The position numbers were made by a program, and so were the translations under genes. Positions 1 through 64,000 of a DNA stretch of 64,000 bases are shown here, one piece after another (position 1 is the stretch's first letter; each line of letters begins with the position of its first letter). Where the stretch lies: positions 124,001 to 188,000 of the forward strand of contig NC_009616.1 of the NCBI RefSeq assembly GCF_000016905.1, given 5' to 3'. The stretch is from Thermosipho melanesiensis BI429. Its GTDB lineage: Bacteria; Thermotogota; Thermotogae; Thermotogales; Fervidobacteriaceae. The notes below the pieces were generated by a model. It was not told the origin of the DNA, did no database searches, and worked only from the letters and a program-made list of their open reading frames with translations.

Positions 1-531
1 AAAGAACTAGGATTAATATCAAAAAACAACTGTTATGTTGCATTAAATGTCTCATCAAATATGAACAATGCAGTAGGGTTACCAAATTACAAAAAGATGA
101 AAACATTTAATGTAAAAACAATTGTTGGAAACGATGGGCTTGGTTTTAACTTTGCACGGGAACTCTTAGCACTATTATTTTCCATGAAATTAAATGGCCA
201 TTCTCCGTTGGCATTTAACCTTAATGATCTTAAAAATGTTATAACCAACACTTACGAAATTGCACAATATTATTTAAACGTAAAACTTGGCAGGATATTA
301 CCTGGTTATGCTGCTGATTTTGTGATAGTACCATACACACCACCTACACCCATAGACAAGACCAACGCATTTTCTCACTTTGTTTATGGAATTCTAGATA
401 ATTTTAAACCTTCACATGGAATAGTAAATGGAAAAATTCTAATGGAAAACCACAAAATAAACCTTCAAGTAAATGAAATATACAGTATTGCAAGAAAAAT
501 TGCACAAAGATTATGGGAATCACTAATATAA
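1..531 (+). CDS. SsnA-like amidohydrolase, C-terminal part (5' end outside window)
   Basis: The frame is already open at base 1, so this is the last 176 residues of a gene that begins outside the window. The fragment looks like the end of a metal-dependent amidohydrolase of the SsnA/chlorohydrolase/guanine-deaminase group. It has the VGNDGLG stretch, where this group places its late metal-binding Asp, and the closing GRILPGYAADFVIV ... GIVNGKIL strands that return to the small beta domain. The substrate cannot be told from this piece. It lies 12 bases before an FMN/Fe-S oxidoreductase gene on the same strand. In other bacteria ssnA sits with purine or pyrimidine catabolic oxidoreductases, so a role in nucleobase breakdown is a reasonable inference. 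An internal ATG at 61 is not a start. Confidence 0.8.
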   Translation, partial: KELGLISKNNCYVALNVSSNMNNAVGLPNYKKMKTFNVKTIVGNDGLGFNFARELLALLFSMKLNGHSPLAFNLNDLKNVITNTYEIAQYYLNVKLGRILPGYAADFVIVPYTPPTPIDKTNAFSHFVYGILDNFKPSHGIVNGKILMENHKINLQVNEIYSIARKIAQRLWESLI

Positions 532-543
532 TGAGGTGATAAA

Positions 544-1626
544 ATGGACCTTTCAACGGAAATATCAGGCATTAAAATTGAAAATCCATTAATGCCTGCC
601 TCAGGACCGTTAGTTGGTGATTACGAAAAAATAAAATTTATCGATTCAACAGGTGTTGGAGCAATTGTTACTAAAACTATTTCAACAAAGGCGGCAAATG
701 TTCCAAGACCATGTATATACGGTGAAAATAACTTTGTTATGAACGCAGAACTGTGGTCCGAATTACCTCCCGAAACATGGATAAAAGAAATACTACCAAA
801 ATTGAAAAATGAACTAAAAAAACCTCTAATAGTAAGTGTAGGATATACAATAGAAGATATGGAAATCTTAATTCCACAACTTAATGAATACGCTGATGCA
901 TTTGAAATTTCTACACATTATGTAGGAAAAGATTACAATACAATAGCAAATATTGTAAAAGCTATTAGAAAAAATACAAATAAACCCATCTTTATGAAAT
1001 TAAGTCCCCATATTCCAGATCCCGTAGAATTTACAAAAACAATTTTGGAAAATGGTGCAAATGGAATAGTAGCCATTAACTCCTGGGGACCAACAATGAA
1101 AATAGATATAAAAAACAGAAAGACATTAATAGGAAATGAAAAGGGACAAGTCTGGTTATCCGGTCCTGTTATTAAACCTATTGCCCTTTCCATAGTAAAA
1201 ACAATTAGGGATGCTTTTCCAGATATTACAATAATAGGCGTTGGAGGAATAAAATCTGCAGAAGATGTAATAGAATTCTTACTTTCCGGGGCCGACGCAG
1301 TTCAATTACTCTCTTCTGCTCTTATCTTCGGAAAAGATATATACGAAAAAATTTTAAATCAACTACCTTCTACTTTAGAAAAATATGAATTTAATTCAAT
1401 TAACGAAGTATTAAATACTGAATTAACTGTAGGAACCGTTAAATACACACCAAACTATCCAAAAGTAAACCATGAAAAATGTACGCTATGCGGAATTTGT
1501 GAAAAGGTATGTCCATACTTTGCAATAAAAATAGATAAAAAAGTTAAAATAAACACCTATAAATGTTTTGGTTGTGGGCTTTGTGAAAGTAGATGTCCAA
1601 CAAAATCAATCAAAATAAAATATTAA
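544..1626 (+). CDS. Dihydroorotate-dehydrogenase-like FMN protein with C-terminal 2x[4Fe-4S] ferredoxin domain (PreA-like)
   Basis: This 360-residue protein has a DHOD-type TIM barrel (about 1-290) and a ferredoxin tail with two complete CxxCxxCxxxC sets (C313, C316, C319, C323; C341, C344, C347, C351). The FMN-site stretches NPLMPASGPL near the N-terminus, MKLSPHI (about 151-157) and IGVGGI (about 231-236) are present. Such fusions resemble PreA-type subunits, which pass electrons between pyridine nucleotides, Fe-S clusters and a pyrimidine. However, the catalytic loop that normally reads NxSCPN is EISTHY here (121-126), so the usual active-site Cys is missing and the substrate may differ from dihydroorotate or dihydrouracil. 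GAGGTGATAAA precedes the ATG. It is probably co-transcribed with the amidohydrolase. This is unlikely to be the biosynthetic PyrD. Confidence 0.82.
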   Translation: MDLSTEISGIKIENPLMPASGPLVGDYEKIKFIDSTGVGAIVTKTISTKAANVPRPCIYGENNFVMNAELWSELPPETWIKEILPKLKNELKKPLIVSVGYTIEDMEILIPQLNEYADAFEISTHYVGKDYNTIANIVKAIRKNTNKPIFMKLSPHIPDPVEFTKTILENGANGIVAINSWGPTMKIDIKNRKTLIGNEKGQVWLSGPVIKPIALSIVKTIRDAFPDITIIGVGGIKSAEDVIEFLLSGADAVQLLSSALIFGKDIYEKILNQLPSTLEKYEFNSINEVLNTELTVGTVKYTPNYPKVNHEKCTLCGICEKVCPYFAIKIDKKVKINTYKCFGCGLCESRCPTKSIKIKY

Positions 1627-1661
1627 AACAAAAATCTAAAAATATTTACATTAAGTATGTA

Positions 1662-1690
1662 TTGACATGAAAATGCACATATGCTATAAT
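1662..1690 (+). promoter_or_regulatory. Consensus sigma-A promoter of the tRNA cluster
   Basis: TTGACA (1662-1667) and TATAAT (1685-1690) are separated by exactly 17 bases, a perfect match to the housekeeping consensus. The -10 box ends 20 bases before the first tRNA. This is the expected strength for a stable-RNA operon. Confidence 0.95.
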
Positions 1691-1710
1691 CAATATCGGT
1701 CTCTGACATT

Positions 1711-1787
1711 CGGGGCGTAGCGCAGTTGGCTAGCGCGCCTGTCTTGGGAACAGGAGGTCGCTGGTTCGAGTCCAGTCGCCCCGACCA
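1711..1787 (+). tRNA. tRNA-Pro (anticodon TGG)
   Basis: Seven-base acceptor arms CGGGGCG/CGCCCCG enclose the anticodon stem CCTGT/ACAGG with loop CTTGGGA. The T arm carries GGTTCGAGTCC. Discriminator A and CCA are encoded (1785-1787). It is the first gene of a five-tRNA cluster. Confidence 0.98.
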
Positions 1788-1790
1788 CAT

Positions 1791-1867
<77 letters not shown>

Positions 1868-1883
1868 ACCTACATGGTCTAGT

Positions 1884-1960
1884 GCGCCCGTAGCTCAACA
1901 GGATAGAGCACCGGACTTCTAATCCGGGGGTTGTGGGTTCGACTCCCGCCGGGCGCGCCA
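1884..1960 (+). tRNA. tRNA-Arg (anticodon TCT)
   Basis: Acceptor arms are GCGCCCG/CGGGCGC. The anticodon stem is CCGGA/TCCGG with loop CTTCTAA. The T arm carries GGTTCGACTCC, and CCA is encoded. This isoacceptor reads AGA, the dominant Arg codon in AT-rich Thermotogales. Confidence 0.98.
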
Positions 1961-1982
1961 AAATTTAATACCTCTAAAACGT

Positions 1983-2059
1983 GGTGGCTATAGCTCAGCT
2001 GGTAGAGCGCCTGACTGTGGATCAGGTGGTCGTGGGTTCAAATCCCACTAGCCACCCCA
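1983..2059 (+). tRNA. tRNA-His (anticodon GTG)
   Basis: Acceptor arms GTGGCTA/TAGCCAC are preceded by an encoded G(-1) at 1983 facing discriminator C at 2056, the tRNA-His identity pair. The anticodon stem is CCTGA/TCAGG with loop CTGTGGA. CCA is encoded. Confidence 0.98.
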
Positions 2060-2092
2060 TTTTTTATATTACAACATATGTTAACGTAAAAT

Positions 2093-2169
2093 GCGCCCGT
2101 AGCTCAATTGGATAGAGCGTCGGACTTCGGATCCGAGGGTTGCGGGTTCAAATCCTGCCGGGCGCGCCA
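2093..2169 (+). tRNA. tRNA-Arg (anticodon TCG)
   Basis: The acceptor arms are identical to the tRNA-Arg(TCT) above. The anticodon stem is TCGGA/TCCGA with loop CTTCGGA, giving anticodon TCG. CCA is encoded. It is the last tRNA of the cluster, 62 bases before spoVS. Confidence 0.97.
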
Positions 2170-2231
2170 TATTGTCTTCCACTTAGATTTAGCAAACTTT
2201 TAAATAACATCACTGTAAAGGAGGTATTAAC

Positions 2232-2495
2232 ATGGAAGTTTTAAAAGTTGCATCTGGTTCAAATCCAAACAAGGTTGCCGGTGCTCTTGCGGGTGTAATC
2301 AGGGAAAAAGGGAAAGCGGAAGTTCAAGCAATTGGTGCTGGTGCCGTAAACCAAGCAGTTAAGGCTATCGCAATTGCAAGGGGTTATCTTGCTCCAAGTG
2401 GAATTGATCTTGTTTGTGTTCCAGCTTTTACCGATGTAAATATTGAAAATGAATCAAGAACAGCATTGAAGTTCATAGTCTTTCCAAGAGAATAA
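2232..2495 (+). CDS. spoVS: Stage V sporulation protein S (SpoVS) homologue
   Basis: The 87-residue product matches the whole SpoVS family: VLKVASGSNPNKVAGALAG at the N-terminus, the AIGAGAVNQAVKAIAIARGY core, and a closing TALKFIVFPRE. SpoVS is a small Alba-like fold protein that influences sporulation and cell division in Bacillus. It is also conserved in non-sporulating thermophiles, including Thermotogales, where it is probably a nucleic-acid-binding regulator (inference). AAAGGAGG lies 7 bases before the ATG. The gene follows the tRNA cluster and may be partly read from its promoter. An intrinsic terminator follows directly. Confidence 0.95.
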   Translation: MEVLKVASGSNPNKVAGALAGVIREKGKAEVQAIGAGAVNQAVKAIAIARGYLAPSGIDLVCVPAFTDVNIENESRTALKFIVFPRE

Positions 2496-2497
2496 TA

Positions 2498-2527
2498 AAA
2501 AGACACGGCCTTTCCGGCCGTGTCTTT
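2498..2527 (+). terminator. Intrinsic terminator, bidirectional
   Basis: Arms AAAGACACGGCC and GGCCGTGTCTTT form a 12-bp GC-rich stem with a 5-base loop, followed by TATTTTT. It ends spoVS transcription. The A-rich left flank lets it serve the convergent 5'-nucleotidase operon from the other side. Confidence 0.93.
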
Positions 2528-2543
2528 ATTTTTCTCTCATTTT

Positions 2544-4091
2544 CTATTTTCTTATGTATCTTGGTGTATCATCGTAATTCTCAATCATACCTTTTAAAGC
2601 TTTTTGAATGTATTCTACTACAACATCTGCCAAAACAAAGCCTGTATCGTAACCTGATGCTTTATTTTCTGAAAGCACTGAATATCCATCTCCTCCGCCT
2701 GCCATGTAGTTATTTGTTACAATTGTGTAAACTTTATCCATCTCAAGTGGCTTACCATTCACCATTACTTCTGTCACTTTTCCACCTTCACTCTTCCACA
2801 CTAATCCACCAACATGTAACCAAGCACCTTTTCCTTCTGGAATTGTTGCTGCATATTCCAACACTTTCATTACTTGCTCTCCTGTCATTTTCATAACATA
2901 CACTGTATTTCCAAATGGCAACACAGTTAAAATATTCCTTATGGTTATCTTTCCAGGTTCAACAGATGCTCTTATTCCTCCACCATTCTGAAATGCAATA
3001 TCTGCTCCTGTTTTCCATAGCATTGCATCGGTTATTATATGCCCTAAGTTTGTATCGCCAGATCTTACATGTGCCCTTTCTCCATCCAACAAGATCTTTG
3101 TTTCCCCTATTATCGTATCAAGTTTTTCTGAACCAATTTTTGCAAAATAATCAAGTGGAACTTTTACATACTCAGTTGGTTTATATTCTTTTCCTACAAA
3201 CTCATAAATTGAATTACCATCTTCATCTTTGCCCTTATATACTTTCAAATTAACTGGAATTGGTGTCCAATTCCAATTTTCTATTTTTCCATTTTCAACA
3301 TCAAGTTCTAATTTCCCAACAATTTTTCCCCATTCCCAAGCTTGAACCACTATTGTGTTATTAATAACCTTCGCCTTTTCAAGTTTTGTATGACTATGCC
3401 CATCTATTATAATATCTATTCCATCAACCATTTTTGCCAACTCTTCTGAAGTTGTATAATTTCCTTCGTAGGCTTGTCCCATTCCTAAATGTGTAAGTGC
3501 AACCACAATATCAGCTTTTTTCCTTAACCCCGGAACTATTTCCTTTGCTACTTCTATGGCATTTCTAAACTCCAAGTCTCTACTGTACAATGGTTCTAAA
3601 ATAGCAGTTTCTTCTGTAGTTAAACCAAATATAGCAATTTTTACCCCACCAACGTTTTTTATAATGTAAGGTTTAAAGAATGGCTTACCATCTTTGTAAA
3701 TATTCGCTGATAAAAATGGGAATTTTGCAATATCCATCTGATACATCAACACATCTCTTGTTTTATCAAATTCATGGTTTCCTACTGCCATTGCATCTAA
3801 TTTCATTCTATTAAGAGCAAAAATATCTGGTAATGCATTTAAAAGATCAGATTCAGGAACACCTGTGTTTATGTCCCCTGCATGTAAAAACAAAACATTG
3901 GGATTCTTCGCCCTTTCTTCATCAATAATTGATGCAATTACTGCAAAGCCACCTATATTTGGATTGTGATATTCACTAAATGTCCAAGCATGGCCATGAG
4001 TATCGTTAATGTGGAAAATAATAACTTTTGTTGCAAAAAGACTAATAGCAAAAATTACAAATAACACTACAAACAACTTAAAATTCTTCAT
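2544..4091 (-). CDS. Exported 5'-nucleotidase / UshA-family metallophosphoesterase
   Basis: This 515-residue protein starts with a signal peptide (MKNFKLFVVLFVIFAISLFA). The N-terminal calcineurin-like domain has the metal motifs FHINDTHGHAW (D at about 30), LHAGDINTG, GNHEFD, LTHLGMG and DGHSHT. The C-terminal 5'-nucleotidase domain (about 310-500) holds the substrate-binding stretch NGGGIRASVEPG. The length fits the family. It should remove phosphate from nucleotides outside the cytoplasmic membrane and so salvage nucleosides. AAAGGAGG precedes the ATG. It is the last gene of a long leftward operon, 39 bases after the ABC exporter gene. Family assignment is firm; the preferred nucleotide is unknown. 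Confidence 0.93.
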   Translation of the reverse strand: MKNFKLFVVLFVIFAISLFATKVIIFHINDTHGHAWTFSEYHNPNIGGFAVIASIIDEERAKNPNVLFLHAGDINTGVPESDLLNALPDIFALNRMKLDAMAVGNHEFDKTRDVLMYQMDIAKFPFLSANIYKDGKPFFKPYIIKNVGGVKIAIFGLTTEETAILEPLYSRDLEFRNAIEVAKEIVPGLRKKADIVVALTHLGMGQAYEGNYTTSEELAKMVDGIDIIIDGHSHTKLEKAKVINNTIVVQAWEWGKIVGKLELDVENGKIENWNWTPIPVNLKVYKGKDEDGNSIYEFVGKEYKPTEYVKVPLDYFAKIGSEKLDTIIGETKILLDGERAHVRSGDTNLGHIITDAMLWKTGADIAFQNGGGIRASVEPGKITIRNILTVLPFGNTVYVMKMTGEQVMKVLEYAATIPEGKGAWLHVGGLVWKSEGGKVTEVMVNGKPLEMDKVYTIVTNNYMAGGGDGYSVLSENKASGYDTGFVLADVVVEYIQKALKGMIENYDDTPRYIRK

Positions 4092-4130
4092 AAGCCCACC
4101 TCCTTTTAAAGTTTGTACATATATATTTTA

Positions 4131-5861
4131 TCACAAACTCTCTTCAATTAATTGTTTTTTATACATGTCTGCATACAACCCATCAATTTCCATTAATTGC
4201 TTGTGTGTTCCACTTTCTACAACTTGGCCATCGTCAAAAACATAAATTATATCTGCGTCTTTCAAAACTTTTAATCTATGTGTAATAATTATCATTGTTT
4301 TACTCTCCATACTCTTTCTCAAAGAACTTATTATCTTCTCCTCTGTTTCAGGATCAACCGCCGATAAACAATCGTCAAAAATAAAAACATCACAATTCCT
4401 TATCAATGCCCTTGCAATTGTTATTCTTTGCTTTTGACCACCTGATAAAGTTACTCCTCTTTCTCCAACAACTGTATCATAACTCTTCGGAAACCTTTCT
4501 ATATCACTATGAACAGCAGAAAGCATAGCATATTCCTTAATCTGCCATTCTTCAAAATCATCCAAACCAAATGCTATATTGTTCTTTATGGAAGTGGAAA
4601 ATAAAAATGTTTCTTGTGGTACATAGGAAATTTTTGTTCTAACTATTTTAGAAGGTATATCGTTAATATCATAACCATTTATATACACATACCCTCTTTC
4701 AACTGGATATAGCTTACTTATTATCTTCACAATAGTTGATTTTCCACTACCCACAGTTCCAACAATTCCTACTAACTGTCCCCTTTTAATTTCTAAATTC
4801 ACACCTTTTAACACATATCTGTTGGAATCTGGATATTTGTAATTTAAATTTTTTATTGTAATATCATTTATTTCATCTATTTCAACAGGGTTATCAGGTT
4901 CTACTACTTTTGATTGTGTTTTTAAAACTTCCAAAATCCTTGTATATGAAGCCCTACCATTTTGGATAATATTAATAACCCAACCAAAAGCCGTTAATGG
5001 CCATACAATCATTCCAATATAGTTGTTAAAAGCAAAAAACATACCCAGGGTAATTTTTTGATTTATTACCATAGGTCCTCCATAGGCTATGGTAATAAAA
5101 TAAGAAAGAGAACTTATGAAATGTATAAGCGGCCACATAATACCCCAAACTTTAACTAACGATAATGTTGCTCTAAAATTTCTGTTCGCTCTGTCTAAAA
5201 ACAAATTCTCAAACTTTGGCAGTATTGAAAAAGACTTTAAAATTCTAATTCCATCTATTGATTCCTCGGTAAATCCACTTAAATCAGAAAACGTATCCTG
5301 TACTTTTTTAGATCTTTTGTAAATAAATTTTCCAAAAACAAGTGATATCAACATTATGAATGGTAAAGGAATTAACGCAATAAGCGTAAGTTTCCAACCC
5401 ACACTTGTTGCCATGAAAAATAACGTTATAACAGACATAAAAGAAGCATCTACCATCATAACTATTCCAGGGCCTAGCATTCTTTCAATATTGTTCATAT
5501 CATTTGTAAAATTCGCCATTAAATCTCCACTTCTATTTTTATCAAAAAAAGACATATCTAAAGATAAGATTTTATCGTATAGAATCTTCCTTGCCTCATA
5601 AGTAAATTTTCTTGCACTACCAATTATAAAAAATCTCCAAAAGAACCTTGTAAAAAACATACCAATGGCAATACCTATTATTCCAATTGCCATTAATTTT
5701 GCAACACCTATATCCGGTGTTTCTACATTCAAGCTATCTACCGCTCTAGAAATAAACTTTGGAACTATAAGCTGTAATGTGTCAACTACAATAAGTGTAA
5801 TAACCCCTGCAAAATAAAACCAAATACGTCTCTTTAAAAACTCTCTAATCAAAAACATCAC
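4131..5861 (-). CDS. ABC exporter half-transporter (TMD-NBD fusion) with non-canonical Walker B Asp
   Basis: This 576-residue protein has six predicted membrane segments (1-300) fused to an ABC ATPase: Walker A GTVGSGKS (368-375), Q416 in the Q loop, LSGGQ signature (472-476), and switch His H528. After Walker B the catalytic Glu is replaced by Asp (FIFDD, D497), as in the degenerate chain of heterodimeric exporters such as YheI/YheH and TM287/TM288. That implies a partner with an intact site, but no second exporter gene is adjacent. The ATG overlaps the stop of the preceding Fn3/propeller gene (ATGA), so the two are translationally coupled. The substrate is unknown; export of a drug, lipid or peptide is possible. 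Confidence 0.9.
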   Translation of the reverse strand: MMFLIREFLKRRIWFYFAGVITLIVVDTLQLIVPKFISRAVDSLNVETPDIGVAKLMAIGIIGIAIGMFFTRFFWRFFIIGSARKFTYEARKILYDKILSLDMSFFDKNRSGDLMANFTNDMNNIERMLGPGIVMMVDASFMSVITLFFMATSVGWKLTLIALIPLPFIMLISLVFGKFIYKRSKKVQDTFSDLSGFTEESIDGIRILKSFSILPKFENLFLDRANRNFRATLSLVKVWGIMWPLIHFISSLSYFITIAYGGPMVINQKITLGMFFAFNNYIGMIVWPLTAFGWVINIIQNGRASYTRILEVLKTQSKVVEPDNPVEIDEINDITIKNLNYKYPDSNRYVLKGVNLEIKRGQLVGIVGTVGSGKSTIVKIISKLYPVERGYVYINGYDINDIPSKIVRTKISYVPQETFLFSTSIKNNIAFGLDDFEEWQIKEYAMLSAVHSDIERFPKSYDTVVGERGVTLSGGQKQRITIARALIRNCDVFIFDDCLSAVDPETEEKIISSLRKSMESKTMIIITHRLKVLKDADIIYVFDDGQVVESGTHKQLMEIDGLYADMYKKQLIEESL

Positions 5862-8002
5862 CTCTCAAGCTCGCCTATAAAAATATCCAATCCACCAAAA
5901 TGTTTTTCAAAAAGTCCATTTACCGAACGAGTTTCACCTACAAACCTTATCTTATCACCAATCTTTATAGCCCTCTTTATTTCATCAAAATCATACCCTC
6001 CACCTACAAATGCCCAATTATCTAAATTACTTACAAAAAAGTCTACATATCCCTTTTGGTTGTTGTAAGAGACAAAATCTCCATCTTTAGAAAGCGTTTT
6101 ACCGAAAAGATATATATTTTCTCCATCAATTAATATATCATTACAAATATCATCACCACTTCCACCCAAAATATAATCTTCTATTTTTTCACCACGTTCA
6201 TTTAAAATCAAAACATATACATTCAAATCATTAGTAATTTTCCTTCTTTTGTCAAAATAAACGTTTGATAAGACATAAATTTTGTCATTTTTCACTAGTA
6301 TTTTTTTTGCAAGTTCATTATCACTTTCACCAAAAAATTTAACCCATTTCAATTTACCCGAAAAATCCACATACATAACTAACAAATCTTTATTCTTTTC
6401 AAAAGTATTTCCCAAAATCACATATCCATCTTTATACTTTGAAATTGAAACCGCCTCGTCTAAAAATCTCCCACCAAAATTCCTTTTCCATATAACATTT
6501 CCATTTGTATCCAACTTCATTAAAAATATATCTGACCAACCATAAATATCTAGAAAATCATTAGACCAAGTATCACCAAAAACCAATATACCATCATTCT
6601 CAACTAAGAGCTTCTTTGCCCGATCTTTAAACTTTCCACCATACGCTTTTTTCCATAAAATAACATCACCTTTTAGTGCATAAAGCACTATATTGTCTTT
6701 ACTATTTGAAAGCAAAAAGGTTAAACCATCTTTTTTCTTAACATCAACCGGCATATCGTCTATATAAAACTTTATACCATCTTTCAAAACAAAATATTTT
6801 TCCCCTTCTCTACCAAATATATATTCTCCATCGATATATTCATAGCCATAAACGTAATCATCAAATTTTGAACCAATCACATTTAGAATCTTAATTGCAG
6901 GACTTGTTGAAAATTCATAAATAGGTGTTTCAACAGAATTCACTCCATCATTTACCTTAATCTTCCAGTAATACTTAGAATTTGGTTTTAAATTTCTAAC
7001 TTCATACACCGTTGCTTTGTAATTTTCTACTACAGGAACTAGTTTTTGAGGTGAGGTTCCAAGATAAATGGTTGATAGTACTCTATCCTCATCTTCTATT
7101 TCCCATTTAAAAACTATACTGTTAACTACTCCTTTTAATTTATTCTGGGGAGAAATAACATTCAACTTTGGAGGATTATTTTTCTTGTAAATTATCTTGT
7201 AATCACTGTATATGATATCTCCCGTTTGAAATACCACCTTCAACCTTAATTTATGCTCAACATTTGGAATAATTTTTAACCTATATTCCCGAGGGGGCAA
7301 TTTTATTTCTCTATTATCTATCTCAAGAAAATACTCCGCGCCATCGAGATTTTCATATCTTACAAGATAACCCTTTTTATCTTCTACAATTTCGAAATTT
7401 ACTTTTTTAGGAATTACCTTAAATTCCATCAATTTCGACTCAGCTTTAGCACCGTACTCATCTTCACAAATTACCTTCCAAAAGTAATTTCCATACGAAA
7501 GTAACATTTCATATGTATTATTTTCAACATCAATTGTTTTTTCACTTTCACCATCACTTAAATATAAGATACATCTTGTCTTATCTTCATCTTCTACATT
7601 CCAAGAAAATATCACATTTTGGCCATCAACAACATTCTTTGCATTTAATATCTTGGGTATATCATTTAAAATAGTAAAACTACTTTGAGAAGTCTCAAGG
7701 TAGTCATTCCCAAATCTTAATCCTACCTTCCAAAAATAAGTTCCAGGTTTAAGTAATAATTTATACTCCTGATCAATTCCTTCATAAACCTTTTTATCGT
7801 TTAAAAAAACCTCAGACAAAAAAGTAATATCTCTTTTGTACTTGATATTCCACTTTAAAACCACATTTCTTGAATCAATTTTTGGTGGTAAAAGTGAAAT
7901 TTCTGGCTCCTCCACCTGAGTTAATTTCACAACTAATACAATTGAAATCAAGATTAAAACTAAGAAACCCAAATATATAAATAATTCTTTTTTGTTTTCC
8001 AA
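5858..8002 (-). CDS. Membrane-anchored surface protein with Fn3-like repeats and a C-terminal propeller-like domain
   Basis: The 714-residue product has a short cytoplasmic tail and one membrane helix (about 9-27). Next come roughly four Fn3-like beta-sandwich units (about 35-375), recognisable by repeated 'V.FSWNVEDED' and 'YYWKIKVNDG' stretches. The last 330 residues carry repeats of the 'W.k.fGG..dDea..i' and 'Dgyvi.G.t' type, known from secreted beta-propeller proteins. It should sit outside the cytoplasmic membrane, in the periplasm or toga space. No catalytic motif was seen. The stop overlaps the start of the ABC exporter gene, which suggests a shared role, perhaps substrate capture or envelope attachment (inference). 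Confidence 0.75.
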   Translation of the reverse strand: MENKKELFIYLGFLVLILISIVLVVKLTQVEEPEISLLPPKIDSRNVVLKWNIKYKRDITFLSEVFLNDKKVYEGIDQEYKLLLKPGTYFWKVGLRFGNDYLETSQSSFTILNDIPKILNAKNVVDGQNVIFSWNVEDEDKTRCILYLSDGESEKTIDVENNTYEMLLSYGNYFWKVICEDEYGAKAESKLMEFKVIPKKVNFEIVEDKKGYLVRYENLDGAEYFLEIDNREIKLPPREYRLKIIPNVEHKLRLKVVFQTGDIIYSDYKIIYKKNNPPKLNVISPQNKLKGVVNSIVFKWEIEDEDRVLSTIYLGTSPQKLVPVVENYKATVYEVRNLKPNSKYYWKIKVNDGVNSVETPIYEFSTSPAIKILNVIGSKFDDYVYGYEYIDGEYIFGREGEKYFVLKDGIKFYIDDMPVDVKKKDGLTFLLSNSKDNIVLYALKGDVILWKKAYGGKFKDRAKKLLVENDGILVFGDTWSNDFLDIYGWSDIFLMKLDTNGNVIWKRNFGGRFLDEAVSISKYKDGYVILGNTFEKNKDLLVMYVDFSGKLKWVKFFGESDNELAKKILVKNDKIYVLSNVYFDKRRKITNDLNVYVLILNERGEKIEDYILGGSGDDICNDILIDGENIYLFGKTLSKDGDFVSYNNQKGYVDFFVSNLDNWAFVGGGYDFDEIKRAIKIGDKIRFVGETRSVNGLFEKHFGGLDIFIGELER

Positions 8003-8012
8003 ATTCTCCCCC

Positions 8013-8627
8013 CTAAAAGACTATCGTTTTCCAAAATATACTAAATACAATGGCAAAAGTAGGACTTATCCACCAAACATGATCGAATTTTTTTACCTTC
8101 CATAATCTAAACAAAAAGCCAAAAATCAAAGCCAAAAACGCCAAAAGTGGTTTATTTGCAAGGTAGAAAATAAAAAATGCTAACCTTTCAGAAATTCCTT
8201 CTAAATCTTCATACATTTCAATTGCAGGGTAAAAATTTCTAAAAAAGTACGAGAGGGCAGTAGTTACCAGCGCCATACCAAGAATGTACAAAACGAATTC
8301 TTTTGATAAGTATGATGTTTTAAAGTAAGTTGAAACAAATATATTAAAAACCAATGCAGTTACTATTCCAGATAATTCAACTAAATGATAGTGTAATTGC
8401 TTTTTTACCTTTATACGTAAATAATCTAAAAACAAATGGATAGCTATAAAGGCAAATAAAACAACTGGTACCGTATATAGTAATGTATCAAAAGTAAACG
8501 CCAAAATTGCAAAGACAGACCAAATTATATGTTGGACAAAATCCCATCCTTTTAAATGTCTTAACTTACTGTTATGTGTAAAGCCATGATCTGCAACGTA
8601 ATGCCCTAAAAAAAGATGTAGCATCAT
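8013..8627 (-). CDS. DUF3307-like integral membrane protein
   Basis: This 204-residue, very hydrophobic protein has about five membrane helices. The N-terminus, 'LHLFLGHYVADHGFTHNSK', and the later 'HLFLDYLRIK' resemble the His/Asp-containing helices of DUF3307 membrane proteins, though I assign this by pattern only. The function is unknown. It sits 10 bases upstream of the Fn3/propeller gene and 7 bases downstream of the hydrolase/propeller gene, inside the same operon, so it may be the membrane partner of these surface proteins. The start is the first Met of MMLHLF; the second Met is an alternative. Confidence 0.65.
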   Translation of the reverse strand: MMLHLFLGHYVADHGFTHNSKLRHLKGWDFVQHIIWSVFAILAFTFDTLLYTVPVVLFAFIAIHLFLDYLRIKVKKQLHYHLVELSGIVTALVFNIFVSTYFKTSYLSKEFVLYILGMALVTTALSYFFRNFYPAIEMYEDLEGISERLAFFIFYLANKPLLAFLALIFGFLFRLWKVKKFDHVWWISPTFAIVFSIFWKTIVF

Positions 8628-8634
8628 ATCACTC

Positions 8635-11001
8635 CTAATCTTTTTTTACCTTATATTTCAAAATTCCTGTTTTTGTTACTAGATAAAGATACTCATCATC
8701 TACTTCAGTTGACAATACTTCCGTATCAAGTTTTTCAATAATTCTCAAAACCCTTCTCTCAGGTATATCTATTATTGTTATAAAGTTCTTACCTACAGTA
8801 AGTAAGTAGTTCCCTACTCTACTAATAGAAATATTTCCAATCCATCCTTCTCCAATATAATTCCCTGTGGTTGAACCTATATCGTAAAATAAAAATCCAT
8901 AACTCCTTGTAACAGCTAATACTTCATTTCTATAAATAATTACATCAGATATATCTATACCTTTATTTTCAAACTCTGGAACATTTAAAAGTAACTCAAG
9001 TTTGGGAATATAAATTTGTTTGTTTGTAAACATAATAAGATAATTATCAACAACTTTTATTCTTCCATATTGCCCTTTTAAATCTATTATTTTATTTCCT
9101 GAAGGATCCCAAAAACTAACTATTTCTCCTGCATTATTTGCAGTATATACTCCCTCTTGGGTAGCAAGAAAATCGGTAACATAAACAACGTTATACTTCT
9201 TCTTTATCGCAGGGCTATAAAAGTATATTTCATTTGGTGTCCTAAAAGATACTCCACCAAAACTTCTCTTAAGGTTAAATATTGGCCCTTCTAACAATTT
9301 CGTTCCATTACCATAAAGCCCATCAGGACCACCTGTATAAATAACTGATTTAAAGATGGCAATCTGATTTCCAGGAAAATCCAATTTTTTCTCAAAATCT
9401 ACAATTATTGAATCCGATATTTTTGCTCCATCAAATCTATACGGTCTAAGCTTTGATAAATATACTTCCTTTTCTTTTTCGGTCTTAGAAACATATTCCC
9501 TATAATTATCATCTTTATACTCCGGAATTTTTATTTCACCAAATTCAAAAAGTTGTTTTAACTTTTCTACAAAATCATTAGAAGAATAAAATGTATATGC
9601 ATCACCATCTATCTGAACTAGTTCCATATCTTTAAGTTTGGCAGAGGTTACAGAAACAACACCATCTCCTGTTCCTTTCACTAATTCAGGATAAAATTTT
9701 TCAAGCGTACTACCTTTTACATCAACACCAAAAGGAGGTTTGGTTCCCATAAAAGATACCATTTTTACATTATTTTTCTTAGATAAATCTACAAGCTTTT
9801 CCAACACCTTTGAATCGGGTAAAATTTCGCTCCAATATGTGTTTATAGTTTCTATAAATGTATATATATGAGTTTGCAAAGAAGAAATTACATTAGAATC
9901 TAAATTGTAAATCTTGGAAAGTGCATCAGAAGATTTGCCATACAAAAGTGATCCAAAATATACAGGATTTGCCACATTTGTTCCTCTGAACGGCACAGAA
10001 ACAAAAGCTATATTCCTCACATTACTAATTTCGGGATGTAATACTAAACAATATGCAACTATTAACCCACCAATATCTTGAGCAACTATATCAAACTTAA
10101 AATTTTTAAATCTTTTTAACTCTGATGCCAATCTTTCCGCCTCAAATTCAATATAGCTTTTCAATTCTGAACGTTTAAAATAATCATCTACCATGTCTTT
10201 GTATAACTTTGATCTTACTTCGTATAGAGGATAATTGTAAATCATTATCGTTCTATCAGAAAAAACCACAGACCAAAAGTTTAAATCAGGAGTATCATCG
10301 GATTTAAAATACCCTTTAAAGTTTCTATCTGTACCTGGTACAACCAAAATAGAAGGTTTTGGCGTCAACTTTTCCACCAAAACCTTTATTCCCAACTCTT
10401 GTTTTTTTGGATTTAGAGCAACTATTCCCACTTTTGAACTGTGAAATGATTGTGCTTCAACAAAATATCCTTTTTCATCTTTACCAATATAGCTTCCTGG
10501 AAAAATCCTATATGCCGAACCATCTTCTGGAATATACGCAAGTGCTACATTGTTGTAATCTATACCATAAAAATAATCAGCCGGAAAATAATACCTAAAC
10601 GTAAGTGGAATGTACGCAAAATCTTTTTTTCCGTCTTTTGGAATAACATCATACACCGTATCGATAAACGGAGCATTCTCAAATAATGTCGGAGCTGTTT
10701 CCGGGGTTAGAGGATTTAAATTGAAAGATTTCTCATATGGAAATGCCCCTTTAGGTATGTTAATGTATAAATTTTTAACAATTGTCATTTCTTGTTGAGA
10801 ATTAATCTCAATTTGAGATTTATTCTTCAGAAATTGAGTTAATAAAATTGATAAAGAAACAACAATCACAACAACTATTACTGAAAGGAATAAAAGAACC
10901 TTTCTTTTGTATATAGATTTCAAAATGTCTATTAATTTGTCAACTTTTAGCTTTCCCAAAAAATCTTTCAACTTATTTAAGAGATTTTTAAAAAAATTCA
11001 T
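8635..11001 (-). CDS. Membrane-anchored lipase-fold (alpha/beta hydrolase) protein with Asp at the nucleophile position, plus C-terminal propeller-like domain
   Basis: This 788-residue protein has a cytoplasmic N-terminus and one membrane helix (about 35-57). A beta-rich domain follows, then an alpha/beta-hydrolase core (about 215-480), and a C-terminal repeat region that looks like a beta-propeller. The core resembles triacylglycerol-lipase/PGAP1-like enzymes: the strand ILVVPGT, the nucleophile elbow, FVSVPFRGTN, and the late acid motif GTGDGVVS (D446). At the elbow, where lipases read (A/G)HSxGG, the sequence is AQDIGG (307-312): Asp309 replaces Ser, and the codon GAT is clear. Asp nucleophiles are known in haloalkane dehalogenases and epoxide hydrolases, so altered chemistry or loss of activity are both possible. 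It overlaps the nuclease gene by one base. Confidence 0.72.
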   Translation of the reverse strand: MNFFKNLLNKLKDFLGKLKVDKLIDILKSIYKRKVLLFLSVIVVVIVVSLSILLTQFLKNKSQIEINSQQEMTIVKNLYINIPKGAFPYEKSFNLNPLTPETAPTLFENAPFIDTVYDVIPKDGKKDFAYIPLTFRYYFPADYFYGIDYNNVALAYIPEDGSAYRIFPGSYIGKDEKGYFVEAQSFHSSKVGIVALNPKKQELGIKVLVEKLTPKPSILVVPGTDRNFKGYFKSDDTPDLNFWSVVFSDRTIMIYNYPLYEVRSKLYKDMVDDYFKRSELKSYIEFEAERLASELKRFKNFKFDIVAQDIGGLIVAYCLVLHPEISNVRNIAFVSVPFRGTNVANPVYFGSLLYGKSSDALSKIYNLDSNVISSLQTHIYTFIETINTYWSEILPDSKVLEKLVDLSKKNNVKMVSFMGTKPPFGVDVKGSTLEKFYPELVKGTGDGVVSVTSAKLKDMELVQIDGDAYTFYSSNDFVEKLKQLFEFGEIKIPEYKDDNYREYVSKTEKEKEVYLSKLRPYRFDGAKISDSIIVDFEKKLDFPGNQIAIFKSVIYTGGPDGLYGNGTKLLEGPIFNLKRSFGGVSFRTPNEIYFYSPAIKKKYNVVYVTDFLATQEGVYTANNAGEIVSFWDPSGNKIIDLKGQYGRIKVVDNYLIMFTNKQIYIPKLELLLNVPEFENKGIDISDVIIYRNEVLAVTRSYGFLFYDIGSTTGNYIGEGWIGNISISRVGNYLLTVGKNFITIIDIPERRVLRIIEKLDTEVLSTEVDDEYLYLVTKTGILKYKVKKD

Positions 11002-11528
11002 TAATTATCCCCCTGCGAACCTTTTTTAAATTTTTTAAATTCATTAATATCCAAGTTTTCAATAAACTTCCTAAATTCTTCACTATCGTTATCCATACTT
11101 TCTCCATCATATTGCAATGTGTATGTGTTATACAACTCATTGGAAATGTAGATTGGAGAATTCGTTTTTAGTGCAAGAATTATCGCATCAGAAGGCCTTG
11201 CATCAAATTCTAAAAAGTATCCTTCATTCTCCTCTTCAGTAACAGTTAAATCTCTAAGAATAACTTTTGCATAGTAAGTACTATCTACAATTTTATTTAT
11301 CAATACCTTTTCTACTTTTGATTCTAATCCTTCTACCATTGAAAGTAACAAATCATGTGTCAAAGGTCTTTCAAAAGAAACGTTTTCAAGTATCATAGCA
11401 ATAACACTTGCTTCGCAAGCCCCTATCCAAATAGGAAGAATTTTTTTTGTTCCTTCTACTTTCAAAATTACCACTGGAGAATTATTCAACTTGTCTAAAA
11501 CTAAAGACTCAACCTTAACTTTTTTCAT
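11001..11528 (-). CDS. Bifunctional nuclease family protein (DUF151, TM0160-like)
   Basis: The product is a single DUF151 domain followed by an acidic and basic tail. Recognisable stretches are 'VVILKVEGTKKILPIWIG', ACEA, RPLTHDLL and the highly conserved FDARPSDAIILALK. Members of this family have been reported to have RNase and DNase activity, and a T. maritima member (TM0160) has a known structure. The start at 11528 is chosen because AAAGGAGG lies 7 bases before this ATG; a longer frame begins at 11564 without a good ribosome site. It overlaps plsC by 14 bases, so the two are translationally coupled. Confidence 0.9.
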   Translation of the reverse strand: MKKVKVESLVLDKLNNSPVVILKVEGTKKILPIWIGACEASVIAMILENVSFERPLTHDLLLSMVEGLESKVEKVLINKIVDSTYYAKVILRDLTVTEEENEGYFLEFDARPSDAIILALKTNSPIYISNELYNTYTLQYDGESMDNDSEEFRKFIENLDINEFKKFKKGSQGDN

Positions 11529-12270
11529 CAAAATTCCTCCTTTCCAACATCTTAACCCCCTCAATTATTATATTACGCACATGATTTCTTAAGTCTTCCT
11601 CACTTTCAAAAAGACTAGGATCAACCAATTCATGAATTTTTATGTAAACAGGATATCTATTTAACATTAAACTCTTTTTTCTCAAAACTTTATGCACGCC
11701 CCATATTGAAACAGGTAAGATTTTAACTTTGTATTTAAAAGCTATTTCTAAACTTTTCTTTTTAAACTCTAAAACGTTTCCATCATGACTTCTTGTACCT
11801 TCAGGAAAGATTATAAAATGAACACCAAATTTTAACTTTTCTACTACTTGCTTTAAAGCCATTGCCGTTTTTCTTACATTTCCCCTGTCAATTAACACAC
11901 TTCCCAAATATTTTAAATACCAATTTATACCTGGAACCTTTCCCAATTCTCGTTTTGCAATAAACGCCACTGGTGCAACATAACCAATTATCAAAGGTAT
12001 ATCTAGAGCACTCTGATGGTTAGCAACAACAATAAAGTTCTCACCTAAATTTGGTTTCTCACCAAAAACATGCACTTTTATACCCAACAACCTAAATGCC
12101 ATTCTTCCAAAAACTTCAATTTGATGTATGACAAATCTCCTTGACAAATTCTTGTTAAAAAGTCCAACAAGAAAACCTATAAATAAAACTATAGAACCAT
12201 ACACAACTATGTAAATAAATGCACCAACTAAAAAATAAATTGTGTAAAAAAACCTAAAAAAGTTTTTCAT
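11515..12270 (-). CDS. plsC: 1-acyl-sn-glycerol-3-phosphate acyltransferase
   Basis: This 251-residue membrane-associated acyltransferase has an N-terminal hydrophobic stretch (about 8-35). The catalytic HxxxxD box appears as NHQSALD and the glycerophosphate-binding box as FPEGTRS; both are diagnostic. It makes phosphatidic acid from lysophosphatidic acid in the inner leaflet. The start overlaps the stop of thiI by 4 bases (ATGA). The last bases overlap the nuclease gene. Length and motifs are standard for bacterial PlsC. Confidence 0.94.
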   Translation of the reverse strand: MKNFFRFFYTIYFLVGAFIYIVVYGSIVLFIGFLVGLFNKNLSRRFVIHQIEVFGRMAFRLLGIKVHVFGEKPNLGENFIVVANHQSALDIPLIIGYVAPVAFIAKRELGKVPGINWYLKYLGSVLIDRGNVRKTAMALKQVVEKLKFGVHFIIFPEGTRSHDGNVLEFKKKSLEIAFKYKVKILPVSIWGVHKVLRKKSLMLNRYPVYIKIHELVDPSLFESEEDLRNHVRNIIIEGVKMLERRNFDEKS

Positions 12271-13436
12271 AAATCCCTCCCCAATGTATAACTTTTTATT
12301 TCTCTATATGCTTTCTCTTCCAAATCGTGCAATTCCTTTAACCCACTTTCTAAATCCCTTAAAATTTCAACCGATGAGTTTGTTGCCGGATTCTTTGGCG
12401 CAAAAGCCACACAACTATCTATATACGGCAAAATGGAAATTTCATATGTACCTATCTCTTTTGCTTTCTCTACAATGTCAATCTTTTCAAATCCAATCAA
12501 AGGACGCAAAACAGGAACATTTGATGCATCTTCAATGGAAGCTAAATTGGATAAAGTTTGACTTGCGACTTGGGCAATATTTTCACCTGTGATAAGCGCT
12601 TTAGCATGCCTTTTTCTTGAAAGTTTATTTGCAATTCTCATCATACTTCTTCTTTGTAAAATTAAAGAGTATTTATCAGGTGCATTTTTCTTAATGTATT
12701 GCTGTACCTCAGTAAAAGAAACAATATTAGCCTTAATAGGTTCTGGTGAATATTTGGCTAAAATACTAGCCAAATCTAATACCTTCTTTGCAGATTTTTC
12801 ACTGGTAAACGGTGGACTCAAAAAGCTTAAAGTTTCTATCTTTAATCCTCGCTTTAACATATACCAACCCGCCACTGGGCTATCAATTCCACCACTTAAA
12901 AGCAAAATTGCTTTTCCAGAAACACCTACTGGAAATCCTCCATACAATCTTTCTTTCCCAACAAAAATAAAAGCCTCTTTTTCTTTAAGTTCTATCCCAA
13001 CAGTAATTTCAGGATTGTGTACATCAACTTTTAAATTTTTAAATTTTTCAAGCACAAAAGCACCAATATATGCACTTAATTCGTGTGAAGTCAAAGGAAA
13101 TTGTTTGTATGACCTCTTTGTTTGAACTTTAAAAGTTTTTTCATCTTTTAAGCTCAAAGTCAATAGTTCTTTCACAGCTTCTTTTATCTCATCTAAATCA
13201 TGACTAGTTGCATATGCATAACTAAAACTATGTATGCCAAAAACATACCTTAGACGCTCTTTTATTTCTTCAAAAGACATTCCTTTTAACCTTATAATTA
13301 TTCTTCCATACCTTTTATTTACTTCAGGTGGTTTAACTATTTTTCTTATGTTATCAATCAATTTTTTTTCAAAATATCCTCTGTTTTTTCCTTTTAAACC
13401 TATCTCTGAATATCTTACAACAACTACAGGTTCCAT
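12267..13436 (-). CDS. thiI: tRNA 4-thiouridine synthase ThiI (no rhodanese domain)
   Basis: This 389-residue protein has an N-terminal ferredoxin-like plus THUMP RNA-binding region (1-165). The PP-loop ATPase domain follows, with the pyrophosphate loop LLSGGIDSPVAGW near 180-190, and the conserved DSCVAFAPKNPATN segment near residue 345. ThiI adenylates U8 of tRNA and takes persulfide sulfur from a cysteine desulfurase. The C-terminal rhodanese domain of the E. coli enzyme is absent, as in Bacillus-type ThiI, so the sulfur relay must use another donor. It overlaps plsC by 4 bases and follows the csoR-like gene by 36 bases. Confidence 0.95.
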   Translation of the reverse strand: MEPVVVVRYSEIGLKGKNRGYFEKKLIDNIRKIVKPPEVNKRYGRIIIRLKGMSFEEIKERLRYVFGIHSFSYAYATSHDLDEIKEAVKELLTLSLKDEKTFKVQTKRSYKQFPLTSHELSAYIGAFVLEKFKNLKVDVHNPEITVGIELKEKEAFIFVGKERLYGGFPVGVSGKAILLLSGGIDSPVAGWYMLKRGLKIETLSFLSPPFTSEKSAKKVLDLASILAKYSPEPIKANIVSFTEVQQYIKKNAPDKYSLILQRRSMMRIANKLSRKRHAKALITGENIAQVASQTLSNLASIEDASNVPVLRPLIGFEKIDIVEKAKEIGTYEISILPYIDSCVAFAPKNPATNSSVEILRDLESGLKELHDLEEKAYREIKSYTLGRDL

Positions 13437-13472
13437 CTAATACCACCCTCCAGTATTATATTCTACCATAGT

Positions 13473-13745
13473 CTAAACAATTTTGTTTAAATACTTTATA
13501 ACCTCCTCAAGTTCTTTTATTTTTACATCTACTTCTTCCGGATTGTTTGAAGACACAGCGCTTTTCACACAAGTTTCTAAATGTGAGTTCAATACCTCAA
13601 CATTAGCTTTTTTAAGGAGAGATATGGTGGCAAGAATTTGTTTTGAAATGTCTATACAATATCTTCCTTCTTCTATCATTTTCATAACTGCCTCAAGCTG
13701 CCCTCTGGCATTCTTTAGTGTTTTTAACGCATTTTTATGTTTCAT
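13473..13745 (-). CDS. csoR: CsoR/RcnR-family metal-sensing repressor, Cu(I)-type ligands
   Basis: The 90-residue all-helical protein (DUF156) contains C30, H55 and C59, with the 25 and 4 residue spacing of the Cu(I) ligands C36/H61/C65 in M. tuberculosis CsoR. Tyr29 also matches the second-shell Tyr. It therefore most likely senses copper and releases DNA when loaded. GGGAGG lies 7 bases before the ATG at 13745; the longer frame from 13775 has no ribosome site. No copper ATPase or chaperone follows. Instead the next gene, 36 bases on, is thiI, so the target may be itself or a distant copper gene. The ligand set is seen directly; the metal is inferred. Confidence 0.88.
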   Translation of the reverse strand: MKHKNALKTLKNARGQLEAVMKMIEEGRYCIDISKQILATISLLKKANVEVLNSHLETCVKSAVSSNNPEEVDVKIKELEEVIKYLNKIV

Positions 13746-13779
13746 GTCCAAACCTCCCAAAATTCTTTTACACAAATGA

Positions 13780-13809
13780 ATTATATCATATAGTTAAATG
13801 TACTTTAAC
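13780..13809 (-). promoter_or_regulatory. Extended -10 promoter and inverted repeat upstream of csoR
   Basis: On the minus strand TGATATAAT (13780-13788) is an extended -10 element. Just upstream, GTTAAA/TTTAAC (13793-13798 and 13804-13809) form an inverted repeat with a 5-base spacer over the -35 area. It may be the autoregulatory operator of the csoR product, but it lacks the G tracts of known CsoR sites. Confidence 0.5.
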
Positions 13810-13826
13810 AAACCATTTTTACATAT

Positions 13827-13874
13827 TTTCTGTCGATCTTAGATAGCACAAAAACCCCTAGGGATCGACAGAAA
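13827..13874. repeat. Perfect 12-bp inverted repeat in the CRISPR leader
   Basis: TTTCTGTCGATC (13827-13838) and GATCGACAGAAA (13863-13874) are exact reverse complements separated by 24 bases. The loop ends in the palindrome CCCTAGGG. It lies 112 bases before the first repeat, in otherwise very AT-rich leader DNA with no gene. It could be a recruitment site for the adaptation machinery, a protein-binding site, or a hairpin between the csoR operon and the array. Confidence 0.85.
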
Positions 13875-13940
13875 TTTTTGTTAATTTTTATTACAACATA
13901 CTCAATTTATTTACACTTTACAGATTTATATTATTAAAAG

Positions 13941-13969
13941 TTGCAAAAAAATATTTTTTGTAATATAAT
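13941..13969 (+). promoter_or_regulatory. CRISPR leader promoter
   Basis: TTGCAA (13941-13946) and TATAAT (13964-13969) are spaced 17 bases apart, 16 bases before the first repeat. The direction agrees with the ATTGAAAC 3' end of the repeats, the usual 5' handle of mature crRNA in type I and III systems. The rest of 13776-13985 holds the inverted repeat and AT-rich DNA only. Confidence 0.82.
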
Positions 13970-13985
13970 ATTTATGAAAACTATG

Positions 13986-14684
13986 GTTTCTACCTTACCT
14001 TGGAGGAATTGAAACTATATCTTATTGAGGCTAAGTGGACGTGCATTTTATGTTTCTACCTTACCTTGGAGGAATTGAAACATGTTGGATTTCTTCTTTT
14101 ATCAAGTGTGATAGAAATAAGTTTCTACCTTACCTTGGAGGAATTGAAACTAACAAAAAATGTTGTATTGGATTGACGTCGTACTAAGTTTCTACCTTAC
14201 CTTGGAGGAATTGAAACAGACATTAACGCAAATACTGCTCTTGCCGCTCTTGCTTCGTTTCTACCTTACCTTGGAGGAATTGAAACTTAAGTAAGTTTTT
14301 GGATGGCAAGAGAAGTTTAAATGTTTCTACCTTACCTTGGAGGAATTGAAACTGTGGATGAAAGAATTAGAATTCCCACACCATACACGGTTTCTACCTT
14401 ACCTTGGAGGAATTGAAACTGTACGATGACTCTGGTCGGATTCTACACTCGTTTGAGTTTCTACCTTACCTTGGAGGAATTGAAACAAATATTGGTGGTG
14501 TTCTTCCTCAAGAATTTTTGGAGTTTCTACCTTACCTTGGAGGAATTGAAACACATTATTGTCATCCTCTGTAACTAGTTACAACACGCCGTTTTTTCTT
14601 ACCTTTGAGAAATTGAAACATCTCTCCTTGAGGGAAATTCGTTGAGGCCCTTTGAACTTTTTACCCTACCTTGAAAGTTGAAAC
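13986..14684 (+). CRISPR. CRISPR array: 9 identical 30-nt repeats plus 2 decayed repeats at the trailer end
   Basis: The repeat begins GTTTCTACCTTACC and ends GGAATTGAAAC. Perfect copies start at 13986, 14052, 14121, 14188, 14257, 14323, 14390, 14457 and 14523, with spacers of 36-39 bases. Two degenerate copies follow, at 14591-14619 (29 nt) and about 14657-14684 (28 nt), still ending in GAAAC. Decay at the far end and a promoter at the low-coordinate end place the leader on the left and transcription on the + strand. The ATTGAAAC terminus fits type I-A/I-B or III systems. No cas gene occurs in this window, so the Cas proteins must be encoded elsewhere. Confidence 0.98.
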
Positions 14685-14742
14685 TTATATATCCATGTTA
14701 AAATTCCAATAGTAGATATACTTACATTAAGGAGGCATAAAA

Positions 14743-15270
14743 ATGGACTTTTGGAAAATTGTCCTTTTCTCTGTTCTCATATTAATGCTTTCTCCTTTTC
14801 AAGTGGAGGTTTCTTCTCATGAAAAGCAAGCATGGTTGAAAAAGGTTAAGGAATACGATGGTGTTCCCTACAAATGGGGAGGAAATTCAAAAGAGGGTAT
14901 AGATTGCTCAGGACTTGTAATAGAACTTTATCATGCAATTGGAATATTTCTTTTTAAATACGAGAATACTTTGTTACTAGATGTAAGTGCTGATGTGTTG
15001 TTCAAATACAATACACGTCCAATAGAATTTTCTGAGTTAGAACCTGGAGATTTGATTTTTTATGATACCGAAAACGATGGAATAATAGATCACGTAGCTA
15101 TTTTTGCAAAAAAGGAAAATGGCATAATTTGGGTTTGGGATGCAACCGACAAAATTGGTAATACGGTAATAAACAAAGTGAGCCTGAGACCAGCGTTTGA
15201 ATTACCTCACAGGTACCCAAAGTTTGGAAGACCTCTCAAAATCACAAATTTGCTCAGTGAATTTTTCTAA
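14743..15270 (+). CDS. Exported NlpC/P60-family cysteine hydrolase
   Basis: The 175-residue product begins with a signal peptide or membrane anchor (about 1-22). A single NlpC/P60 domain follows: YKWGGNSKEGIDCSGL with the catalytic Cys55, LEPGDLIFYD, and DHVAIF with the catalytic His117. Family members cleave peptide or amide bonds in peptidoglycan stems. AAGGAGG lies 8 bases before the ATG. The gene stands alone between the decayed end of the CRISPR array and a further repeat remnant at 15436, so it seems to have entered or split an older array. It could act in cell-wall turnover or be a cargo gene; the peptidoglycan role is inferred. Confidence 0.88.
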   Translation: MDFWKIVLFSVLILMLSPFQVEVSSHEKQAWLKKVKEYDGVPYKWGGNSKEGIDCSGLVIELYHAIGIFLFKYENTLLLDVSADVLFKYNTRPIEFSELEPGDLIFYDTENDGIIDHVAIFAKKENGIIWVWDATDKIGNTVINKVSLRPAFELPHRYPKFGRPLKITNLLSEFF

Positions 15271-15435
15271 AAAAATAACAATTTTCGGCATTTTTTTAAC
15301 TATCATAGTTATTAATCAATAACTAAAATTTACAACAAATTTTAATTACTAATAAAACATAGACAAAATGGTTTGAAATCTTACTAATTTTATAAGTTAT
15401 ATCATACAAGTTATTAATCCAAAAAATATTGAATT

Positions 15436-15460
15436 GTTTTTTATACCTTACCTTGAAAAT
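15436..15460 (+). repeat. Displaced, decayed CRISPR repeat remnant
   Basis: This 25-base stretch starts GTTTTTTA and contains TACCTTACCTTG, an exact 12-base match to the CRISPR repeat core, followed by AAAAT instead of the normal end. It lies about 750 bases beyond the last recognisable repeat, past the NlpC/P60 gene. The surrounding 15271-15467 is AT-rich and holds no gene that I can see. Confidence 0.7.
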
Positions 15461-15467
15461 AAAAAAT

Positions 15468-15497
15468 AAACCCCTCCATTTTTCAATGGAAGGGTTT
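15468..15497 (-). terminator. Intrinsic terminator of the heterodimeric exporter operon
   Basis: AAACCC-CTCCATT and AATGGA-AGGGTTT form a long stem with one mismatch and a 4-base loop. It sits 7 bases after the stop of the exporter gene on the minus strand, with T/A runs on both sides. Confidence 0.85.
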
Positions 15498-15503
15498 CAT
15501 AAA

Positions 15504-17345
15504 TTATACGTAAGCACCTAAAAATTGACTTTTATAAAGTTCTGCATAAAAACCATTTTTTTCCATTAATTGTTTGTGTGTGCCTTTCTCTATTATTTGT
15601 CCCTCATTCATTACCAAGATCATATCAGCATCTCTAATTGTAGAAAGCCTATGAGCAATCACAAAATTCGTCCTACTGTGCATCAACCTTTTCATTGCAC
15701 TTTGTATGTATTTTTCAGTTAACGTATCCACATTACTTGTTGCTTCATCTAATATCAATATATCAGGATCTGCTACAAAAGCTCTAGCAATAGTTATAAG
15801 TTGTTTTTCACCCTGAGATATATTAGATGCCTCTTCATTTATCATTGCATCATAACCACCAGGGAGTGCCATAATAAAGTGATGGGCGTGTGCTAGTTTG
15901 GCAGCTCTTATTATTTCTTCTTCTGTGGCATTTTCTTTTCCATATGCTATATTCTCCCTTATAGTACCATTAAACAGCCAAGTATCCTGCAAAACCATTC
16001 CGAAAAACTTCCTTAAATTATTCCTCTTCAATTTTCTAATATCAACACCATCTATTGTTATACTACCACCTTGAATTTCATAAAATCTCATCAAAAGATT
16101 AACTAACGTAGTTTTTCCCGCACCAGTTGGTCCAACTATTGCAATTGTTTGTCCACTTCTTACCTCAATATTCAAATCTTCTATCAACTTTTTATCTTCT
16201 CTATAACTAAAATACACATTTTCAAATTTTATATTCCCCTCAACTTTTTCCAACTCAACAGCATCCTGAGGATCAGGCTTTTCCTCTTCTTCATCTAGAA
16301 TTTCAAAAACTCTTTCAGCAGCTGCAAGCGTTGATTGAATCATATTCATGATATTTGCAACTTGAGAAATTGGTTGATTAAACTGTTGAGAATATTGAAT
16401 AAACGCTTGAACATCACCAAGCTGAATTGCACGTTTTGTAACCATAATTCCGCCCATAATGGACACAATTACATATCCTAAATTACCCACAAATCTCATT
16501 ATTGGCATAGTAATTCCAGAAATAAATTGAGCCTTCCAAGATGCTCCAAATAATTCCTCATTATATTTTTCAAACTTTTCTATACTATCTTCTTCTCTAT
16601 TGTACCCCTTTACAACTATTAATCCGCTAAACATTTCCTCAACATGCCCGTTAACACTTCCAAGAGAATTTTGCTGATTCTTAAAGTATTTTTGTGACTT
16701 TTTCACTATAAATACTATTAATGAAATACTAATTGGTAGAGTTACCAAAGTTACAAGTGTTAACAACGGACTAATTGTAAGCATCATAATAATAACTCCA
16801 ACAATAGTCACAAGTGAAGTTATAAGCTGTGTTAAACTTTGGTTCAATGTATTACTAATTAAGTCAACATCGTTTGTTACACGACTTAAAATTTCTCCAT
16901 GTGTTCTTGAATCGTAAAACTTTAAAGGTAATTTCGAAAGTTTTTCCATAATTTCAGTTCTAAGTTTCTTCACTACTTTTTGAGAAATACCTGCCATTAT
17001 ATATTGCTGTATATACATAAAAAGAGCAAAAATCCCATACAAAATCCCCACTTTTATCAAAATTTGCAAAATTCCATCTAAATCAATTCTTGCATTTGAA
17101 AAGAGCCTTTTTGCCAAGAACCCTTGAAACAATTTCGTAGTTGCCTTTCCCAATACCTTTGGAGCAATTATACTAAAAACTGTACCCGTAATTGCCATTG
17201 CAAAAACTATTATTAATGGAACCGTATATGGCTTTAAATAACCCAGAAGTCTTTTCAACGCTTTTCTAAAATTTTTTGGTCTTTCTACTGCTCCCCTAAT
17301 TGGTCCTCCAGGCCCTCCCCTATGTACTGGTCTTTTTTCACTCAT
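15504..17345 (-). CDS. Heterodimeric ABC exporter, subunit with catalytic ATPase site (TM288-like)
   Basis: This 613-residue protein has six membrane helices (about 40-340) fused to an ABC ATPase: Walker A GPTGAGKT (405-412), Gln453, Walker B ending in Glu534 (ILDEAT), and switch His565. Its signature is degenerate (ISQGE, 509-513 instead of LSGGQ). This is the arrangement of TM288, the chain with intact Walker residues but a weak signature. It pairs with the next gene upstream, whose stop overlaps this start by 4 bases. Together they should form an inward-to-outward drug or lipid exporter. A charged and Gly-rich N-terminal tail (about 1-30) is a mild oddity. Confidence 0.93.
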   Translation of the reverse strand: MSEKRPVHRGGPGGPIRGAVERPKNFRKALKRLLGYLKPYTVPLIIVFAMAITGTVFSIIAPKVLGKATTKLFQGFLAKRLFSNARIDLDGILQILIKVGILYGIFALFMYIQQYIMAGISQKVVKKLRTEIMEKLSKLPLKFYDSRTHGEILSRVTNDVDLISNTLNQSLTQLITSLVTIVGVIIMMLTISPLLTLVTLVTLPISISLIVFIVKKSQKYFKNQQNSLGSVNGHVEEMFSGLIVVKGYNREEDSIEKFEKYNEELFGASWKAQFISGITMPIMRFVGNLGYVIVSIMGGIMVTKRAIQLGDVQAFIQYSQQFNQPISQVANIMNMIQSTLAAAERVFEILDEEEEKPDPQDAVELEKVEGNIKFENVYFSYREDKKLIEDLNIEVRSGQTIAIVGPTGAGKTTLVNLLMRFYEIQGGSITIDGVDIRKLKRNNLRKFFGMVLQDTWLFNGTIRENIAYGKENATEEEIIRAAKLAHAHHFIMALPGGYDAMINEEASNISQGEKQLITIARAFVADPDILILDEATSNVDTLTEKYIQSAMKRLMHSRTNFVIAHRLSTIRDADMILVMNEGQIIEKGTHKQLMEKNGFYAELYKSQFLGAYV

Positions 17346-19066
17346 GCTATCTCCTCCTCTGAAAGCTGAGAAGAAACTATTTCTTTATAAACTGTGCATG
17401 TATTCATCAATTCTTTATGAGTTCCTATACCAACCACCTTACCATTCTCCAAAACTATTATTTTATCGGCATTCATAACTGTTGCCACTCTTAATGATAC
17501 TATTATCTTTGTTGCATCGAAAAGTTTTTCTCTCAATGCTCTCCTTAATTTTGCATCAGTTCTAAAATCCAATGCAGAAAAACTATCATCAAATATATAA
17601 ACATCTTTTTTTCCTACAATAGCTCTTGCAATTGCAAGCCTTTGTTTTTGTCCTCCTGATAAATTCGTTCCACCTTGAGAAACCTTTGTTTTAATTCCAT
17701 CAGGTAATTTTGATACAAACTCCCAGGCTTGGGCTATTTTCAATGCTTCAATTATTTCCTCTTCTGTTGCATCTTTCTTACCTATTCTCACATTATCCTC
17801 TATTGTTCCAGAAAAAATAACTGGACGTGAAGGAGTTAATGAAATTCTTTCTCTCAATGTTTTTTGTGAAAATTCTTTAACATCCAATCCATTTATATAA
17901 ATTTTTCCACTTGTTGCATCATAAAATCTCATCAAAAGCTTTACCAACGTACTTTTTCCCGAACCTGAGCTTCCAATTATACCAACAACTTCTCCCTTTT
18001 TTATATCAAAACTTGCATTTGAAATCGCAGGTTCTTTACCACCTTCGTAATAAAAAACAACATCTTTAAATTCAATTTCTTCTATGTTAGATAATTTTTT
18101 TGGAATTTCTATTTCTTTGATCTTAGTTTCCTCATCTAAAACTTGACTTATTCTCTCAGCAGATGCAGTTGCTCTTGGAAGAAAAATAAAAATCACAGAG
18201 ATCATAATAAAAGAAAACATAATCTGCATAATATATTGCATTACGGCCATTAAATTCCCCACTTCTAATGCTCCTTTATCAACTTGTATAGCACCAATCC
18301 ATATTAAAAATACAATGGTTATATTCATAACAAGCAAAATAATTGGAAAAACAAGTGCAAACACTCTATTAACCTTTAAAGCTGTTCTTGTCAAATCTTC
18401 ATTTGCATCTTCAAACCTTTGCTTTTCGTATTCTGTCTTTGCAAATGCCCTTATAACCCTAACTCCCGTTAAATTTTCCCGCAATACTCTATTTAATTTA
18501 TCCAGCTTTTTTTGCATAGATTTAAAAAGTGGAATTGTATATTTTACTATGAAAAACATAGCAACAAACATAATTGGTAAAGAAACAAGCAATATCATAG
18601 ACAACTTAGGACTCTTTGAAATTGCCATTATGGTTCCACCTATTGCAGTTACAGGAGCAAGTGCAACTATTCTAAGCATCATAAACATAACATTTTGAAT
18701 TTGAGTTACATCGTTCGTATTTCTATTAATCAATGTTGAAACACCGTATTTATCAACCTCATTCAAAGAAAAATTCATAACCTTTTTAAACAACATACTT
18801 CTCAAATCTTTACCAAATCCCATTGCAATTCTTGCAGCAAAAAATGTTGAAATAACAGCTGCAGCGATATTTAGTAGAGTAATACCAAGCATTTTCCAAC
18901 CGACACTCCAAATATACTCAACATTTCCTCTTGCAACACCTTTATCTACAATATCAGCCATTAAATCAGGTAAATACAAATTCAAAATTGCCTGGATTGT
19001 AACAAAAAATAAAGTTAAAAATATTAAAAAGCTATACTTTTTAAGATACTTAAAAAGTTTTCTCAT
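17342..19066 (-). CDS. Heterodimeric ABC exporter, subunit with degenerate ATPase site (TM287-like)
   Basis: The 574-residue half-transporter has six membrane helices and an ATPase with Walker A GSSGSGKS (365-372) and a canonical LSGGQ signature (469-473). Three catalytic positions have changed: the Q-loop Gln is Ser413, the Glu after Walker B is Asp494 (IFDDSF), and the switch His is Leu525 (VSLRVAT). Its ATP site should bind but hardly hydrolyse nucleotide. Paired with the TM288-like partner, it would supply the good signature to the catalytic site. The order marR - TM287-like - TM288-like, with overlaps of 17 and 4 bases, indicates one operon. Confidence 0.93.
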   Translation of the reverse strand: MRKLFKYLKKYSFLIFLTLFFVTIQAILNLYLPDLMADIVDKGVARGNVEYIWSVGWKMLGITLLNIAAAVISTFFAARIAMGFGKDLRSMLFKKVMNFSLNEVDKYGVSTLINRNTNDVTQIQNVMFMMLRIVALAPVTAIGGTIMAISKSPKLSMILLVSLPIMFVAMFFIVKYTIPLFKSMQKKLDKLNRVLRENLTGVRVIRAFAKTEYEKQRFEDANEDLTRTALKVNRVFALVFPIILLVMNITIVFLIWIGAIQVDKGALEVGNLMAVMQYIMQIMFSFIMISVIFIFLPRATASAERISQVLDEETKIKEIEIPKKLSNIEEIEFKDVVFYYEGGKEPAISNASFDIKKGEVVGIIGSSGSGKSTLVKLLMRFYDATSGKIYINGLDVKEFSQKTLRERISLTPSRPVIFSGTIEDNVRIGKKDATEEEIIEALKIAQAWEFVSKLPDGIKTKVSQGGTNLSGGQKQRLAIARAIVGKKDVYIFDDSFSALDFRTDAKLRRALREKLFDATKIIVSLRVATVMNADKIIVLENGKVVGIGTHKELMNTCTVYKEIVSSQLSEEEIA

Positions 19067-19499
19067 CTTTCATCGCCTCCAAGTTATTTACAATCTTTTT
19101 TAATAAATTTTCTAATTCTTTCATCTCTAAATCTGAAAGTCCAGAAAAACACATTTTTTCAAATTCTTTTACCTTTTTTATTAACTTATCGTGTATACCT
19201 TTTGCTTTATCTGTAAGATATACATGAAAATATCTTCTATCATTTTCATCTATTTCTTTTTTAACAAATCCCGCTTTTTCTAATCTTTTTAACATAATAG
19301 CAACTGTTGAGGTATTCACCATCATATGTTCTGCTATCTCTTTTTGCGTAATGCCAGGAAATTTGTTTATTATAAAAAACATGGGAATCTGACCTGGATG
19401 TAGTTTGTATTTCTCCATTTCACTCCTTAAAATTTGAAACTTTAACTTTTCAATCTCAGAAAAAAGTAAAAATGCAAGAGAAAAATCATTTGAATTCAA
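19050..19499 (-). CDS. MarR-family transcriptional regulator of the exporter operon
   Basis: This 149-residue winged-helix protein carries the MarR core: GQIPMFFIINKFPGITQKEIAEHM, then NTSTVAIMLKRLEKAGFVKKE as recognition helix, and the wing ENDRRYFHVYLTDKA. Such dimers usually repress nearby efflux genes and release DNA on ligand binding. The start is TTG at 19499, with GGAG ahead; no ATG fits. It overlaps the TM287-like gene by 17 bases. An inverted repeat over its own -10 box (19518-19544) is a likely operator, so autorepression of the whole operon is probable. Confidence 0.92.
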   Translation of the reverse strand: MNSNDFSLAFLLFSEIEKLKFQILRSEMEKYKLHPGQIPMFFIINKFPGITQKEIAEHMMVNTSTVAIMLKRLEKAGFVKKEIDENDRRYFHVYLTDKAKGIHDKLIKKVKEFEKMCFSGLSDLEMKELENLLKKIVNNLEAMKDEKTF

Positions 19500-19517
19500 A
19501 TTATCATCTCCATATAC

Positions 19518-19544
19518 TTTGATGTAAAACTATTATACGTCAAA
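19518..19544. promoter_or_regulatory. Candidate MarR operator
   Basis: TTTGATGTA (19518-19526) and TACGTCAAA (19536-19544) are inverted repeats matching at 8 of 9 positions, separated by 9 bases. The right arm overlaps the -10 box of the marR-exporter promoter. Position and symmetry fit a dimeric repressor site. Confidence 0.65.
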
Positions 19545-19559
19545 TTATTTTTATGTCAA
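19532..19559 (-). promoter_or_regulatory. Promoter of the marR-exporter operon
   Basis: On the minus strand a perfect TTGACA (19554-19559) and a perfect TATAAT (19532-19537) are separated by 16 bases. The element overlaps the inverted-repeat operator candidate, so repression would block the polymerase directly. Confidence 0.88.
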
Positions 19560-19604
19560 GTTAGTAGTATAATTATAATAACAAAAATGTTTGGAGGGAT
19601 AATT

Positions 19605-22600
19605 ATGAAAAAAATACTAGCTATTTTGCTTATTTTTGTATCCGCAATATCTTTTCCATACATTTGGTTTTATTCTACCAATGTTTTAATTTATCCCAAT
19701 AGAACGGTAAACTTTGAAACTGACGAAAACTTTTTCGTTAAAGTATTTCGTTTTGATGTTTCAAAGGAAGCAGTAAAAGGTATTTTCTCAAATGGTGGAA
19801 CTCAATCAGAGTTTTCTATAAAAAACATCAAGAAAAATTTTTATTCACTAGAGCTTCCAGATGTTCCTGGTATATATTATGTAATTGTAAATGGAAAAGA
19901 AAGCATAGCAAGACAAATACTTTTTGTGACAGACCTTAAAGCTTTTATTGCTTCGACTAGCAATCAATTCTATTTCTCAGTATATGATCTAAGAAATAAA
20001 AAATTTTTGGAAAAACTTTATTACTTTGACAATTACACCACAAAAACCATAAATGGTCCCATATTCTCATTAAATATTGAAAAATACAAAGATAAAGTTT
20101 TCTTCTTAAAAAACAATATAGTTATACTTTCAAACTACGGAGGATGGTCAAATTATCCTGAAAGGAAAACTGTAGTATTTACTGATAAACCTATATACAA
20201 ACCTGGAGATACTATACACGTAAGAATCAACGCATTAAAAAAAGACAATACCAAATATATTCCATATCAAACAAAACTACATGTATCTTTAAAAGACCCT
20301 TTTAATAATATTGTTTATAAAGATACATTTGAAACTGACACATTTGGAGGAATAGTTTTTGATTACAAAACAACAGAAGAAATAATAACGGGAAATTATA
20401 CTTTAATCATCTCTGAAAACGATGAAATTCTTTCCAGGTATTATTTATTAGTTCAAGACTACACAAAACCAACATATACACTATCTCTTACCGCTAATGC
20501 AACACAGCTTATTGTAAGCGATACCTTACAGGTAAAATTAAATGCAGGATATTTAAATGGTGATCCAGTAAAAAACGCTGAAGTTTTATTTTATGCATTT
20601 AAAGGTTCCCATCTGATAAACAAAACCAAAGCAATGACAAACGAAAATGGCAAAGCCACCTATAACATCGTTACAAAAGAGGCTGGATATTACAGAATTC
20701 AGGCGTTAATTGTAGATGATTCTGGAATACAAAATGAAAAAAATATTTACGCAATGGTAAAAGCAGACAACGTTGATATTAAAGGTGCTATTGATAATGA
20801 AACATTAAAACTCAGAATCACAAATATTTCTGGAGACCCATTAAATGGCATTGGGGTTGTAAACATAAATGAAAAAGAAATTTATTTTGAAGTAAAAAAT
20901 GGATACGCAGAAATTGCCATACCCAAAAATACTTGGTGGATAGAGGTAAAGTTTGGGAAAGAAGCCAAAGTAATATATAAAAGTTTTTCAGTTAGTAATT
21001 CCGGAATTATAGTTGCAAATAAAAACAGTGTGAAACCTGGCGAAAAAATTAAAGTGGCAATTGATCCAAAAGATGATATAGGAGTGTTGGTTACCGGGGA
21101 AGAAAAAATAAGAAAATTTAATATTATCACTAAAAAATCCGAAATAGAATTAACAATTCCAATTGATGAAATTTCATCAACATATTTCATTGAGTTTTTT
21201 GGGTTAAAATATAACGACAGAGTAAAAATAAATGTAAACCATGATAGAGTGAAAACCTTGAAAATTAAACTAGATAAAACTCAATACAAACCCGGAGAAA
21301 TTGCAAATATAAAGTTTGAAAATTCTAAATCTTTAAAAATCGTAAGCGTTGTAGATGAAGGAATATATTTATTATCCAACGCAAAATCAGTTGTAAATCA
21401 ACTCTATCCTGAAATTAATTATCCTTCATATGAATTATACACTTCGAAAACATATGTTTATTTTAATAGGCTATCTGAGTTTGAGAAATCAAAAAAAAGT
21501 CATATATTTGCTTCTACAAAAGAATCTGAAGAAAGACGAATAAGGGAATATTTCCCAGAGACAGCATATTGGAATCCATCATTGATGAAAAATGAAATTT
21601 CTTTAAAAACTCCAGATAGTATTACCAAATGGAGAGTAACAGCTTATGAAATTTCTAAGAATTATATAGCAGAAGGCATCAAAACTTTTGTTGTAACAAA
21701 ACCTTTTGAAGTAAAGATTTTCGCCCCGGAATTTTTGGTTGAGGGAGATAAGGTTATAGGTGAAATATATGTAAAGAACTATACTGGAAAAATAGGAAAG
21801 GTTGATGTGAAATTAAATGTAAATAATGGGATGGTTGATTTTAATAGTGGAAGATATAAGATAGAAAAAGAATTGAAAATTCCGTTTACATTAAAAGACT
21901 TTAAAGAAGGTGATTTAAAAATTACAGCCGAAGCATCAATGTTAAGTGAATATGATGGAATAAAATTAACAATTCCTGTGAAACCAATTTATATTTCAAA
22001 AGATACAAGCAAAGTTGTAAAGATCGCTGGAAAAAAGGTTTTTGATAAGGATGCAAAGATAAGAGTAATAAATAACTTAAAAGATTTTTTAGAGCCTTCA
22101 ATCAAAGCACTTATACATTACCCGTATGGTTGTGTTGAGCAGACAATGAGTTCTTTTTACCCTGTACTTGTTGCAAAATCTTTTATTGAATACCCAAACT
22201 TAGATGACATTATTTTAAAAGGTCTTCAAAGACTTTTAAAATTCCAGCATACAGATGGAGGTTGGGGTTGGTGGACTTTCGATGATAGTGATTTATTTAT
22301 GACTTCATATGTTTTAGAGGGTCTTTACTATACTAAAAAACTTGGATTTTTTGTTCCAGAGAAAGTTATATTGGATGGATTAGAATACCTTAAAAATCAA
22401 CCAATCGATGGATATGCGGCTTTTATCTTGAATCTTTATGGTGAAAAAAATATAGATTTTAAAGCAAGAAACGTAGTTGATTATGTATATACTGATCCAG
22501 ATAAAATATATGAAATAGCAACTATAGGTAAAGATATTACATATATCAAAAGCAACCCATCAAACCATTTCTACACATCAATACATCTTACTAGCATTGC

Positions 22601-23528
22601 TGTTAGGACACTTACAAGGTATAACAAGTATCTTGATTTAAGAGATAAAATGATAAATTATCTTTTAAATAGCAAAAAAGGGCCTTTCTGGTATTCAACT
22701 AAAGATACAGCTTTTGCAATTCTTGCAATTATTGAAAGTCAGAAATTAAATGATTATAAGAGTAACATAATTTTTGAAGCAAAAGATAACAAAATTTGCG
22801 TATCTGGAAATGGTTTTGTTGATGTTGAATCAACTAAAAAGATATATGCTCAAAATCAATTTAATGACATAAATCTTAAAAATAGATTATACAAAAAATA
22901 TGACTTGTTATATGACGGAAAATATTTGGATGTTTTCTTACCAGTTAATACGCAATTTATTCCAATAAATATGTCTAAGATATCTACTCCTACTTTTAGT
23001 TCAGAAATTCCGGAAGAAATAGCAAGAATAATAATTGATGGAACACCAGTATTATTTGTTAATAACAAACTTTTAATTGAAGGGCCATTTAAATTTGTTG
23101 GAAATAATTATTATTTTGAGAAAGGATATTATGAAATTAATTTTACTAAAAATTATGATTATGAAATTCACAAAGGTGATGTTTTGAAAACTTCCATTTT
23201 TATAGACGGAACAGGTGAATATTTGGTAGTTGAAGAATACCTTCCAGCATGTGCCCAGGTTTTAAAAAATTATGTTGAAAGAACACCTGATTATGAAGGA
23301 AAATTTTCATACAGGTGGTATTCAAATGAAGATATATGGTATAGCTATAAAGATGTGAAAAAAGATAAAATTGTGTATTTTATAAGATATTTACATCCAG
23401 GAAAACTAGAATATTATTGGAGGGTAACAAGTGAAGGAATTTTTCATAAAAAACCAACGTACGTATACAACATGTACTATGAAGATACTTTTGCTATTGG
23501 TTCACTTTATCCCTTTAATATCAAATAG
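19605..23528 (+). CDS. Exported bacterial alpha-2-macroglobulin (thioester protease trap)
   Basis: This protein of about 1307 residues begins with a signal peptide (MKKILAILLIFVSAISFP). It has the A2M layout: MG-type beta domains including 'TDKPIYKPGDTIHVRI', a central segment running into 'YWNPSLMKNEISLKTPDS' and 'ITKWRVTAYEIS', then the thioester motif GCVEQT (C843, Q846) at the start of the alpha-helical thioester domain. A2M proteins trap attacking proteases and link to them covalently. GGAGGG lies 7 bases before the ATG at 19605; the ATG at 19587 has none. The usual E. coli-type partner PBP1C is absent. Instead a gluzincin-like gene and a DUF1175 gene overlap downstream, a YfaS/YfaT-like arrangement. 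Confidence 0.92.
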   Translation: MKKILAILLIFVSAISFPYIWFYSTNVLIYPNRTVNFETDENFFVKVFRFDVSKEAVKGIFSNGGTQSEFSIKNIKKNFYSLELPDVPGIYYVIVNGKESIARQILFVTDLKAFIASTSNQFYFSVYDLRNKKFLEKLYYFDNYTTKTINGPIFSLNIEKYKDKVFFLKNNIVILSNYGGWSNYPERKTVVFTDKPIYKPGDTIHVRINALKKDNTKYIPYQTKLHVSLKDPFNNIVYKDTFETDTFGGIVFDYKTTEEIITGNYTLIISENDEILSRYYLLVQDYTKPTYTLSLTANATQLIVSDTLQVKLNAGYLNGDPVKNAEVLFYAFKGSHLINKTKAMTNENGKATYNIVTKEAGYYRIQALIVDDSGIQNEKNIYAMVKADNVDIKGAIDNETLKLRITNISGDPLNGIGVVNINEKEIYFEVKNGYAEIAIPKNTWWIEVKFGKEAKVIYKSFSVSNSGIIVANKNSVKPGEKIKVAIDPKDDIGVLVTGEEKIRKFNIITKKSEIELTIPIDEISSTYFIEFFGLKYNDRVKINVNHDRVKTLKIKLDKTQYKPGEIANIKFENSKSLKIVSVVDEGIYLLSNAKSVVNQLYPEINYPSYELYTSKTYVYFNRLSEFEKSKKSHIFASTKESEERRIREYFPETAYWNPSLMKNEISLKTPDSITKWRVTAYEISKNYIAEGIKTFVVTKPFEVKIFAPEFLVEGDKVIGEIYVKNYTGKIGKVDVKLNVNNGMVDFNSGRYKIEKELKIPFTLKDFKEGDLKITAEASMLSEYDGIKLTIPVKPIYISKDTSKVVKIAGKKVFDKDAKIRVINNLKDFLEPSIKALIHYPYGCVEQTMSSFYPVLVAKSFIEYPNLDDIILKGLQRLLKFQHTDGGWGWWTFDDSDLFMTSYVLEGLYYTKKLGFFVPEKVILDGLEYLKNQPIDGYAAFILNLYGEKNIDFKARNVVDYVYTDPDKIYEIATIGKDITYIKSNPSNHFYTSIHLTSIAVRTLTRYNKYLDLRDKMINYLLNSKKGPFWYSTKDTAFAILAIIESQKLNDYKSNIIFEAKDNKICVSGNGFVDVESTKKIYAQNQFNDINLKNRLYKKYDLLYDGKYLDVFLPVNTQFIPINMSKISTPTFSSEIPEEIARIIIDGTPVLFVNNKLLIEGPFKFVGNNYYFEKGYYEINFTKNYDYEIHKGDVLKTSIFIDGTGEYLVVEEYLPACAQVLKNYVERTPDYEGKFSYRWYSNEDIWYSYKDVKKDKIVYFIRYLHPGKLEYYWRVTSEGIFHKKPTYVYNMYYEDTFAIGSLYPFNIK

Positions 23529-23949
23529 TATTAAAATTCCAAACCAAGTTATATGCAACTTTGAAATTCCATATGAAGTACGGAATGATTTGTACAAATT
23601 TCTAGATGAAGCGAGTTTAACACTACCAACCACACCAGTATCTGTATACGAAACTACTAATCTATATGAATTTAATAAAACTACTGGTATGCCATACAGC
23701 GTTGGTGGAATATACAAGGATTTTATTATTATCTTGCAACCAAGAGATGTTTTAATCAAAAAAGGAGTATTTTACAAGGTATTAACACATGAATTATTAC
23801 ATTGGGTATTATACGGCCTGAAAGAAGAATATCAGGAAGGATTGATATATTGGTGGTTGAAAGATTATGAAAAAGATGAGGTTGATAAGTTTCTTGATGT
23901 TTTTGATGGTGATTTACACAAATTTATTATTTCCAATTGGAAAGAGTGA
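23431..23949 (+). CDS. Small exported zinc-protease-like protein (peptidase MA / minigluzincin type)
   Basis: The 172-residue product has a hydrophobic signal-like stretch (about 17-33) and the zinc motif HELLH (120-124), followed by 'YQEGLIYW' with E136 as a possible third ligand. This HExxH...EGxxxY pattern is that of small peptidase-MA-like gluzincins. The start is GTG at 23431: GGAGGG lies 6 bases ahead (23419-23424), whereas an in-frame ATG at 23479 has no ribosome site. The gene overlaps the A2M gene by 98 bases in another frame, so their translation is coupled. A secreted protease beside a protease trap suggests a matched pair or a processing enzyme (inference). Confidence 0.7.
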   Translation: MKEFFIKNQRTYTTCTMKILLLLVHFIPLISNSIKIPNQVICNFEIPYEVRNDLYKFLDEASLTLPTTPVSVYETTNLYEFNKTTGMPYSVGGIYKDFIIILQPRDVLIKKGVFYKVLTHELLHWVLYGLKEEYQEGLIYWWLKDYEKDEVDKFLDVFDGDLHKFIISNWKE

Positions 23950-24529
23950 CTTAAAATCTTTAGAAAATTTAAAATTAGATGTTGAGGATTCTATGAACTT
24001 TAGACTTTGGTTTGTTGCGATTGCATTAGATAATGTTGATAACGAACATCCTACTTTTAAAACAAAAGATTGTTCAGGCTTTGTCTTTTATTGCATAAAA
24101 GAAGCTCTTAAAAAACATGATAAGGATTGGTTTGAAAAAACAGGTTACAAAGGACCGGTATTTGAAGATGTAAAAAAATACAACTATCCCAATACTCCGT
24201 TAGGTGTGAATATATTTTTTAATAGAAAAAAATATGTAAGTTATGTGGATGCATATAACCTTTTACACTATAATACTTACTTTATATCATATGAAAAAAG
24301 ATATGCTAAACCAGGAGATTTGATATTCTATTTCCATCCTGAAGATCCTGAATTTCCCTATCATGTAATGATATACACAGGAAATGGTTTTGTATACCAT
24401 ACAGGTCCTGAAGGTGAAGTTAGATATGTATCTTATGAAAATATGATGCTTGGCGATATGGCATGGAAACCTATTGAATTGAATCCTGCCTTTTTAGGAT
24501 ATTATGGATTAAAAATTCACTCCAATTAA
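23867..24529 (+). CDS. DUF1175 (YfaT-like) exported NlpC/P60-type protein
   Basis: The 220-residue product starts with a signal peptide (MKKMRLISFLMFLMVIYTNL). It has the catalytic pattern of the NlpC/P60 superfamily: KDCSGFVFYC, AKPGDLIFYFH, and YHVMIYTGNG. It most resembles DUF1175, the family of E. coli YfaT, which is also encoded next to an A2M-like gene (YfaS). That context supports the assignment and suggests that A2M and DUF1175 work together in the envelope, but no reaction is established. It overlaps the gluzincin-like gene by 83 bases. The ribosome site before 23867 is weak, so expression may depend on coupling. Confidence 0.8.
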   Translation: MKKMRLISFLMFLMVIYTNLLFPIGKSDLKSLENLKLDVEDSMNFRLWFVAIALDNVDNEHPTFKTKDCSGFVFYCIKEALKKHDKDWFEKTGYKGPVFEDVKKYNYPNTPLGVNIFFNRKKYVSYVDAYNLLHYNTYFISYEKRYAKPGDLIFYFHPEDPEFPYHVMIYTGNGFVYHTGPEGEVRYVSYENMMLGDMAWKPIELNPAFLGYYGLKIHSN

Positions 24530-24537
24530 TAAAAAAA

Positions 24538-24557
24538 GTGGAGCCAAAAGGCTCCAC
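24538..24557. terminator. Bidirectional intrinsic terminator
   Basis: GTGGAGCC-AAAA-GGCTCCAC is a perfect 8-bp stem with A7 to the left and A-rich sequence to the right. It separates the convergent DUF1175 and alcohol dehydrogenase genes. Confidence 0.92.
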
Positions 24558-24570
24558 AAAAATATTAAAG

Positions 24571-25785
24571 TTATCTAGAAATATAAGTCAAAGAATCTCT
24601 ATATATTGAAGAAATTGCCTTTTCGTCTGCTTTAATTGGGGCCATGCTTAGTAGCAAACCAAGAGATGGTGTCTCAAGTGCAAGTTTGGTCAATTTAGGT
24701 ATATCCTTTTCTACAAATCCCAAATTTTCAAGCTTTTCTGTTACTCCCAAGCTAAAAAGCCATTTTTCAATACCTACTGCAATTTTTTCTGCTTCACCAG
24801 GAATACCCTTTAAACCAGGAACAATTGGATTATATATATCTGCTAAAACCTCTGGTTTTGCAACGTAAATTTGTTTTACAACAGCAGGTAAAAGAATTGC
24901 AAGACCTAATCCATGTGCAAGATCTGGTTTTACAGCACTCAAAGGATGTTCAAGAGCATGTGTAAAATGGAGCAAACCATTATCAAATGAAATCCCAGCT
25001 ATAGCTGAAGCATAAAGCAAATAATATCTAGCTGTTAGGTCATCTGGATGTGCAACTGCTTGTGGAAGATATCTTGAAATAAGCCTAATTGTTTCTTTAG
25101 CTAAAAGAATAGAATATGGACTTGCAGCAAGAGTTGTAGCAGCTTCTGTAACATGGTTTATTGCATCAATTGCTGTAAATATAGTTTGATTTTTTGGAAG
25201 TGTCTTCATCAATTGAGGATCATCTATTGCAAATGTTGGATATATACAATCATATGCTATTGCTGGTTTATATTCCTTTTCTAAAATTGAAGCTACTGCA
25301 AATCTATCAACTTCTGTTCCAGTACCGTGTGTGGTATTTATTGCGATAATAGGTTTTGCCTTTGTAGGGACAAATTTTCCTTCATACAATTCTTCTGCCG
25401 TTTTATCTGTATATTCTAATAAAACTGCAACACTCTTTGCAGCGTCTATAGGACTTCCCCCACCTATTCCTATCACTGCTTTTGCACCATTTTCTAACGC
25501 AAGTTTTGTAGCTTCATTTATCTGTGTTGTAGTTGGATTTGGGGAAACATCTTCATAAATTACATATTTTATTCCCCTTTTCTCAAGCTCTGGCTTTATA
25601 ACATCCCATGCACCTGTTACTTTGTATGCCACCTTATCTGTGACAAAAATCACATTATCAATACCTTGATTTTTTAATGTGTCAAATATATCTCCCACTT
25701 TATTTATTGCACCTACACCAAAGTAACAAGTGGTTTTACATCTTAATTCAAATACGTTGTAAATATCTACTTTACTTTCCCACAT
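24571..25785 (-). CDS. Iron-containing alcohol dehydrogenase
   Basis: This 404-residue group III Fe-alcohol dehydrogenase has a nucleotide-binding region with VIGIGGGSPIDAAKSVA. The metal site lies in 'FTAIDAINHVTEAA' and 'FTHALEHPLSAVKPDLAHG', where Asp and three His coordinate iron. It should interconvert alcohols and aldehydes with NAD(P)H and so dispose of fermentation electrons. The start at 25785 is set by AGGAGGTGA just upstream; the frame open to 25812 runs through the operator and is rejected. A Rex-like box lies between the -10 element and the ribosome site, so the gene probably responds to the NADH/NAD+ ratio. Confidence 0.93.
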   Translation of the reverse strand: MWESKVDIYNVFELRCKTTCYFGVGAINKVGDIFDTLKNQGIDNVIFVTDKVAYKVTGAWDVIKPELEKRGIKYVIYEDVSPNPTTTQINEATKLALENGAKAVIGIGGGSPIDAAKSVAVLLEYTDKTAEELYEGKFVPTKAKPIIAINTTHGTGTEVDRFAVASILEKEYKPAIAYDCIYPTFAIDDPQLMKTLPKNQTIFTAIDAINHVTEAATTLAASPYSILLAKETIRLISRYLPQAVAHPDDLTARYYLLYASAIAGISFDNGLLHFTHALEHPLSAVKPDLAHGLGLAILLPAVVKQIYVAKPEVLADIYNPIVPGLKGIPGEAEKIAVGIEKWLFSLGVTEKLENLGFVEKDIPKLTKLALETPSLGLLLSMAPIKADEKAISSIYRDSLTYISR

Positions 25786-25796
25786 AATTTCACCTC

Positions 25797-25825
25797 CTGT
25801 GAATATTTTCACAATTATTATAACA
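25797..25825 (-). promoter_or_regulatory. Rex-like redox operator with extended -10 promoter
   Basis: On the minus strand TTGTGAAAATATTCACAG (25797-25814) matches the Rex consensus TTGTGAA-N4-TTCACAA at all but the final base. It starts 2 bases after an extended -10 (TGTTATAAT, 25817-25825). Rex is a known repressor of fermentative alcohol dehydrogenase genes and leaves DNA when NADH is high. Confidence 0.82.
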
Positions 25826-25929
25826 TTCTTCTAAAAAACAATTGTTAAAACCAGATAAACTTTTCGTTATTTTTTTCACGGTTTATATTTTCAAAAACTT
25901 TTCCGATAAATGTAACGGGTGGTGGTAGT

Positions 25930-26448
25930 ATGAAAATTCAAAGCTTTAACTTTGATTTTTCATATCAACGAACATTTATTAAAGTCAAAAAGAGTGCAAA
26001 CGTACTTATATATGAAAAGAAAGAAAAGATAAAAGAAAAAGATCTAATAAAGTTAATTATATCAAAAGAACTTCTTGAAAAACTTACAGGAAAGAAATTT
26101 AAATTAGCTCTTCCAAAAATAAGGTATAAAATTATGGTAAAGATTGGTAAACCTGAAATCGAGGTTTACCATGAAAAATTCCAATTGAGCTTTTCAAAAA
26201 CTACTATAGAAGGAAAAATTACCACTGAAGATGGAAAACAAATTTCTTTTTCATACTTTGTCGACAATTTAAATTTACTTTACTCAAAGAAAGATGGATT
26301 AGAAAGAATTGATTTTTCACTGCAAAACACAAACATTAAAGAAAATTTATCTATAATCTTTAACAATACGGAAGGTTCTATTATTTCAGAAAATAAAATT
26401 TTAGGTTATGTCACCCCTTCAGAACAAAATATTGATAAAAAAGTATGA
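25930..26448 (+). CDS. Hypothetical protein, probably Thermosipho-specific
   Basis: I do not recognise this 172-residue protein. It has no signal peptide, membrane helix or Cys motif. It is Lys-rich and, from about 100 onward, predicted beta-rich, with alternating polar and hydrophobic residues (GKITTEDGKQISFSYFVDN). A basic N-terminal half holds KKEKIKEKDLIKLIISKELLEKL, a likely amphipathic helix pair. It stands alone between the divergent alcohol dehydrogenase and the convergent NADH oxidase. The ribosome site (GGTGG) is modest. Codon use looks like its neighbours, so it is likely a real gene of unknown role. Confidence 0.7.
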   Translation: MKIQSFNFDFSYQRTFIKVKKSANVLIYEKKEKIKEKDLIKLIISKELLEKLTGKKFKLALPKIRYKIMVKIGKPEIEVYHEKFQLSFSKTTIEGKITTEDGKQISFSYFVDNLNLLYSKKDGLERIDFSLQNTNIKENLSIIFNNTEGSIISENKILGYVTPSEQNIDKKV

Positions 26449-26470
26449 CCCATCCATTCGAATGGGTCAT
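26445..26470. terminator. Bidirectional hairpin between convergent genes
   Basis: ATGACCCAT and ATGGGTCAT pair across CCATTCGA, and the whole 26-base element is nearly palindromic. It overlaps the ends of both convergent genes and serves as a compact shared terminator. Confidence 0.8.
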
Positions 26471-27801
26471 ATTCTATTTAAATATTCCAAACCTACCATA
26501 TTCAAAAAGTTCCATGGTTTGTTAAAGTGTGGTTGGAAGAAGAAATCTACAAATGCTAATTCTTCTATAGTCATTTCATTTTGAATTACAACGGACATTG
26601 TATTGATAGATTGTGTTAAATCTGCTTTAGAAAGTATTTGTGCTCCTAAAATTTTTTTAGAATCTTTTCCAAATACTACTTTAAACATTACTTTTTCAAA
26701 CTTTGGCATAAATTCCGGTCTGTGGTTTTCTGTTATAACTACTGAATCTACTTCTAACTCATTACATTTTGCCATTGATTCAGTTAATCCAGTCGCCGCT
26801 ATATTTAAATCGTAAATCTTTATTCCAGAAGTACCCTGTGTACCAAGGTGTCTTAATCTTCTTTCGTTAAGGTTATATGCCGCTATTGTACCCATTCTAA
26901 TTGCATTTGTTGCAAGTGGAATATACTTATATTTCTTTAAAGGATTGTAAAATACAGCACTGCAATCTCCTGCTGCAAATACATCATCTCTGCTTGTTTG
27001 CATATATTCGTCAACAATAATTGCACCATTTTCAAGCATATCTAATTTTCTTTTAAATAAATCAGTATTTGGCTTAAATCCAACAGAGAGAATAACCAAA
27101 TCCGCGTTATATTCCCCTTTATCGGTTATCACCTTTTCAACACTTTTTCCCCCAATAAATCTCGTAACTTTTTCATTCAAAGCCAAATTAATACCATTTT
27201 TTAATAATTTATCTTCTGCTATCTTTGTAAATTCTTCATCTAAATATTTACTTAAAATTCTACTTTCAATATCTATCAAAGTAACATTTTTTCCTTTTTC
27301 TTTCATTGCTTCAGCAAGTTCAACACCTATAAACCCTGCTCCTATAACAACCACATTTTTTGCATTTTCAGACCTTTTAATAATTTCCTGTGCATGATAA
27401 TAATTCTTAGAAAGGAGTATGTTATTCAATTCTATTCCCTCTATATTAGGAATAATTGGCCATGAGCCTGTTGTAATTATCAATTTATCAAAACTATCTT
27501 CAAAAATTTCTCCACTCTTTAAATCCTCTACCAACAATGTTTTCTCATCAAAATCAACTTTTTTTACATTATGTCTCATTTTTGTATTTATCCCCAAACT
27601 TTTAAGGTGTTCGGGTGAAGAATAAAACAGTTTACTTGGATCTTTTACCACCCCACCAACGTGTAAAGCAATTCCACAAGATAGGAATGATATGGTATCA
27701 TTTCTCTCATAAATGGTAATTTCAGCATCCTTGTATAATTTCGAAGCATTTATAGCCGCAGCAGTACCTGCATGTGTACACCCAATTATTACAACTTTCA
27801 T
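26467..27801 (-). CDS. nox: FAD-dependent NADH oxidase / CoA-disulfide-reductase family enzyme
   Basis: This 444-residue pyridine nucleotide-disulfide oxidoreductase has the FAD motif near the N-terminus (VVIIGCTHAGTAAA), His10, and redox Cys42 in SFLSCGIALHVGG. The NAD(P)H motif is VVVIGAGFIGVELAEA and the second FAD box VFAAGDCS. Single-Cys members either reduce O2 to water with NADH or reduce CoA disulfide or persulfides. In an anaerobe both fit oxygen or sulfur detoxification. AAGGAGGAG precedes the ATG, and a strong promoter lies 41 bases upstream. Motifs alone do not separate NADH oxidase from CoA-disulfide reductase. Confidence 0.88.
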   Translation of the reverse strand: MKVVIIGCTHAGTAAAINASKLYKDAEITIYERNDTISFLSCGIALHVGGVVKDPSKLFYSSPEHLKSLGINTKMRHNVKKVDFDEKTLLVEDLKSGEIFEDSFDKLIITTGSWPIIPNIEGIELNNILLSKNYYHAQEIIKRSENAKNVVVIGAGFIGVELAEAMKEKGKNVTLIDIESRILSKYLDEEFTKIAEDKLLKNGINLALNEKVTRFIGGKSVEKVITDKGEYNADLVILSVGFKPNTDLFKRKLDMLENGAIIVDEYMQTSRDDVFAAGDCSAVFYNPLKKYKYIPLATNAIRMGTIAAYNLNERRLRHLGTQGTSGIKIYDLNIAATGLTESMAKCNELEVDSVVITENHRPEFMPKFEKVMFKVVFGKDSKKILGAQILSKADLTQSINTMSVVIQNEMTIEELAFVDFFFQPHFNKPWNFLNMVGLEYLNRI

Positions 27802-27841
27802 ATCTTTCTCCTCCTTGTGATTTTTTTAACTATCCAATCTT

Positions 27842-27870
27842 ATTATACTACTAATTTTGGACAAAGTCAA
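27842..27870 (-). promoter_or_regulatory. Promoter of the NADH oxidase gene
   Basis: On the minus strand TTGACT (27865-27870) and TATAAT (27842-27847) are separated by 17 bases, giving an untranslated leader of about 35 bases. No operator-like repeat was seen around it. Confidence 0.88.
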
Positions 27871-27922
27871 TTATTAGATAATAAAAAAATTATTTTTACC
27901 TAATTTATACATAAAAAAATAA

Positions 27923-27948
27923 AATAATGCGGATTTCTCCGCATTATT
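27923..27948 (-). terminator. Intrinsic terminator of the CPBP operon
   Basis: AATAATGCGGA-TTTC-TCCGCATTATT is a perfect 11-bp stem followed on the minus strand by TTTTATTTT. It contains the stop codon of the CPBP gene. Confidence 0.9.
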
Positions 27949-29473
27949 GACTAATAACTTCTTTTTCAGAACCAAATCTTAGAAATTCAATAATGTTAAA
28001 TAAAATATAAATATAGCACGAAAGAGAAACAATAACTCTAACATCTTTCAAACCTACTTTCTCTGTAAAATACATCAGAATATAAATGAGAACCAAATAT
28101 ATCATATTAAAGATATAGAGACTCTCCTTTAATAAAGACGAACTCGATAAAAGAGTTATTAATAGCAATACCAAAAGAGGAATTTTGTAATATAGTCCAA
28201 AGGATAAAATAAGGATGGTTGAAAACAAAATAAGTAAAATACCTAATTTTTTATCTTTAAAAGTGTTGAAATATATAAAAATAAGGATGGGTATAATTAT
28301 ACTAAAAGAAAAACTAAATAACAAAAATAAAAATTCACATAGTATTATCAAATAGAATAAAGGTTTTTCTGTATTATACTTTTTCAAAAACAAATAACAT
28401 AAAAATATTCCAGAAAACAATAGATTTTCAGTCTTAAATAACACTTCCCATCTTCCACTGTAAATACCAAAAAATACAATATTGGCCAAAAAAAACCAAA
28501 ATAACATATTTTTTTCTTTTTCACTATCTAGTAATTCAAGAAATAACATCAACAAAATTGGAATAAAAATAACAAAAGAATAATCAATTAACAACGCAAT
28601 CACTTGGAAAGCCACTAACAGATAAAACCCTATTTTTTTGTATTTTTTTACAAGTAAAACCACTAAAAATAATAGAATAATAAACAATTGTCCATAAGTA
28701 ACATAGTAGTTTCCTTTTAAATTCTGTAACGAAACATTTCTAGATAATAATAAAATTGAGTATAAAAACAAAAGCAATGGTATATAACCCGGAGTAAATT
28801 CTTTAAATTTTATACTTGATATCTTATAGTTTTTAAAGAATATATATGTAATTACAACCAAACCTATTCCGTCCGAAAGTAAATTTGTTACGTTGTTATC
28901 AACAAAAAAATTATTTAAAAAATGAATTGTTGTTACAAGCCAAATATTTTTCGAATGCTCGTAAATTAATGCATAAAAAATCCCCGAAACGAAAATTTGA
29001 AATAATCCTCCATAATAGAAACTACGAATATGAAAATACGTAAAAATCCCCGCACTCAAGAATGTTGCAAACAAAAAACCCTTTCTTGATTTTATATAAT
29101 TATACAAAAACCATCTAATTAATAATTCCTCTCTAAACGCTAATACATATGTAACGAAAATACTTACAAAAAAACTGGCATTTGGTAAAACCTTTCTTTG
29201 AACCACAACAAACACAACAAAAAAAGTCATTAATAAAGAAGAAAAGACAAAATCTTTTAAATTAAACACATCTAACCTTAGCCTTTTTTCCTTAAAGTCT
29301 TCAAAAAAAAGGCGAGTAGTTACTGAAATAAATATTACACAAAAAAAGAGCACAATCACCCCATCAAAAAAGGTTCCATAATTAACTTCTGCATAAGACT
29401 CCAAAACAGGAACAAAATAAGTAAAGAGAAAAAAACCTAAAATAGTATAAATTATTCCTTTAAAATACTGCAA
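27944..29473 (-). CDS. Polytopic membrane protein with CPBP (CAAX-type) intramembrane protease domain
   Basis: The product has some 15 membrane helices. The N-terminal third carries the three CPBP/Abi motifs: EELLIRW (EExxxR type), FTYFH and IHFLNN, which build the metal site of intramembrane CAAX-like proteases. The long C-terminal membrane region has no motif that I recognise. The start is taken as TTG at 29473, with GGGGGG 6 bases ahead. The longer frame from GTG at 29500 begins inside a hairpin. CPBP proteins process prenylated or secreted peptides, and many give bacteriocin self-immunity. The preceding gene encodes a small exported protein, a plausible substrate. Confidence 0.8.
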   Translation of the reverse strand: MQYFKGIIYTILGFFLFTYFVPVLESYAEVNYGTFFDGVIVLFFCVIFISVTTRLFFEDFKEKRLRLDVFNLKDFVFSSLLMTFFVVFVVVQRKVLPNASFFVSIFVTYVLAFREELLIRWFLYNYIKSRKGFLFATFLSAGIFTYFHIRSFYYGGLFQIFVSGIFYALIYEHSKNIWLVTTIHFLNNFFVDNNVTNLLSDGIGLVVITYIFFKNYKISSIKFKEFTPGYIPLLLFLYSILLLSRNVSLQNLKGNYYVTYGQLFIILLFLVVLLVKKYKKIGFYLLVAFQVIALLIDYSFVIFIPILLMLFLELLDSEKEKNMLFWFFLANIVFFGIYSGRWEVLFKTENLLFSGIFLCYLFLKKYNTEKPLFYLIILCEFLFLLFSFSFSIIIPILIFIYFNTFKDKKLGILLILFSTILILSFGLYYKIPLLVLLLITLLSSSSLLKESLYIFNMIYLVLIYILMYFTEKVGLKDVRVIVSLSCYIYILFNIIEFLRFGSEKEVISQ

Positions 29474-29491
29474 AAAAATCCCCCCAAAATA

Positions 29492-29514
29492 GCCTTCCAC
29501 AAAATGTGGAAGGC
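29492..29514 (-). terminator. Intercistronic hairpin (possible attenuator)
   Basis: GCCTTCCAC-5 nt-GTGGAAGGC is a perfect 9-bp stem between the small exported protein gene and the CPBP gene. It is followed on the minus strand by TATTTT and then the poly-G ribosome site. It may terminate part of the transcripts so that more small protein than protease is made. Confidence 0.75.
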
Positions 29515-29521
29515 ATATATT

Positions 29522-29917
29522 TTAAAATTCAAATTTTTCTTTCACACTATCGGTTAAATTTACATAAATTGTAGGTTGACCAACATATGAGCGATAAATA
29601 TTTTTCTGATAAATTAATCTTAATTGTTCCAACTTTTTCCTTGCTTTTATTTTAGCTAAAGAAACAGCTTTAGCAGGTGTTTCAGCACAAGCTTTAACAT
29701 AATAAACTAACTCTTTTATATCCTCAACCATTTTCTCAACTCCATCCACTATTTCTTCAGAATGAACAATTACCTCAATACAAAGTTCTATAATTGCTAT
29801 AGCTGTAACTGGTCCAATTTCTAGTCTATCATCACCTTTTGAAATATCCACCTTTTCATTTGCCATTAAACTCAAACTCAAAATAACCACAACTAAAACT
29901 ATTAAAAATTTTTTCAT
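29522..29917 (-). CDS. Small exported protein of unknown function, upstream of CPBP protease
   Basis: The 131-residue product has a clear signal peptide (MKKFLIVLVVVILSLSLMA), giving a mature form of about 113 residues. It contains a hydrophobic helical stretch, GPVTAIAIIELCIEVIVH, then acidic and basic amphipathic helices. Two Cys residues are present, in ELCIEV and KACAE. No family was recognised. It is the first gene before the CPBP membrane protease and is expressed from its own promoter with a palindromic operator candidate. A secreted peptide or protein precursor processed by the protease is a reasonable hypothesis, but not shown. Confidence 0.78.
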   Translation of the reverse strand: MKKFLIVLVVVILSLSLMANEKVDISKGDDRLEIGPVTAIAIIELCIEVIVHSEEIVDGVEKMVEDIKELVYYVKACAETPAKAVSLAKIKARKKLEQLRLIYQKNIYRSYVGQPTIYVNLTDSVKEKFEF

Positions 29918-29946
29918 ATTTTACACCCACCTGGTTTATTGATTTT

Positions 29947-29964
29947 TGTCAAGTCGACCTGACA
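29947..29964. promoter_or_regulatory. 18-bp palindromic operator candidate
   Basis: TGTCAAGTCGACCTGACA is palindromic at 8 of 9 base pairs around GTCGAC. It lies 5 bases downstream of the -10 box of the small exported protein gene, over the expected transcription start, where a repressor would block initiation. Confidence 0.7.
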
Positions 29965-29969
29965 GTAAT

Positions 29970-29997
29970 TTTATAACATAAAAAGAAAAAAAGTCAA
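29970..29997 (-). promoter_or_regulatory. Promoter of the small exported protein / CPBP operon
   Basis: On the minus strand TTGACT (29992-29997) and TATAAA (29970-29975) are spaced 16 bases apart. The region 29998-30132 upstream is AT-rich and shows no gene. Confidence 0.75.
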
Positions 29998-30132
29998 CAA
30001 CATGTAATAATAAAAGTAATCAAAATTTAATATAAAAGTACTAATAATATAAATAACACACACTAATGATAGTTGTAATATCTATGAAATCAATAATTAA
30101 TTTTACAATAACAATAAAGAAAAAATAAAAAA

Positions 30133-30154
30133 TCCCGATCATGTGATCGGGATA
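30133..30154 (-). terminator. Intrinsic terminator of the chemoreceptor gene
   Basis: ATCCCGATCA-TG-TGATCGGGAT is a perfect 10-bp stem followed on the minus strand by TTTTTTATTTTTT. Confidence 0.92.
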
Positions 30155-30174
30155 AAACACAAATTTCTTACATT

Positions 30175-31815
<1,641 letters not shown>

Positions 31816-31895
31816 TTAACTATAACGAAAATATCACCTCTTATATTAAAAATCAACAAAGCAATGTTACTTTAAAGTAAAATATTCAAAAAAAT

Positions 31896-31922
31896 AAACC
31901 TGGCCTTAAAAAGGCCAGGTTT
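31896..31922. terminator. Intrinsic terminator after the Cys-rich protein gene
   Basis: AAACCTGGCCTT-AAA-AAGGCCAGGTTT is a perfect 12-bp stem flanked by A and T runs. It ends the leftward M3 peptidase / Cys-rich protein operon. Confidence 0.93.
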
Positions 31923-31938
31923 TATCTCAAAACATTTT

Positions 31939-32235
31939 TTACTTTTTCAGCTTTTTTAGTCTTTCTGGATTCATGTAATTTAAACAACAACCACTTCCAA
32001 ACATTTTTACTTCTTTATCTTTCTCCATTTCAACTATTTTACCGTATATTCCACATTTGTTATCTTCTGTTAAATACTCACACCGTTCTTTTTCATCATC
32101 CCACTTTCCATAGTAACATGGAGTAACTTTACAACAATATCCACACTGGACACATTCAGGACAACTCACATTATTCCTTATGCTATTAACAAAATCATCC
32201 AAACTTTCAAAATCATCTATATCATCGAAAAACAA
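31939..32235 (-). CDS. Small Cys-rich metal- or Fe-S-cluster-binding protein (YkgJ/UPF0153-like)
   Basis: The 98-residue protein has an acidic N-terminus and a dense Cys pattern: CPECVQCGYCC near 25-35, a CYYG stretch, CEYL, NKCGIYG and a closing GSGCC. This CxxCxxCGxCC...C...CxxY arrangement belongs to the zinc- or iron-chelating YkgJ family. The bound metal and role are unknown. It follows the M3 oligopeptidase stop by one base and is clearly in the same operon. No redox partner was seen nearby. Confidence 0.82.
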   Translation of the reverse strand: MFFDDIDDFESLDDFVNSIRNNVSCPECVQCGYCCKVTPCYYGKWDDEKERCEYLTEDNKCGIYGKIVEMEKDKEVKMFGSGCCLNYMNPERLKKLKK

Positions 32236-32236
32236 A

Positions 32237-33946
32237 CTACTCTCCCTCCAATAATCTTAACCGTTCTTCTACAAAATTTACAATCTCTTCGATATGTTCC
32301 TCGGAAAAATCTAATTTTATCCCCGCAACTTCATATACTTTATCTATCGGCACTTTATATCCAACCTTTAAAAAGTTGTGATAGTTTTCTATTGTCTTTT
32401 CTGGATTTTCAATGTAGTTTTTATAAATAGATAACGCTCCAAGTTGTGCAATTCCATATTCAATATAATAAAATGGCACTTCAAAAATATGTAACTGGAA
32501 TAACCATCTATATTGTTTCTCAAGTTCAAGTCCAGACCAATCAACACCCTGGTTAAATTTATCCATAAGTTTCCCAAAGTACTGTGCGCGTTCTTCTGGT
32601 GTATGGTCATTCGTATATATCCATTGTTGGAAAGCATCAACAGTCATGCACCAAGGTAAAAATAGTACTGCATGTTCTAATTCTTCAATCATCGCTTTTT
32701 TGTATTCTTCCTCATCTTTGTAATATTCACTCCAGTAATGCATAGTTAAAAGCTCCATACTCATAGAAGCTAACTCTGCTATTTCCATTCTATTTGGTCT
32801 GTAATAGGTTATTGGGATGTTTACAGTTTCAAAAGTATGCATTGCATGACCTGATTCATGTAACAACGTTCTCACATCTCCACTTTGACCAGTAGCATTC
32901 ATGAAAATAAACGGTGCACCCGTTTCTGGCAATGGATAATTATACCCACCAGGCGCCTTCCCTTTTCTGTTTTCAAGATCAAGCAATCCTGAATTTTTCA
33001 TCATCTCCAATCTTTCTCCAAAAAGAGGTTTTACCTTTCCTAAAATCTTTATTGCTTTATCTACAAACTCATCAACTGTTTGGTAAGGATTTAATACTTT
33101 CCCATCGACGTCAACCGCTGTATCCCACGGCTTTAAAACCTCTAATCCTAACTTCTTTGCCCTCTTTTCCATCCTTTTTTTGAAAAATGGCATTACTTTC
33201 TTTTCAACTGCTTCATGGAACTTGTATACATCATCAACCGTATATTCAAATCTTCCTTTCAATTTATGCATGTAATCTCTATAATTATCAAATCCAGCAT
33301 TTCTGGCCTGTTTTATTCTTATCTCTTTCAACTCATCGAACAATTTATCAAGCTCTTCACGTTTTTCCAACAATCCATGAAATCTCTTTCTCCAAGCTTC
33401 CTCCCTAATTTCTCTATCAGGTGATTTCAGATACGGTAATAACTGTTGTAGGGTTTTCTTTTCACCCCTAAACTCAACTTCAATAGAGCCAAATATAGCT
33501 CCATACTTGTTTGAAAGTTTCCTTTCTTCAACCTGTAGAGGAATATTTTCCTCTCTAAATAATTCAATATTATTAGAAATTATATTCAACATATGAACAT
33601 ATTCTTTAGAAATCTTTACATCGCTATCGTAAATCTTTTTCTCAAGCTTTATGTAATACGGTTTTAACTCTGAAACTACATTTTGAAAGTATTCGTTGAA
33701 TTTTTCAGCATATTCCTTTTTATCGGCAAACCTAGTCATATTAATATATCTCCAACCCATTTCTTCTGCAACAATATCCGAAAGTTCTGTTAATTTTTCA
33801 ACTAATTCAACTACATCTTCTTCTTTAGTAATCTGTTTTTCTAATAAAGAATTTAAAACTTCTATAATTTTTTCAGCATCTGTTGAAGATAAATCTTTAA
33901 AATACTTTCTTTCTCTCTTTTCTATTTTCTTATTGGTAAATATCAT
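32237..33946 (-). CDS. pepF: M3-family oligoendopeptidase (PepF-like)
   Basis: This 569-residue cytoplasmic metallopeptidase has the zinc motif HESGH (363-367) inside TLLHESGHAMHTFE and the downstream Glu in 'EIAELASMSMELL'. Family-typical stretches KAPGGYNYPLP and GAPFIFMNATG precede it. Length and motifs fit the PepF branch of family M3, which cleaves short peptides and supports amino-acid fermentation. Its start overlaps the end of the MATE gene by 17 bases. The Cys-rich protein gene follows one base after its stop. Confidence 0.94.
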   Translation of the reverse strand: MIFTNKKIEKRERKYFKDLSSTDAEKIIEVLNSLLEKQITKEEDVVELVEKLTELSDIVAEEMGWRYINMTRFADKKEYAEKFNEYFQNVVSELKPYYIKLEKKIYDSDVKISKEYVHMLNIISNNIELFREENIPLQVEERKLSNKYGAIFGSIEVEFRGEKKTLQQLLPYLKSPDREIREEAWRKRFHGLLEKREELDKLFDELKEIRIKQARNAGFDNYRDYMHKLKGRFEYTVDDVYKFHEAVEKKVMPFFKKRMEKRAKKLGLEVLKPWDTAVDVDGKVLNPYQTVDEFVDKAIKILGKVKPLFGERLEMMKNSGLLDLENRKGKAPGGYNYPLPETGAPFIFMNATGQSGDVRTLLHESGHAMHTFETVNIPITYYRPNRMEIAELASMSMELLTMHYWSEYYKDEEEYKKAMIEELEHAVLFLPWCMTVDAFQQWIYTNDHTPEERAQYFGKLMDKFNQGVDWSGLELEKQYRWLFQLHIFEVPFYYIEYGIAQLGALSIYKNYIENPEKTIENYHNFLKVGYKVPIDKVYEVAGIKLDFSEEHIEEIVNFVEERLRLLEGE

Positions 33947-35318
33947 CTAAAGCCCCCCTTTCTTCACTTTTTATAATCGCTTTTTGCCATTTGGAAAATT
34001 TCACAAACAAATACGCCAGAATCATAGCACCTACATTACTAATTATCATCGCAAAAAACAATCCTGTAAATCCAAATCTCGCTGAAAAAATTGCAATTAA
34101 AGGTACCCTAATTCCCCACAATCTAGTTATATCTATTATCATTGCCAGTTCAGTTCTTCCCGCACCAACAAGTGTGTTTATAAACACCGACATTGAAGTA
34201 AAAAATGGCAAAGAAAATGAAACATACTTAAAAAAGATATATCCAACTTTAATAACCTCTGGGTCGTTAATAAAAAATTGTGTAAGTCGCCCTCCAAAAA
34301 AGAAGGTAAGAGCACTCAACGTAAATACAATGGTAAAATTTGCAAAAAACGCTACTTTAACCGTCTGTTCTGCACGTTTTATATCATTTGCTCCCAGAAA
34401 TTGACCTACCATTGTTGTAACTGAATTTCCAATTCCAAAGGAAATCATTGTAATGAAATTAATTATTCTATTTCCAACCCCATAGGCACTCACCACTGTA
34501 GGACCAAAACTTGAAACAAATTTCATAATCACAACAAATCCCAACGATGTAACACTCATACTAAGAGAACTTGGCATACCTATCCTAAACACTCTTTTTA
34601 TTAGTTCAAAATCAGGTTTTAAATCATTCAAATCTATTTTAAACCCTCTTTTTCCTTTAAACAAGTGTTCAATTGAAATTATCGCTGCTACAATCCTTGC
34701 AATTGTCGTTGCCCAAGCAGCACCTACCACACCCATCTTTGGTATAAATCCAACTCCAAAGATTAATATTGGATCTAGAATAATATTAACCACAGTAGAA
34801 ATAAACATTAGGTTCATGGTAAACTTTGAATCTCCCCAACCCCTTAAAATAGAGGCCGCGGAGTTAAAAATAAATCCAAAGGGAAGTCCTATCATAACTA
34901 TGTTAAAATAACTAACCGCAAATTTTACTACTTCTCTACTTTCATTACCTGCTATTAGCGTAATAACAGGTCTAGAAATCAAGATTGCTACAATCGATAA
35001 AACAACACCAAGAATTGTTGAAATTGTTATCGTTTGTCCTGCAGATTTTTTTGCTTTTTCCTTTAAAGAAGCGCCTGTATACTGTGCAACAAGTGTAACA
35101 CCAGCCTGTGCAAAACCTATGGAAAGTGAAATAAAAACAAAAATAAGTGGCCATACTATTGTAGGCGCTGAAAACTCAACTTTCCCAAGTTTTCCAAGAA
35201 AATACGCATCAACCGCATTGTAAAAGGTTTGCATTAAATTTGAAACGATTAACGGCCACCCCAACAAAAAGAGTGATTTAAATATCCCCTGTTTGTACAA
35301 ATCTACCCTATGCTTCAA
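33930..35318 (-). CDS. MATE-family multidrug / cation antiporter
   Basis: This protein of about 462 residues has 12 predicted membrane helices and two-fold internal similarity, as in the DinF/NorM superfamily. Typical stretches are LGWPLIVSNLMQTFYNAVDAYFLG at the N-terminus and ASILRGWGDSKF. MATE proteins export drugs or metabolites against Na+ or H+. The start is taken as TTG at 35318, because GGGGGG lies 6 bases ahead. The ATG at 35324 abuts the ribosome site and the frame opening at 35339 lies before it. It heads the pump / oligopeptidase / Cys-rich protein operon, behind an extended -10 TGTTATAAT near 35352-35360. Confidence 0.92.
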   Translation of the reverse strand: MKHRVDLYKQGIFKSLFLLGWPLIVSNLMQTFYNAVDAYFLGKLGKVEFSAPTIVWPLIFVFISLSIGFAQAGVTLVAQYTGASLKEKAKKSAGQTITISTILGVVLSIVAILISRPVITLIAGNESREVVKFAVSYFNIVMIGLPFGFIFNSAASILRGWGDSKFTMNLMFISTVVNIILDPILIFGVGFIPKMGVVGAAWATTIARIVAAIISIEHLFKGKRGFKIDLNDLKPDFELIKRVFRIGMPSSLSMSVTSLGFVVIMKFVSSFGPTVVSAYGVGNRIINFITMISFGIGNSVTTMVGQFLGANDIKRAEQTVKVAFFANFTIVFTLSALTFFFGGRLTQFFINDPEVIKVGYIFFKYVSFSLPFFTSMSVFINTLVGAGRTELAMIIDITRLWGIRVPLIAIFSARFGFTGLFFAMIISNVGAMILAYLFVKFSKWQKAIIKSEERGALDDIYQ

Positions 35319-35436
35319 AAACATCCCCCCAAAAATCATTAGTCATGCTAATTATAACATACTGTATACCAAAACACAAAATATTTCGCAAAACGAATGT
35401 TTTTGTGATACAATTAGTTGTTAGGAGGTGATACTT

Positions 35437-36396
35437 ATGAATTATAGAAAAGTAGGAAAATGGGGATTAAAAATTAGTGAACTTTCCCTTGGTTCCTGGC
35501 TTACGTTTGGAAATCAATTAGACATATCTGCTGCAAAAGAAATTGTAAGGGAAGCATTTAAACAAGGAATTAACTTTTTTGACACTGCAGAAGCATATGC
35601 CAATGGAATGGCTGAATCAATGCTAGGAGAAGTCTTTAAAGAATTTAGAAGAAGTGATATAGTTGTTTCCACAAAAATCTTTTGGGGTGGAAATGGTCCC
35701 AACGATAGAGGACTTTCCAGAAAACACATTATTGAAGGAACTTTTGCCTCATTAAAAAGACTGCAGCTCGATTATGTAGACATAGTTTACTGTCACAGAC
35801 CTGATCCCGAAACTCCAATAGAAGAAACGGTTCTTGCAATGGATTATCTAATACGAAATGGTTATGCACTATATTGGGGTACTTCAGAATGGAGCGCTCA
35901 GCAACTTGAAAATGCCCACAAAGCATGTAAAGAACTAAATTGTGTACCTCCAATTGTGGAACAACCACAATATAATATGCTTGTAAGAAATAGAGTGGAG
36001 AAAGAATACCAACCAATATATGAAAAATATGGAATGGGATTAACAATATGGAGCCCTCTTGCCTCTGGAATACTAACCGGAAAATACAATAATGGCATCC
36101 CCGAAGACTCAAGATTAGCTAGATTTCCAAACCTTAAAAAGCATCTTGAAGAAAATGGGATTTTAACGGAAAAGACCTTTGAAAAATTGCAAAAACTACA
36201 AAAAATTGCCGATGAATTAGACGCCAAACTTTCACAACTTGCAATTGCATGGTGTCTATTAAACCCCAATGTAAGCAGTGTAATCCTTGGTGTTTCCAAA
36301 ATGGAACAACTACACGAAAATCTAAATGCTTTAAAAGTAAAAGAAAAGATAACAGATGATATGGAAAAAGAAATAAGAAAAATATTGGAGGGATAA
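35437..36396 (+). CDS. Aldo/keto reductase, Kv-beta-like
   Basis: This 319-residue TIM-barrel oxidoreductase carries the full catalytic tetrad Asp49, Tyr54, Lys80 and His120 (FFDTAEAYANG, VVSTKIF, VYCHRPDP). The closing 'SSVILGVSKMEQLHEN' is the NADPH-binding end. It is closest in pattern to Kv-channel beta-subunit and YghZ-like reductases that act on aldehydes. AGGAGGTGA lies 5 bases before the ATG at 35437, which overrules the ATG at 35428. One base separates its stop from the aminopeptidase gene, so they form an operon. The substrate is not predictable. Confidence 0.93.
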   Translation: MNYRKVGKWGLKISELSLGSWLTFGNQLDISAAKEIVREAFKQGINFFDTAEAYANGMAESMLGEVFKEFRRSDIVVSTKIFWGGNGPNDRGLSRKHIIEGTFASLKRLQLDYVDIVYCHRPDPETPIEETVLAMDYLIRNGYALYWGTSEWSAQQLENAHKACKELNCVPPIVEQPQYNMLVRNRVEKEYQPIYEKYGMGLTIWSPLASGILTGKYNNGIPEDSRLARFPNLKKHLEENGILTEKTFEKLQKLQKIADELDAKLSQLAIAWCLLNPNVSSVILGVSKMEQLHENLNALKVKEKITDDMEKEIRKILEG

Positions 36397-36397
36397 G

Positions 36398-37594
36398 ATG
36401 CTTAGAAAATACGCAACGGTAGCACTTCAAATAGGACTTAATCTTCAAAAAAATCAAATATTATTCGTTAAAGCTCCAATTGATGCAAAAGAATTTGTAG
36501 AAGAGGTTGTGGATGTCGCTTTTGAACTTGGAGCATACGATGTTTATGTAAAATGGAATGATGAGGTCGTCACAAAACATCGTCTGAAAAAAGCATCAAT
36601 TGACGCGTTAAAAGAGTATCCTGAATGGGAAATAAAAGCTTCTGAATACCTTTTAGATAAAAAAGGTGCAGTTTTAAGTATTACTGGAGCAGACCCAGAT
36701 GCATTAAAAGATGTTCCGCCAGACAGAATTGGCATTTTTACAAAGACTGCTAACCTTGCAAATAAGGATATAATGAAAAGGATGATGACAAATGAAATCA
36801 GCTGGTGTGTTGTGGCATACCCATCAAAAAAATGGGCAAAAAAGGTAATAGGAGAAGAAGATACTGAAAAACTTTTAAGTTATATTTTAAAGGCAAGTAG
36901 AATAGAAGGTAACCCCATAGAAAATTGGAAAAAACACATTAAACAATTAAATCGCATAACAGATTTCCTAAATGAAAGACAATTTGATTACCTCATTTAT
37001 GAAGGTCCTGGAACAGATTTACAAGTTGGACTTCCCAAAGATCATGTATGGATATCTGGAAGTCAAAAAAATTCACAAGGGATTACATTTGTCCCAAACA
37101 TCCCCACAGAAGAGGTTTTCACCGCTCCACATAGAGAAAAAATAAACGGCACAGTTTCAAATAGCCTTCCATTAGTGTACGGTGGAAACATTATTGATAA
37201 ATTCAAACTAACATTCAAAGACGGGGAAATAATCAAATATGAAGCAGAAGTAGGAAAAGAAATACTTGAAACTATTCTCAACACAGATAAAGGAGCAAAA
37301 AGATTGGGAGAAGTTGCATTAGTTTCAGTTGAATCACCTATATACAAAATGAAAACGGTATTTTTCAACACACTGTTTGACGAAAATGCAGCATCTCATT
37401 TCGCGTTTGGAAGGGCATATCCAAATTGTATAAAAAATGGAGAAAAGTTATCTGAAAAAGAATTATTAAAAGCGGGGATAAACACCAGCCTTACCCATGT
37501 AGATTTTATGATAGGAAATGAGGAAATAAACGTTTGGGGTGTAAAGGGTAATGAAAAAATTAAATTAATGGAAAAAGGATTATTTGTTATCTAG
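36398..37594 (+). CDS. M29-family metallo-aminopeptidase
   Basis: The 398-residue product matches thermophilic aminopeptidases of family M29 (AmpS/PepS/aminopeptidase T). The N-terminal Rossmann-like region starts with KYATVALQIGLNLQKNQ. The catalytic half holds NIPTEEVFTAPHREKINGTV, where Glu and His ligands of the dinuclear site lie, and later ASHFAFGRAYPNC and LTHVDFMIG. It frees N-terminal amino acids from peptides in the cytoplasm, consistent with a peptide-fermenting lifestyle. GGAGG precedes the ATG. The 3' end overlaps the convergent ABC-2 permease gene by 15 bases. Confidence 0.93.
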   Translation: MLRKYATVALQIGLNLQKNQILFVKAPIDAKEFVEEVVDVAFELGAYDVYVKWNDEVVTKHRLKKASIDALKEYPEWEIKASEYLLDKKGAVLSITGADPDALKDVPPDRIGIFTKTANLANKDIMKRMMTNEISWCVVAYPSKKWAKKVIGEEDTEKLLSYILKASRIEGNPIENWKKHIKQLNRITDFLNERQFDYLIYEGPGTDLQVGLPKDHVWISGSQKNSQGITFVPNIPTEEVFTAPHREKINGTVSNSLPLVYGGNIIDKFKLTFKDGEIIKYEAEVGKEILETILNTDKGAKRLGEVALVSVESPIYKMKTVFFNTLFDENAASHFAFGRAYPNCIKNGEKLSEKELLKAGINTSLTHVDFMIGNEEINVWGVKGNEKIKLMEKGLFVI

Positions 37595-38596
37595 AACAAC
37601 ACTCAATACTATAGAACCTAAAAGCCAAATAAAAGGTACCAAAATGTGATTTTTATATACGGAATATCCAAAAGAAAAACGTATCCCATCTACCAAATAG
37701 GTAGATGGGATTATTTTTGAAATAACAGATATAACTCCAGCATTTCTTACATCAAAATAAAATCCTCCTGCAAACATAAAGACTTGAAAAAATATATTTC
37801 CCAAGACAACACTTGTTTCTGGATTTCTAATAACCCTTGTTAACATGTAACCAAACGACAAAAATACAAGGCTTCCATACAAAATATAAAATAATATATT
37901 TGCATCCAAAACATCAACCTTATACACCAAAAAATCAAATACAGAAAATATTGCACAAGAAATTAAAATCTGTACAAAAGAAACAAATGTAAATGTCAAA
38001 TAAAAGTGGTTGTACGGTGTTACAGACAATCTTTTCAAAAGACCATTTCGTTTATAATATGAAATACTTGTCATATACCCAAAAAACGTTACAGACATTA
38101 TATTCATCACTATTATTGCACCATACAAAAAATCTTGGTACCTTCCCTTTTGATTTTTTTCTATAATTTCTATTTTCTGTTTTTTTATGTTACCAACACC
38201 AGAAAGTACACTAACAAAAACTGATTTTGCTATTTTTGAACCCATATCACCTGGAACATAATATACATCTACATCCACTGGCTTAAATAATTTAGTTCTT
38301 TGCAAAAAAATTGCCTTTTGTACCTTCACATCAAAATCTTGTGGCAAAACAACTACAATATCCAAATTTTTTTCTAAAAATTCATCTAAATTTTTTATCT
38401 CTATTATCTCAAAATATTCCTTGAAACTTTCCAAAATAGAACTTTTTCCAATAACCCCTATTCTAAATTTAACCCTTTCCTTTATATTTCCAAAAATAGA
38501 TGTAAGTAATAAAGAAAGTAAAATGGGAAAAACAATAAACCAAAAGGTTGCTTCACGTGACCTTAAAAGTTCTAATTTTAACAAATATTTGAACAT
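37580..38596 (-). CDS. ABC-2 type exporter permease (second permease)
   Basis: This 338-residue membrane protein has the ABC-2 layout: one N-terminal helix (about 15-35), a large extracytoplasmic loop (35-165), and five further helices. It follows the ATPase gene by one base, and a related permease lies on the other side of the ATPase. The trio is therefore probably a heteromeric exporter, as found for peptide, drug or Na+ extrusion systems. No substrate clue was found. The gene is last in an eight-gene operon, and its end overlaps the convergent aminopeptidase gene. Confidence 0.88.
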   Translation of the reverse strand: MFKYLLKLELLRSREATFWFIVFPILLSLLLTSIFGNIKERVKFRIGVIGKSSILESFKEYFEIIEIKNLDEFLEKNLDIVVVLPQDFDVKVQKAIFLQRTKLFKPVDVDVYYVPGDMGSKIAKSVFVSVLSGVGNIKKQKIEIIEKNQKGRYQDFLYGAIIVMNIMSVTFFGYMTSISYYKRNGLLKRLSVTPYNHFYLTFTFVSFVQILISCAIFSVFDFLVYKVDVLDANILFYILYGSLVFLSFGYMLTRVIRNPETSVVLGNIFFQVFMFAGGFYFDVRNAGVISVISKIIPSTYLVDGIRFSFGYSVYKNHILVPFIWLLGSIVLSVVLDNK

Positions 38597-38597
38597 A

Positions 38598-39449
38598 TCA
38601 ATCCCTCAATCCTCTACCAGTAAGTTTTAAAAATACATCTTCTAATGTTGGATGTCTTACAGTAAAGTTTTCAATACCTATATTTAATAATTTATTTATT
38701 TCTTCCATTACATTTGACGTTTCTATAATTGTCTTTCCTTCAACTACTTCTCCAAAATCATACTCACCTTCTATTTCAATAATCGAATTTAATCCTGAAT
38801 TCCTAATTAACTCATCTGGAGAACCTTGGGCGACAATTTTGCCATTATCTATAATACAAACCATATCCGATAAATTTTGTGCTTCTTCCATATAATGCGT
38901 AGTTAAAAATATTGTTTTTCCCTCTCTTTTAAACTTCAAAATCAAATCCCAAATATGTCTTCTTGCTTGAGGATCTAAACCTGTAGTGGGTTCATCTAAA
39001 AACAAAATCTTAGGATCATTTATAATAGAAAGTCCAAAACAAAGTCTCTGAAATTGTCCACCTGAAAGATTTCTTACCCTACTTTTTTTCTTTTCCTCTA
39101 ATCCAACAATCTCTAATACTTCTTCTGGATTGTAACCTTTCTCGTAAAAACTTCTAAAAAGTGACAATGTTTCAATAACTGTAAGTTCTCTAAATAACTC
39201 TGTTCTTTGCAAAAGCACCCCAATTTTTTCTTTTAATTCTTTTCCCACTTTTTCAACCTTTTTTCCAAAAAAATAAATTTCCCCAGAGGTTTTTTTCCTT
39301 AACCCTTCCAATATCTCAATAGTAGTTGTTTTCCCCGCGCCATTTGGACCTAAAAAAGAAAAAATTACTCCCTTTTCAACTTCAAAACTTATCCCTTTCA
39401 ACGCTTCAAAATCCCCGTATTTCTTTCTTAAGTTTATCACCTTAATCAT
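38598..39449 (-). CDS. ABC exporter ATPase, CcmA/NatA type
   Basis: The product is a stand-alone ABC ATPase of about 283 residues: Walker A FLGPNGAGKTTT, signature NLSGGQFQR, Walker B KILFLDEPTTGLDP and switch His in FLTTHYMEEA. The C-terminal extension is typical of ABC-2 exporter ATPases ('FTVRHPTLEDVFLKLTGRG'). The start is the ATG at 39449, which overlaps the stop of the upstream permease as ATGA. The frame open to GTG at 39461 is less likely. It should power the two flanking permeases. Confidence 0.95.
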   Translation of the reverse strand: MIKVINLRKKYGDFEALKGISFEVEKGVIFSFLGPNGAGKTTTIEILEGLRKKTSGEIYFFGKKVEKVGKELKEKIGVLLQRTELFRELTVIETLSLFRSFYEKGYNPEEVLEIVGLEEKKKSRVRNLSGGQFQRLCFGLSIINDPKILFLDEPTTGLDPQARRHIWDLILKFKREGKTIFLTTHYMEEAQNLSDMVCIIDNGKIVAQGSPDELIRNSGLNSIIEIEGEYDFGEVVEGKTIIETSNVMEEINKLLNIGIENFTVRHPTLEDVFLKLTGRGLRD

Positions 39450-40423
39450 TTTTTCACCCACTCTTCTTTGGAAAAAAGTATCTTTCCCCCAACATACAGG
39501 AAAATGATCCCAAAGCTTAACAAAAATAAATTTTGCAGTAAAAACCTCTCAAATGAAAATAACCTAAAAATTGAATACTGGAAATTTTCATTAATATACT
39601 TTACAGGTAGAAAATACGTAATTCTTTTTAAAAAATCAGGCAAAAAATTTAATGGAAAATAAACACCAGAAAAAAACACAAATATTGTATACAAAAATTG
39701 CGCAATTGAACTTGCTGATTTTTTAAAAACTACACTTAAAAAACTTCCAATACCTAGCATTCCTATTACAGCGGAAACAAAAGAAAGTAAAAAATAAAAA
39801 TAATTTACCTTTAAATCTATCGAAAATACAACTAATCCAATTAAACGAACTATTACAAACGAAAAAAAGCTTACGATAAATTGTGATATTGAAAATGAAA
39901 ATATAAACTGAAAGGCACTTAACGGTAGTAACTTAAATCTTTTTATAACCCCAAAATTTCTATATCTTTCAAATAGATTTACAGATGAAAACATACCTAT
40001 AGAAATTAAAGATAAAACAAAAGATCCTAAATAAATTCTTTCTTTTTCACTTAACTTTATATAATCTAATTCTTTCTCGTTTATTCTTAACACATCTATT
40101 GTTGTAGCAACCTTTTGTTTTATATCATTAATCCATAAATCCACGGTATAGTCATCATAATTTTTATAAACAACTATCTCATCTTCAATAATAGCTACAG
40201 CACTATATTTATCCTTTTCTTTTAATAACTTTTCTTTATCTTCAAAATAAACACCAGGTATATCTAACCTATTATTACAAAAATAGGCAAATGTTACATT
40301 TACCTCATCTGAAAACACAAAAGCAAATATTAAAAAGAATATAACAGGTAACAGTATGCTGGAGAAAAAAGAGATCTTATTCCTAAAAGACTCCAAAAAT
40401 AGCGCTTTAATTAAATTAATCAC
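39446..40423 (-). CDS. ABC-2 type exporter permease (first permease)
   Basis: This 325-residue protein has one N-terminal membrane helix, an extracytoplasmic region (about 40-155) and five to six C-terminal helices. It matches the layout of the second permease downstream, though the two sequences differ considerably. Its start overlaps the macro-domain gene by 8 bases and its stop overlaps the ATPase start by 4. Translational coupling across permease-ATPase-permease supports one complex. The substrate is unknown. Confidence 0.88.
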   Translation of the reverse strand: MINLIKALFLESFRNKISFFSSILLPVIFFLIFAFVFSDEVNVTFAYFCNNRLDIPGVYFEDKEKLLKEKDKYSAVAIIEDEIVVYKNYDDYTVDLWINDIKQKVATTIDVLRINEKELDYIKLSEKERIYLGSFVLSLISIGMFSSVNLFERYRNFGVIKRFKLLPLSAFQFIFSFSISQFIVSFFSFVIVRLIGLVVFSIDLKVNYFYFLLSFVSAVIGMLGIGSFLSVVFKKSASSIAQFLYTIFVFFSGVYFPLNFLPDFLKRITYFLPVKYINENFQYSIFRLFSFERFLLQNLFLLSFGIIFLYVGGKILFSKEEWVKK

Positions 40424-40955
40424 ATGAAAACTCCTTTACAAATACTTCATGAACATAACTATCTATATTCACAATCCTTATTTCATCTAGACAACGTTCT
40501 TTGCTGGTAAACTTGCTAATTACTTCTTTAAAAATCTTAGCGCATCTATCTACTGGAAAACCAAAAATACCACTACTTATAGCTGGAAAGGCTATGGTTT
40601 TGATATTTAGTTTACATGCTGTTTTTAAACTATTCCATATTGCACTCCTTAGTTTTTCCTCTTCATTATTTTCTCCTCCACGCCATACCGGACCAACAGC
40701 ATGTATTATATACTTTGCATTTAAATTACCGGCAGTTGTTACCGTAACACCGCCCGTAGGAACTGGCCCATGTTTTTGTACGTATTCATCACTTTCTTCT
40801 TGAATGATATATCCTCCTTTTTTCAAAATTGCTCCTGCTACACCGCCACCATGTTTCAAACTTGAATTTGCAGCATTTACAATTGCATCAACATGTTGTT
40901 CTGTGATATCATCATTTATCAATCTTACAGTCACATTATTAATCTTTATTTCCAT
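40416..40955 (-). CDS. Macro-domain ADP-ribose-binding protein (deacetylase/hydrolase type)
   Basis: This 179-residue stand-alone macro domain contains IVNAANSSLKHGGGVAGAI with the ADP-ribose-contacting Asn and the Gly-rich loop, AKYIIHAVGPVW, and the phosphate-binding 'AFPAISSGIFGFP'. Bacterial members of this MacroD/YmdB group hydrolyse O-acetyl-ADP-ribose, remove ADP-ribose from proteins, or act on ADP-ribose-1''-phosphate. Its start overlaps rarA by 17 bases. Placement in an operon with uracil-DNA glycosylase and rarA hints at a link to genome maintenance or tRNA/NAD metabolism (inference). Confidence 0.95.
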   Translation of the reverse strand: MEIKINNVTVRLINDDITEQHVDAIVNAANSSLKHGGGVAGAILKKGGYIIQEESDEYVQKHGPVPTGGVTVTTAGNLNAKYIIHAVGPVWRGGENNEEEKLRSAIWNSLKTACKLNIKTIAFPAISSGIFGFPVDRCAKIFKEVISKFTSKERCLDEIRIVNIDSYVHEVFVKEFSCD

Positions 40956-42171
40956 ACTCCTTCACCCCTTCCCACAATTTTTCCAAAATTTCCTTTAATC
41001 TTTTTTCTTTACCAATCTCTTTTGGAATGTAAAACACTTTATCTGAAATTCCTTTTGGAAGGTAACTTTTTTTCAAAAAACCACCATAATGATGTGGATT
41101 TTTGTATCCACTATCTTTTACATTTAGTAAATTGAAAGGTACAGACAAATTCATCGTCTCTCTTGCAGATTCGATTGCTTTTGAAATAGCTAAAGTAGAT
41201 GAATTGCTCTTTGGTGCTAATGACAAGTATATAACACATTCAGAAAGGTTTAAAACACACTCTGGAAGTCCAACCAGTTCCACTGCTTGTGCTGTTGCAA
41301 TTGCTATTAAAATTGCCATGGGATCCGCAAGTCCTACATCCTCACTAGCCAAAATCGCCAACCTTCTTGCAATAAATCTTGGATCTTCTCCCACTTCTAA
41401 CATTCTTGCCATATAGTACAACGCCGCGTCGGGATCACTTCCCCTAATGCTTTTTATAAAAGCAGATGCAAGTTCATAATGTTCTTTGCTAGTATAAACC
41501 ATTTTCACTTCGCCACCGTATAATGTAACGATTTCATCGTCAACTATTTCTTTACCAAGTGCTTTTGCCATATCACTCAACACATCGTAAATATTTATTG
41601 CAAATCTTGCATCACCATCTGAAATCCTTGTAATAAAATCCATAACACTTTCCATTACATCTATGTTTTTTACTGAAATTGCCCTCTCTAAAAGCTTTTT
41701 TATTTCAAAAACCTTTAACTTTTTAAAAGCAATAACCTTTATCCTTGACAACAACGCGGGATTTATCATCTTAAAGGGATTTTCAGTGGTTGCACCAATA
41801 AATATATAATCTCCCCGTTCTATTCCGGGGAGAAATATATCCTGTTGTTTTTTATTAAACCTATGAATTTCATCAACAAAAATCAGCATCTTTTTTAATC
41901 CCTTTACTTTTTGCGCATAATCTAATACCTTTTTCACATCAATTGTAGAAGTCACAGCAGCGTTAAAATGATAAATTTCAAAATCTGTCTTTTTCCTTAT
42001 TATCTCCAAAGTAGAAGTTTTCCCACAACCAGGTGGTCCATAAAATACTGCAGAAAATAAATTTCCACTCTCAATAGCTAGCCTTATCAATCCTTTTTCA
42101 CCAAACAAATGTTCCTGACCAATAAACTCTTCAAAACCCTTAGGTCTTAAAATTTCGCTTAAACCACTCAA
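40939..42171 (-). CDS. rarA: Replication-associated recombination protein A (RarA/MgsA) AAA+ ATPase
   Basis: This 410-residue clamp-loader-like ATPase has LRPKGFEEFIGQEHL near the N-terminus, Walker A FYGPPGCGKTST, Walker B IFVDEIHRFNKKQQD and sensor GATTENP. The C-terminal tetramerisation region ends with HHYGGFLKKSYLP. RarA acts at stalled forks and single-strand ends. The start is TTG at 42171, inside the end of the epimerase gene (32-base overlap), with GAGG 7 bases ahead. Motifs and length are standard. It is followed by the macro-domain gene. Confidence 0.96.
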   Translation of the reverse strand: MSGLSEILRPKGFEEFIGQEHLFGEKGLIRLAIESGNLFSAVFYGPPGCGKTSTLEIIRKKTDFEIYHFNAAVTSTIDVKKVLDYAQKVKGLKKMLIFVDEIHRFNKKQQDIFLPGIERGDYIFIGATTENPFKMINPALLSRIKVIAFKKLKVFEIKKLLERAISVKNIDVMESVMDFITRISDGDARFAINIYDVLSDMAKALGKEIVDDEIVTLYGGEVKMVYTSKEHYELASAFIKSIRGSDPDAALYYMARMLEVGEDPRFIARRLAILASEDVGLADPMAILIAIATAQAVELVGLPECVLNLSECVIYLSLAPKSNSSTLAISKAIESARETMNLSVPFNLLNVKDSGYKNPHHYGGFLKKSYLPKGISDKVFYIPKEIGKEKRLKEILEKLWEGVKEYGNKD

Positions 42172-43072
42172 CGGTTAGCCTCAACCCCTTTTCAATATCC
42201 ACAGTAGGTTTCCACCTTAACTCCTCAAGAGCCCTCGTATAACACAAAATACTTTTTCTAATATCACCTTTCCTAGGTGGACCATAAATTGGCTCCTTAT
42301 CATATCGAATAATTTTCTTTAAATATCCAAAAAGCTGATTTACACTTGTTCCAACAGATGTACCAATATTTATCTCCAATCCACTTCCAGATTTTAAAGC
42401 TCTTAAATTTGCATTAGCAACATCCTCTACATATACATAATCCCTAACATACCCCCCATCACCGTTAATGACTATATCATCACCATTTAACATACGAGAA
42501 ATAAATATTGCTATCACACCTGCTTCTCCAAATGGATCTTGTCTTGGTCCATAGACATTTGCATAACGTAATACGGTGTAATCAAGGTTAAATTCTCTTT
42601 TCGCAAATCTTAAGTAGTTTTCAACGGAAAGTTTCGCAATACCATAAGGTGAGATAGGCTTGGGGCAAACACTTTCCGGAGTTGGATATATTTCTACATC
42701 ATCACCATAAATTGCACCACCCGTTGAAGAAAAGATAAATTTTTTTACACCATGCTTTATCGAAAGATTTATTAAATTCAAACTTCCAATTATATTTACG
42801 TTTGCATCTTCCACAGGATCCTTTACAGAGACTGAAACGCTAGCCTGTGCAGCAAGATGAAATACATAATCGAAATTTTCATTTTCAAACAACTCTTCCA
42901 TTGCCTTCTTATCTTTAATATCTCCAACTATAAGTTTTGCTTTTTCATTTACATTTTCCTTTTTTCCTTTTGATAGATTATCAAGAACAACCACTTCAAA
43001 GCCATTTTGGACTAATTTATCCACAACATGCGATCCTATAAACCCTGCACCGCCCGTTACCAATGTCTTCAT
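42140..43072 (-). CDS. NAD-dependent nucleotide-sugar epimerase (GalE-like)
   Basis: This 310-residue extended short-chain dehydrogenase has the NAD motif VTGGAGFIGSHVVDKL, the acidic strand end VVLDNLS, catalytic FSSTGGAIYG and YGIAKLSVE (YxxxK), and the closing sugar-nucleotide loop YGPPRKGDIRKS. It probably epimerises UDP-glucose/galactose or a related NDP-sugar for surface polysaccharides. Its ATG overlaps the stop of the DtxR-like gene (TGATG), and its end overlaps rarA. The exact NDP-sugar is uncertain. Confidence 0.9.
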   Translation of the reverse strand: MKTLVTGGAGFIGSHVVDKLVQNGFEVVVLDNLSKGKKENVNEKAKLIVGDIKDKKAMEELFENENFDYVFHLAAQASVSVSVKDPVEDANVNIIGSLNLINLSIKHGVKKFIFSSTGGAIYGDDVEIYPTPESVCPKPISPYGIAKLSVENYLRFAKREFNLDYTVLRYANVYGPRQDPFGEAGVIAIFISRMLNGDDIVINGDGGYVRDYVYVEDVANANLRALKSGSGLEINIGTSVGTSVNQLFGYLKKIIRYDKEPIYGPPRKGDIRKSILCYTRALEELRWKPTVDIEKGLRLTVEWFKRNFKT

Positions 43073-43575
43073 CAGTTATCCTCCTTTAACCTCAATTTCA
43101 ATTTCAACGCTTCTTTTGGTACCTCTTTTACTCCCAATTTTTTCCTTTGTTCTTTTAAAAATTCTACAAGTTTTTTTGCCTTTGATTCATCAAAATCAAT
43201 CATCAACGCATAAAAACGTCTTAATTGTTTTCTTGTTTCATTATCTAAACCATATATCATAAGCTTAGCAACTTGTTGTGCTCTGCTTTCTGGAAAACCT
43301 ATTACATACATAAAGAAATACTTAACCCTCAATTCTCCGTTGTGAATGGTAATCGCAATCCTTCTTCCTTTATTTGTAAGTTTTATAAACCCATACCTTT
43401 CATGTTCAACATAACCTAACTTCGTTAATTTTCTCACGGCAGTTGTAACACTAGGATAACTAACTTTTTTAAAATTAGCAACTTCGGAAATCCTTGTAAA
43501 ACCATTTTTCTTTGATAATTTATAAATTGTTACAAGGTAATTCTCAAGTGTAGGAGTTAGCTTTTTAACCGTCAT
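43072..43575 (-). CDS. DtxR/MntR-fold transcriptional regulator lacking metal ligands
   Basis: The 167-residue product has the DtxR-family winged helix (about 7-72: LTPTLENYLVTIYKL, then SYPSVTTAVRKLTKLGYVEHE) and a helical dimerisation region. Aligned by eye with MntR, the metal ligands are gone: Asn12 for D8, Val15 for E11, Gly80 for H77, Lys104 for E99, Ile107 for E102 and Tyr108 for H103. It should therefore not respond to Mn or Fe in the usual way. It starts 11 bases inside the end of the glycosylase gene and overlaps the epimerase start. TTAACC motifs in the operon promoter region might be its targets. Confidence 0.85.
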   Translation of the reverse strand: MTVKKLTPTLENYLVTIYKLSKKNGFTRISEVANFKKVSYPSVTTAVRKLTKLGYVEHERYGFIKLTNKGRRIAITIHNGELRVKYFFMYVIGFPESRAQQVAKLMIYGLDNETRKQLRRFYALMIDFDESKAKKLVEFLKEQRKKLGVKEVPKEALKLKLRLKEDN

Positions 43576-44167
43576 TTTTCCTCTCCTTTAAAAATTGATC
43601 ATAATATTTTCTAACTCTCTTTATATCCTGCCACGTAAGATCTTTAGGAGAACCCTTTGCTTTAGAAGGATTCCTTAGCAAATAGCTTGGATGAAACATA
43701 GGAAACACAATAATACCACCTCTCCATTTAAATTCATTGCCTCTAACTTTTGTAATTGCAACAGTTCTTCCCAAAAAAAGCTCCAAAGCAGGTTTTCCCA
43801 AAGTAACAATCATCTTTGGATTAATAATTTCAAGTTGTGCAAATAAAAAGTGCGAACATATACTCGCTTCTTCTTTGGTAGGCGTCCTATTATTCGGAGG
43901 TCTACATTTAACAATGTTAGTTATATAAACATCCTCCCTTTTTATATTCACAGATTCCAAAATTTTCGTTAATAATTGACCAGCTCTACCAACAAATGGT
44001 CTCCCTTGAAGGTCTTCTTCTTCACCTGGACCTTCTCCAACAAAAACAATTGGACTATCCAGATTTCCTTCACCTGGAACTACATTGGTTCTATTCTCAT
44101 GCAAAGGACACGCTTTGCATTCTTTTATTCTTTCAATGATTATTTTCATCATCTCTTCTTTTTTCAT
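43565..44167 (-). CDS. udg: Type-4 (Fe-S) uracil-DNA glycosylase
   Basis: This 200-residue thermophilic uracil-DNA glycosylase has the four cluster ligands Cys17, Cys20, Cys88 and Cys104, motif A GEGPGEEED and motif B FHPSYLLRNP. The family type is the Fe-S UDG first described in T. maritima (TM0511). It removes uracil formed by cytosine deamination, a heavy burden at high temperature. GGAGG lies 7 bases before the ATG. It heads an eight-gene overlapping operon (udg, regulator, epimerase, rarA, macro, ABC-2 trio) with its own strong promoter. Confidence 0.96.
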   Translation of the reverse strand: MKKEEMMKIIIERIKECKACPLHENRTNVVPGEGNLDSPIVFVGEGPGEEEDLQGRPFVGRAGQLLTKILESVNIKREDVYITNIVKCRPPNNRTPTKEEASICSHFLFAQLEIINPKMIVTLGKPALELFLGRTVAITKVRGNEFKWRGGIIVFPMFHPSYLLRNPSKAKGSPKDLTWQDIKRVRKYYDQFLKERKNDG

Positions 44168-44186
44168 ACTTTACCTCCAAAATATA

Positions 44187-44210
44187 TTAACTTAACCTAA
44201 CTTTGTTAAC
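44187..44210. promoter_or_regulatory. TTAACC-type repeats, candidate operator of the DtxR-like regulator
   Basis: TTAAC, TTAACCTAAC and GTTAAC occur in a row between the -10 box and the start of udg. TTAACC recurs at 44302-44307 and 44311-44316 ahead of ppdK. The motif is reminiscent of DtxR-family half-sites (TTAGGTTAGCC type), so autoregulation is possible. Binding is not shown. Confidence 0.4.
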
Positions 44211-44216
44211 ATCAAT

Positions 44217-44244
44217 ATTATACCATGTTTTCTCATTATTACAA
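44217..44244 (-). promoter_or_regulatory. Promoter of the udg operon
   Basis: On the minus strand TTGTAA (44239-44244) and TATAAT (44217-44222) are 16 bases apart. The -10 box is extended (TGGTATAAT). It lies about 50 bases before the udg start, in the intergenic region shared with ppdK. Confidence 0.8.
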
Positions 44245-44368
44245 AAAAAATTCTTCTACGTTATTTTTTGTTACAAAATAGAAAAGTATAATTATAAAAT
44301 ATTAACCGTATTAACCTCAACGATATGATAAAATAAAAATGAACTTAAATTTTCAAGGAGGTGTAAGA

Positions 44369-47014
44369 ATGTCAAAGAAATGGGTATATTTCTTTGCAAA
44401 CGGCAAGGCAGAAGGCCAAGCAGACATGAAAGATATATTAGGTGGAAAAGGTGCTAATCTCGCCGAAATGACAAACATTGGTATTCCAGTACCACCAGGA
44501 TTTACTATTTCCACAGAAGTTTGTAAATTTTACTATGATCACGGAAAAACATATCCAGAAGATCTAAAAGCACAAGTAGATGAAGCTCTAAAAAAGTTAG
44601 AAGAAGTTACAGAAAAAAAATTGGGTGATCCCGAAAAACCATTATTAGTATCCGTTAGATCAGGTGCTGCTGTCTCTATGCCTGGAATGATGGATACCAT
44701 TCTAAACTTAGGTTTAAACGATGAAACAGTTAAAGGGCTTGCAAAACTTACAAACAATGAAAGATTTGCATATGATGCCTACAGAAGATTCTTACAGATG
44801 TTTGGAGACACTGCATTAGGTATACCACATGCAGAATTCGAAAAAGCATTAGAAGCAAAAAAAGAAGCAAAAGGTGTAAAGTTAGACGTTGAACTTGACG
44901 CTGAAGACCTAAGAGCACTCGTTGAGGATTACAAAAAGATCTATGACAAACATGGCAAAGAATTCCCGCAAGATACCTACAAACAACTTTGGGCAGCTAT
45001 TGATGCAGTCTTTGGTTCATGGATGAACGAAAGGGCAATTAAATACAGACAAATCAACAACATCAAAGAAGGAGAATTGCTTGGAACAGCTGTAAATATA
45101 GTTACCATGGTATTTGGAAATATGGGTGATGACTGTGGTACAGGCGTCTGTTTCACAAGAAATCCAAATACAGGGGAAAAGAAACCATATGGTGAATTCC
45201 TACAAAACGCACAAGGTGAAGATGTTGTTGCCGGTATAAGAACCCCTGTTCCTCTAGAAGAACTAAAGAAAATAAACGAAAGTGTATACAACGAGCTTCT
45301 TTCAATAATGGAAAAATTAGAAAAACACTATAAAGACATGCAAGATATAGAGTTCACAATCGAAAAAGGAAAACTCTACATCTTACAAACAAGAAACGGA
45401 AAAAGAACAAGTCAAGCAGCTATCAAAATAGCAGTTGATCTTGTACACGAAGGGTTAATTGATAAAGAAACAGCAGTAATGAGAGTAAAACCTGAAGATG
45501 TTGAAAGAGTACTTCACGCAAAATTTGATGACAGCGAACTTAAAAATGCAAAAGTAATAGCAAAAGGACTTCCAGCATCACCAGGTGCAGCTACTGGAAA
45601 AGTATATTTTGATGCAGCAAAGGCTGAAAAAATGGCAAAAGATGGAGAACAAGTTATACTTGTAAGACCTGAAACAAGTCCAGAAGATGTTGGCGGAATG
45701 AATGCCGCAGAAGGTATATTAACCGCAAGAGGTGGAATGACATCACACGCAGCTGTTGTTGCAAGAGGAATGGGTAAACCTGCAGTTGTTGGTGCAGAAG
45801 AAATATTAGTTGATGAAGAAACATTGGAATTCAAAGTCAACGATACAGTTGTAAAAGAAGGAGAATGGATTTCAATTGATGGAACAACCGGAAATGTTTA
45901 CCTTGGTAAGGTAAAAACGGTAAAACCACAAGGCCTCGAAGGACCGGTCGCAGAACTCCTCACTTGGGCAGATGAAATAAGAAGATTAGGCGTAAGAACA
46001 AATGCAGATGTTCCAAGAGATGCTAAAGTCGCAAGAGATTTCGGAGCAGAAGGTATTGGACTTTGCAGAACAGAACATATGTTTTTTGAAAAAGATAGAA
46101 TACCAAAAGTTAGAAGAATGATTGTCGCAAAGACAAAAGAACAAAGAGAAGCCGCACTTGCAGAACTATTACCGCTTCAAAAAGAAGACTTCAAAGGACT
46201 ATTTAGAACAATGAAAGGTTTACCAGTTACCATCAGGCTTATAGATCCTCCACTACACGAATTCTTACCTCATGAAGAAGAACAAATGAAAGAAGTAGCG
46301 GAACAAATTGGAATTACAGTTGAAGAGTTAAAATCAGTAGTTGAACAGCTCCACGAACTTAACCCAATGCTCGGCCATAGAGGATGTAGGCTTACAATAA
46401 CATATCCTGAAATTGCCGTAATGCAAACAAAAGCAATAATTGGTGCAGCTATTGAACTAAAGAGAGAAGAAAACATAGACGTAATTCCAGAAATAATGAT
46501 TCCATTGGTTGGACACATTAATGAATTAAAATACGTTAAAAAAGTTGTAGTTGAAACTGCAGAGCAATTAATAAAAGAAGTAGGTATTGAACTTACGTAT
46601 AAAGTTGGTACAATGATTGAAATACCAAGAGCTGCAATTACTGCTGACCAAATTGCTCAAGAGGCCGAATTCTTTAGCTTTGGAACAAACGACCTAACAC
46701 AAATGACCTTTGGTTTCAGCCGTGACGATGTTGGAAAGTTCTTACCAGAATATCTTGAAAAAGGTATACTTGAACACGATCCATTTAAGAGTCTTGATTG
46801 GAATGGTGTAGGACAATTAGTAAAAATGGGTACAGAAAAAGGTAAGGCAGCAAGAAAAGATCTCAAAGTTGGAGTCTGTGGTGAACACGGTGGAGATCCA
46901 AGATCTATCCTCTTTTTTGATGCAGTTGGTCTTGATTACGTAAGTTGTTCTCCATACAGGGTACCTGTTGCAAGAATTGCAGCTGCTCAAGCAACAATAA
47001 AAAACAGAAAATAA
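44369..47014 (+). CDS. ppdK: Pyruvate, phosphate dikinase
   Basis: The 881-residue enzyme has the full PPDK layout: N-terminal ATP-grasp domain (KWVYFFANGKAEGQAD, GGKGANLAEMTNIGIPVPPGF, SVRSGAAVSMPGMMDT), the phospho-His swivel domain with GGMTSHAAVVARGMGKPAVVG, and a C-terminal PEP/pyruvate barrel ending in FGTNDLTQMTFGFSRDD and GVCGEHGGDP. It interconverts pyruvate, ATP and Pi with PEP, AMP and PPi, and can work in either direction of central metabolism. AGGAGGTG lies 5 bases before the ATG at 44369; the frame open from 44339 has no such site. It is monocistronic, ended by the terminator at 47029. Confidence 0.98.
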   Translation: MSKKWVYFFANGKAEGQADMKDILGGKGANLAEMTNIGIPVPPGFTISTEVCKFYYDHGKTYPEDLKAQVDEALKKLEEVTEKKLGDPEKPLLVSVRSGAAVSMPGMMDTILNLGLNDETVKGLAKLTNNERFAYDAYRRFLQMFGDTALGIPHAEFEKALEAKKEAKGVKLDVELDAEDLRALVEDYKKIYDKHGKEFPQDTYKQLWAAIDAVFGSWMNERAIKYRQINNIKEGELLGTAVNIVTMVFGNMGDDCGTGVCFTRNPNTGEKKPYGEFLQNAQGEDVVAGIRTPVPLEELKKINESVYNELLSIMEKLEKHYKDMQDIEFTIEKGKLYILQTRNGKRTSQAAIKIAVDLVHEGLIDKETAVMRVKPEDVERVLHAKFDDSELKNAKVIAKGLPASPGAATGKVYFDAAKAEKMAKDGEQVILVRPETSPEDVGGMNAAEGILTARGGMTSHAAVVARGMGKPAVVGAEEILVDEETLEFKVNDTVVKEGEWISIDGTTGNVYLGKVKTVKPQGLEGPVAELLTWADEIRRLGVRTNADVPRDAKVARDFGAEGIGLCRTEHMFFEKDRIPKVRRMIVAKTKEQREAALAELLPLQKEDFKGLFRTMKGLPVTIRLIDPPLHEFLPHEEEQMKEVAEQIGITVEELKSVVEQLHELNPMLGHRGCRLTITYPEIAVMQTKAIIGAAIELKREENIDVIPEIMIPLVGHINELKYVKKVVVETAEQLIKEVGIELTYKVGTMIEIPRAAITADQIAQEAEFFSFGTNDLTQMTFGFSRDDVGKFLPEYLEKGILEHDPFKSLDWNGVGQLVKMGTEKGKAARKDLKVGVCGEHGGDPRSILFFDAVGLDYVSCSPYRVPVARIAAAQATIKNRK

Positions 47015-47028
47015 GGCTTCTACAATAA

Positions 47029-47052
47029 AATGGGCCCATAGCTGGGCCCATT
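47029..47052 (+). terminator. Intrinsic terminator of ppdK
   Basis: AATGGGCCCA-TAGC-TGGGCCCATT is a perfect 10-bp stem, 14 bases after the ppdK stop, followed by ATTATTT. Confidence 0.92.
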
Positions 47053-47071
47053 ATTATTTGGAGGTGCTAAC

Positions 47072-47482
47072 GTGTCGTTTCTACTCTTTTCTATTGCAAC
47101 ATCTATCATACTATTTTTTTTCACAAAATCTTACATATTCTTTTCAATTATATTCCTTGGATTGTACTATCTAAAAAGAGACAATACAAAATTACAAAGC
47201 TTATTAAGTTTAACCTTTGTTTTGATGATTGCACTTTCTTTCTTTTCAACAATCCGTGGGTACAATCCATCTGGTTTACTTTTTCTATTAATTGCAACAT
47301 TTTCATCGATAATATATGATATACTTAAAAAGCCTATGTGGAGTTTACCTTTTTTTGCATTTCTTGGAATAGGTATTTCAATGATTGGGACCATAAAATA
47401 TGGAAACCTTGGCTATTTATTTGGATTTTTAATAATTCCCATATTTTTAAGAGAATTCAAGAAAAGGGGTGAAAAAAATTGA
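47072..47482 (+). CDS. Small polytopic membrane protein, unknown function
   Basis: The 136-residue product has five predicted membrane helices and short loops; I recognise no family. The start is GTG at 47072, with GGAGGTG 5 bases ahead. Its stop overlaps the TTG start of glmU by 4 bases, so it is the first gene of the glmU-prs-rplY-pth operon. A role in cell-envelope precursor supply is only guessed from that position. Helices near 5-25, 28-45, 47-62, 67-85 and 92-125 are visible as runs of Leu, Ile and Phe. Confidence 0.8.
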   Translation: MSFLLFSIATSIILFFFTKSYIFFSIIFLGLYYLKRDNTKLQSLLSLTFVLMIALSFFSTIRGYNPSGLLFLLIATFSSIIYDILKKPMWSLPFFAFLGIGISMIGTIKYGNLGYLFGFLIIPIFLREFKKRGEKN

Positions 47483-48831
47483 AAACCCTAATTTTGGCTG
47501 CGGGTCTTGGCAAAAGAATGAATTCTAAATATCCAAAAGTAATACATAAAATTTTCAACAAACCAATGATTAACTGGGTAATTGAAACTGCAAAAAACTT
47601 TGGTAAAGTAGCAGTTGTTTTAGGACATAAATACGAACTTGTTAAAAAGGTCATACCTGAAGACGTTGAAATATACTTGCAAAACCAACAATTAGGTACT
47701 GCACATGCAGTCATGTCTGCCATAGAATTTGTATCTCCAAATGATAATTTGTTAATTCTTTATGGCGATGTTCCTTTTATTTCACATGAAACATTAAAAA
47801 GACTTGAAAAAGAGCACGTAAAAAGTAACAGTGATGTTACTATACTTACCTCTATATTGGAAAATCCTACCGGTTATGGTAGGATTGTTAGAGATGGCAA
47901 AATAAGGATAATAGAAGATAAAGATGCAACTGAAGAAGTTAAAAAAATAAAAGAAATAAATACAGGGATATACATTATTAAAGGAAACTTTTTAATTGAA
48001 AATATAAATAAGATAGAGAATAATAACACACAGAAAGAATATTATTTAACGGATATATTAAAATTTACAGATAACATCTCAACAGTTACTACGAACGATG
48101 TCGACGAAATTACTGGTGTAAACAACAGAATTCAACTTGCAAATTTGGAAAAAAAGATAAGAAGGAAAATAAATGAAAAATTAATGAACCAAGGGGTAAG
48201 GATAATTGACCCTAATGCTGTTTATATAGACCCACAAGTAAAAATAGGGAGAGACACTTTGATCTACCCGTTTACTTTCATTGAAGGTGAAACAGAAATT
48301 GGGGAAGATTGTGTAATTGGACCTTTGACACGAATAAAAGAGTCTAAAATAGGGAATAAAGTTACAATAAACAGATCAGAAGTGGAAAAATCTGTGATAG
48401 AAGATAATGTATCAGTAGGTCCATTTGCAAGATTACGTGAAGGAACGACATTAGATGAAAATGTAAAAATTGGAAACTTTGTAGAAACAAAAAAGTCAAG
48501 TATAGGAAAAAATAGCAAAGCACAACATCTAACATACTTAGGAGATGCTACAATTGGAAATAACGTAAATATAGGAGCGGGAACAATTACTTGTAATTAT
48601 GATGGGCAAACCAAGCATCCGACTTACATTGAAGACAACGCGTTTATTGGAAGCAACAACTCACTTGTTGCACCTGTAAAGATAGGTAAAAATGCAATCA
48701 CTGCTGCTGGTTCAACCATTACAAACAACGTACCGGAAAATAGTCTTGCAATAGCAAGACAAAAACAAATTAACAAAGAAAATTGGGTTTTAAGAAAAGG
48801 GGGCCAAAAAAATGCAAATAACAAAAAATGA
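47479..48831 (+). CDS. glmU: Bifunctional GlcNAc-1-P uridyltransferase / GlcN-1-P acetyltransferase GlmU
   Basis: This 450-residue enzyme has the pyrophosphorylase signature LILAAGLGKRMNSKYPKV, uridine-binding YGDVPFI, and a C-terminal left-handed beta-helix of hexapeptide repeats. The acetyltransferase site residues lie in KAQHLTYLGDATIG and GAGTITCNYDG. It makes UDP-GlcNAc for peptidoglycan and surface glycans. The start is TTG at 47479, preceded by AGGGGTGA and overlapping the membrane protein stop. Its 3' end overlaps prs by 20 bases. All hallmarks are intact. Confidence 0.97.
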   Translation: MKTLILAAGLGKRMNSKYPKVIHKIFNKPMINWVIETAKNFGKVAVVLGHKYELVKKVIPEDVEIYLQNQQLGTAHAVMSAIEFVSPNDNLLILYGDVPFISHETLKRLEKEHVKSNSDVTILTSILENPTGYGRIVRDGKIRIIEDKDATEEVKKIKEINTGIYIIKGNFLIENINKIENNNTQKEYYLTDILKFTDNISTVTTNDVDEITGVNNRIQLANLEKKIRRKINEKLMNQGVRIIDPNAVYIDPQVKIGRDTLIYPFTFIEGETEIGEDCVIGPLTRIKESKIGNKVTINRSEVEKSVIEDNVSVGPFARLREGTTLDENVKIGNFVETKKSSIGKNSKAQHLTYLGDATIGNNVNIGAGTITCNYDGQTKHPTYIEDNAFIGSNNSLVAPVKIGKNAITAAGSTITNNVPENSLAIARQKQINKENWVLRKGGQKNANNKK

Positions 48832-49762
48832 GATGAAAATATTCTCAGGAAATGCCAATAAAGAACTTGCAATAAAGGTATCGGAATATATCGGTACACG
48901 CCTTGCCAATTGTGAAGTTGGAAGATTTGCAGACGGTGAAATAAACGTAAAGATTGGTGAAACAGTTAGAGGACACGATACTTTTATCGTTCAACCAACT
49001 TGTCCCCCTGTAAACGAAAATCTAATGGAATTGTTAATAATGATAGATGCACTAAAACGCGCATCGGCAAACAGTATAGCGGTGGTTATACCATACTATG
49101 GATATGCAAGACAGGACAGAAAAGCCAAAGGACGTGATCCTATAACTGCAAAGTTAGTAGCAAATTTATTAACCACTGCTGGAGCTACAAGAGTTATGAC
49201 TGTTGATTTGCACTCTGAACAGATACAAGGATTTTTTGATATACCACTTGATAATTTATGGAGTTTCCCTATATTTGCAAAACAATTGAAAAGGGATAAA
49301 ATAGTAGATGATGAATATGTAATTGTATCACCAGATGTTGGTGGTGTAAAAAGAGCAAGACAATTTGCTGAAAGATTAGGCGGACCTCTTGCAATATTGG
49401 ACAAAAGGAGGCCAAAGGATAATGAAGCAGAGATTTTGAATATAATAGGAGATGTAAAAGATAAAACGGCAATTATTGTGGACGATATTGCGGATACAGC
49501 ACGTTCTCTTGTTAAAGCAGCAAAGGCTATAAAAGAGAATGGTGCAAGAAGGGTAATTGCTTGTATCACACATCCCGTACTTTCTGATGGTGCAATTGAA
49601 AGAATTCAAAATTCAGAAATTGAAAAAATATATATTTCCGATTCGATCAGTCATAACAATCTACCAGATAAATTTTCCGTAGTATCACTTGCACCACTGC
49701 TTGGTGAAGCTATTATGAGGGTGAGAAAAAACTTATCTGTAAGTATACTATTTAGGCAATAA
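48812..49762 (+). CDS. prs: Ribose-phosphate pyrophosphokinase
   Basis: The 316-residue PRPP synthase has the family hallmarks: [19 protein letters not shown], the flexible-loop region [17 protein letters not shown], metal-site [11 protein letters not shown], and the PRPP-binding loop [11 protein letters not shown]. It supplies PRPP for nucleotide, His and NAD synthesis. The start overlaps glmU by 20 bases, with AAGGGGG ahead of it. It precedes rplY by 34 bases. The glmU-prs-rplY-pth order is common in Gram-positive relatives and supports one operon. Confidence 0.98.
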
Positions 49763-49796
49763 TAAACCCATAAAAATAAAAAGAGGAGGTTTTAGT

Positions 49797-50447
49797 ATGG
49801 CACAACACAAGCTAGAGGCCCTGACGAGAAACGTTGTTGGAAAAAAAAGGGCTGTTAGAAGATTGAGAAAACAAGGACTTATACCCGGTGTAGTTTATGG
49901 GCCTGATATTGAACCACTTTCTATTTCAATTAAAAAGTCCAATTTAATCAAGCTTTTATACGAAGTAACCGAAGCAAGCATTATTTCACTTTCCGTTAAA
50001 GATGAAACAGGAAATGAGGTATTCTCTCACGATGTATTCATTAAAAACATTCAATACGATAAATTAACAGATGAAGTAAAACATATTGATTTCTACGCAC
50101 CTGAAAAAGGTCATACTATGAATATCAATATACCACTTGAATTTATTGGAAAACCAAAAGGCGTAGAAAAGGGTGGTATTGTTGAAATTATTCACCATGA
50201 ACTCCCCGTTGAAACACTTCCTTCTGTTATTGTAGAGAAGCTAGAGATAGATATTAGTAATCTAGATCTTGGTGAATCATTCCACGTATCTGATTTAAAA
50301 CTCCCAACAGGAATGACTGCAGAGCTTCCAGAAAACGAACCATTGGTAACTATAGCAATTCCAAGAGGTATTGAAGTAGAAGAAACAACAAGTGAAGAGG
50401 AAGTTGAACCAGAAGTAATAGAAAAAGGTAAAAAGGAGGAAGAATAA
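49797..50447 (+). CDS. rplY: Ribosomal protein bL25, CTC/TL5 type
   Basis: The 216-residue protein has an N-terminal 5S-rRNA-binding L25 domain (about 1-95: [21 protein letters not shown], then HVDFY-like KHIDFYAP) and a C-terminal beta-rich CTC domain (about 100-185, with [18 protein letters not shown]). A highly acidic tail ([14 protein letters not shown]) follows. It stabilises 5S rRNA in the large subunit, and the long form is usual in stress-adapted and thermophilic bacteria. GAGGAGG-type sequence precedes the ATG. Its stop lies one base before the proposed AUA start of pth, and its last codons contain the ribosome site for pth. Confidence 0.97.
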
Positions 50448-50448
50448 A

Positions 50449-50985
50449 ATAATATTAGTTGTTGGTCTTGGAAACCCTGGTCCACGTTATGCCTTTACAA
50501 GGCATAACGTGGGTTTTATGTTTTTAGACAGAATAGCAAATAATTGGAGAAAGAAATACAATTATGAATTTTCAATAAAAGAAAATCTTTTTTTAGTAAA
50601 ACCGCTAACATACATGAATTTAAGTGGTGAAATATTTAATTACATAAATCCCAAAGATTTTGGTGATATAATAGTAGTGTACGATGACGTAAGTTTACCA
50701 CTTGGAAAAATAAGGATTAGAAAAAAAGGCTCACATGGTGGTCATAAGGGAGTTAAGTCAATAATCTCGCATCTTGGGACTGATTTTAATAGAATTAGGA
50801 TAGGAATAGGTCCTCTACCTGATAATGAAGATTTGGTAAATTTCGTACTGGGAGAATTTTCAAATAGGGAACTCGAAATAGTAAACAAAGCTTTAAACTT
50901 ATCATATGAAGCTTTAAAAACTATTGTTAATGAAGGGATTGACAAAGCAATGAGCCTCTTTAATGCAAAAGAGGTGGAAAGATGA
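50449..50985 (+). CDS. pth: Peptidyl-tRNA hydrolase with apparent AUA start codon
   Basis: The product has all Pth landmarks: [11 protein letters not shown] with catalytic Asn9, RHNVGFMFL with catalytic His19, [20 protein letters not shown] with the catalytic Asp, and [12 protein letters not shown]. It recycles peptidyl-tRNA. These N-terminal residues are encoded upstream of any ATG or GTG. In this frame the preceding stop is at 50419-50421, and no ATG, GTG or TTG occurs before 50509. AUA at 50449 gives (M)ILVVGLGNP, the normal spacing (B. subtilis Pth also begins M, four residues, GLGNP), with GGAGG 9 bases ahead. A perfect hairpin lies at 50482-50512. The stop overlaps the next gene (ATGA). 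Confidence 0.88.
50482..50512 (+). promoter_or_regulatory. Perfect 12-bp hairpin inside the pth coding start
   Basis: CCACGTTATGCC (50482-50493) and GGCATAACGTGG (50501-50512) pair completely across a 7-base loop. The structure begins 33 bases after the AUA start and is followed by GTTTTATGTTTTT. It resembles an intrinsic terminator or attenuator, or a translation-modulating hairpin, within codons 12-22 of pth. Confidence 0.85.
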
Positions 50986-51407
50986 AAAAGTGCAGTAGAT
51001 GTGGAAAAAACGCGGATATATTTCTAGTGGTAGATGTAGATATTGCAAAAAAGGAAATTGTACTTTGCAAAAGGTGCCTTAAAGAAACCCTGAAATTTGA
51101 TACTGTAAGATTTACAAAAGCAGGTGTTGAACTGCTTTCAGCTCATATGGAATTTGCAGAAGAAATAACTTTAAATTCCACAAGATTTATTGCAAATAAC
51201 CTAGAAATTCTCACATTAATGCCACTTGCCGTTCAAAGTGCACTTTTTGAACATGATTCATTTACAAAAAAAAGAATGATAAATGACATTCAAAAAAGAC
51301 AGGTATACTTCTTAAAACAAAAACTTATAAAAGCATTGGAAAAGGAACAATATGATATAGCTAAAAAGATAAAAGAACAGATTGATAATTTAGAAAAACA
51401 AAAGTAA
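50982..51407 (+). CDS. McsA-like protein: two CxxC zinc motifs plus UvrB/UvrC-type C-terminus
   Basis: The 141-residue product has two CxxC pairs near its N-terminus (CSRCGK and CKRC, residues 4-33), likely a treble-clef-type zinc site. The central helical part is unassigned. The C-terminal helix pair (about 112-140, [21 protein letters not shown]) resembles the UVR motif of UvrB/UvrC and McsA. In Firmicutes McsA activates the arginine kinase McsB and controls CtsR, but no mcsB or clpC is nearby, so the function is open. It overlaps pth by 4 bases and is the last gene before a new promoter at 51409. Confidence 0.8.
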
Positions 51408-51408
51408 T

Positions 51409-51438
51409 TTGTTTTTCCTACCTAAAAAATGCTATAAT
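51409..51438 (+). promoter_or_regulatory. Extended -10 promoter driving a leaderless transcript
   Basis: TTGTTT (51409-51414) and TATAAT (51433-51438) are 18 bases apart, and the -10 is extended (TGCTATAAT). The expected start point near 51445 leaves about 3 bases before the ATG at 51448, and no Shine-Dalgarno sequence is present. Confidence 0.7.
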
Positions 51439-51447
51439 TTTCCTGAT

Positions 51448-53007
51448 ATGATAATTGTATTAGCATTTATATTTTTCTTAAATATATTGCCATTGATTTA
51501 CGGTTTTTCATCTTCTCTCATATACGACAATTCGTTTACACTAAAAATATTCCTCTCCACCCTAAAGGCAAAATATTTCTATCTTAGCCTTTTTATTTCT
51601 CTGTTATATGCCTTATTTTCAAGTATTCTTTCAACCTATATCTCTATATACACAGCAAAAATATTCAAAAAGATCTATTTCCCTTTTTTAATCATTGGTT
51701 GGATAATCCCACCGTACATTGGTGTTCCTATTTTTAGAAGTTTTCTCGAAAAATATACTTCTTTTAACACCAATCCTATTTTTTCATTTTTTTTCTCAGT
51801 TTTTATTACTTCTTGGTTTTTAATTCCTTTTTCCACATTTTTTATATATTCCCATATACAAAATATAAACAAAAAATATTTTGAAGTCTTCCAACTTGAT
51901 TCAAACAATATAAGTCTTTATTACAACCACATAGTCATTCCAAATATAAAAGGTGCAATTTCCTCTATATTATTTTTAAACTTTATTTCAGCATTTAAGG
52001 ATTTCCAAGTACCTTGGTTATTACTTGAAGGTGGGGCTCCTATGAAAATAGGAATTACTTTTAAAGGAGTAATTGGAGCCACTACTAATTTAGAAGTACT
52101 TATCTACAAATTTTTCTATCAAAACATTGATTCAGCATATATCGGTTCAATATTTACAATTACAATTATTATTCTTACAATTATGTACTCTTTAAGAAAA
52201 AGGGTAAAAGTTAGTTTCAAAATAACCTTTTCAAATAAATTATTAACATACCTTTGGCTTTTTACAATTTTTATATTTTTAATTATTCTAATTTCACTTT
52301 CATTTTTCACATCACCAAGTATTTATATAAAAGGTAATTTTACATTAGAAAATTTTAGAATAATATTTCATCCCACCTTCTACCAAGCACTTTTAAATAC
52401 TATTATAATCTCCGTATTTTCAGCATTTTGTGGTATTATTCTTTCCACATTTTTTGCTTTTAAACTTCTTTCCTTACATATTGGAGAAAAAGTTCTAGAA
52501 TTTTTTAATTTTTCAAAGATATTTTTTGGACTACATTCTTTAATATTCATCTTTTACATCTTTTCAAAAATACATATCCTAAACACTTATACATCTGTAA
52601 TATTAGTAATTGTTTCAAAAAACCTACCTTTTCTAACTTTACTCTCTTACTATACTTTTAAATCGTTTCCAAAAGGACTCTATTACATAGCCAAACTAGA
52701 TGGACTTTCGGACAACAAATTCTTCTTTAAAGTATTACTTGCGAACAATTTTCCTCTAATATCTTCTTTGTTCTTATTATCCTTTTTAAGCGGTTTTAAC
52801 GCATTTCTACCACCACTTTTATTTTTATACGATGAAAAAAAATATCCACTAAGTCTGCTACTTTACAATTACGTTGGAACTTTTAGCAATCACTATCCTC
52901 AGTGGAATATATTTGCAGTAATAAGCATTGTAATATTGTTAATATTAACCTTAGTAACAACAACTTTGGTAAAAATAATGGATCTTTCCCAGCTAAAATA
53001 CTATTAA
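51448..53007 (+). CDS. ABC importer permease, fused two-domain (FbpB/ThiP type)
   Basis: This membrane protein of about 519 residues has 12 predicted helices in two homologous halves. Each half has an EAA-type loop: 'YFEVFQLDSNNISLYYNHIVIPNI' is diverged, and 'YYIAKLDGLSDNKFFFKVLL' is well kept (AxxLDG). Fused permeases of this type import Fe(III), thiamine, phosphonate or polyamines with a periplasmic binding protein and an ATPase. The binding protein gene follows by 13 bases, but no ABC ATPase gene is in the operon. The start is the ATG at 51448; the TTG at 51409 is part of the promoter. Translation appears leaderless. Confidence 0.87.
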   Translation: MIIVLAFIFFLNILPLIYGFSSSLIYDNSFTLKIFLSTLKAKYFYLSLFISLLYALFSSILSTYISIYTAKIFKKIYFPFLIIGWIIPPYIGVPIFRSFLEKYTSFNTNPIFSFFFSVFITSWFLIPFSTFFIYSHIQNINKKYFEVFQLDSNNISLYYNHIVIPNIKGAISSILFLNFISAFKDFQVPWLLLEGGAPMKIGITFKGVIGATTNLEVLIYKFFYQNIDSAYIGSIFTITIIILTIMYSLRKRVKVSFKITFSNKLLTYLWLFTIFIFLIILISLSFFTSPSIYIKGNFTLENFRIIFHPTFYQALLNTIIISVFSAFCGIILSTFFAFKLLSLHIGEKVLEFFNFSKIFFGLHSLIFIFYIFSKIHILNTYTSVILVIVSKNLPFLTLLSYYTFKSFPKGLYYIAKLDGLSDNKFFFKVLLANNFPLISSLFLLSFLSGFNAFLPPLLFLYDEKKYPLSLLLYNYVGTFSNHYPQWNIFAVISIVILLILTLVTTTLVKIMDLSQLKYY

Positions 53008-53020
53008 AAGGGGGGTTTTT

Positions 53021-54181
53021 ATGAGAAAGTACATTATTTTTGCAATCTTGTTTTTAGAAATTTTTGCATTTTCAAACTACAACAATACTTATTACCTCAT
53101 AGAACTAATTAAACCATTTAAAACTATTAAAAATATAACTATATACACAGAAAATGGTAAATACAAGGCCAATATTTACTCACAAATAGTGAAAAAATCG
53201 GATCTTTATTTTAACAATGAAAAAGTGGAAAAAATAGAAATTGATGCCGACTATTTCGAAGAAAAAAATCGGGAAATTTGGATCTCTTGGGAAGGAATGG
53301 AAGAAATAAAAGAATTTTTAGACAATTACAAAAAGTTAAACAATGTAGACATTAAAGTATTAAATGTTCCAAAGATTTCATCAAAACTCATACCACAAAG
53401 TAAAACAAACCTAAAACTTCCTGATGTAATTATGGCTAGTGCTTTTGATTATCCAACATACAAAGAACTAAATATAGTAAAAGGTGATATTTACAATTAC
53501 TACTATGATACACAAGTTGTGTATGTAAACAAAAAATATGCAGATATGATAAAAAATTGGGATCTGGAAGAAATCGAAAAAATCTTAAAAGAAACGGGAA
53601 AAAAAATGGCAATTAACCCTATTAGTGCATATTGGTTTTCAACTTTTTTAATGGGATATGGAAAAATTCCATTAATAGGTAAATTTTTTGAATTAGATGA
53701 TAATATAACAAAAAATGCCATGACAAAAATTAAAAGTTGGTACAAAGATGGTTTTTTTGACCTTCTAAATAAACAAGCACAAATTGCACAATTTACTAAT
53801 GAAGAAGCTATATTTTTATTTCAAGGAACATTCTTATACCCTACATTAAAAAAACTTCTTTCAGATAAATTTATAGTTAAGCCGTTACCTAAACCCTTAA
53901 TTCCATTTAAAGATTACAAAGTTTTCATTACGACAAAAGATGGAGACGAAGCATTCACAAAATGGCTAGTGTTATTACTAAACTCTCCCAATCTAAAAGA
54001 AACACTTTCAAAAAAATACTACAAATTTTTTGACAATGAAACATATGGAGAACCAATACCATTTGATTTAAAGTATGTTAATTTTCATAAAAATGTCATG
54101 GATATACTAAAGCTTGTATTGCTTGATAAACTAGAAATAAACCAAGCAACAAAAAAACTTGAGGAGATAGTAAATGAGTAA
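53021..54181 (+). CDS. Extracellular solute-binding protein of the ABC importer
   Basis: The 386-residue exported protein begins with a signal peptide (about 1-18, MRKYIIFAILFLEIFAFS) without a lipobox Cys. The body reads like a type-2 periplasmic binding protein of the Fe(III)/polyamine/sugar class: 'LPDVIMASAFDYPTYKELN', 'VVYVNKKYADMIKNWDLEEIEKIL', 'FLFQGTFLYPTLKKL'. The ligand cannot be told. GGGGGG lies 5 bases before the ATG. It follows the permease gene closely and overlaps the P-loop kinase-like gene by 8 bases. Confidence 0.85.
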   Translation: MRKYIIFAILFLEIFAFSNYNNTYYLIELIKPFKTIKNITIYTENGKYKANIYSQIVKKSDLYFNNEKVEKIEIDADYFEEKNREIWISWEGMEEIKEFLDNYKKLNNVDIKVLNVPKISSKLIPQSKTNLKLPDVIMASAFDYPTYKELNIVKGDIYNYYYDTQVVYVNKKYADMIKNWDLEEIEKILKETGKKMAINPISAYWFSTFLMGYGKIPLIGKFFELDDNITKNAMTKIKSWYKDGFFDLLNKQAQIAQFTNEEAIFLFQGTFLYPTLKKLLSDKFIVKPLPKPLIPFKDYKVFITTKDGDEAFTKWLVLLLNSPNLKETLSKKYYKFFDNETYGEPIPFDLKYVNFHKNVMDILKLVLLDKLEINQATKKLEEIVNE

Positions 54182-54620
54182 TTTTATAATATGGATTACC
54201 GGTAAAAGTGGTTCTGGAAAATCCTCAATTGCAAGAAAATTAAAAGATTACTATCAAAATTCCATAATTCTTGAAGGATATAATATATTTAAAGATTTAA
54301 ATATTGACCTCAGATCAAGGATGTTAATACTTGCAAATATTTCATATCTTCTCTCAAAACACTTCATAGTAATAGTTCCATCTGTATCGCCACTAAAAGA
54401 AATAAGAAAGATAATAAAGAAAAATTCACCTGTAAAATTTTTTGAGATATTTCTCTCTTCTAAAATAATAAAGAGAAATGACAAATTTTCAAAATTTGTA
54501 GATTCAATTTATAAACCTTCGGACAATTATGATTTAGTGGTAAATACGTCTCTTCACAATATAGAACAATGTGTTAGAATAATTACAGACTATGTAAACA
54601 AAAATATACAAGGAGAATAG
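54174..54620 (+). CDS. Diverged APS-kinase-like P-loop protein
   Basis: The 148-residue product has a Walker A motif GKSGSGKSS (about 10-18). The following order matches adenylylsulfate kinases: 'ILEGYNIFKDLNIDLRSR' in the place of LDGDxxR, a hydrophobic strand FIVIVPSVSPLKEIRKI in the place of ivaxisPyxxxR, and a C-terminal 'YDLVVNTS'. The DGD motif has become EGY, so genuine APS kinase activity is doubtful. It lies between the binding protein and uvrA with an 8-base overlap upstream and none downstream. It might phosphorylate the imported compound, or be a regulator; both ideas are inference. Confidence 0.72.
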   Translation: MSNFIIWITGKSGSGKSSIARKLKDYYQNSIILEGYNIFKDLNIDLRSRMLILANISYLLSKHFIVIVPSVSPLKEIRKIIKKNSPVKFFEIFLSSKIIKRNDKFSKFVDSIYKPSDNYDLVVNTSLHNIEQCVRIITDYVNKNIQGE

Positions 54621-57386
54621 ATGATGGACTATATTATTGTTAAAGGTGCAAAAGTACATAATTTAAAGAACATTACTGTTAAAATACCCAAAAATAAATT
54701 AACAGTAATTACTGGTTTGTCAGGTTCGGGAAAAAGTTCCCTTGCACTTGATACCATATATATTGAAGGACAAAGAAGGTATCTTGAAAGTTTATCTTCA
54801 TATGCAAGACAATTCATTGGAAACCTCAAAAAACCCGATGTGGAAAGCATAGAAGGATTATCTCCTTCTATTGCAATTGACCAAAAAAGTGTTTCACACA
54901 ATCCACGTTCAACCGTTGGTACAATAACGGAAATCTATGACTTTTTACGTGTGTTGTTCGCAAAAATTGGTGAACCTCATTGCTATAAATGTGGAAGAAA
55001 GTTAGAAAAAATGAGTATTGATGAAATAGTAGAAGATATATATAAAAATTTCAGAGATAAGAGAATCTATATTGAATCACCTATTGCAATTGAAAAAAAA
55101 GGAACATTTAAAGATACATTCGAAGAGCTTATGAAAAAAGGGTACGTAAGGGTAGAAATTGACAACAAAGTATATAGATTAGAAGATGTTCCTGAACTGA
55201 ATAAAAATGTAAGGCATAATATATTTTTAATAGTCGATAGACTAAAAGCAAATGATTCAAAAGACACAAGATATAGATTGTTTGACTCCATAGAAATTGC
55301 CCTAAAAGAAGGAAATGGAATTATATATGTCAAAAACATAGATGATGATATAACAAAAATCTATTCTGAAAAGATGATGTGTCCAGTTTGCGGAATATCC
55401 ATGCCGGAAATAAATCCAAAACTATTCTCTTTTAACAGTCCATATGGTGCATGTAATAGATGTCACGGTCTGGGATTCACATTGGAAGTGGATCCAGAAA
55501 AAGTAATTGATGTTGAAAAACCAGTGCTTGAAGCAATTTTAATTGGTCATAAAGAAGATGGGTGGATCCCTCAAAGAATAAGAAAAATATTAAAAATTTA
55601 CGGTGGAGATGAAAAAACACCTTTTAAAAAACTCCCAGAGGATACGCAAGAAGCTATACTTTATGGTACAACATTCTTTGACGGATTAATTCCAATTGTA
55701 AGGCAAAGATATGAATATGCAACGTCTGAAGAAGGAAGACAATGGATATTAAATAAATTCTTTGTGGAAAATACATGTCACGAATGCAATGGTAAAAGAC
55801 TTAGAAAAGAAGCTCTATCTGTGCTAATCAATGGCATTAACATTATCGACTTTACAGAACTTCCCATCTCTAAAGAACATGAATTTATCATTTTACTAAA
55901 AGAAAAATTATCTGAAAAGAAAATGGAAATTGTAAAAGATTTAATTGAAGAGCTGGAAAAAAGACTTTTGTTTTTAAATGAAGTAGGACTCGGGTATATT
56001 ACTCTTTCAAGAAACGTAAAAACACTGTCAGGGGGAGAAGCTCAAAGAATAAGGCTTGCAACGCAAATTGGCTCTGGGTTAACAGGTGTTACTTATGTTC
56101 TCGATGAACCGACAATTGGGCTACACCAAAGTGATAATGAACGATTAATCTCAACTTTGAAAAAACTGAGAGATCTGGGAAATACTGTTATTGTAGTTGA
56201 ACATGATGAAGACGTAATTAGAAATGCTGATTATTTAATAGATATCGGTCCTAAAGCTGGAATAAATGGCGGAAATATAGTATACCAAGGACCAATAGAA
56301 AATATTGACTCATCTACTTCATTAACCATTGATTATTTAAAAGGTAAACGAAAAATAGAAATTCCAAAGGTAAGAAGAAAAGGTAATGGAAACTATTTAA
56401 TTTTAAAAGGAGTACGTCATAACAATCTTAAAAATTTAACTGTATCATTTCCACTTGGAACATTTTTATGTATTACCGGTGTTTCTGGTTCTGGAAAAAG
56501 CTCGCTTATAATCGACACGCTATATCCTGCTTTAATGAATAAACTTCACAATTCAAAAATTCCTATAGGAGAATACGATGATATTGAAGGATTGGAATTT
56601 ATTGATAAAGTTATTGCTATAGATCAATCTCCTATTGGAAGAACTCCTAGAAGTAATCCTGCAACATACACAAAGGTATTTGATGAAATAAGGAAATTGT
56701 TTGCAATGACTCCACTTGCAAAAGCCAGGGGATACAAACCAGGAAGGTTTAGTTTTAACGTTAAAGGTGGAAGATGTGAACACTGTCAAGGTCAAGGAAT
56801 TATAAAAGTTGAAATGTTATTCCTACCAGATGTCTTTGTAGAATGTGAAGTTTGTAAAGGAAAAAGGTACAATAGTGAAACATTAGAAGTAACATATAAA
56901 GGAAAAAATATAGCCGATATACTTGATATGACTGTGGAAGAGGCATTGGAATTTTTTAAAAACATTCCAAATATTTATTCTACTTTAAAAGTACTAAATG
57001 ACGTAGGACTTTCATATATAAAGCTTGGACAACCTGCAACTACGCTTTCTGGAGGAGAAGCCCAAAGGATAAAATTAGCTTCTGAATTAAAAAAGAAGGC
57101 AACGGGAAAAACCATTTATATATTAGATGAACCCACCGTAGGATTACATTTTGAAGACGTTAAAAAATTAATTAGTGTTTTAAATAAACTCGTAGACAAA
57201 GGAAACACGGTTATAGTTATTGAACACAATTTGGATGTAATAAAAACTGCGGATTACATTATAGATTTAGGACCTACAGGTGGAGAAAATGGTGGGTATA
57301 TCATCGCACAAGGAATTCCAGAAGAAATTGCAAAATCAAAAAACTCCATTACCGGGAAATATTTAAAAAAAGTATTGGAGGGTTAA
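54621..57386 (+). CDS. uvrA: Excinuclease ABC subunit A
   Basis: This 921-residue UvrA has both ABC modules: Walker [10 protein letters not shown] and GVSGSGKSS, two signatures [10 protein letters not shown], Walker [11 protein letters not shown] and [10 protein letters not shown]. It has three CxxC pairs for the zinc modules, [14 protein letters not shown]...CNRCHG and CEHCQGQG...[10 protein letters not shown]. With UvrB it finds bulky DNA lesions. It starts directly after the stop of the kinase-like gene, with AAGGAGAA ahead, and is followed one base later by the Xer recombinase gene. The length is typical. Confidence 0.98.
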
Positions 57387-57387
57387 A

Positions 57388-58236
57388 ATGGATTTTTTAG
57401 AAAATTTTTCGGACTATTTGGCACATGTAAGAAGGCATTCTGAAAATACTTTGAAAGCTTATTTAAAGGATGTTAGAAAGTTTCTGGAATATATAAACAA
57501 ACCCATTAAAGAAATTGAAAGAAAAGATATAGAAACATTTTTAAAGGCACTTTCCAAGGGAGAAATTACGGAAAATAGTCCTAGAGAAACTACTATTTCA
57601 AGATATATCTCAAGTTTAAATTCCTTTTTTAATTACCTTGAACTTTCTGGTACAATTTCAAATAATCCCATGGAAAGGATTAAACATCCAAGACTTAGAA
57701 GAAAAATTCCAGATTTTTTAACAGAAGAAGAAATTAAAAAACTCATAGATGTTTTTGACGAAGAAACAGAAATGAAAAAAAAACTTGCCATTTCACTACT
57801 TTACTATGCAGGGCTTAGAATTAGTGAGCTCTGCAATTTAAGAACAACAGACATATCTTTTATCCCTCCTTTTTTAAGAATTGAAATGGGTAAAGGTAGA
57901 AAGGATAGACTTGTACCACTACCAGATAAAGTCCTACCTTTACTTCAAAAATATCTAGAACTAAAAAATCCAAAAATATATGTTTTTGAAAACGAAGCAA
58001 AACACGTTCATCCATCAACCGTTTTCAGATGGTTAAAAGATGGTGTCAAAAGAGCTAAGATAAAAAAACAGGTTCATCCCCACACTTTACGTCATTCATA
58101 TGCAACACACCTGATTAGAAAAGGTGTAAATATAAAAGTTGTCCAAGAACTTCTTGGACATACTAATCTAAGCACTACAAGTATCTATTTACATGTTGCC
58201 GACCAAGAAAAATTCGATGCAGTAAAAAAATTATAA
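57388..58236 (+). CDS. XerC/XerD-type tyrosine recombinase
   Basis: This 282-residue recombinase has an N-terminal SAM-like core-binding domain (1-100) and the catalytic domain with all six residues visible: Arg in AGLRISEL, Lys in KGRKDR, His/Arg in HPHTLRHSYATHL, His in LLGHTNLS and the nucleophile in TSIYLHV. It probably resolves chromosome dimers at a dif site; a mobile-element integrase is less likely given the short housekeeping-type length and operon position after uvrA. No dif-like 28-bp site was identified by eye. The decayed locus 58347-61146 begins just downstream. Confidence 0.94.
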   Translation: MDFLENFSDYLAHVRRHSENTLKAYLKDVRKFLEYINKPIKEIERKDIETFLKALSKGEITENSPRETTISRYISSLNSFFNYLELSGTISNNPMERIKHPRLRRKIPDFLTEEEIKKLIDVFDEETEMKKKLAISLLYYAGLRISELCNLRTTDISFIPPFLRIEMGKGRKDRLVPLPDKVLPLLQKYLELKNPKIYVFENEAKHVHPSTVFRWLKDGVKRAKIKKQVHPHTLRHSYATHLIRKGVNIKVVQELLGHTNLSTTSIYLHVADQEKFDAVKKL

Positions 58237-58346
58237 TTTTTTCGCAAATGTAATATTTGAGAAATATCGACGAAACATTAAAAAAATATAAATAATTTTC
58301 GGTGGGGGAATTTTATTAAAAACTTTAAAGTGGGGAGGGAGTTATA

Positions 58347-58804
58347 ATGAAAAAAACATTATTGTTAACAACATTATTTGTAATTATTATCCGTTCAAAT
58401 TTGACTTTAGCTAGATTTTTTGGCGGGAACATCTAATTATTTCCAAACGAACTGTTTATACACCTTGGAAAATTTCAGAACGTATTTACAATTCGACTCA
58501 AGAAATAATGACTGTTAATAAAACTACAAGTGAAACATTATCAGTTACAGCTTCCGCTGGATTTAGTGCTGGATCTAAATATGTAAAAGCAAATTTCAGT
58601 GTCAATATCGGCCAATCTATAACAAAAACGTTATCAATAACCGTAAGTGTTCGCCCCAAAGAAGTTCTTTATATAAAAACTCGTTGAGCACTAGATAGTT
58701 ATTTGATGAAATCTACAAATTTTGCTTTTTGGAAACCAATTAAAACAATATTCTGGAATTTCAAAATTCCAAAATTTTTAGATCATAAATTTGAAACATA
58801 TTAA
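58347..58804 (+). pseudogene. Broken gene for a small secreted beta-rich protein
   Basis: GGGAGGGAG precedes an ATG at 58347 that encodes a signal peptide (MKKTLLLTTLFVIIIRSNLTLA), but the frame stops at 58434-58436. A -1 shift at the T6 run 58416-58421 joins it to a frame encoding '...LIISKRTVYTPWKISERI', 'NKTTSETLSVTASAGFSAG' and 'FSVNIGQSITKTLSITVSV'. That frame has an in-frame TGA (58685-58687) and continues to TAA at 58802. The repetitive Ser/Thr/Val beta pattern resembles secreted beta-barrel or pore-forming type proteins, but I recognise no family. It is the first of three decayed genes; 58237-58346 holds no gene. Confidence 0.75.
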
Positions 58805-59735
58805 TAATTCTAACTCCCTCACCTTCATACCTAAGTTTTTAAATTTTGGGGGAAAAAATGAAAAAAAGTTCATCTGTACTTTTATATTTTTTCTTTTTAC
58901 AATGATTATAAATATTACTTTTTTTGCTAATGAAAATATTAAAACAATAACATTAAATGATTTAATAGAATATTCAATCAATAACTCATACGATTACACG
59001 TTTAAATTAAATGAAATTCAATATTTTAAAAACCATTTAAACGGGTATTTTCTGTTATTACCATCCATTAATTTTTCTACTTCACAAAACTTTGGAATAT
59101 TATTCAGTAAATGCCGAGATAAATGCAAATAATATATTTGCTACACTTTATACAAATATTCAAAATATAACCCTTAAAAGATTAAACTATGAGCTTATTA
59201 CCTATAAAACTGATGCTGCTATCGAAGCTTCACGATTTTATTTTATGTTAGTTACACTTGACAAAATATTAACTTCGCTATCGATAATAGATAATTCTCT
59301 AACATTATTGTATAATAAATTAATAAATAATAAAAACTTAGAATATTATCAATTGAAAGAGATCGAGCTATCATACAAGAAATTTAAATTAACTTTATTG
59401 GATAATATAAATAAAAAGAATATCTTTTCTTTTGAAAAAAACTTAGGACTAAATTACAAAGATAATAATCAAATTATTGTTGATCAATCGTATTATGTAA
59501 TTCCAAATTTGACAAACGATTCTACATTTTTAAACATTGAAAAATATTACGATTATAGCTATTTTAAAAATACTTCACTTATTAAAAAATTTTCATTAGA
59601 AAAATTAGAAAATTATTTAGAGAGTAAGGCAAATTTTATTAAGTTCTCACTTCCAAATATCATACCATATTTATAATTAAACTATTTTAATAATTCTTAT
59701 GAACCAGAAATTGGAACAAAACTTTCATATTCATT

Positions 59736-59763
59736 ATCATCTATACTTTATCATCTATACTTT
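59736..59763 (+). repeat. 14-bp tandem duplication that breaks the TolC-like frame
   Basis: ATCATCTATACTTT occurs twice in direct succession. Removing one copy restores the reading frame between '...GTKLSYSLSSIL' upstream and 'SLNMELKNKN...NTWNFSINI' downstream, so the duplication is itself the lesion. Confidence 0.92.
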
Positions 59764-59840
59764 CTTTAAATATGGAGTTAAAAAATAAAAATATACTTTC
59801 TTCTCAAAATACCTGGAATTTTTCAATTAATATTATTTTC

Positions 59841-59870
59841 AATAATAATAATAATAATAATAATAATAAT
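59841..59870 (+). repeat. (AAT)10 trinucleotide microsatellite
   Basis: Ten uninterrupted AAT units lie in the beta-barrel strand region of the TolC-like pseudogene, and encode poly-Asn in its final frame. It is probably a slippage product of a gene free from selection. Confidence 0.95.
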
Positions 59871-60170
59871 TTTAATTATTATTCAAATAAAAATATTTCT
59901 ATAAATAACCAAATTAATTCACTATATTTTGAGTTTATTAATGCTTTAAATGATATAAAAATGACTATCTACAATCTTCAGATCATAAATGCCGAACTTA
60001 ATTTAATAGATTATCTAACAAATAATGTTTCTTCTCCATACGAGAAATTTAATTTATTAATCCAAAAAGGATATAATCTAATTAACTTTTATTCTTATAT
60101 TGAACAATTTAATGAAAATATGTTTAAAATCAAATCTTGGAGTGAGAAAATCATCTTGGAGGTGAAAACT

Positions 60171-61146
60171 ATGCGGTGTAAAGGAGCTTTTTTTATTCTT
60201 ACTATTATTATTTCAACTTTCGCATTTTCGATGCAAGATTATGAATTAACTTTTTCAACACTTTCTCCTTCAAACATAAGTTCTATAGATGCATACAAAA
60301 TAGAATTTGCAAAATTTGAACCAATTGAAAACAACATTTTCATCTTTTATAATAAATGTTAATATTCATTCTATTTTAAGTCCAAATAATTATCATATAG
60401 AAGAAAAATTAACAAAATTACCATTGAATTATTCTCCAATAAACGATTTTATATTTATTAATGACAAAGATAAAATTGTATTCATCTCTAAAGGTAATTT
60501 ATACATATACTCAACTAAAGAAAAGAAAACTTCAAAAATAGATATAATTAAATCTGAACACTTAAAATTATTTAAAAATGGTTCTGATAACATCTTCCTC
60601 ATTGATAAAAATTTTGATATATACAAAATAGATGTTGATAAAGAAAAAATAGTGAATTTAAAATCATCAGAAGAAATTTTAAAAAACATCAACAGTTTAC
60701 CATCTATCGAAGATATAATTTGTTCAAATTCAATATATATAATTGTTAATAAAAACATTTTTGAATATGACACAATAAATAATGTTGTTTATCCAAGATT
60801 TAATGGCTTTAATTTCGGAAAAGTTGTCAGTCTTGTTGTGGAAAAATTTAATAACTTAAAATTTATAGCTTTTAAAGATAATTCACAAAATATAATAAAT
60901 ATTGCATATATTGATGAAAAAGAAAATAAAATAAAAATATTCTACAAAACTTCACTAAATAATTTTGTAAGTTTTCTTGAAAGCAAAGGAATAATTTTTG
61001 TATTTGAAAAAGACAAATATCTAACGTTTCCTATAAATAAAATTGCAAATTAGTTTTTAAAAACCTCCCACTATTTTATATTTCTACAAAATATATGTTC
61101 AAATAATGAAACACTTGATGAAATTTTAACTGAATATACATCATAA
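60171..61146 (+). pseudogene. Broken gene for an exported propeller-like protein
   Basis: TTGGAGGTG lies 6 bases before ATG 60171, which begins a signal peptide (MRCKGAFFILTIIISTFAFS). The frame stops at 60360-60362 and continues in another frame from about 60335 onward: 'HSILSPNNYHIEEKL', 'YSPINDFIFINDKDKIVFIS', 'GNLYIYSTKEKK', 'DNIFLIDKNFDIYKIDVD'. The repeated four-strand pattern looks like a beta-propeller. A TAG at 61051-61053 interrupts it, with about 30 further residues up to TAA near 61144. It follows the TolC-like gene directly and decays in step with it. Confidence 0.75.
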
Positions 61147-61184
61147 GAAAAAACCCCATCCTATTTTCAGGATGGGGTTTTTTC

Positions 61185-61186
<2 letters not shown>
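61145..61186. terminator. Long bidirectional terminator before eno
   Basis: AAGAAAAAACCCCATCCT and AGGATGGGGTTTTTTCTT form a perfect 18-bp stem with a 6-base loop. It overlaps the eno stop codon and also ends the decayed locus from the other side. Confidence 0.95.
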
Positions 61187-62498
<1,312 letters not shown>

Positions 62499-62553
62499 TC
62501 ACAATTATATTATACCCCATAAATGTTTCATTTTTTATATCTTAATATTACAA

Positions 62554-62580
62554 AAAACCCCCGCAAAATGCGGGGGTTTT
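62554..62580 (-). terminator. Intrinsic terminator of the porin gene
   Basis: AAAACCCCCGCA-AAA-TGCGGGGGTTTT is a perfect 12-bp stem with flanking A and T runs, 19 bases after the porin stop on the minus strand. Confidence 0.94.
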
Positions 62581-62599
62581 TATGGAAAACATACTAAAA

Positions 62600-63805
62600 T
62601 TAGAAGCTTACACTCCAACTAAGTTTTGCATACCATTGTGCATCATCTTTGTTTATATCTGCTGCACCATCACCATCTTTATCGTAAAGTATACCGTAGA
62701 ATGCACATAGTGTTGTATTATCATCAATTGCATAACTTGCTTTTGCATAGTAACCAAATTCATTACCATCCATTAAGTATTTAACTGCACCAGAGAGTGT
62801 AAATGCATCGACTGGAGTTACGCTCAAATCTGCGTTAACAACTAAATCTGTTGCTGCAGCAACTATATCTCCCCAACTTACTTTTGCATTTGCACTTACC
62901 ATGTCATTTGCAAATCCAAGGCTCAAGTTAACTGGTACTGTAAATTCTGTTGGACTGGAAAGATCTCCAATTTTGAATGTTGCATCTGCACCTAATGTCA
63001 CTGGTTCCATTTCATAACTTACTGCTGCTTTTACAGAAAGTGTTTTAGCTGATGAATCTCCTGCATATTCAAAGTTTTCAACATTTTCTTTCCATGCAAA
63101 TGTTTGTGTTAATGTTAAGATAGAAAATTCTGCAGAAAAACTTTCGGAAATACCATATGCTGTTGTATTTGCACCATCTACCATACCAAATACACCGTCA
63201 AGTGTCAAGCTACCAAATCCAAGATCTAATTCTGTGTTAGCATTTACACCGTATTCAAAAGTATTTGTTGTTGAAGCTGTATCTGCATCGTAGAATGCTG
63301 CAGAAAGGTTAACTCCTGCTACACTGTATGTAAGCCCAACAAAATCGTTAAACCATTTTTCACCTGCAAGAACACCAGTATTGTAATCTACTGTCCTCAA
63401 TATGTCTTGATATACTACTGTTAAACCGTCTACTGCTTTAAGCGTTACTGCAATATTTCCTTCTGCTGTCATTAATGGATTTTTGTCACGGTCTGTACCT
63501 ACAAAGTATTGGAATGCACTTGCACCATTTGCATATGTAAGACCAAAAATGCTATTTTCAAAGCTTATGCTGTAAAGTGTTAAACTTTTTCCAACAAGAT
63601 CAATGCCAAATGATACACCAAATTGTGTGTCAGAACTTGGTGACCATAAAACTTTTGGCTTAATCAACCCACCTGATACATCCAAACCTTTTTCGTCAAC
63701 GCCCAACGTAAAACTTGCCGTTCCTTTCCAAGATACTTCTGGTGTTACCGCAAAAACTGCTGATAAAATAAATAACGATACTAATAATACTACGAGTTTC
63801 TTCAT
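62600..63805 (-). CDS. Outer-membrane (toga) beta-barrel porin, Omp-beta-like
   Basis: The 401-residue product has a signal peptide (MKKLVVLLVSLFILSAVFA) and a body of alternating hydrophobic and polar residues with many Gly, Ala, Ser and Thr. It ends in an aromatic C-terminal strand (QWYAKLSWSVSF), the classic signal for outer-membrane insertion. No lipobox was seen. In Thermotoga the trimeric porin Omp-beta lies next to Omp-alpha. Here too the upstream gene on the same strand ends in an Omp-alpha-like membrane anchor, 38 bases away. The identity as Omp-beta is inferred from architecture and context. The use of less AT-rich codons than its neighbours suggests high expression. Confidence 0.82.
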   Translation of the reverse strand: MKKLVVLLVSLFILSAVFAVTPEVSWKGTASFTLGVDEKGLDVSGGLIKPKVLWSPSSDTQFGVSFGIDLVGKSLTLYSISFENSIFGLTYANGASAFQYFVGTDRDKNPLMTAEGNIAVTLKAVDGLTVVYQDILRTVDYNTGVLAGEKWFNDFVGLTYSVAGVNLSAAFYDADTASTTNTFEYGVNANTELDLGFGSLTLDGVFGMVDGANTTAYGISESFSAEFSILTLTQTFAWKENVENFEYAGDSSAKTLSVKAAVSYEMEPVTLGADATFKIGDLSSPTEFTVPVNLSLGFANDMVSANAKVSWGDIVAAATDLVVNADLSVTPVDAFTLSGAVKYLMDGNEFGYYAKASYAIDDNTTLCAFYGILYDKDGDGAADINKDDAQWYAKLSWSVSF

Positions 63806-63843
63806 ACGTATAAACCTCCCTTTTTTAATATATAGTTAAATAA

Positions 63844-64000
63844 TTATGGTTTAACAAATGCCGCATAAACACCTAAACCCACACCAACAATTCCCAAAAT
63901 TAAACCAACTATGGAAAGTGTATTTGCAGAATCTGCTTTCTTTGCAACCGCATCTAATTCATCTTTACCAGCTTTCGTTTCTAATGCTTTCTTATTTTCT
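63844..64000 (-). CDS. Omp-alpha-like coiled-coil outer-membrane anchor protein, C-terminal end (rest outside window)
   Basis: Only the last 51 complete codons are in the window. They encode an Ala/Lys/Glu-rich coiled-coil end (ENKKALETKAGKDELDAVAK), then a hydrophobic, Gly/Val-rich segment (SIVGLILGIVGVGLGVYAAF) and a terminal VKP. This coiled coil plus C-terminal membrane anchor is the layout of T. maritima Omp-alpha, the rod-like spacer between cell body and toga. The adjacent porin gene downstream supports the assignment. The start and the expected SLH domain lie beyond base 64000. Confidence 0.75.
   Translation of the reverse strand, partial: ENKKALETKAGKDELDAVAKKADSANTLSIVGLILGIVGVGLGVYAAFVKP

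Follow-up and report, generated by a model that had tools for sequence, protein, structure and literature searches.

On the minus strand of the window (the whole 64,000-nucleotide stretch of Thermosipho melanesiensis BI429 DNA analysed here), a small exported-type protein and a CPBP membrane protein are encoded together in what we read as a horizontally moving two-gene cassette, whose CPBP protein would mature a bacteriocin-like exported protein. We assign this reading a probability of roughly 45%. The layout is found again in five other operons, in which a small secreted-type ORF lies directly upstream of a CPBP gene (among the matches listed). That one layout recurs with very dissimilar small proteins suggests a family of bacterial genes, so far undescribed, for competition or signalling. 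We found no published description of such loci in the genera Thermosipho, Fervidobacterium and Marinitoga.

Every feature named in the original prediction is present in the window: a promoter, a palindrome at the start point, a small secreted-type protein with a hydrophobic helix, a hairpin and a polytopic CPBP protein (Table 1). The intercistronic hairpin has an RNA fold z of -3.5, a value that none of 200 shuffles equalled. In the window as a whole, terminator-like hairpins are in excess (4 vs 0.7 from shuffles) and promoter-like matches are not (14 vs 17.2). Because the GTG at 29500 falls within the hairpin and the TTG at 29473 is preceded by GGGGGGA, the TTG is the likelier start of the CPBP gene, which would then encode 509 residues.

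Table 1. Features of the two-gene operon and of its surroundings, in window coordinates
Feature	Position	Strand	Detail
Sigma-70-type promoter, predicted	29968..29997	-	TTGACT (29997-29992), 18-nt spacer, TAAAAT (29973-29968); consensus scan
18-bp imperfect palindrome TGTCAAGTCGACCTGACA, operator candidate	29947..29964	.	8/9 pairs; at inferred start point
Small exported-type protein, 131 aa	29522..29917	-	ORF with ribosome site AGGTGG upstream
Signal-peptide-like leader, residues 1-19	29861..29917	-	Hydropathy; cleavage after LMA inferred
Second hydrophobic helix, residues 34-52	29762..29818	-	Mean hydropathy of 18-residue stretches peaks at 2.21
Intercistronic hairpin	29492..29514	-	10-bp stem, 3-nt loop, then TATTTT
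Long CPBP (Rce1-like) membrane protein, 518 aa from GTG 29500	27944..29500	-	
PF02517 core with EELLIR, FTYFH, HFLNN	28904..29176	-	
Extra polytopic membrane region, ~300 residues, no known family	27947..28891	-	
Terminator of the two-gene operon, at the CPBP stop codon	27923..27948	-	
Stretch holding the CPBP, small-protein and chemoreceptor genes; absent at this place from G003, the nearest relative	27802..31938	.	

Places of CPBP genes were collected from 103 Thermotogota genomes, 79 of which have a match; they comprise 134 distinct CPBP-like ORFs among the matches listed. Eight entries had a small secreted-like ORF and six of these, one being the window, were kept; a membrane protein (L144) and a 244-residue entry representing a decayed piece (L085) were set aside. 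The cassette named F1, present in genomes G005, G011 and G017, consists of a 136-residue secreted-type ORF followed directly by a 423-residue CPBP protein, and F2 is its paralogous pair in G017 (35% and 39% identity). In G100, a small ORF of 172 residues with one in-frame stop precedes a CPBP gene of 292 codons; the stop in this small gene (L097, 1046-1564) is a TAG, and palindrome, hairpin and CPBP are intact. G086 contributes two cassettes, with 137 and 202 residues (C4) and with 132 and 231 residues (C6) for the small and CPBP proteins, respectively. G017 holds a third, three-gene operon (type-II) with a near-copy of ACTAAACCGCGGTTTAGT, the palindrome of F2. Small exported-type proteins beside CPBP genes, for which the original prediction had proposed to look, are found in other species, with a palindrome and often a hairpin. 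A hairpin of at least 6 bp occupies the gap between first and second gene in 5 of 6 cases (window, G100, G086a, G086b and type-II), as compared to 21 of 84 control gaps (p 0.007). F2 is the negative case and the F1 genes overlap, leaving no gap, which counts against our preferred reading.

Other arrangements were also seen. A 435-residue CPBP protein in G082 has no small partner. The three-gene operons of G017 (L085, 612-2267 on the minus strand; L093; L094) encode a small first protein, a familyless second one of 214 to 335 residues and a CPBP protein in third position, and a decayed copy adjoins the F2 pair in that genome. In L114 (G086, 2019-4712), one small exported-type gene is followed by tandem CPBP genes (231 and 229 residues) and then by more membrane ORFs.

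By its sequence, the window CPBP protein is a member of the type II CAAX (Rce1-like) protease family and a predicted protease. PF02517 is matched at residues 109-199 (E 8e-14, 52.1 bits for a cut-off of 22.4), and the EExxxR, FxxxH and HxxxN motifs are intact (EELLIR at 124, FTYFH at 153, HFLNN at 193); the catalytic motifs are invariant among the window, F1 and F2 proteins. Its score with the MrtJ equivalog NF033192 is 15.3 bits, for a cut-off of 75. Nine of its 13 hydrophobic segments start at residue 204 or later and match no family, in line with the claim of a long extra membrane region of about 300 residues without a known family. This extension has no detectable homology, the F1 and F2 proteins included: searches with the full-length protein matched only the core elsewhere, and, of the 61 Thermotogota genomes searched, the part beyond the core was matched in its own genome only. 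The F1 CPBP was not found in plasmids, nor were the F1/F2 profiles in viral contigs. Apart from the F1 paralogue, the window and F1 CPBPs are reciprocal best matches among the CPBPs compared (58.9 and 57.0 bits; next, 45.4 each). The CPBP tree groups the window protein with F1 and F2 (92/69), and the type-II CPBPs join this clade at 84/54; the kinship of the three is suggestive only, with clade support below the usual threshold.

The small protein of the window has a signal-like N-terminal segment and a second hydrophobic segment from residue 34, and hydropathy predicts its export. The mature protein is acidic (pI 5.5), as are those of F1 and F2, whereas most bacteriocins are not. No family of Pfam, NCBIfam, PHROGs or PADLOC matches it above cut-off, nor does any bacteriocin family of Pfam and NCBIfam; PADLOC-DB, a collection of known anti-phage defence systems, yielded 0 families for the small protein and the CPBP. 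Similarly, F1, F2, the G017 type-II protein and the partners in L208, L123, L134 and L114 match no family above cut-off. The window protein was found in one of the 61 Thermotogota genomes searched, its own, and in none of the other 60. Such absences from genome searches are not firm, since the F1 and window CPBPs missed each other there despite a BLASTP E of 1e-13. No relatives occur in GTDB contigs (close peptide patterns), phages or viral contigs, and at E<=1 the only plasmid match is to a piece of an ATP-grasp gene (E 0.4). With no detectable relatives, the protein is not seen conserved away from CPBP neighbours.

Comparison with the other small proteins gave a similar picture. The window and F1 proteins have no BLASTP match and an hhalign probability of 0.1%, and phmmer with the window protein finds only itself among the 2,776 ORFs of the loci examined. 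Shuffle z values are 3.4 against G100 (the best), 2.1 against G086a and -0.8 against F1, so that the links of the window protein to other small proteins are marginal at best. Elsewhere, F1 and F2 small proteins are homologous (shuffle z 20.7), and those of L123 and L134 align at 23% identity. Judged from these alignments, the window partner is tied to the other cassettes by layout, not by sequence. Single-sequence structure models had mean pLDDT values of 46.7 and 47.8.

The palindrome at the start point is uninformative when taken alone, because the AT-rich window holds 19 palindromes of 18 bp with at least 8/9 pairs for 19.8 expected. TGTCAAGTCGACCTGACA itself is the sole site at up to 3 mismatches in the 1,915,238-bp genome. 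It stands out from chance in that independent operons have such a palindrome at the same position. For the 80 bp upstream of each first-gene start, the highest-scoring 18-bp palindrome reaches 8 in the window, 9 in F1, 9 in F2, 8 in G017 type-II, 9 in G100, 8 in G086a and 7 in G086b, as compared to 511 control ORF starts, 17 of which score 8 and 2 of which score 9. The test leaves out the window, which prompted it, and the type-II operon, which was found via its palindrome. Among the matches listed, at least 8/9 pairs are then reached in 4/5 operons vs 19/511 controls (p 1.5e-5), G086b failing with 7/9, and a perfect 9/9 palindrome in 3/5 vs 2/511 (p 4.4e-6). In another set, of 193 other small secreted-like ORFs, five reach a score of 8, and one of the five (L120) belongs to the same kind of locus.

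The seven palindromes are mostly unlike in sequence. The self-complementary centre that all of them have is more in keeping with an operator acting as DNA than with the loop of an RNA. A stem-loop in the 5' part of the mRNA, which would leave the rest of the cassette reading unchanged and overlaps the other alternatives, is improbable: the window palindrome does fold into a 7-bp stem with a 4-nt loop, as does that of F2, but the window stem has a z of only -0.95, the F1 palindrome does not fold so in its context, and a self-complementary centre would be needless for an RNA loop. As for a shared motif, TCAARYCGRYYTGA seemed common to the window and to F1, whose start-point palindrome is CATCAAACCGGTTTGATG, and occurs in 7 of the 20 genomes of the family. 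It was rejected as a shared operator, four sites outside cassettes (L067, L068, L072 and L074) having no such operon. A common operator motif was rejected as well because of these sites, because the F2 palindrome differs, and because, of six weaker F2-like sites inspected, five fall within ORFs. The sharing of motifs is limited to G017, whose two operons have one in common, and to genus g20 (presumably Marinitoga), which shares a half-site with G086b. Within the G017 genome, ACTAAACCGCGGTTTAGT occurs at exactly two places at up to 3 mismatches, each before such an operon.

The cassette is missing in the nearest relative, G003, in which a CoA-disulfide-reductase-like gene and the gene of a 98-residue protein are adjacent, without the cassette and a chemoreceptor gene between them. 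In the window, this chemoreceptor gene (30175-31788) separates the cassette from the next conserved gene; it is absent from that place in G003. Two further stretches of the window (19587-24529 and 25930-26448), encoding a 1313-residue protein, a DUF1175/NlpC-type protein and a 172-residue orphan, have no match in the flanking-gene stretch of G003. A CRISPR array of nine repeats is located at 13986-14552 and matches the CRISPR-DR2 family at gathering score.

For F1, the identity is 99.95% over 5.8 kb between G011 and G017, with 96.5% in a neighbouring block, and 99.97% between G005 and G011, with transposase-like ORFs alongside. From these alignments, the F1 segment is evidently one that was recently shared among Fervidobacteriaceae genomes. 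The near-identical segment measures 5.8-6.9 kb in three genomes of this family (L086, L087 and L088). L088 also has a 250-bp direct repeat (97.6% identity), with copies about 5.4 kb apart.

Genus g20 gives the closest view of how the small proteins change. A profile of two small proteins matches whole proteins in G087, G090, G092 and G086 and, in G050 and G088, the leader alone. Five loci were compared with a reference, L218, after lining them up at the operator TCTGGNNCCAGA. The leader region is 91-98% identical over 58-110 aligned bases, and the CPBP side is 79-90% identical in four of the five; L214 shows no such similarity. The mature region has no blastn match to L218 in any of the five comparisons. 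The L218 and L214 proteins agree at 20 of 24 leader residues, and past the leader they have no significant similarity (60 of 200 shuffles did equally well); in L214, a locus with a related leader, no CPBP ORF lies in the stretch that begins 1,300 bases before the operator and ends 2,200 bases after it. Conversely, L216 and L217 have mature parts that are alike (1 of 200 shuffles as good) and leaders that differ. Decayed copies are found at L215 and L219. Within genus g20, not in the window species, the cargo is, on this sequence comparison, exchanged behind a fixed front and beside a fixed CPBP.

This exchange bears directly on the role of the CPBP protein, for which maturation of the peptide or immunity had both been put forward. 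If the cassette were a toxin-immunity pair, the small protein would be a bacteriocin acting on membranes, against which the CPBP and its extra membrane region would protect the producer. Such a pair would fit a patchy and mobile two-gene cassette and the gathering of several cassettes and decayed pieces in G017, the long extension in the window, F1 and F2 could be its specific part, and a part in bacteriocin self-immunity has repeatedly been ascribed to CPBP proteins (PMC9298176, available part). However, a specific immunity protein would be expected to change along with the mature region, whereas in genus g20 the CPBP side keeps 79-90% identity beside a wholly different one. We therefore hold this pair to be unlikely, although cassettes with a long CPBP, as in the window's family, could differ from those of genus g20 in this. 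Since CPBP and leader are constant and the cargo changes, an action of the CPBP on the leader or precursor is favoured over specific immunity; of the two proposed roles, it is maturation or export that the g20 data favour.

In the working that we infer for the cassette, a single promoter, equipped at the start point with a palindromic operator of its own, would drive a Sec-exported small protein, and the intercistronic hairpin would, by attenuation, pass only part of transcription to the CPBP, a glutamate-type intramembrane protease. Most likely, the protease would act on the leader or on the membrane-bound precursor of the exported protein and release or mature it. The exported protein, helical and membrane-inclined in the window, would most likely act on competing close relatives and be swapped or diversified under pressure from competition. 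The cassette itself has no regulator gene. An exported protein that changes so fast is probably antagonistic or signalling, and antagonism among relatives is the best fit to the exchange, patchy distribution and mobility, followed by signalling or variable surface proteins.

The likeness to bacteriocin or peptide-signal loci drawn in the original prediction is reasonable by layout, because a small exported-type protein with a CPBP recurs in other species, but the expected company is missing: the ORFs of the inserted stretch (27802-31938) include no dedicated exporter or modification gene, and no sensor kinase, response regulator or receptor gene, and the small protein is acidic and outside the bacteriocin families. 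The lack of sensor, regulator and receptor genes in this stretch weighs against a peptide-signal cassette, in which the CPBP would release a signal carried by the small protein, in the manner of MroQ with AgrD, and the response operator would be the palindrome. A kept leader and CPBP with a variable mature part would resemble pheromone groups, and most operons own an operator candidate, but, at more than 100 residues, the mature proteins would be large pheromones, and we put the probability of a signal very low.

Thermotogota have an outer toga, so that Sec export alone is no proof of release. The small protein could then be a periplasmic or surface component of the envelope or toga, with a turnover controlled by the CPBP and a variation due to phages or grazing. 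A Sec-type leader would agree with this, as would the diderm toga envelope described in the accessible text of PMC3387000, and surface proteins may also diversify by exchange of parts; its presence in one of 61 genomes, the two-gene mobile islets and the absence of a known structural family make such a component improbable. Returning to maturation of an exported, bacteriocin-like protein, a wider version of it can be tentatively proposed, namely an undescribed polymorphic class of exported proteins across several Thermotogota families. Palindromic operator and conserved Sec leader would form a fixed platform, the mature domain would be swapped as a whole, and a linked CPBP recognising the leader would release the cargo; the window protease would have gained a second module of about nine membrane segments, perhaps an export channel or an immunity part fused to it.

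If true, thermophilic Thermotogota would own a swappable exported-protein system in which the protease stays constant and the cargo changes. Natural cargo variants beside one protease would make it testable whether bacteriocin-linked CPBPs protect or process, and heat-stable small antimicrobials could be a practical by-product.

Among known systems, the bacteriocin-associated Abi/CPBP self-immunity proteins, reportedly described by Kjos in 2010 and cited in PMC8538875, belong to the same PF02517 family and likewise lie beside small exported peptides. Their loci are mostly from lactic acid bacteria and have double-glycine leaders and ABC exporters, and they differ from the situation in genus g20, where the CPBP is kept while its partner changes. 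SilX, a CAAX protease of Streptococcus anginosus, is closer in role: in the available text of PMC9298176, it is needed for the production of bacteriocins, not for immunity. As in our cassettes, a CPBP with EExxxR and FxxxH motifs stands beside genes for a small exported-type protein, there an antimicrobial (angicin), and a role in processing rather than immunity would be common to both (PMC9298176, as far as available). The SilX/angicin locus has, according to the same partial source, a quorum system and dedicated exporters; the window cassette is without a sensor and differs by its Sec-type leader, its two genes only, its start-point palindrome and the 300-residue extension of its CPBP. MroQ with AgrD and SagE with SagA provide further cases of a CPBP maturing a small ribosomal product (from the accessible part of PMC9298176), but the window cassette has no agr or streptolysin-like genes. 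In MrtJ/JDVT-CTERM and myxosortase systems, as far as the available source text goes, CPBP proteases act on exported proteins; the window partner has no tripartite CTERM sorting signal at its C-terminus, its hydrophobic segments being only those from residues 1 and 34 onward. Within Thermotogota, the 46-kDa CPBP RS08750 of Fervidobacterium islandicum rises after nutrient depletion, as a paper on keratinase describes (PMC7017815, available part). Polymorphic toxins share the conserved front (as in genus g20), the exchanged business end and the mobile islets, and membrane proteases have been proposed for their release (PMC3482391, available part); in contrast, the window-type proteins are much smaller, have no recognised toxin domain and come with no specific immunity gene that we could find. 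Overall, we judge the cassette to be a variant of CPBP-linked peptide loci, already known in kind.

Follow-up and report, generated by a model that had tools for sequence, protein, structure and literature searches.

An RNA hairpin encoded in the early codons of pth is a probable transcription terminator at the rplY-pth boundary in Thermotogota

In the 64,000-nucleotide stretch of Thermosipho melanesiensis BI429 DNA analyzed here (the window), early codons of pth encode an RNA hairpin followed by a U-rich tail. The two together are probably an intrinsic terminator or attenuator that would end a large share of glmU-prs-rplY transcripts, with pth expressed via read-through. Observed in genome sequences were the hairpin itself, how widely it is conserved, the tail that follows it, and the elements that take its place in other lineages.

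A first-pass annotation of the window had described a perfect 12-bp hairpin in the first pth codons, and a search of the window returned it at exactly the same coordinates (50482-50512, plus strand), with the arms reading CCACGTTATGCC-TTTACAA-GGCATAACGTGG. The stem proved longer than stated: the full form, CCACGTTATGCCTT / AAGGCATAACGTGG, has 14 contiguous pairs and a UAC loop, and is lengthened by a U-G wobble (50481/50513). The stem energy is -21.4 kcal/mol at 37 °C and -7.8 kcal/mol at 75 °C, and the 141-nt fold around the hairpin has a z of -4.05. Each arm is present as a single copy in the 1.92-Mb genome, the 64-kb window has no second site of this hairpin type, and 100 shuffles gave none at all. 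The hairpin starts 35 nt past the rplY stop, within pth codons ~12-22, and sits inside the coding sequence of the Pth motif; the stem is in frame, 30-35 nt 3' of the pth start, and leaves both the Shine-Dalgarno (SD) sequence and the start codon of pth outside (Table 1). The tail, G-TTTT-ATG-TTTTT (GTTTTATGTTTTT), encodes the G-F-M-F codons. On the reverse strand the flank of the hairpin is CCAGGGTTTCC, with no T tail, so that a terminator can be read on the plus strand only. No covariance model of Rfam 15 matched positions 49700-51100 at up to E = 1.

Table 1. Features around the rplY-pth boundary (positions of the window).
Feature	Coordinates	Strand	Remarks
glmU	47479..48831	+	ORF; named from sequence content; upstream, in the same gene run
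prs (ribose-phosphate pyrophosphokinase)	48812..49762	+	ORF; named from sequence content
rplY (ribosomal protein L25/CTC)	49797..50447	+	ORF; stop TAA 50445-50447
AGGAGG Shine-Dalgarno for pth	50434..50439	+	within rplY 3' end; read from sequence
Probable non-canonical pth start ATA	50449..50451	+	inferred
pth, peptidyl-tRNA hydrolase	50449..50985	+	TIGR00447, E 1.9e-50
Hairpin 5' arm	50482..50495	+	codons P-R-Y-A and two bases of F
Apical loop UAC	50496..50498	+	apical part differs among lineages
Hairpin 3' arm	50499..50512	+	R-H-N-V and one base of G
U-rich tail GTTTTATGTTTTT	50513..50525	+	synonymous T excess across relatives
Next gene, cysteine-rich, McsA-like by eye	50982..51407	+	ORF; 4-nt overlap with pth

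Wherever a Thermotogota locus extends far enough upstream, rplY lies directly 5' of pth, and a dependence of the hairpin on rplY adjacency was rejected on this ground. Where the hairpin is present the two genes either overlap or are almost contiguous, and the distance from the rplY stop to the stem end is 60-73 nt. The non-standard start noted in the first-pass annotation stands: no ATG, GTG or TTG was found 5' of the GLGNPG codons in the window pth, and the best candidate is the ATA at 50449, 9 nt after AGGAGG. All eight Thermosipho-type genomes (the window and L004-L010) have ATA (six) or ATT (two) at the start site, with AGGAGG kept 9-10 nt upstream and no ATG, GTG or TTG nearby; as read from sequence, the start codon of Thermosipho-type pth is apparently AUA or AUU, a conserved non-canonical start in an essential gene. 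The L011 locus has TTG at this position. A +1 frameshift fusing rplY to pth, weighed in view of the missing standard start in Thermosipho-type pth, was discarded, as no slippery codon was seen and relatives have ATG, GTG or TTG. In one genome of the same genus (L004, 1500-1560) the Pth motif reads GLGNSG and not GLGNPG, which is either real or an assembly error.

To follow the hairpin across the class, pth was collected from ~100 Thermotogota genomes, giving 92 distinct loci; these share ancestry, and counts over them are not independent. With a hairpin locus defined by an unbroken run of 9 or more pairs in the same register, the hairpin is kept in 58 of the 92, which span Thermosipho-, Thermotoga-, Pseudothermotoga-, Petrotoga/Marinitoga- and Kosmotoga-type families (the genus-type labels of relatives are partly inferred). 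Two further loci can be added to these, L173 with one mismatch and L004 with a perfect form that the motif search missed. Across the 58 loci the stem codons are nearly invariant in identity, i.e., Arg is CGT (57/57), Tyr TAT (58/58), His CAT (58/58) and Val GTG (57/57), and Pro is encoded only by CCA or CCG, the two codons able to pair. In this genome CGT is a rare Arg codon (157 in sampled genes, vs 1977 AGA). Outside the stem, normalized codon entropy in pth is mostly 0.6-1.0, and the same residues elsewhere in the protein vary freely in codon (Tyr75 29/28, His96 29/29). In hairpin-less loci there is no such constancy in the corresponding Tyr, His and Val codons, and most of these loci have other residues in place of Pro-Arg; from this relaxation, the RNA appears to hold the protein residues Pro-Arg as well as the codons. 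Of 54 pth genes from other phyla, none has a stem of at least 9 pairs in this register.

The formula of the terminator score D is not calibrated for thermophile RNA polymerase, and the argument rests on shuffles and not on absolute D. D exceeds 10 in 46 of the 58 hairpin loci, vs 1.4% of synonymous shuffles, and in 1 of the 54 pth genes outside Thermotogota. The window itself scores 14.7, below its close relatives; Petrotoga-type tails give a D of only 0-7, and L131, L132 and L161 fall below zero. Codons of the tail contain 412 T against a synonymous expectation of 370 +/- 6 (z 6.9, a value that relatedness makes optimistic). The Phe codon and the +13 codon, both outside the stem, contribute to this excess, which is little or none in control codons (about zero or below) and in hairpin-less loci. 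Same-strand sites with D > 10 in the 64 kb are nearly all intergenic. Within 279 kb of coding DNA of this genome, for which 13 20-kb stretches were used, 15 sense sites have a D above 10; the offsets of several are near zero, suggesting miscalled gene starts. The sole other sense intragenic site with D > 10 in the window (41810-41833, minus strand) reads TCTCCCC...GGGGAGA followed by TTATATATTT, ~340 nt into the ORF 40939-42171.

Loss of the hairpin was accompanied by another terminator-like element in two clades. Beside Thermosipho stands a hairpin-less, Fervidobacterium-like clade of nine loci, amounting to one change on the tree, in which rplY and pth are separated by 63-159 nt. Within this gap is a CCCCC/GGGGG-type hairpin followed by a run of T; its D is +28 to +53 and its stem ends 39-92 nt past the rplY stop. 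The second hairpin-less clade, also one change, comprises six loci (L022, L025, L029, L031, L121 and L125) and has an unrelated intragenic hairpin, GCTCCCC-loop-GGGGAGC with a T-rich tail, ~85 nt after the GLGNPG codons into pth. That hairpin encodes CSPWxGER or CSPFxGER, and its D of +15 to +41 is above every synonymous shuffle. The replacement evidence consists of these two strong clade-level events; weaker terminator candidates lie elsewhere in early pth in groups f5 and g11 and in one f8 locus, and about ten loci (f4, f7, part of f5, f8) show no clear terminator near the rplY-pth boundary. The proposal in the first-pass annotation that the glmU-prs-rplY transcript is attenuated is clearly favored by the selection on the U tail together with the intergenic and displaced replacement terminators.

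Two further loci were observed in this survey. L126 (Pseudothermotoga-type, g11) has lost the usual hairpin and carries CCACGTTACC just past the rplY stop, and a GGCC...GGCC hairpin spans its GLGNPG codons. L044, an Acidobacteria MAG, has in early pth a strong independent hairpin, complete with a T tail, in a shifted register on the same Pth motif (CCGGCGTTATGTACGAG...CTCGACATAACGTCGG TTTTATG, D 31), the sole such case among the 54 other-phylum pth genes.

These results bear on two other functions that an RNA hairpin here could serve. One, of which the first-pass annotation had also named translational control of pth, is control of pth translation or ribosome movement, by slow early elongation or by limited re-initiation after rplY, in place of transcription end. 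The distance of the stem from the start codon would suit such a role, and the conserved AUA/AUU start in Thermosipho-type pth points to tight translational control; we nevertheless consider it unlikely, since it leaves unexplained both the synonymous T excess after the stem and the appearance of a replacing intergenic terminator and a relocated GC-rich hairpin with a T tail, and since neither the SD nor the start codon is in the stem. The other is an element of RNA processing or stability, i.e., a duplex cut by RNase or a 3' barrier protecting rplY mRNA after downstream cleavage. This is rather improbable: no U tail is required for a processing hairpin, yet a T excess marks the tail, and the elements that replace the hairpin in two clades are typical terminators. 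In its favor are a long perfect stem just 3' of a ribosomal protein gene and the conservation of the base-proximal 10 pairs.

Pairing at synonymous sites in relatives, the check proposed with the first-pass annotation, was upheld strongly. In a covariation set of 33 distinct sequences 92.9% of cells pair, and the outer 10 pairs are kept in nearly all of the 58 loci. Four stem pairs have substitutions in both partners. Covariation scored 0.166, compared to 0.130 +/- 0.009 in shuffled sets (0/500 as high) and 0.036-0.083 with slid partners. The clear single case is L011 (CCACATTATGCC / GGCATAATGTGG), in which Arg becomes His with the pair retained; L007 has the G-U version of the same pair. Departures from Watson-Crick pairing in the outer ten pairs are 13 G-U, 0 A-C and 1 other, which favors an RNA of mRNA sense over a DNA palindrome. 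A DNA palindrome with 12-bp arms and a 7-bp spacer, recognized by a protein or recombinase, would account for a near-perfect dyad that has one copy per genome and a nearly frozen sequence. No sequence-specific reader is needed for that, because the protein fixes RHNVG and pairing then leaves the 5' arm with next to no freedom, so that the frozen bases follow from protein and pairing constraints; unconstrained stem positions do vary, yet pair, and unrelated hairpins occur at other places in other clades. Binding as DNA is thus very improbable. Two other identities were rejected: a mobile palindrome (each genome has a single copy, and the protein carries no insertion) and a mimic of a tRNA minihelix for Pth binding (12 bp and a 7-nt loop), for which the loop varies and is not T-loop-like. 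Stems of Kosmotoga/Marinitoga type have small stability at 75-80 °C, and these organisms may grow cooler.

Chance could in principle start from the protein itself. The Y...HN residues of the Pth motif Y..TRHN have built-in complementarity, which makes an 8-bp stem in the first 60 codons easy to obtain (6.6% of synonymous draws with the protein fixed and genome codon usage), and the excess therefore resides in the longer stem: a perfect stem of at least 12 bp arose in 4 of 100,000 such draws, which bears out the earlier judgment that the hairpin was unlikely by chance. A lucky hairpin kept by this predisposition and common ancestry has next to no probability, and is already contradicted by the covariation, by a codon freeze confined to the stem across class-level divergence, and by its absence from this register in other phyla; the hairpin is not chance.

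For termination in vivo, its efficiency and its control by ribosomes, we infer the following course from sequence. RNA polymerase leaving rplY would form the hairpin and U tract and would often stop ~65 nt past the rplY stop, giving glmU-prs-rplY mRNA a short 3' end, and pth and the genes behind it would be expressed by read-through. Transcription of the next gene (McsA-like by eye) that derives from upstream would likewise cross the hairpin. The terminator would lie inside pth coding sequence because pth starts 1-2 nt after rplY, and selection would have fixed the codons (and Pro-Arg), letting the same bases specify protein and terminator alike. A ribosome halted at the end of rplY is not expected to extend as far as the stem; one starting pth would soon cover the 5' arm and favor read-through, and initiation on pth would thus probably set the read-through level. 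The AUA/AUU start of Thermosipho-type pth would weaken initiation, which appears weak by design. A search for an antiterminator, pairing the 5' arm with the 124 nt upstream, gave a mean longest complementary run of 5.8 vs 6.8 in shuffles. It is also conceivable, if doubtful, that the terminator makes pth self-regulating, as a class-wide feedback loop on peptidyl-tRNA turnover within the coding sequence. Transcripts ending inside pth without a stop codon would then yield short non-stop peptidyl-tRNAs, and Pth activity or the supply of free tRNA, via the speed of ribosome entry on the earliest pth codons, would decide between termination and read-through.

Intragenic and ribosome-controlled terminators are already known. 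The open-access literature searched contained no class-wide terminator that keeps codons and residues of an essential gene fixed and changes its place between lineages, and nothing relevant on pth/rplY termination in Thermotoga. The locus is an unusually clear case in which a regulatory RNA constrains a protein, with codons and the Pro-Arg before the catalytic motif apparently held across Thermotogota. This probable terminator has switched between coding and intergenic sites yet has remained close to one operon boundary, and such movement makes it testable whether terminators in compact operons are concealed within the following gene. Should the terminator be under the control of ribosomes on pth, read-through would report on translation itself.

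Judged by its sequence, the pth hairpin would classify as an intrinsic (Rho-independent) terminator, having a G+C-rich stem-loop, a U tract and a score above background. It resembles known intrinsic terminators in its stable stem-loop with a U-rich tail, its one-directional character and its location 60-73 nt past the upstream stop, and differs in being encoded in codons of the next gene, where stem and tail also spell protein. Transcription units of T. maritima have been mapped with RNA-seq and TransTermHP (PMC3636130). With arfA and brfA it shares a terminator, here predicted in silico, within the ORF of a gene for peptidyl-tRNA release or ribosome rescue, and transcripts that would end without a stop codon; this genome also encodes tmRNA (RF00023, E 9.6e-92). 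In brfA the terminator sits close to the 3' end, at ~codon 62 of 71, and the shortened protein is functional (PMC6881298). The pth terminator, in contrast, is at codons ~12-22 of 179, and the truncated product cannot be an active Pth, which places the hairpin outside the arfA/brfA class. A translating ribosome can block a terminator hairpin in a translated region, as in the pyrL leader, narY and rsxC (PMC5021804). The likeness to such attenuation is that the pth terminator lies within a translated ORF, where the location of a ribosome could decide; the difference is that the leader would be the structural gene's own start, and no competing antiterminator was found in the upstream search. Partial terminators also follow ribosomal protein genes, e.g., the intergenic rplL-rpoB attenuator of E. 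coli. The pth hairpin would similarly lower expression behind a ribosomal protein gene, but from within the gene that follows; the exception is the Fervidobacterium-like clade with its intergenic replacement.
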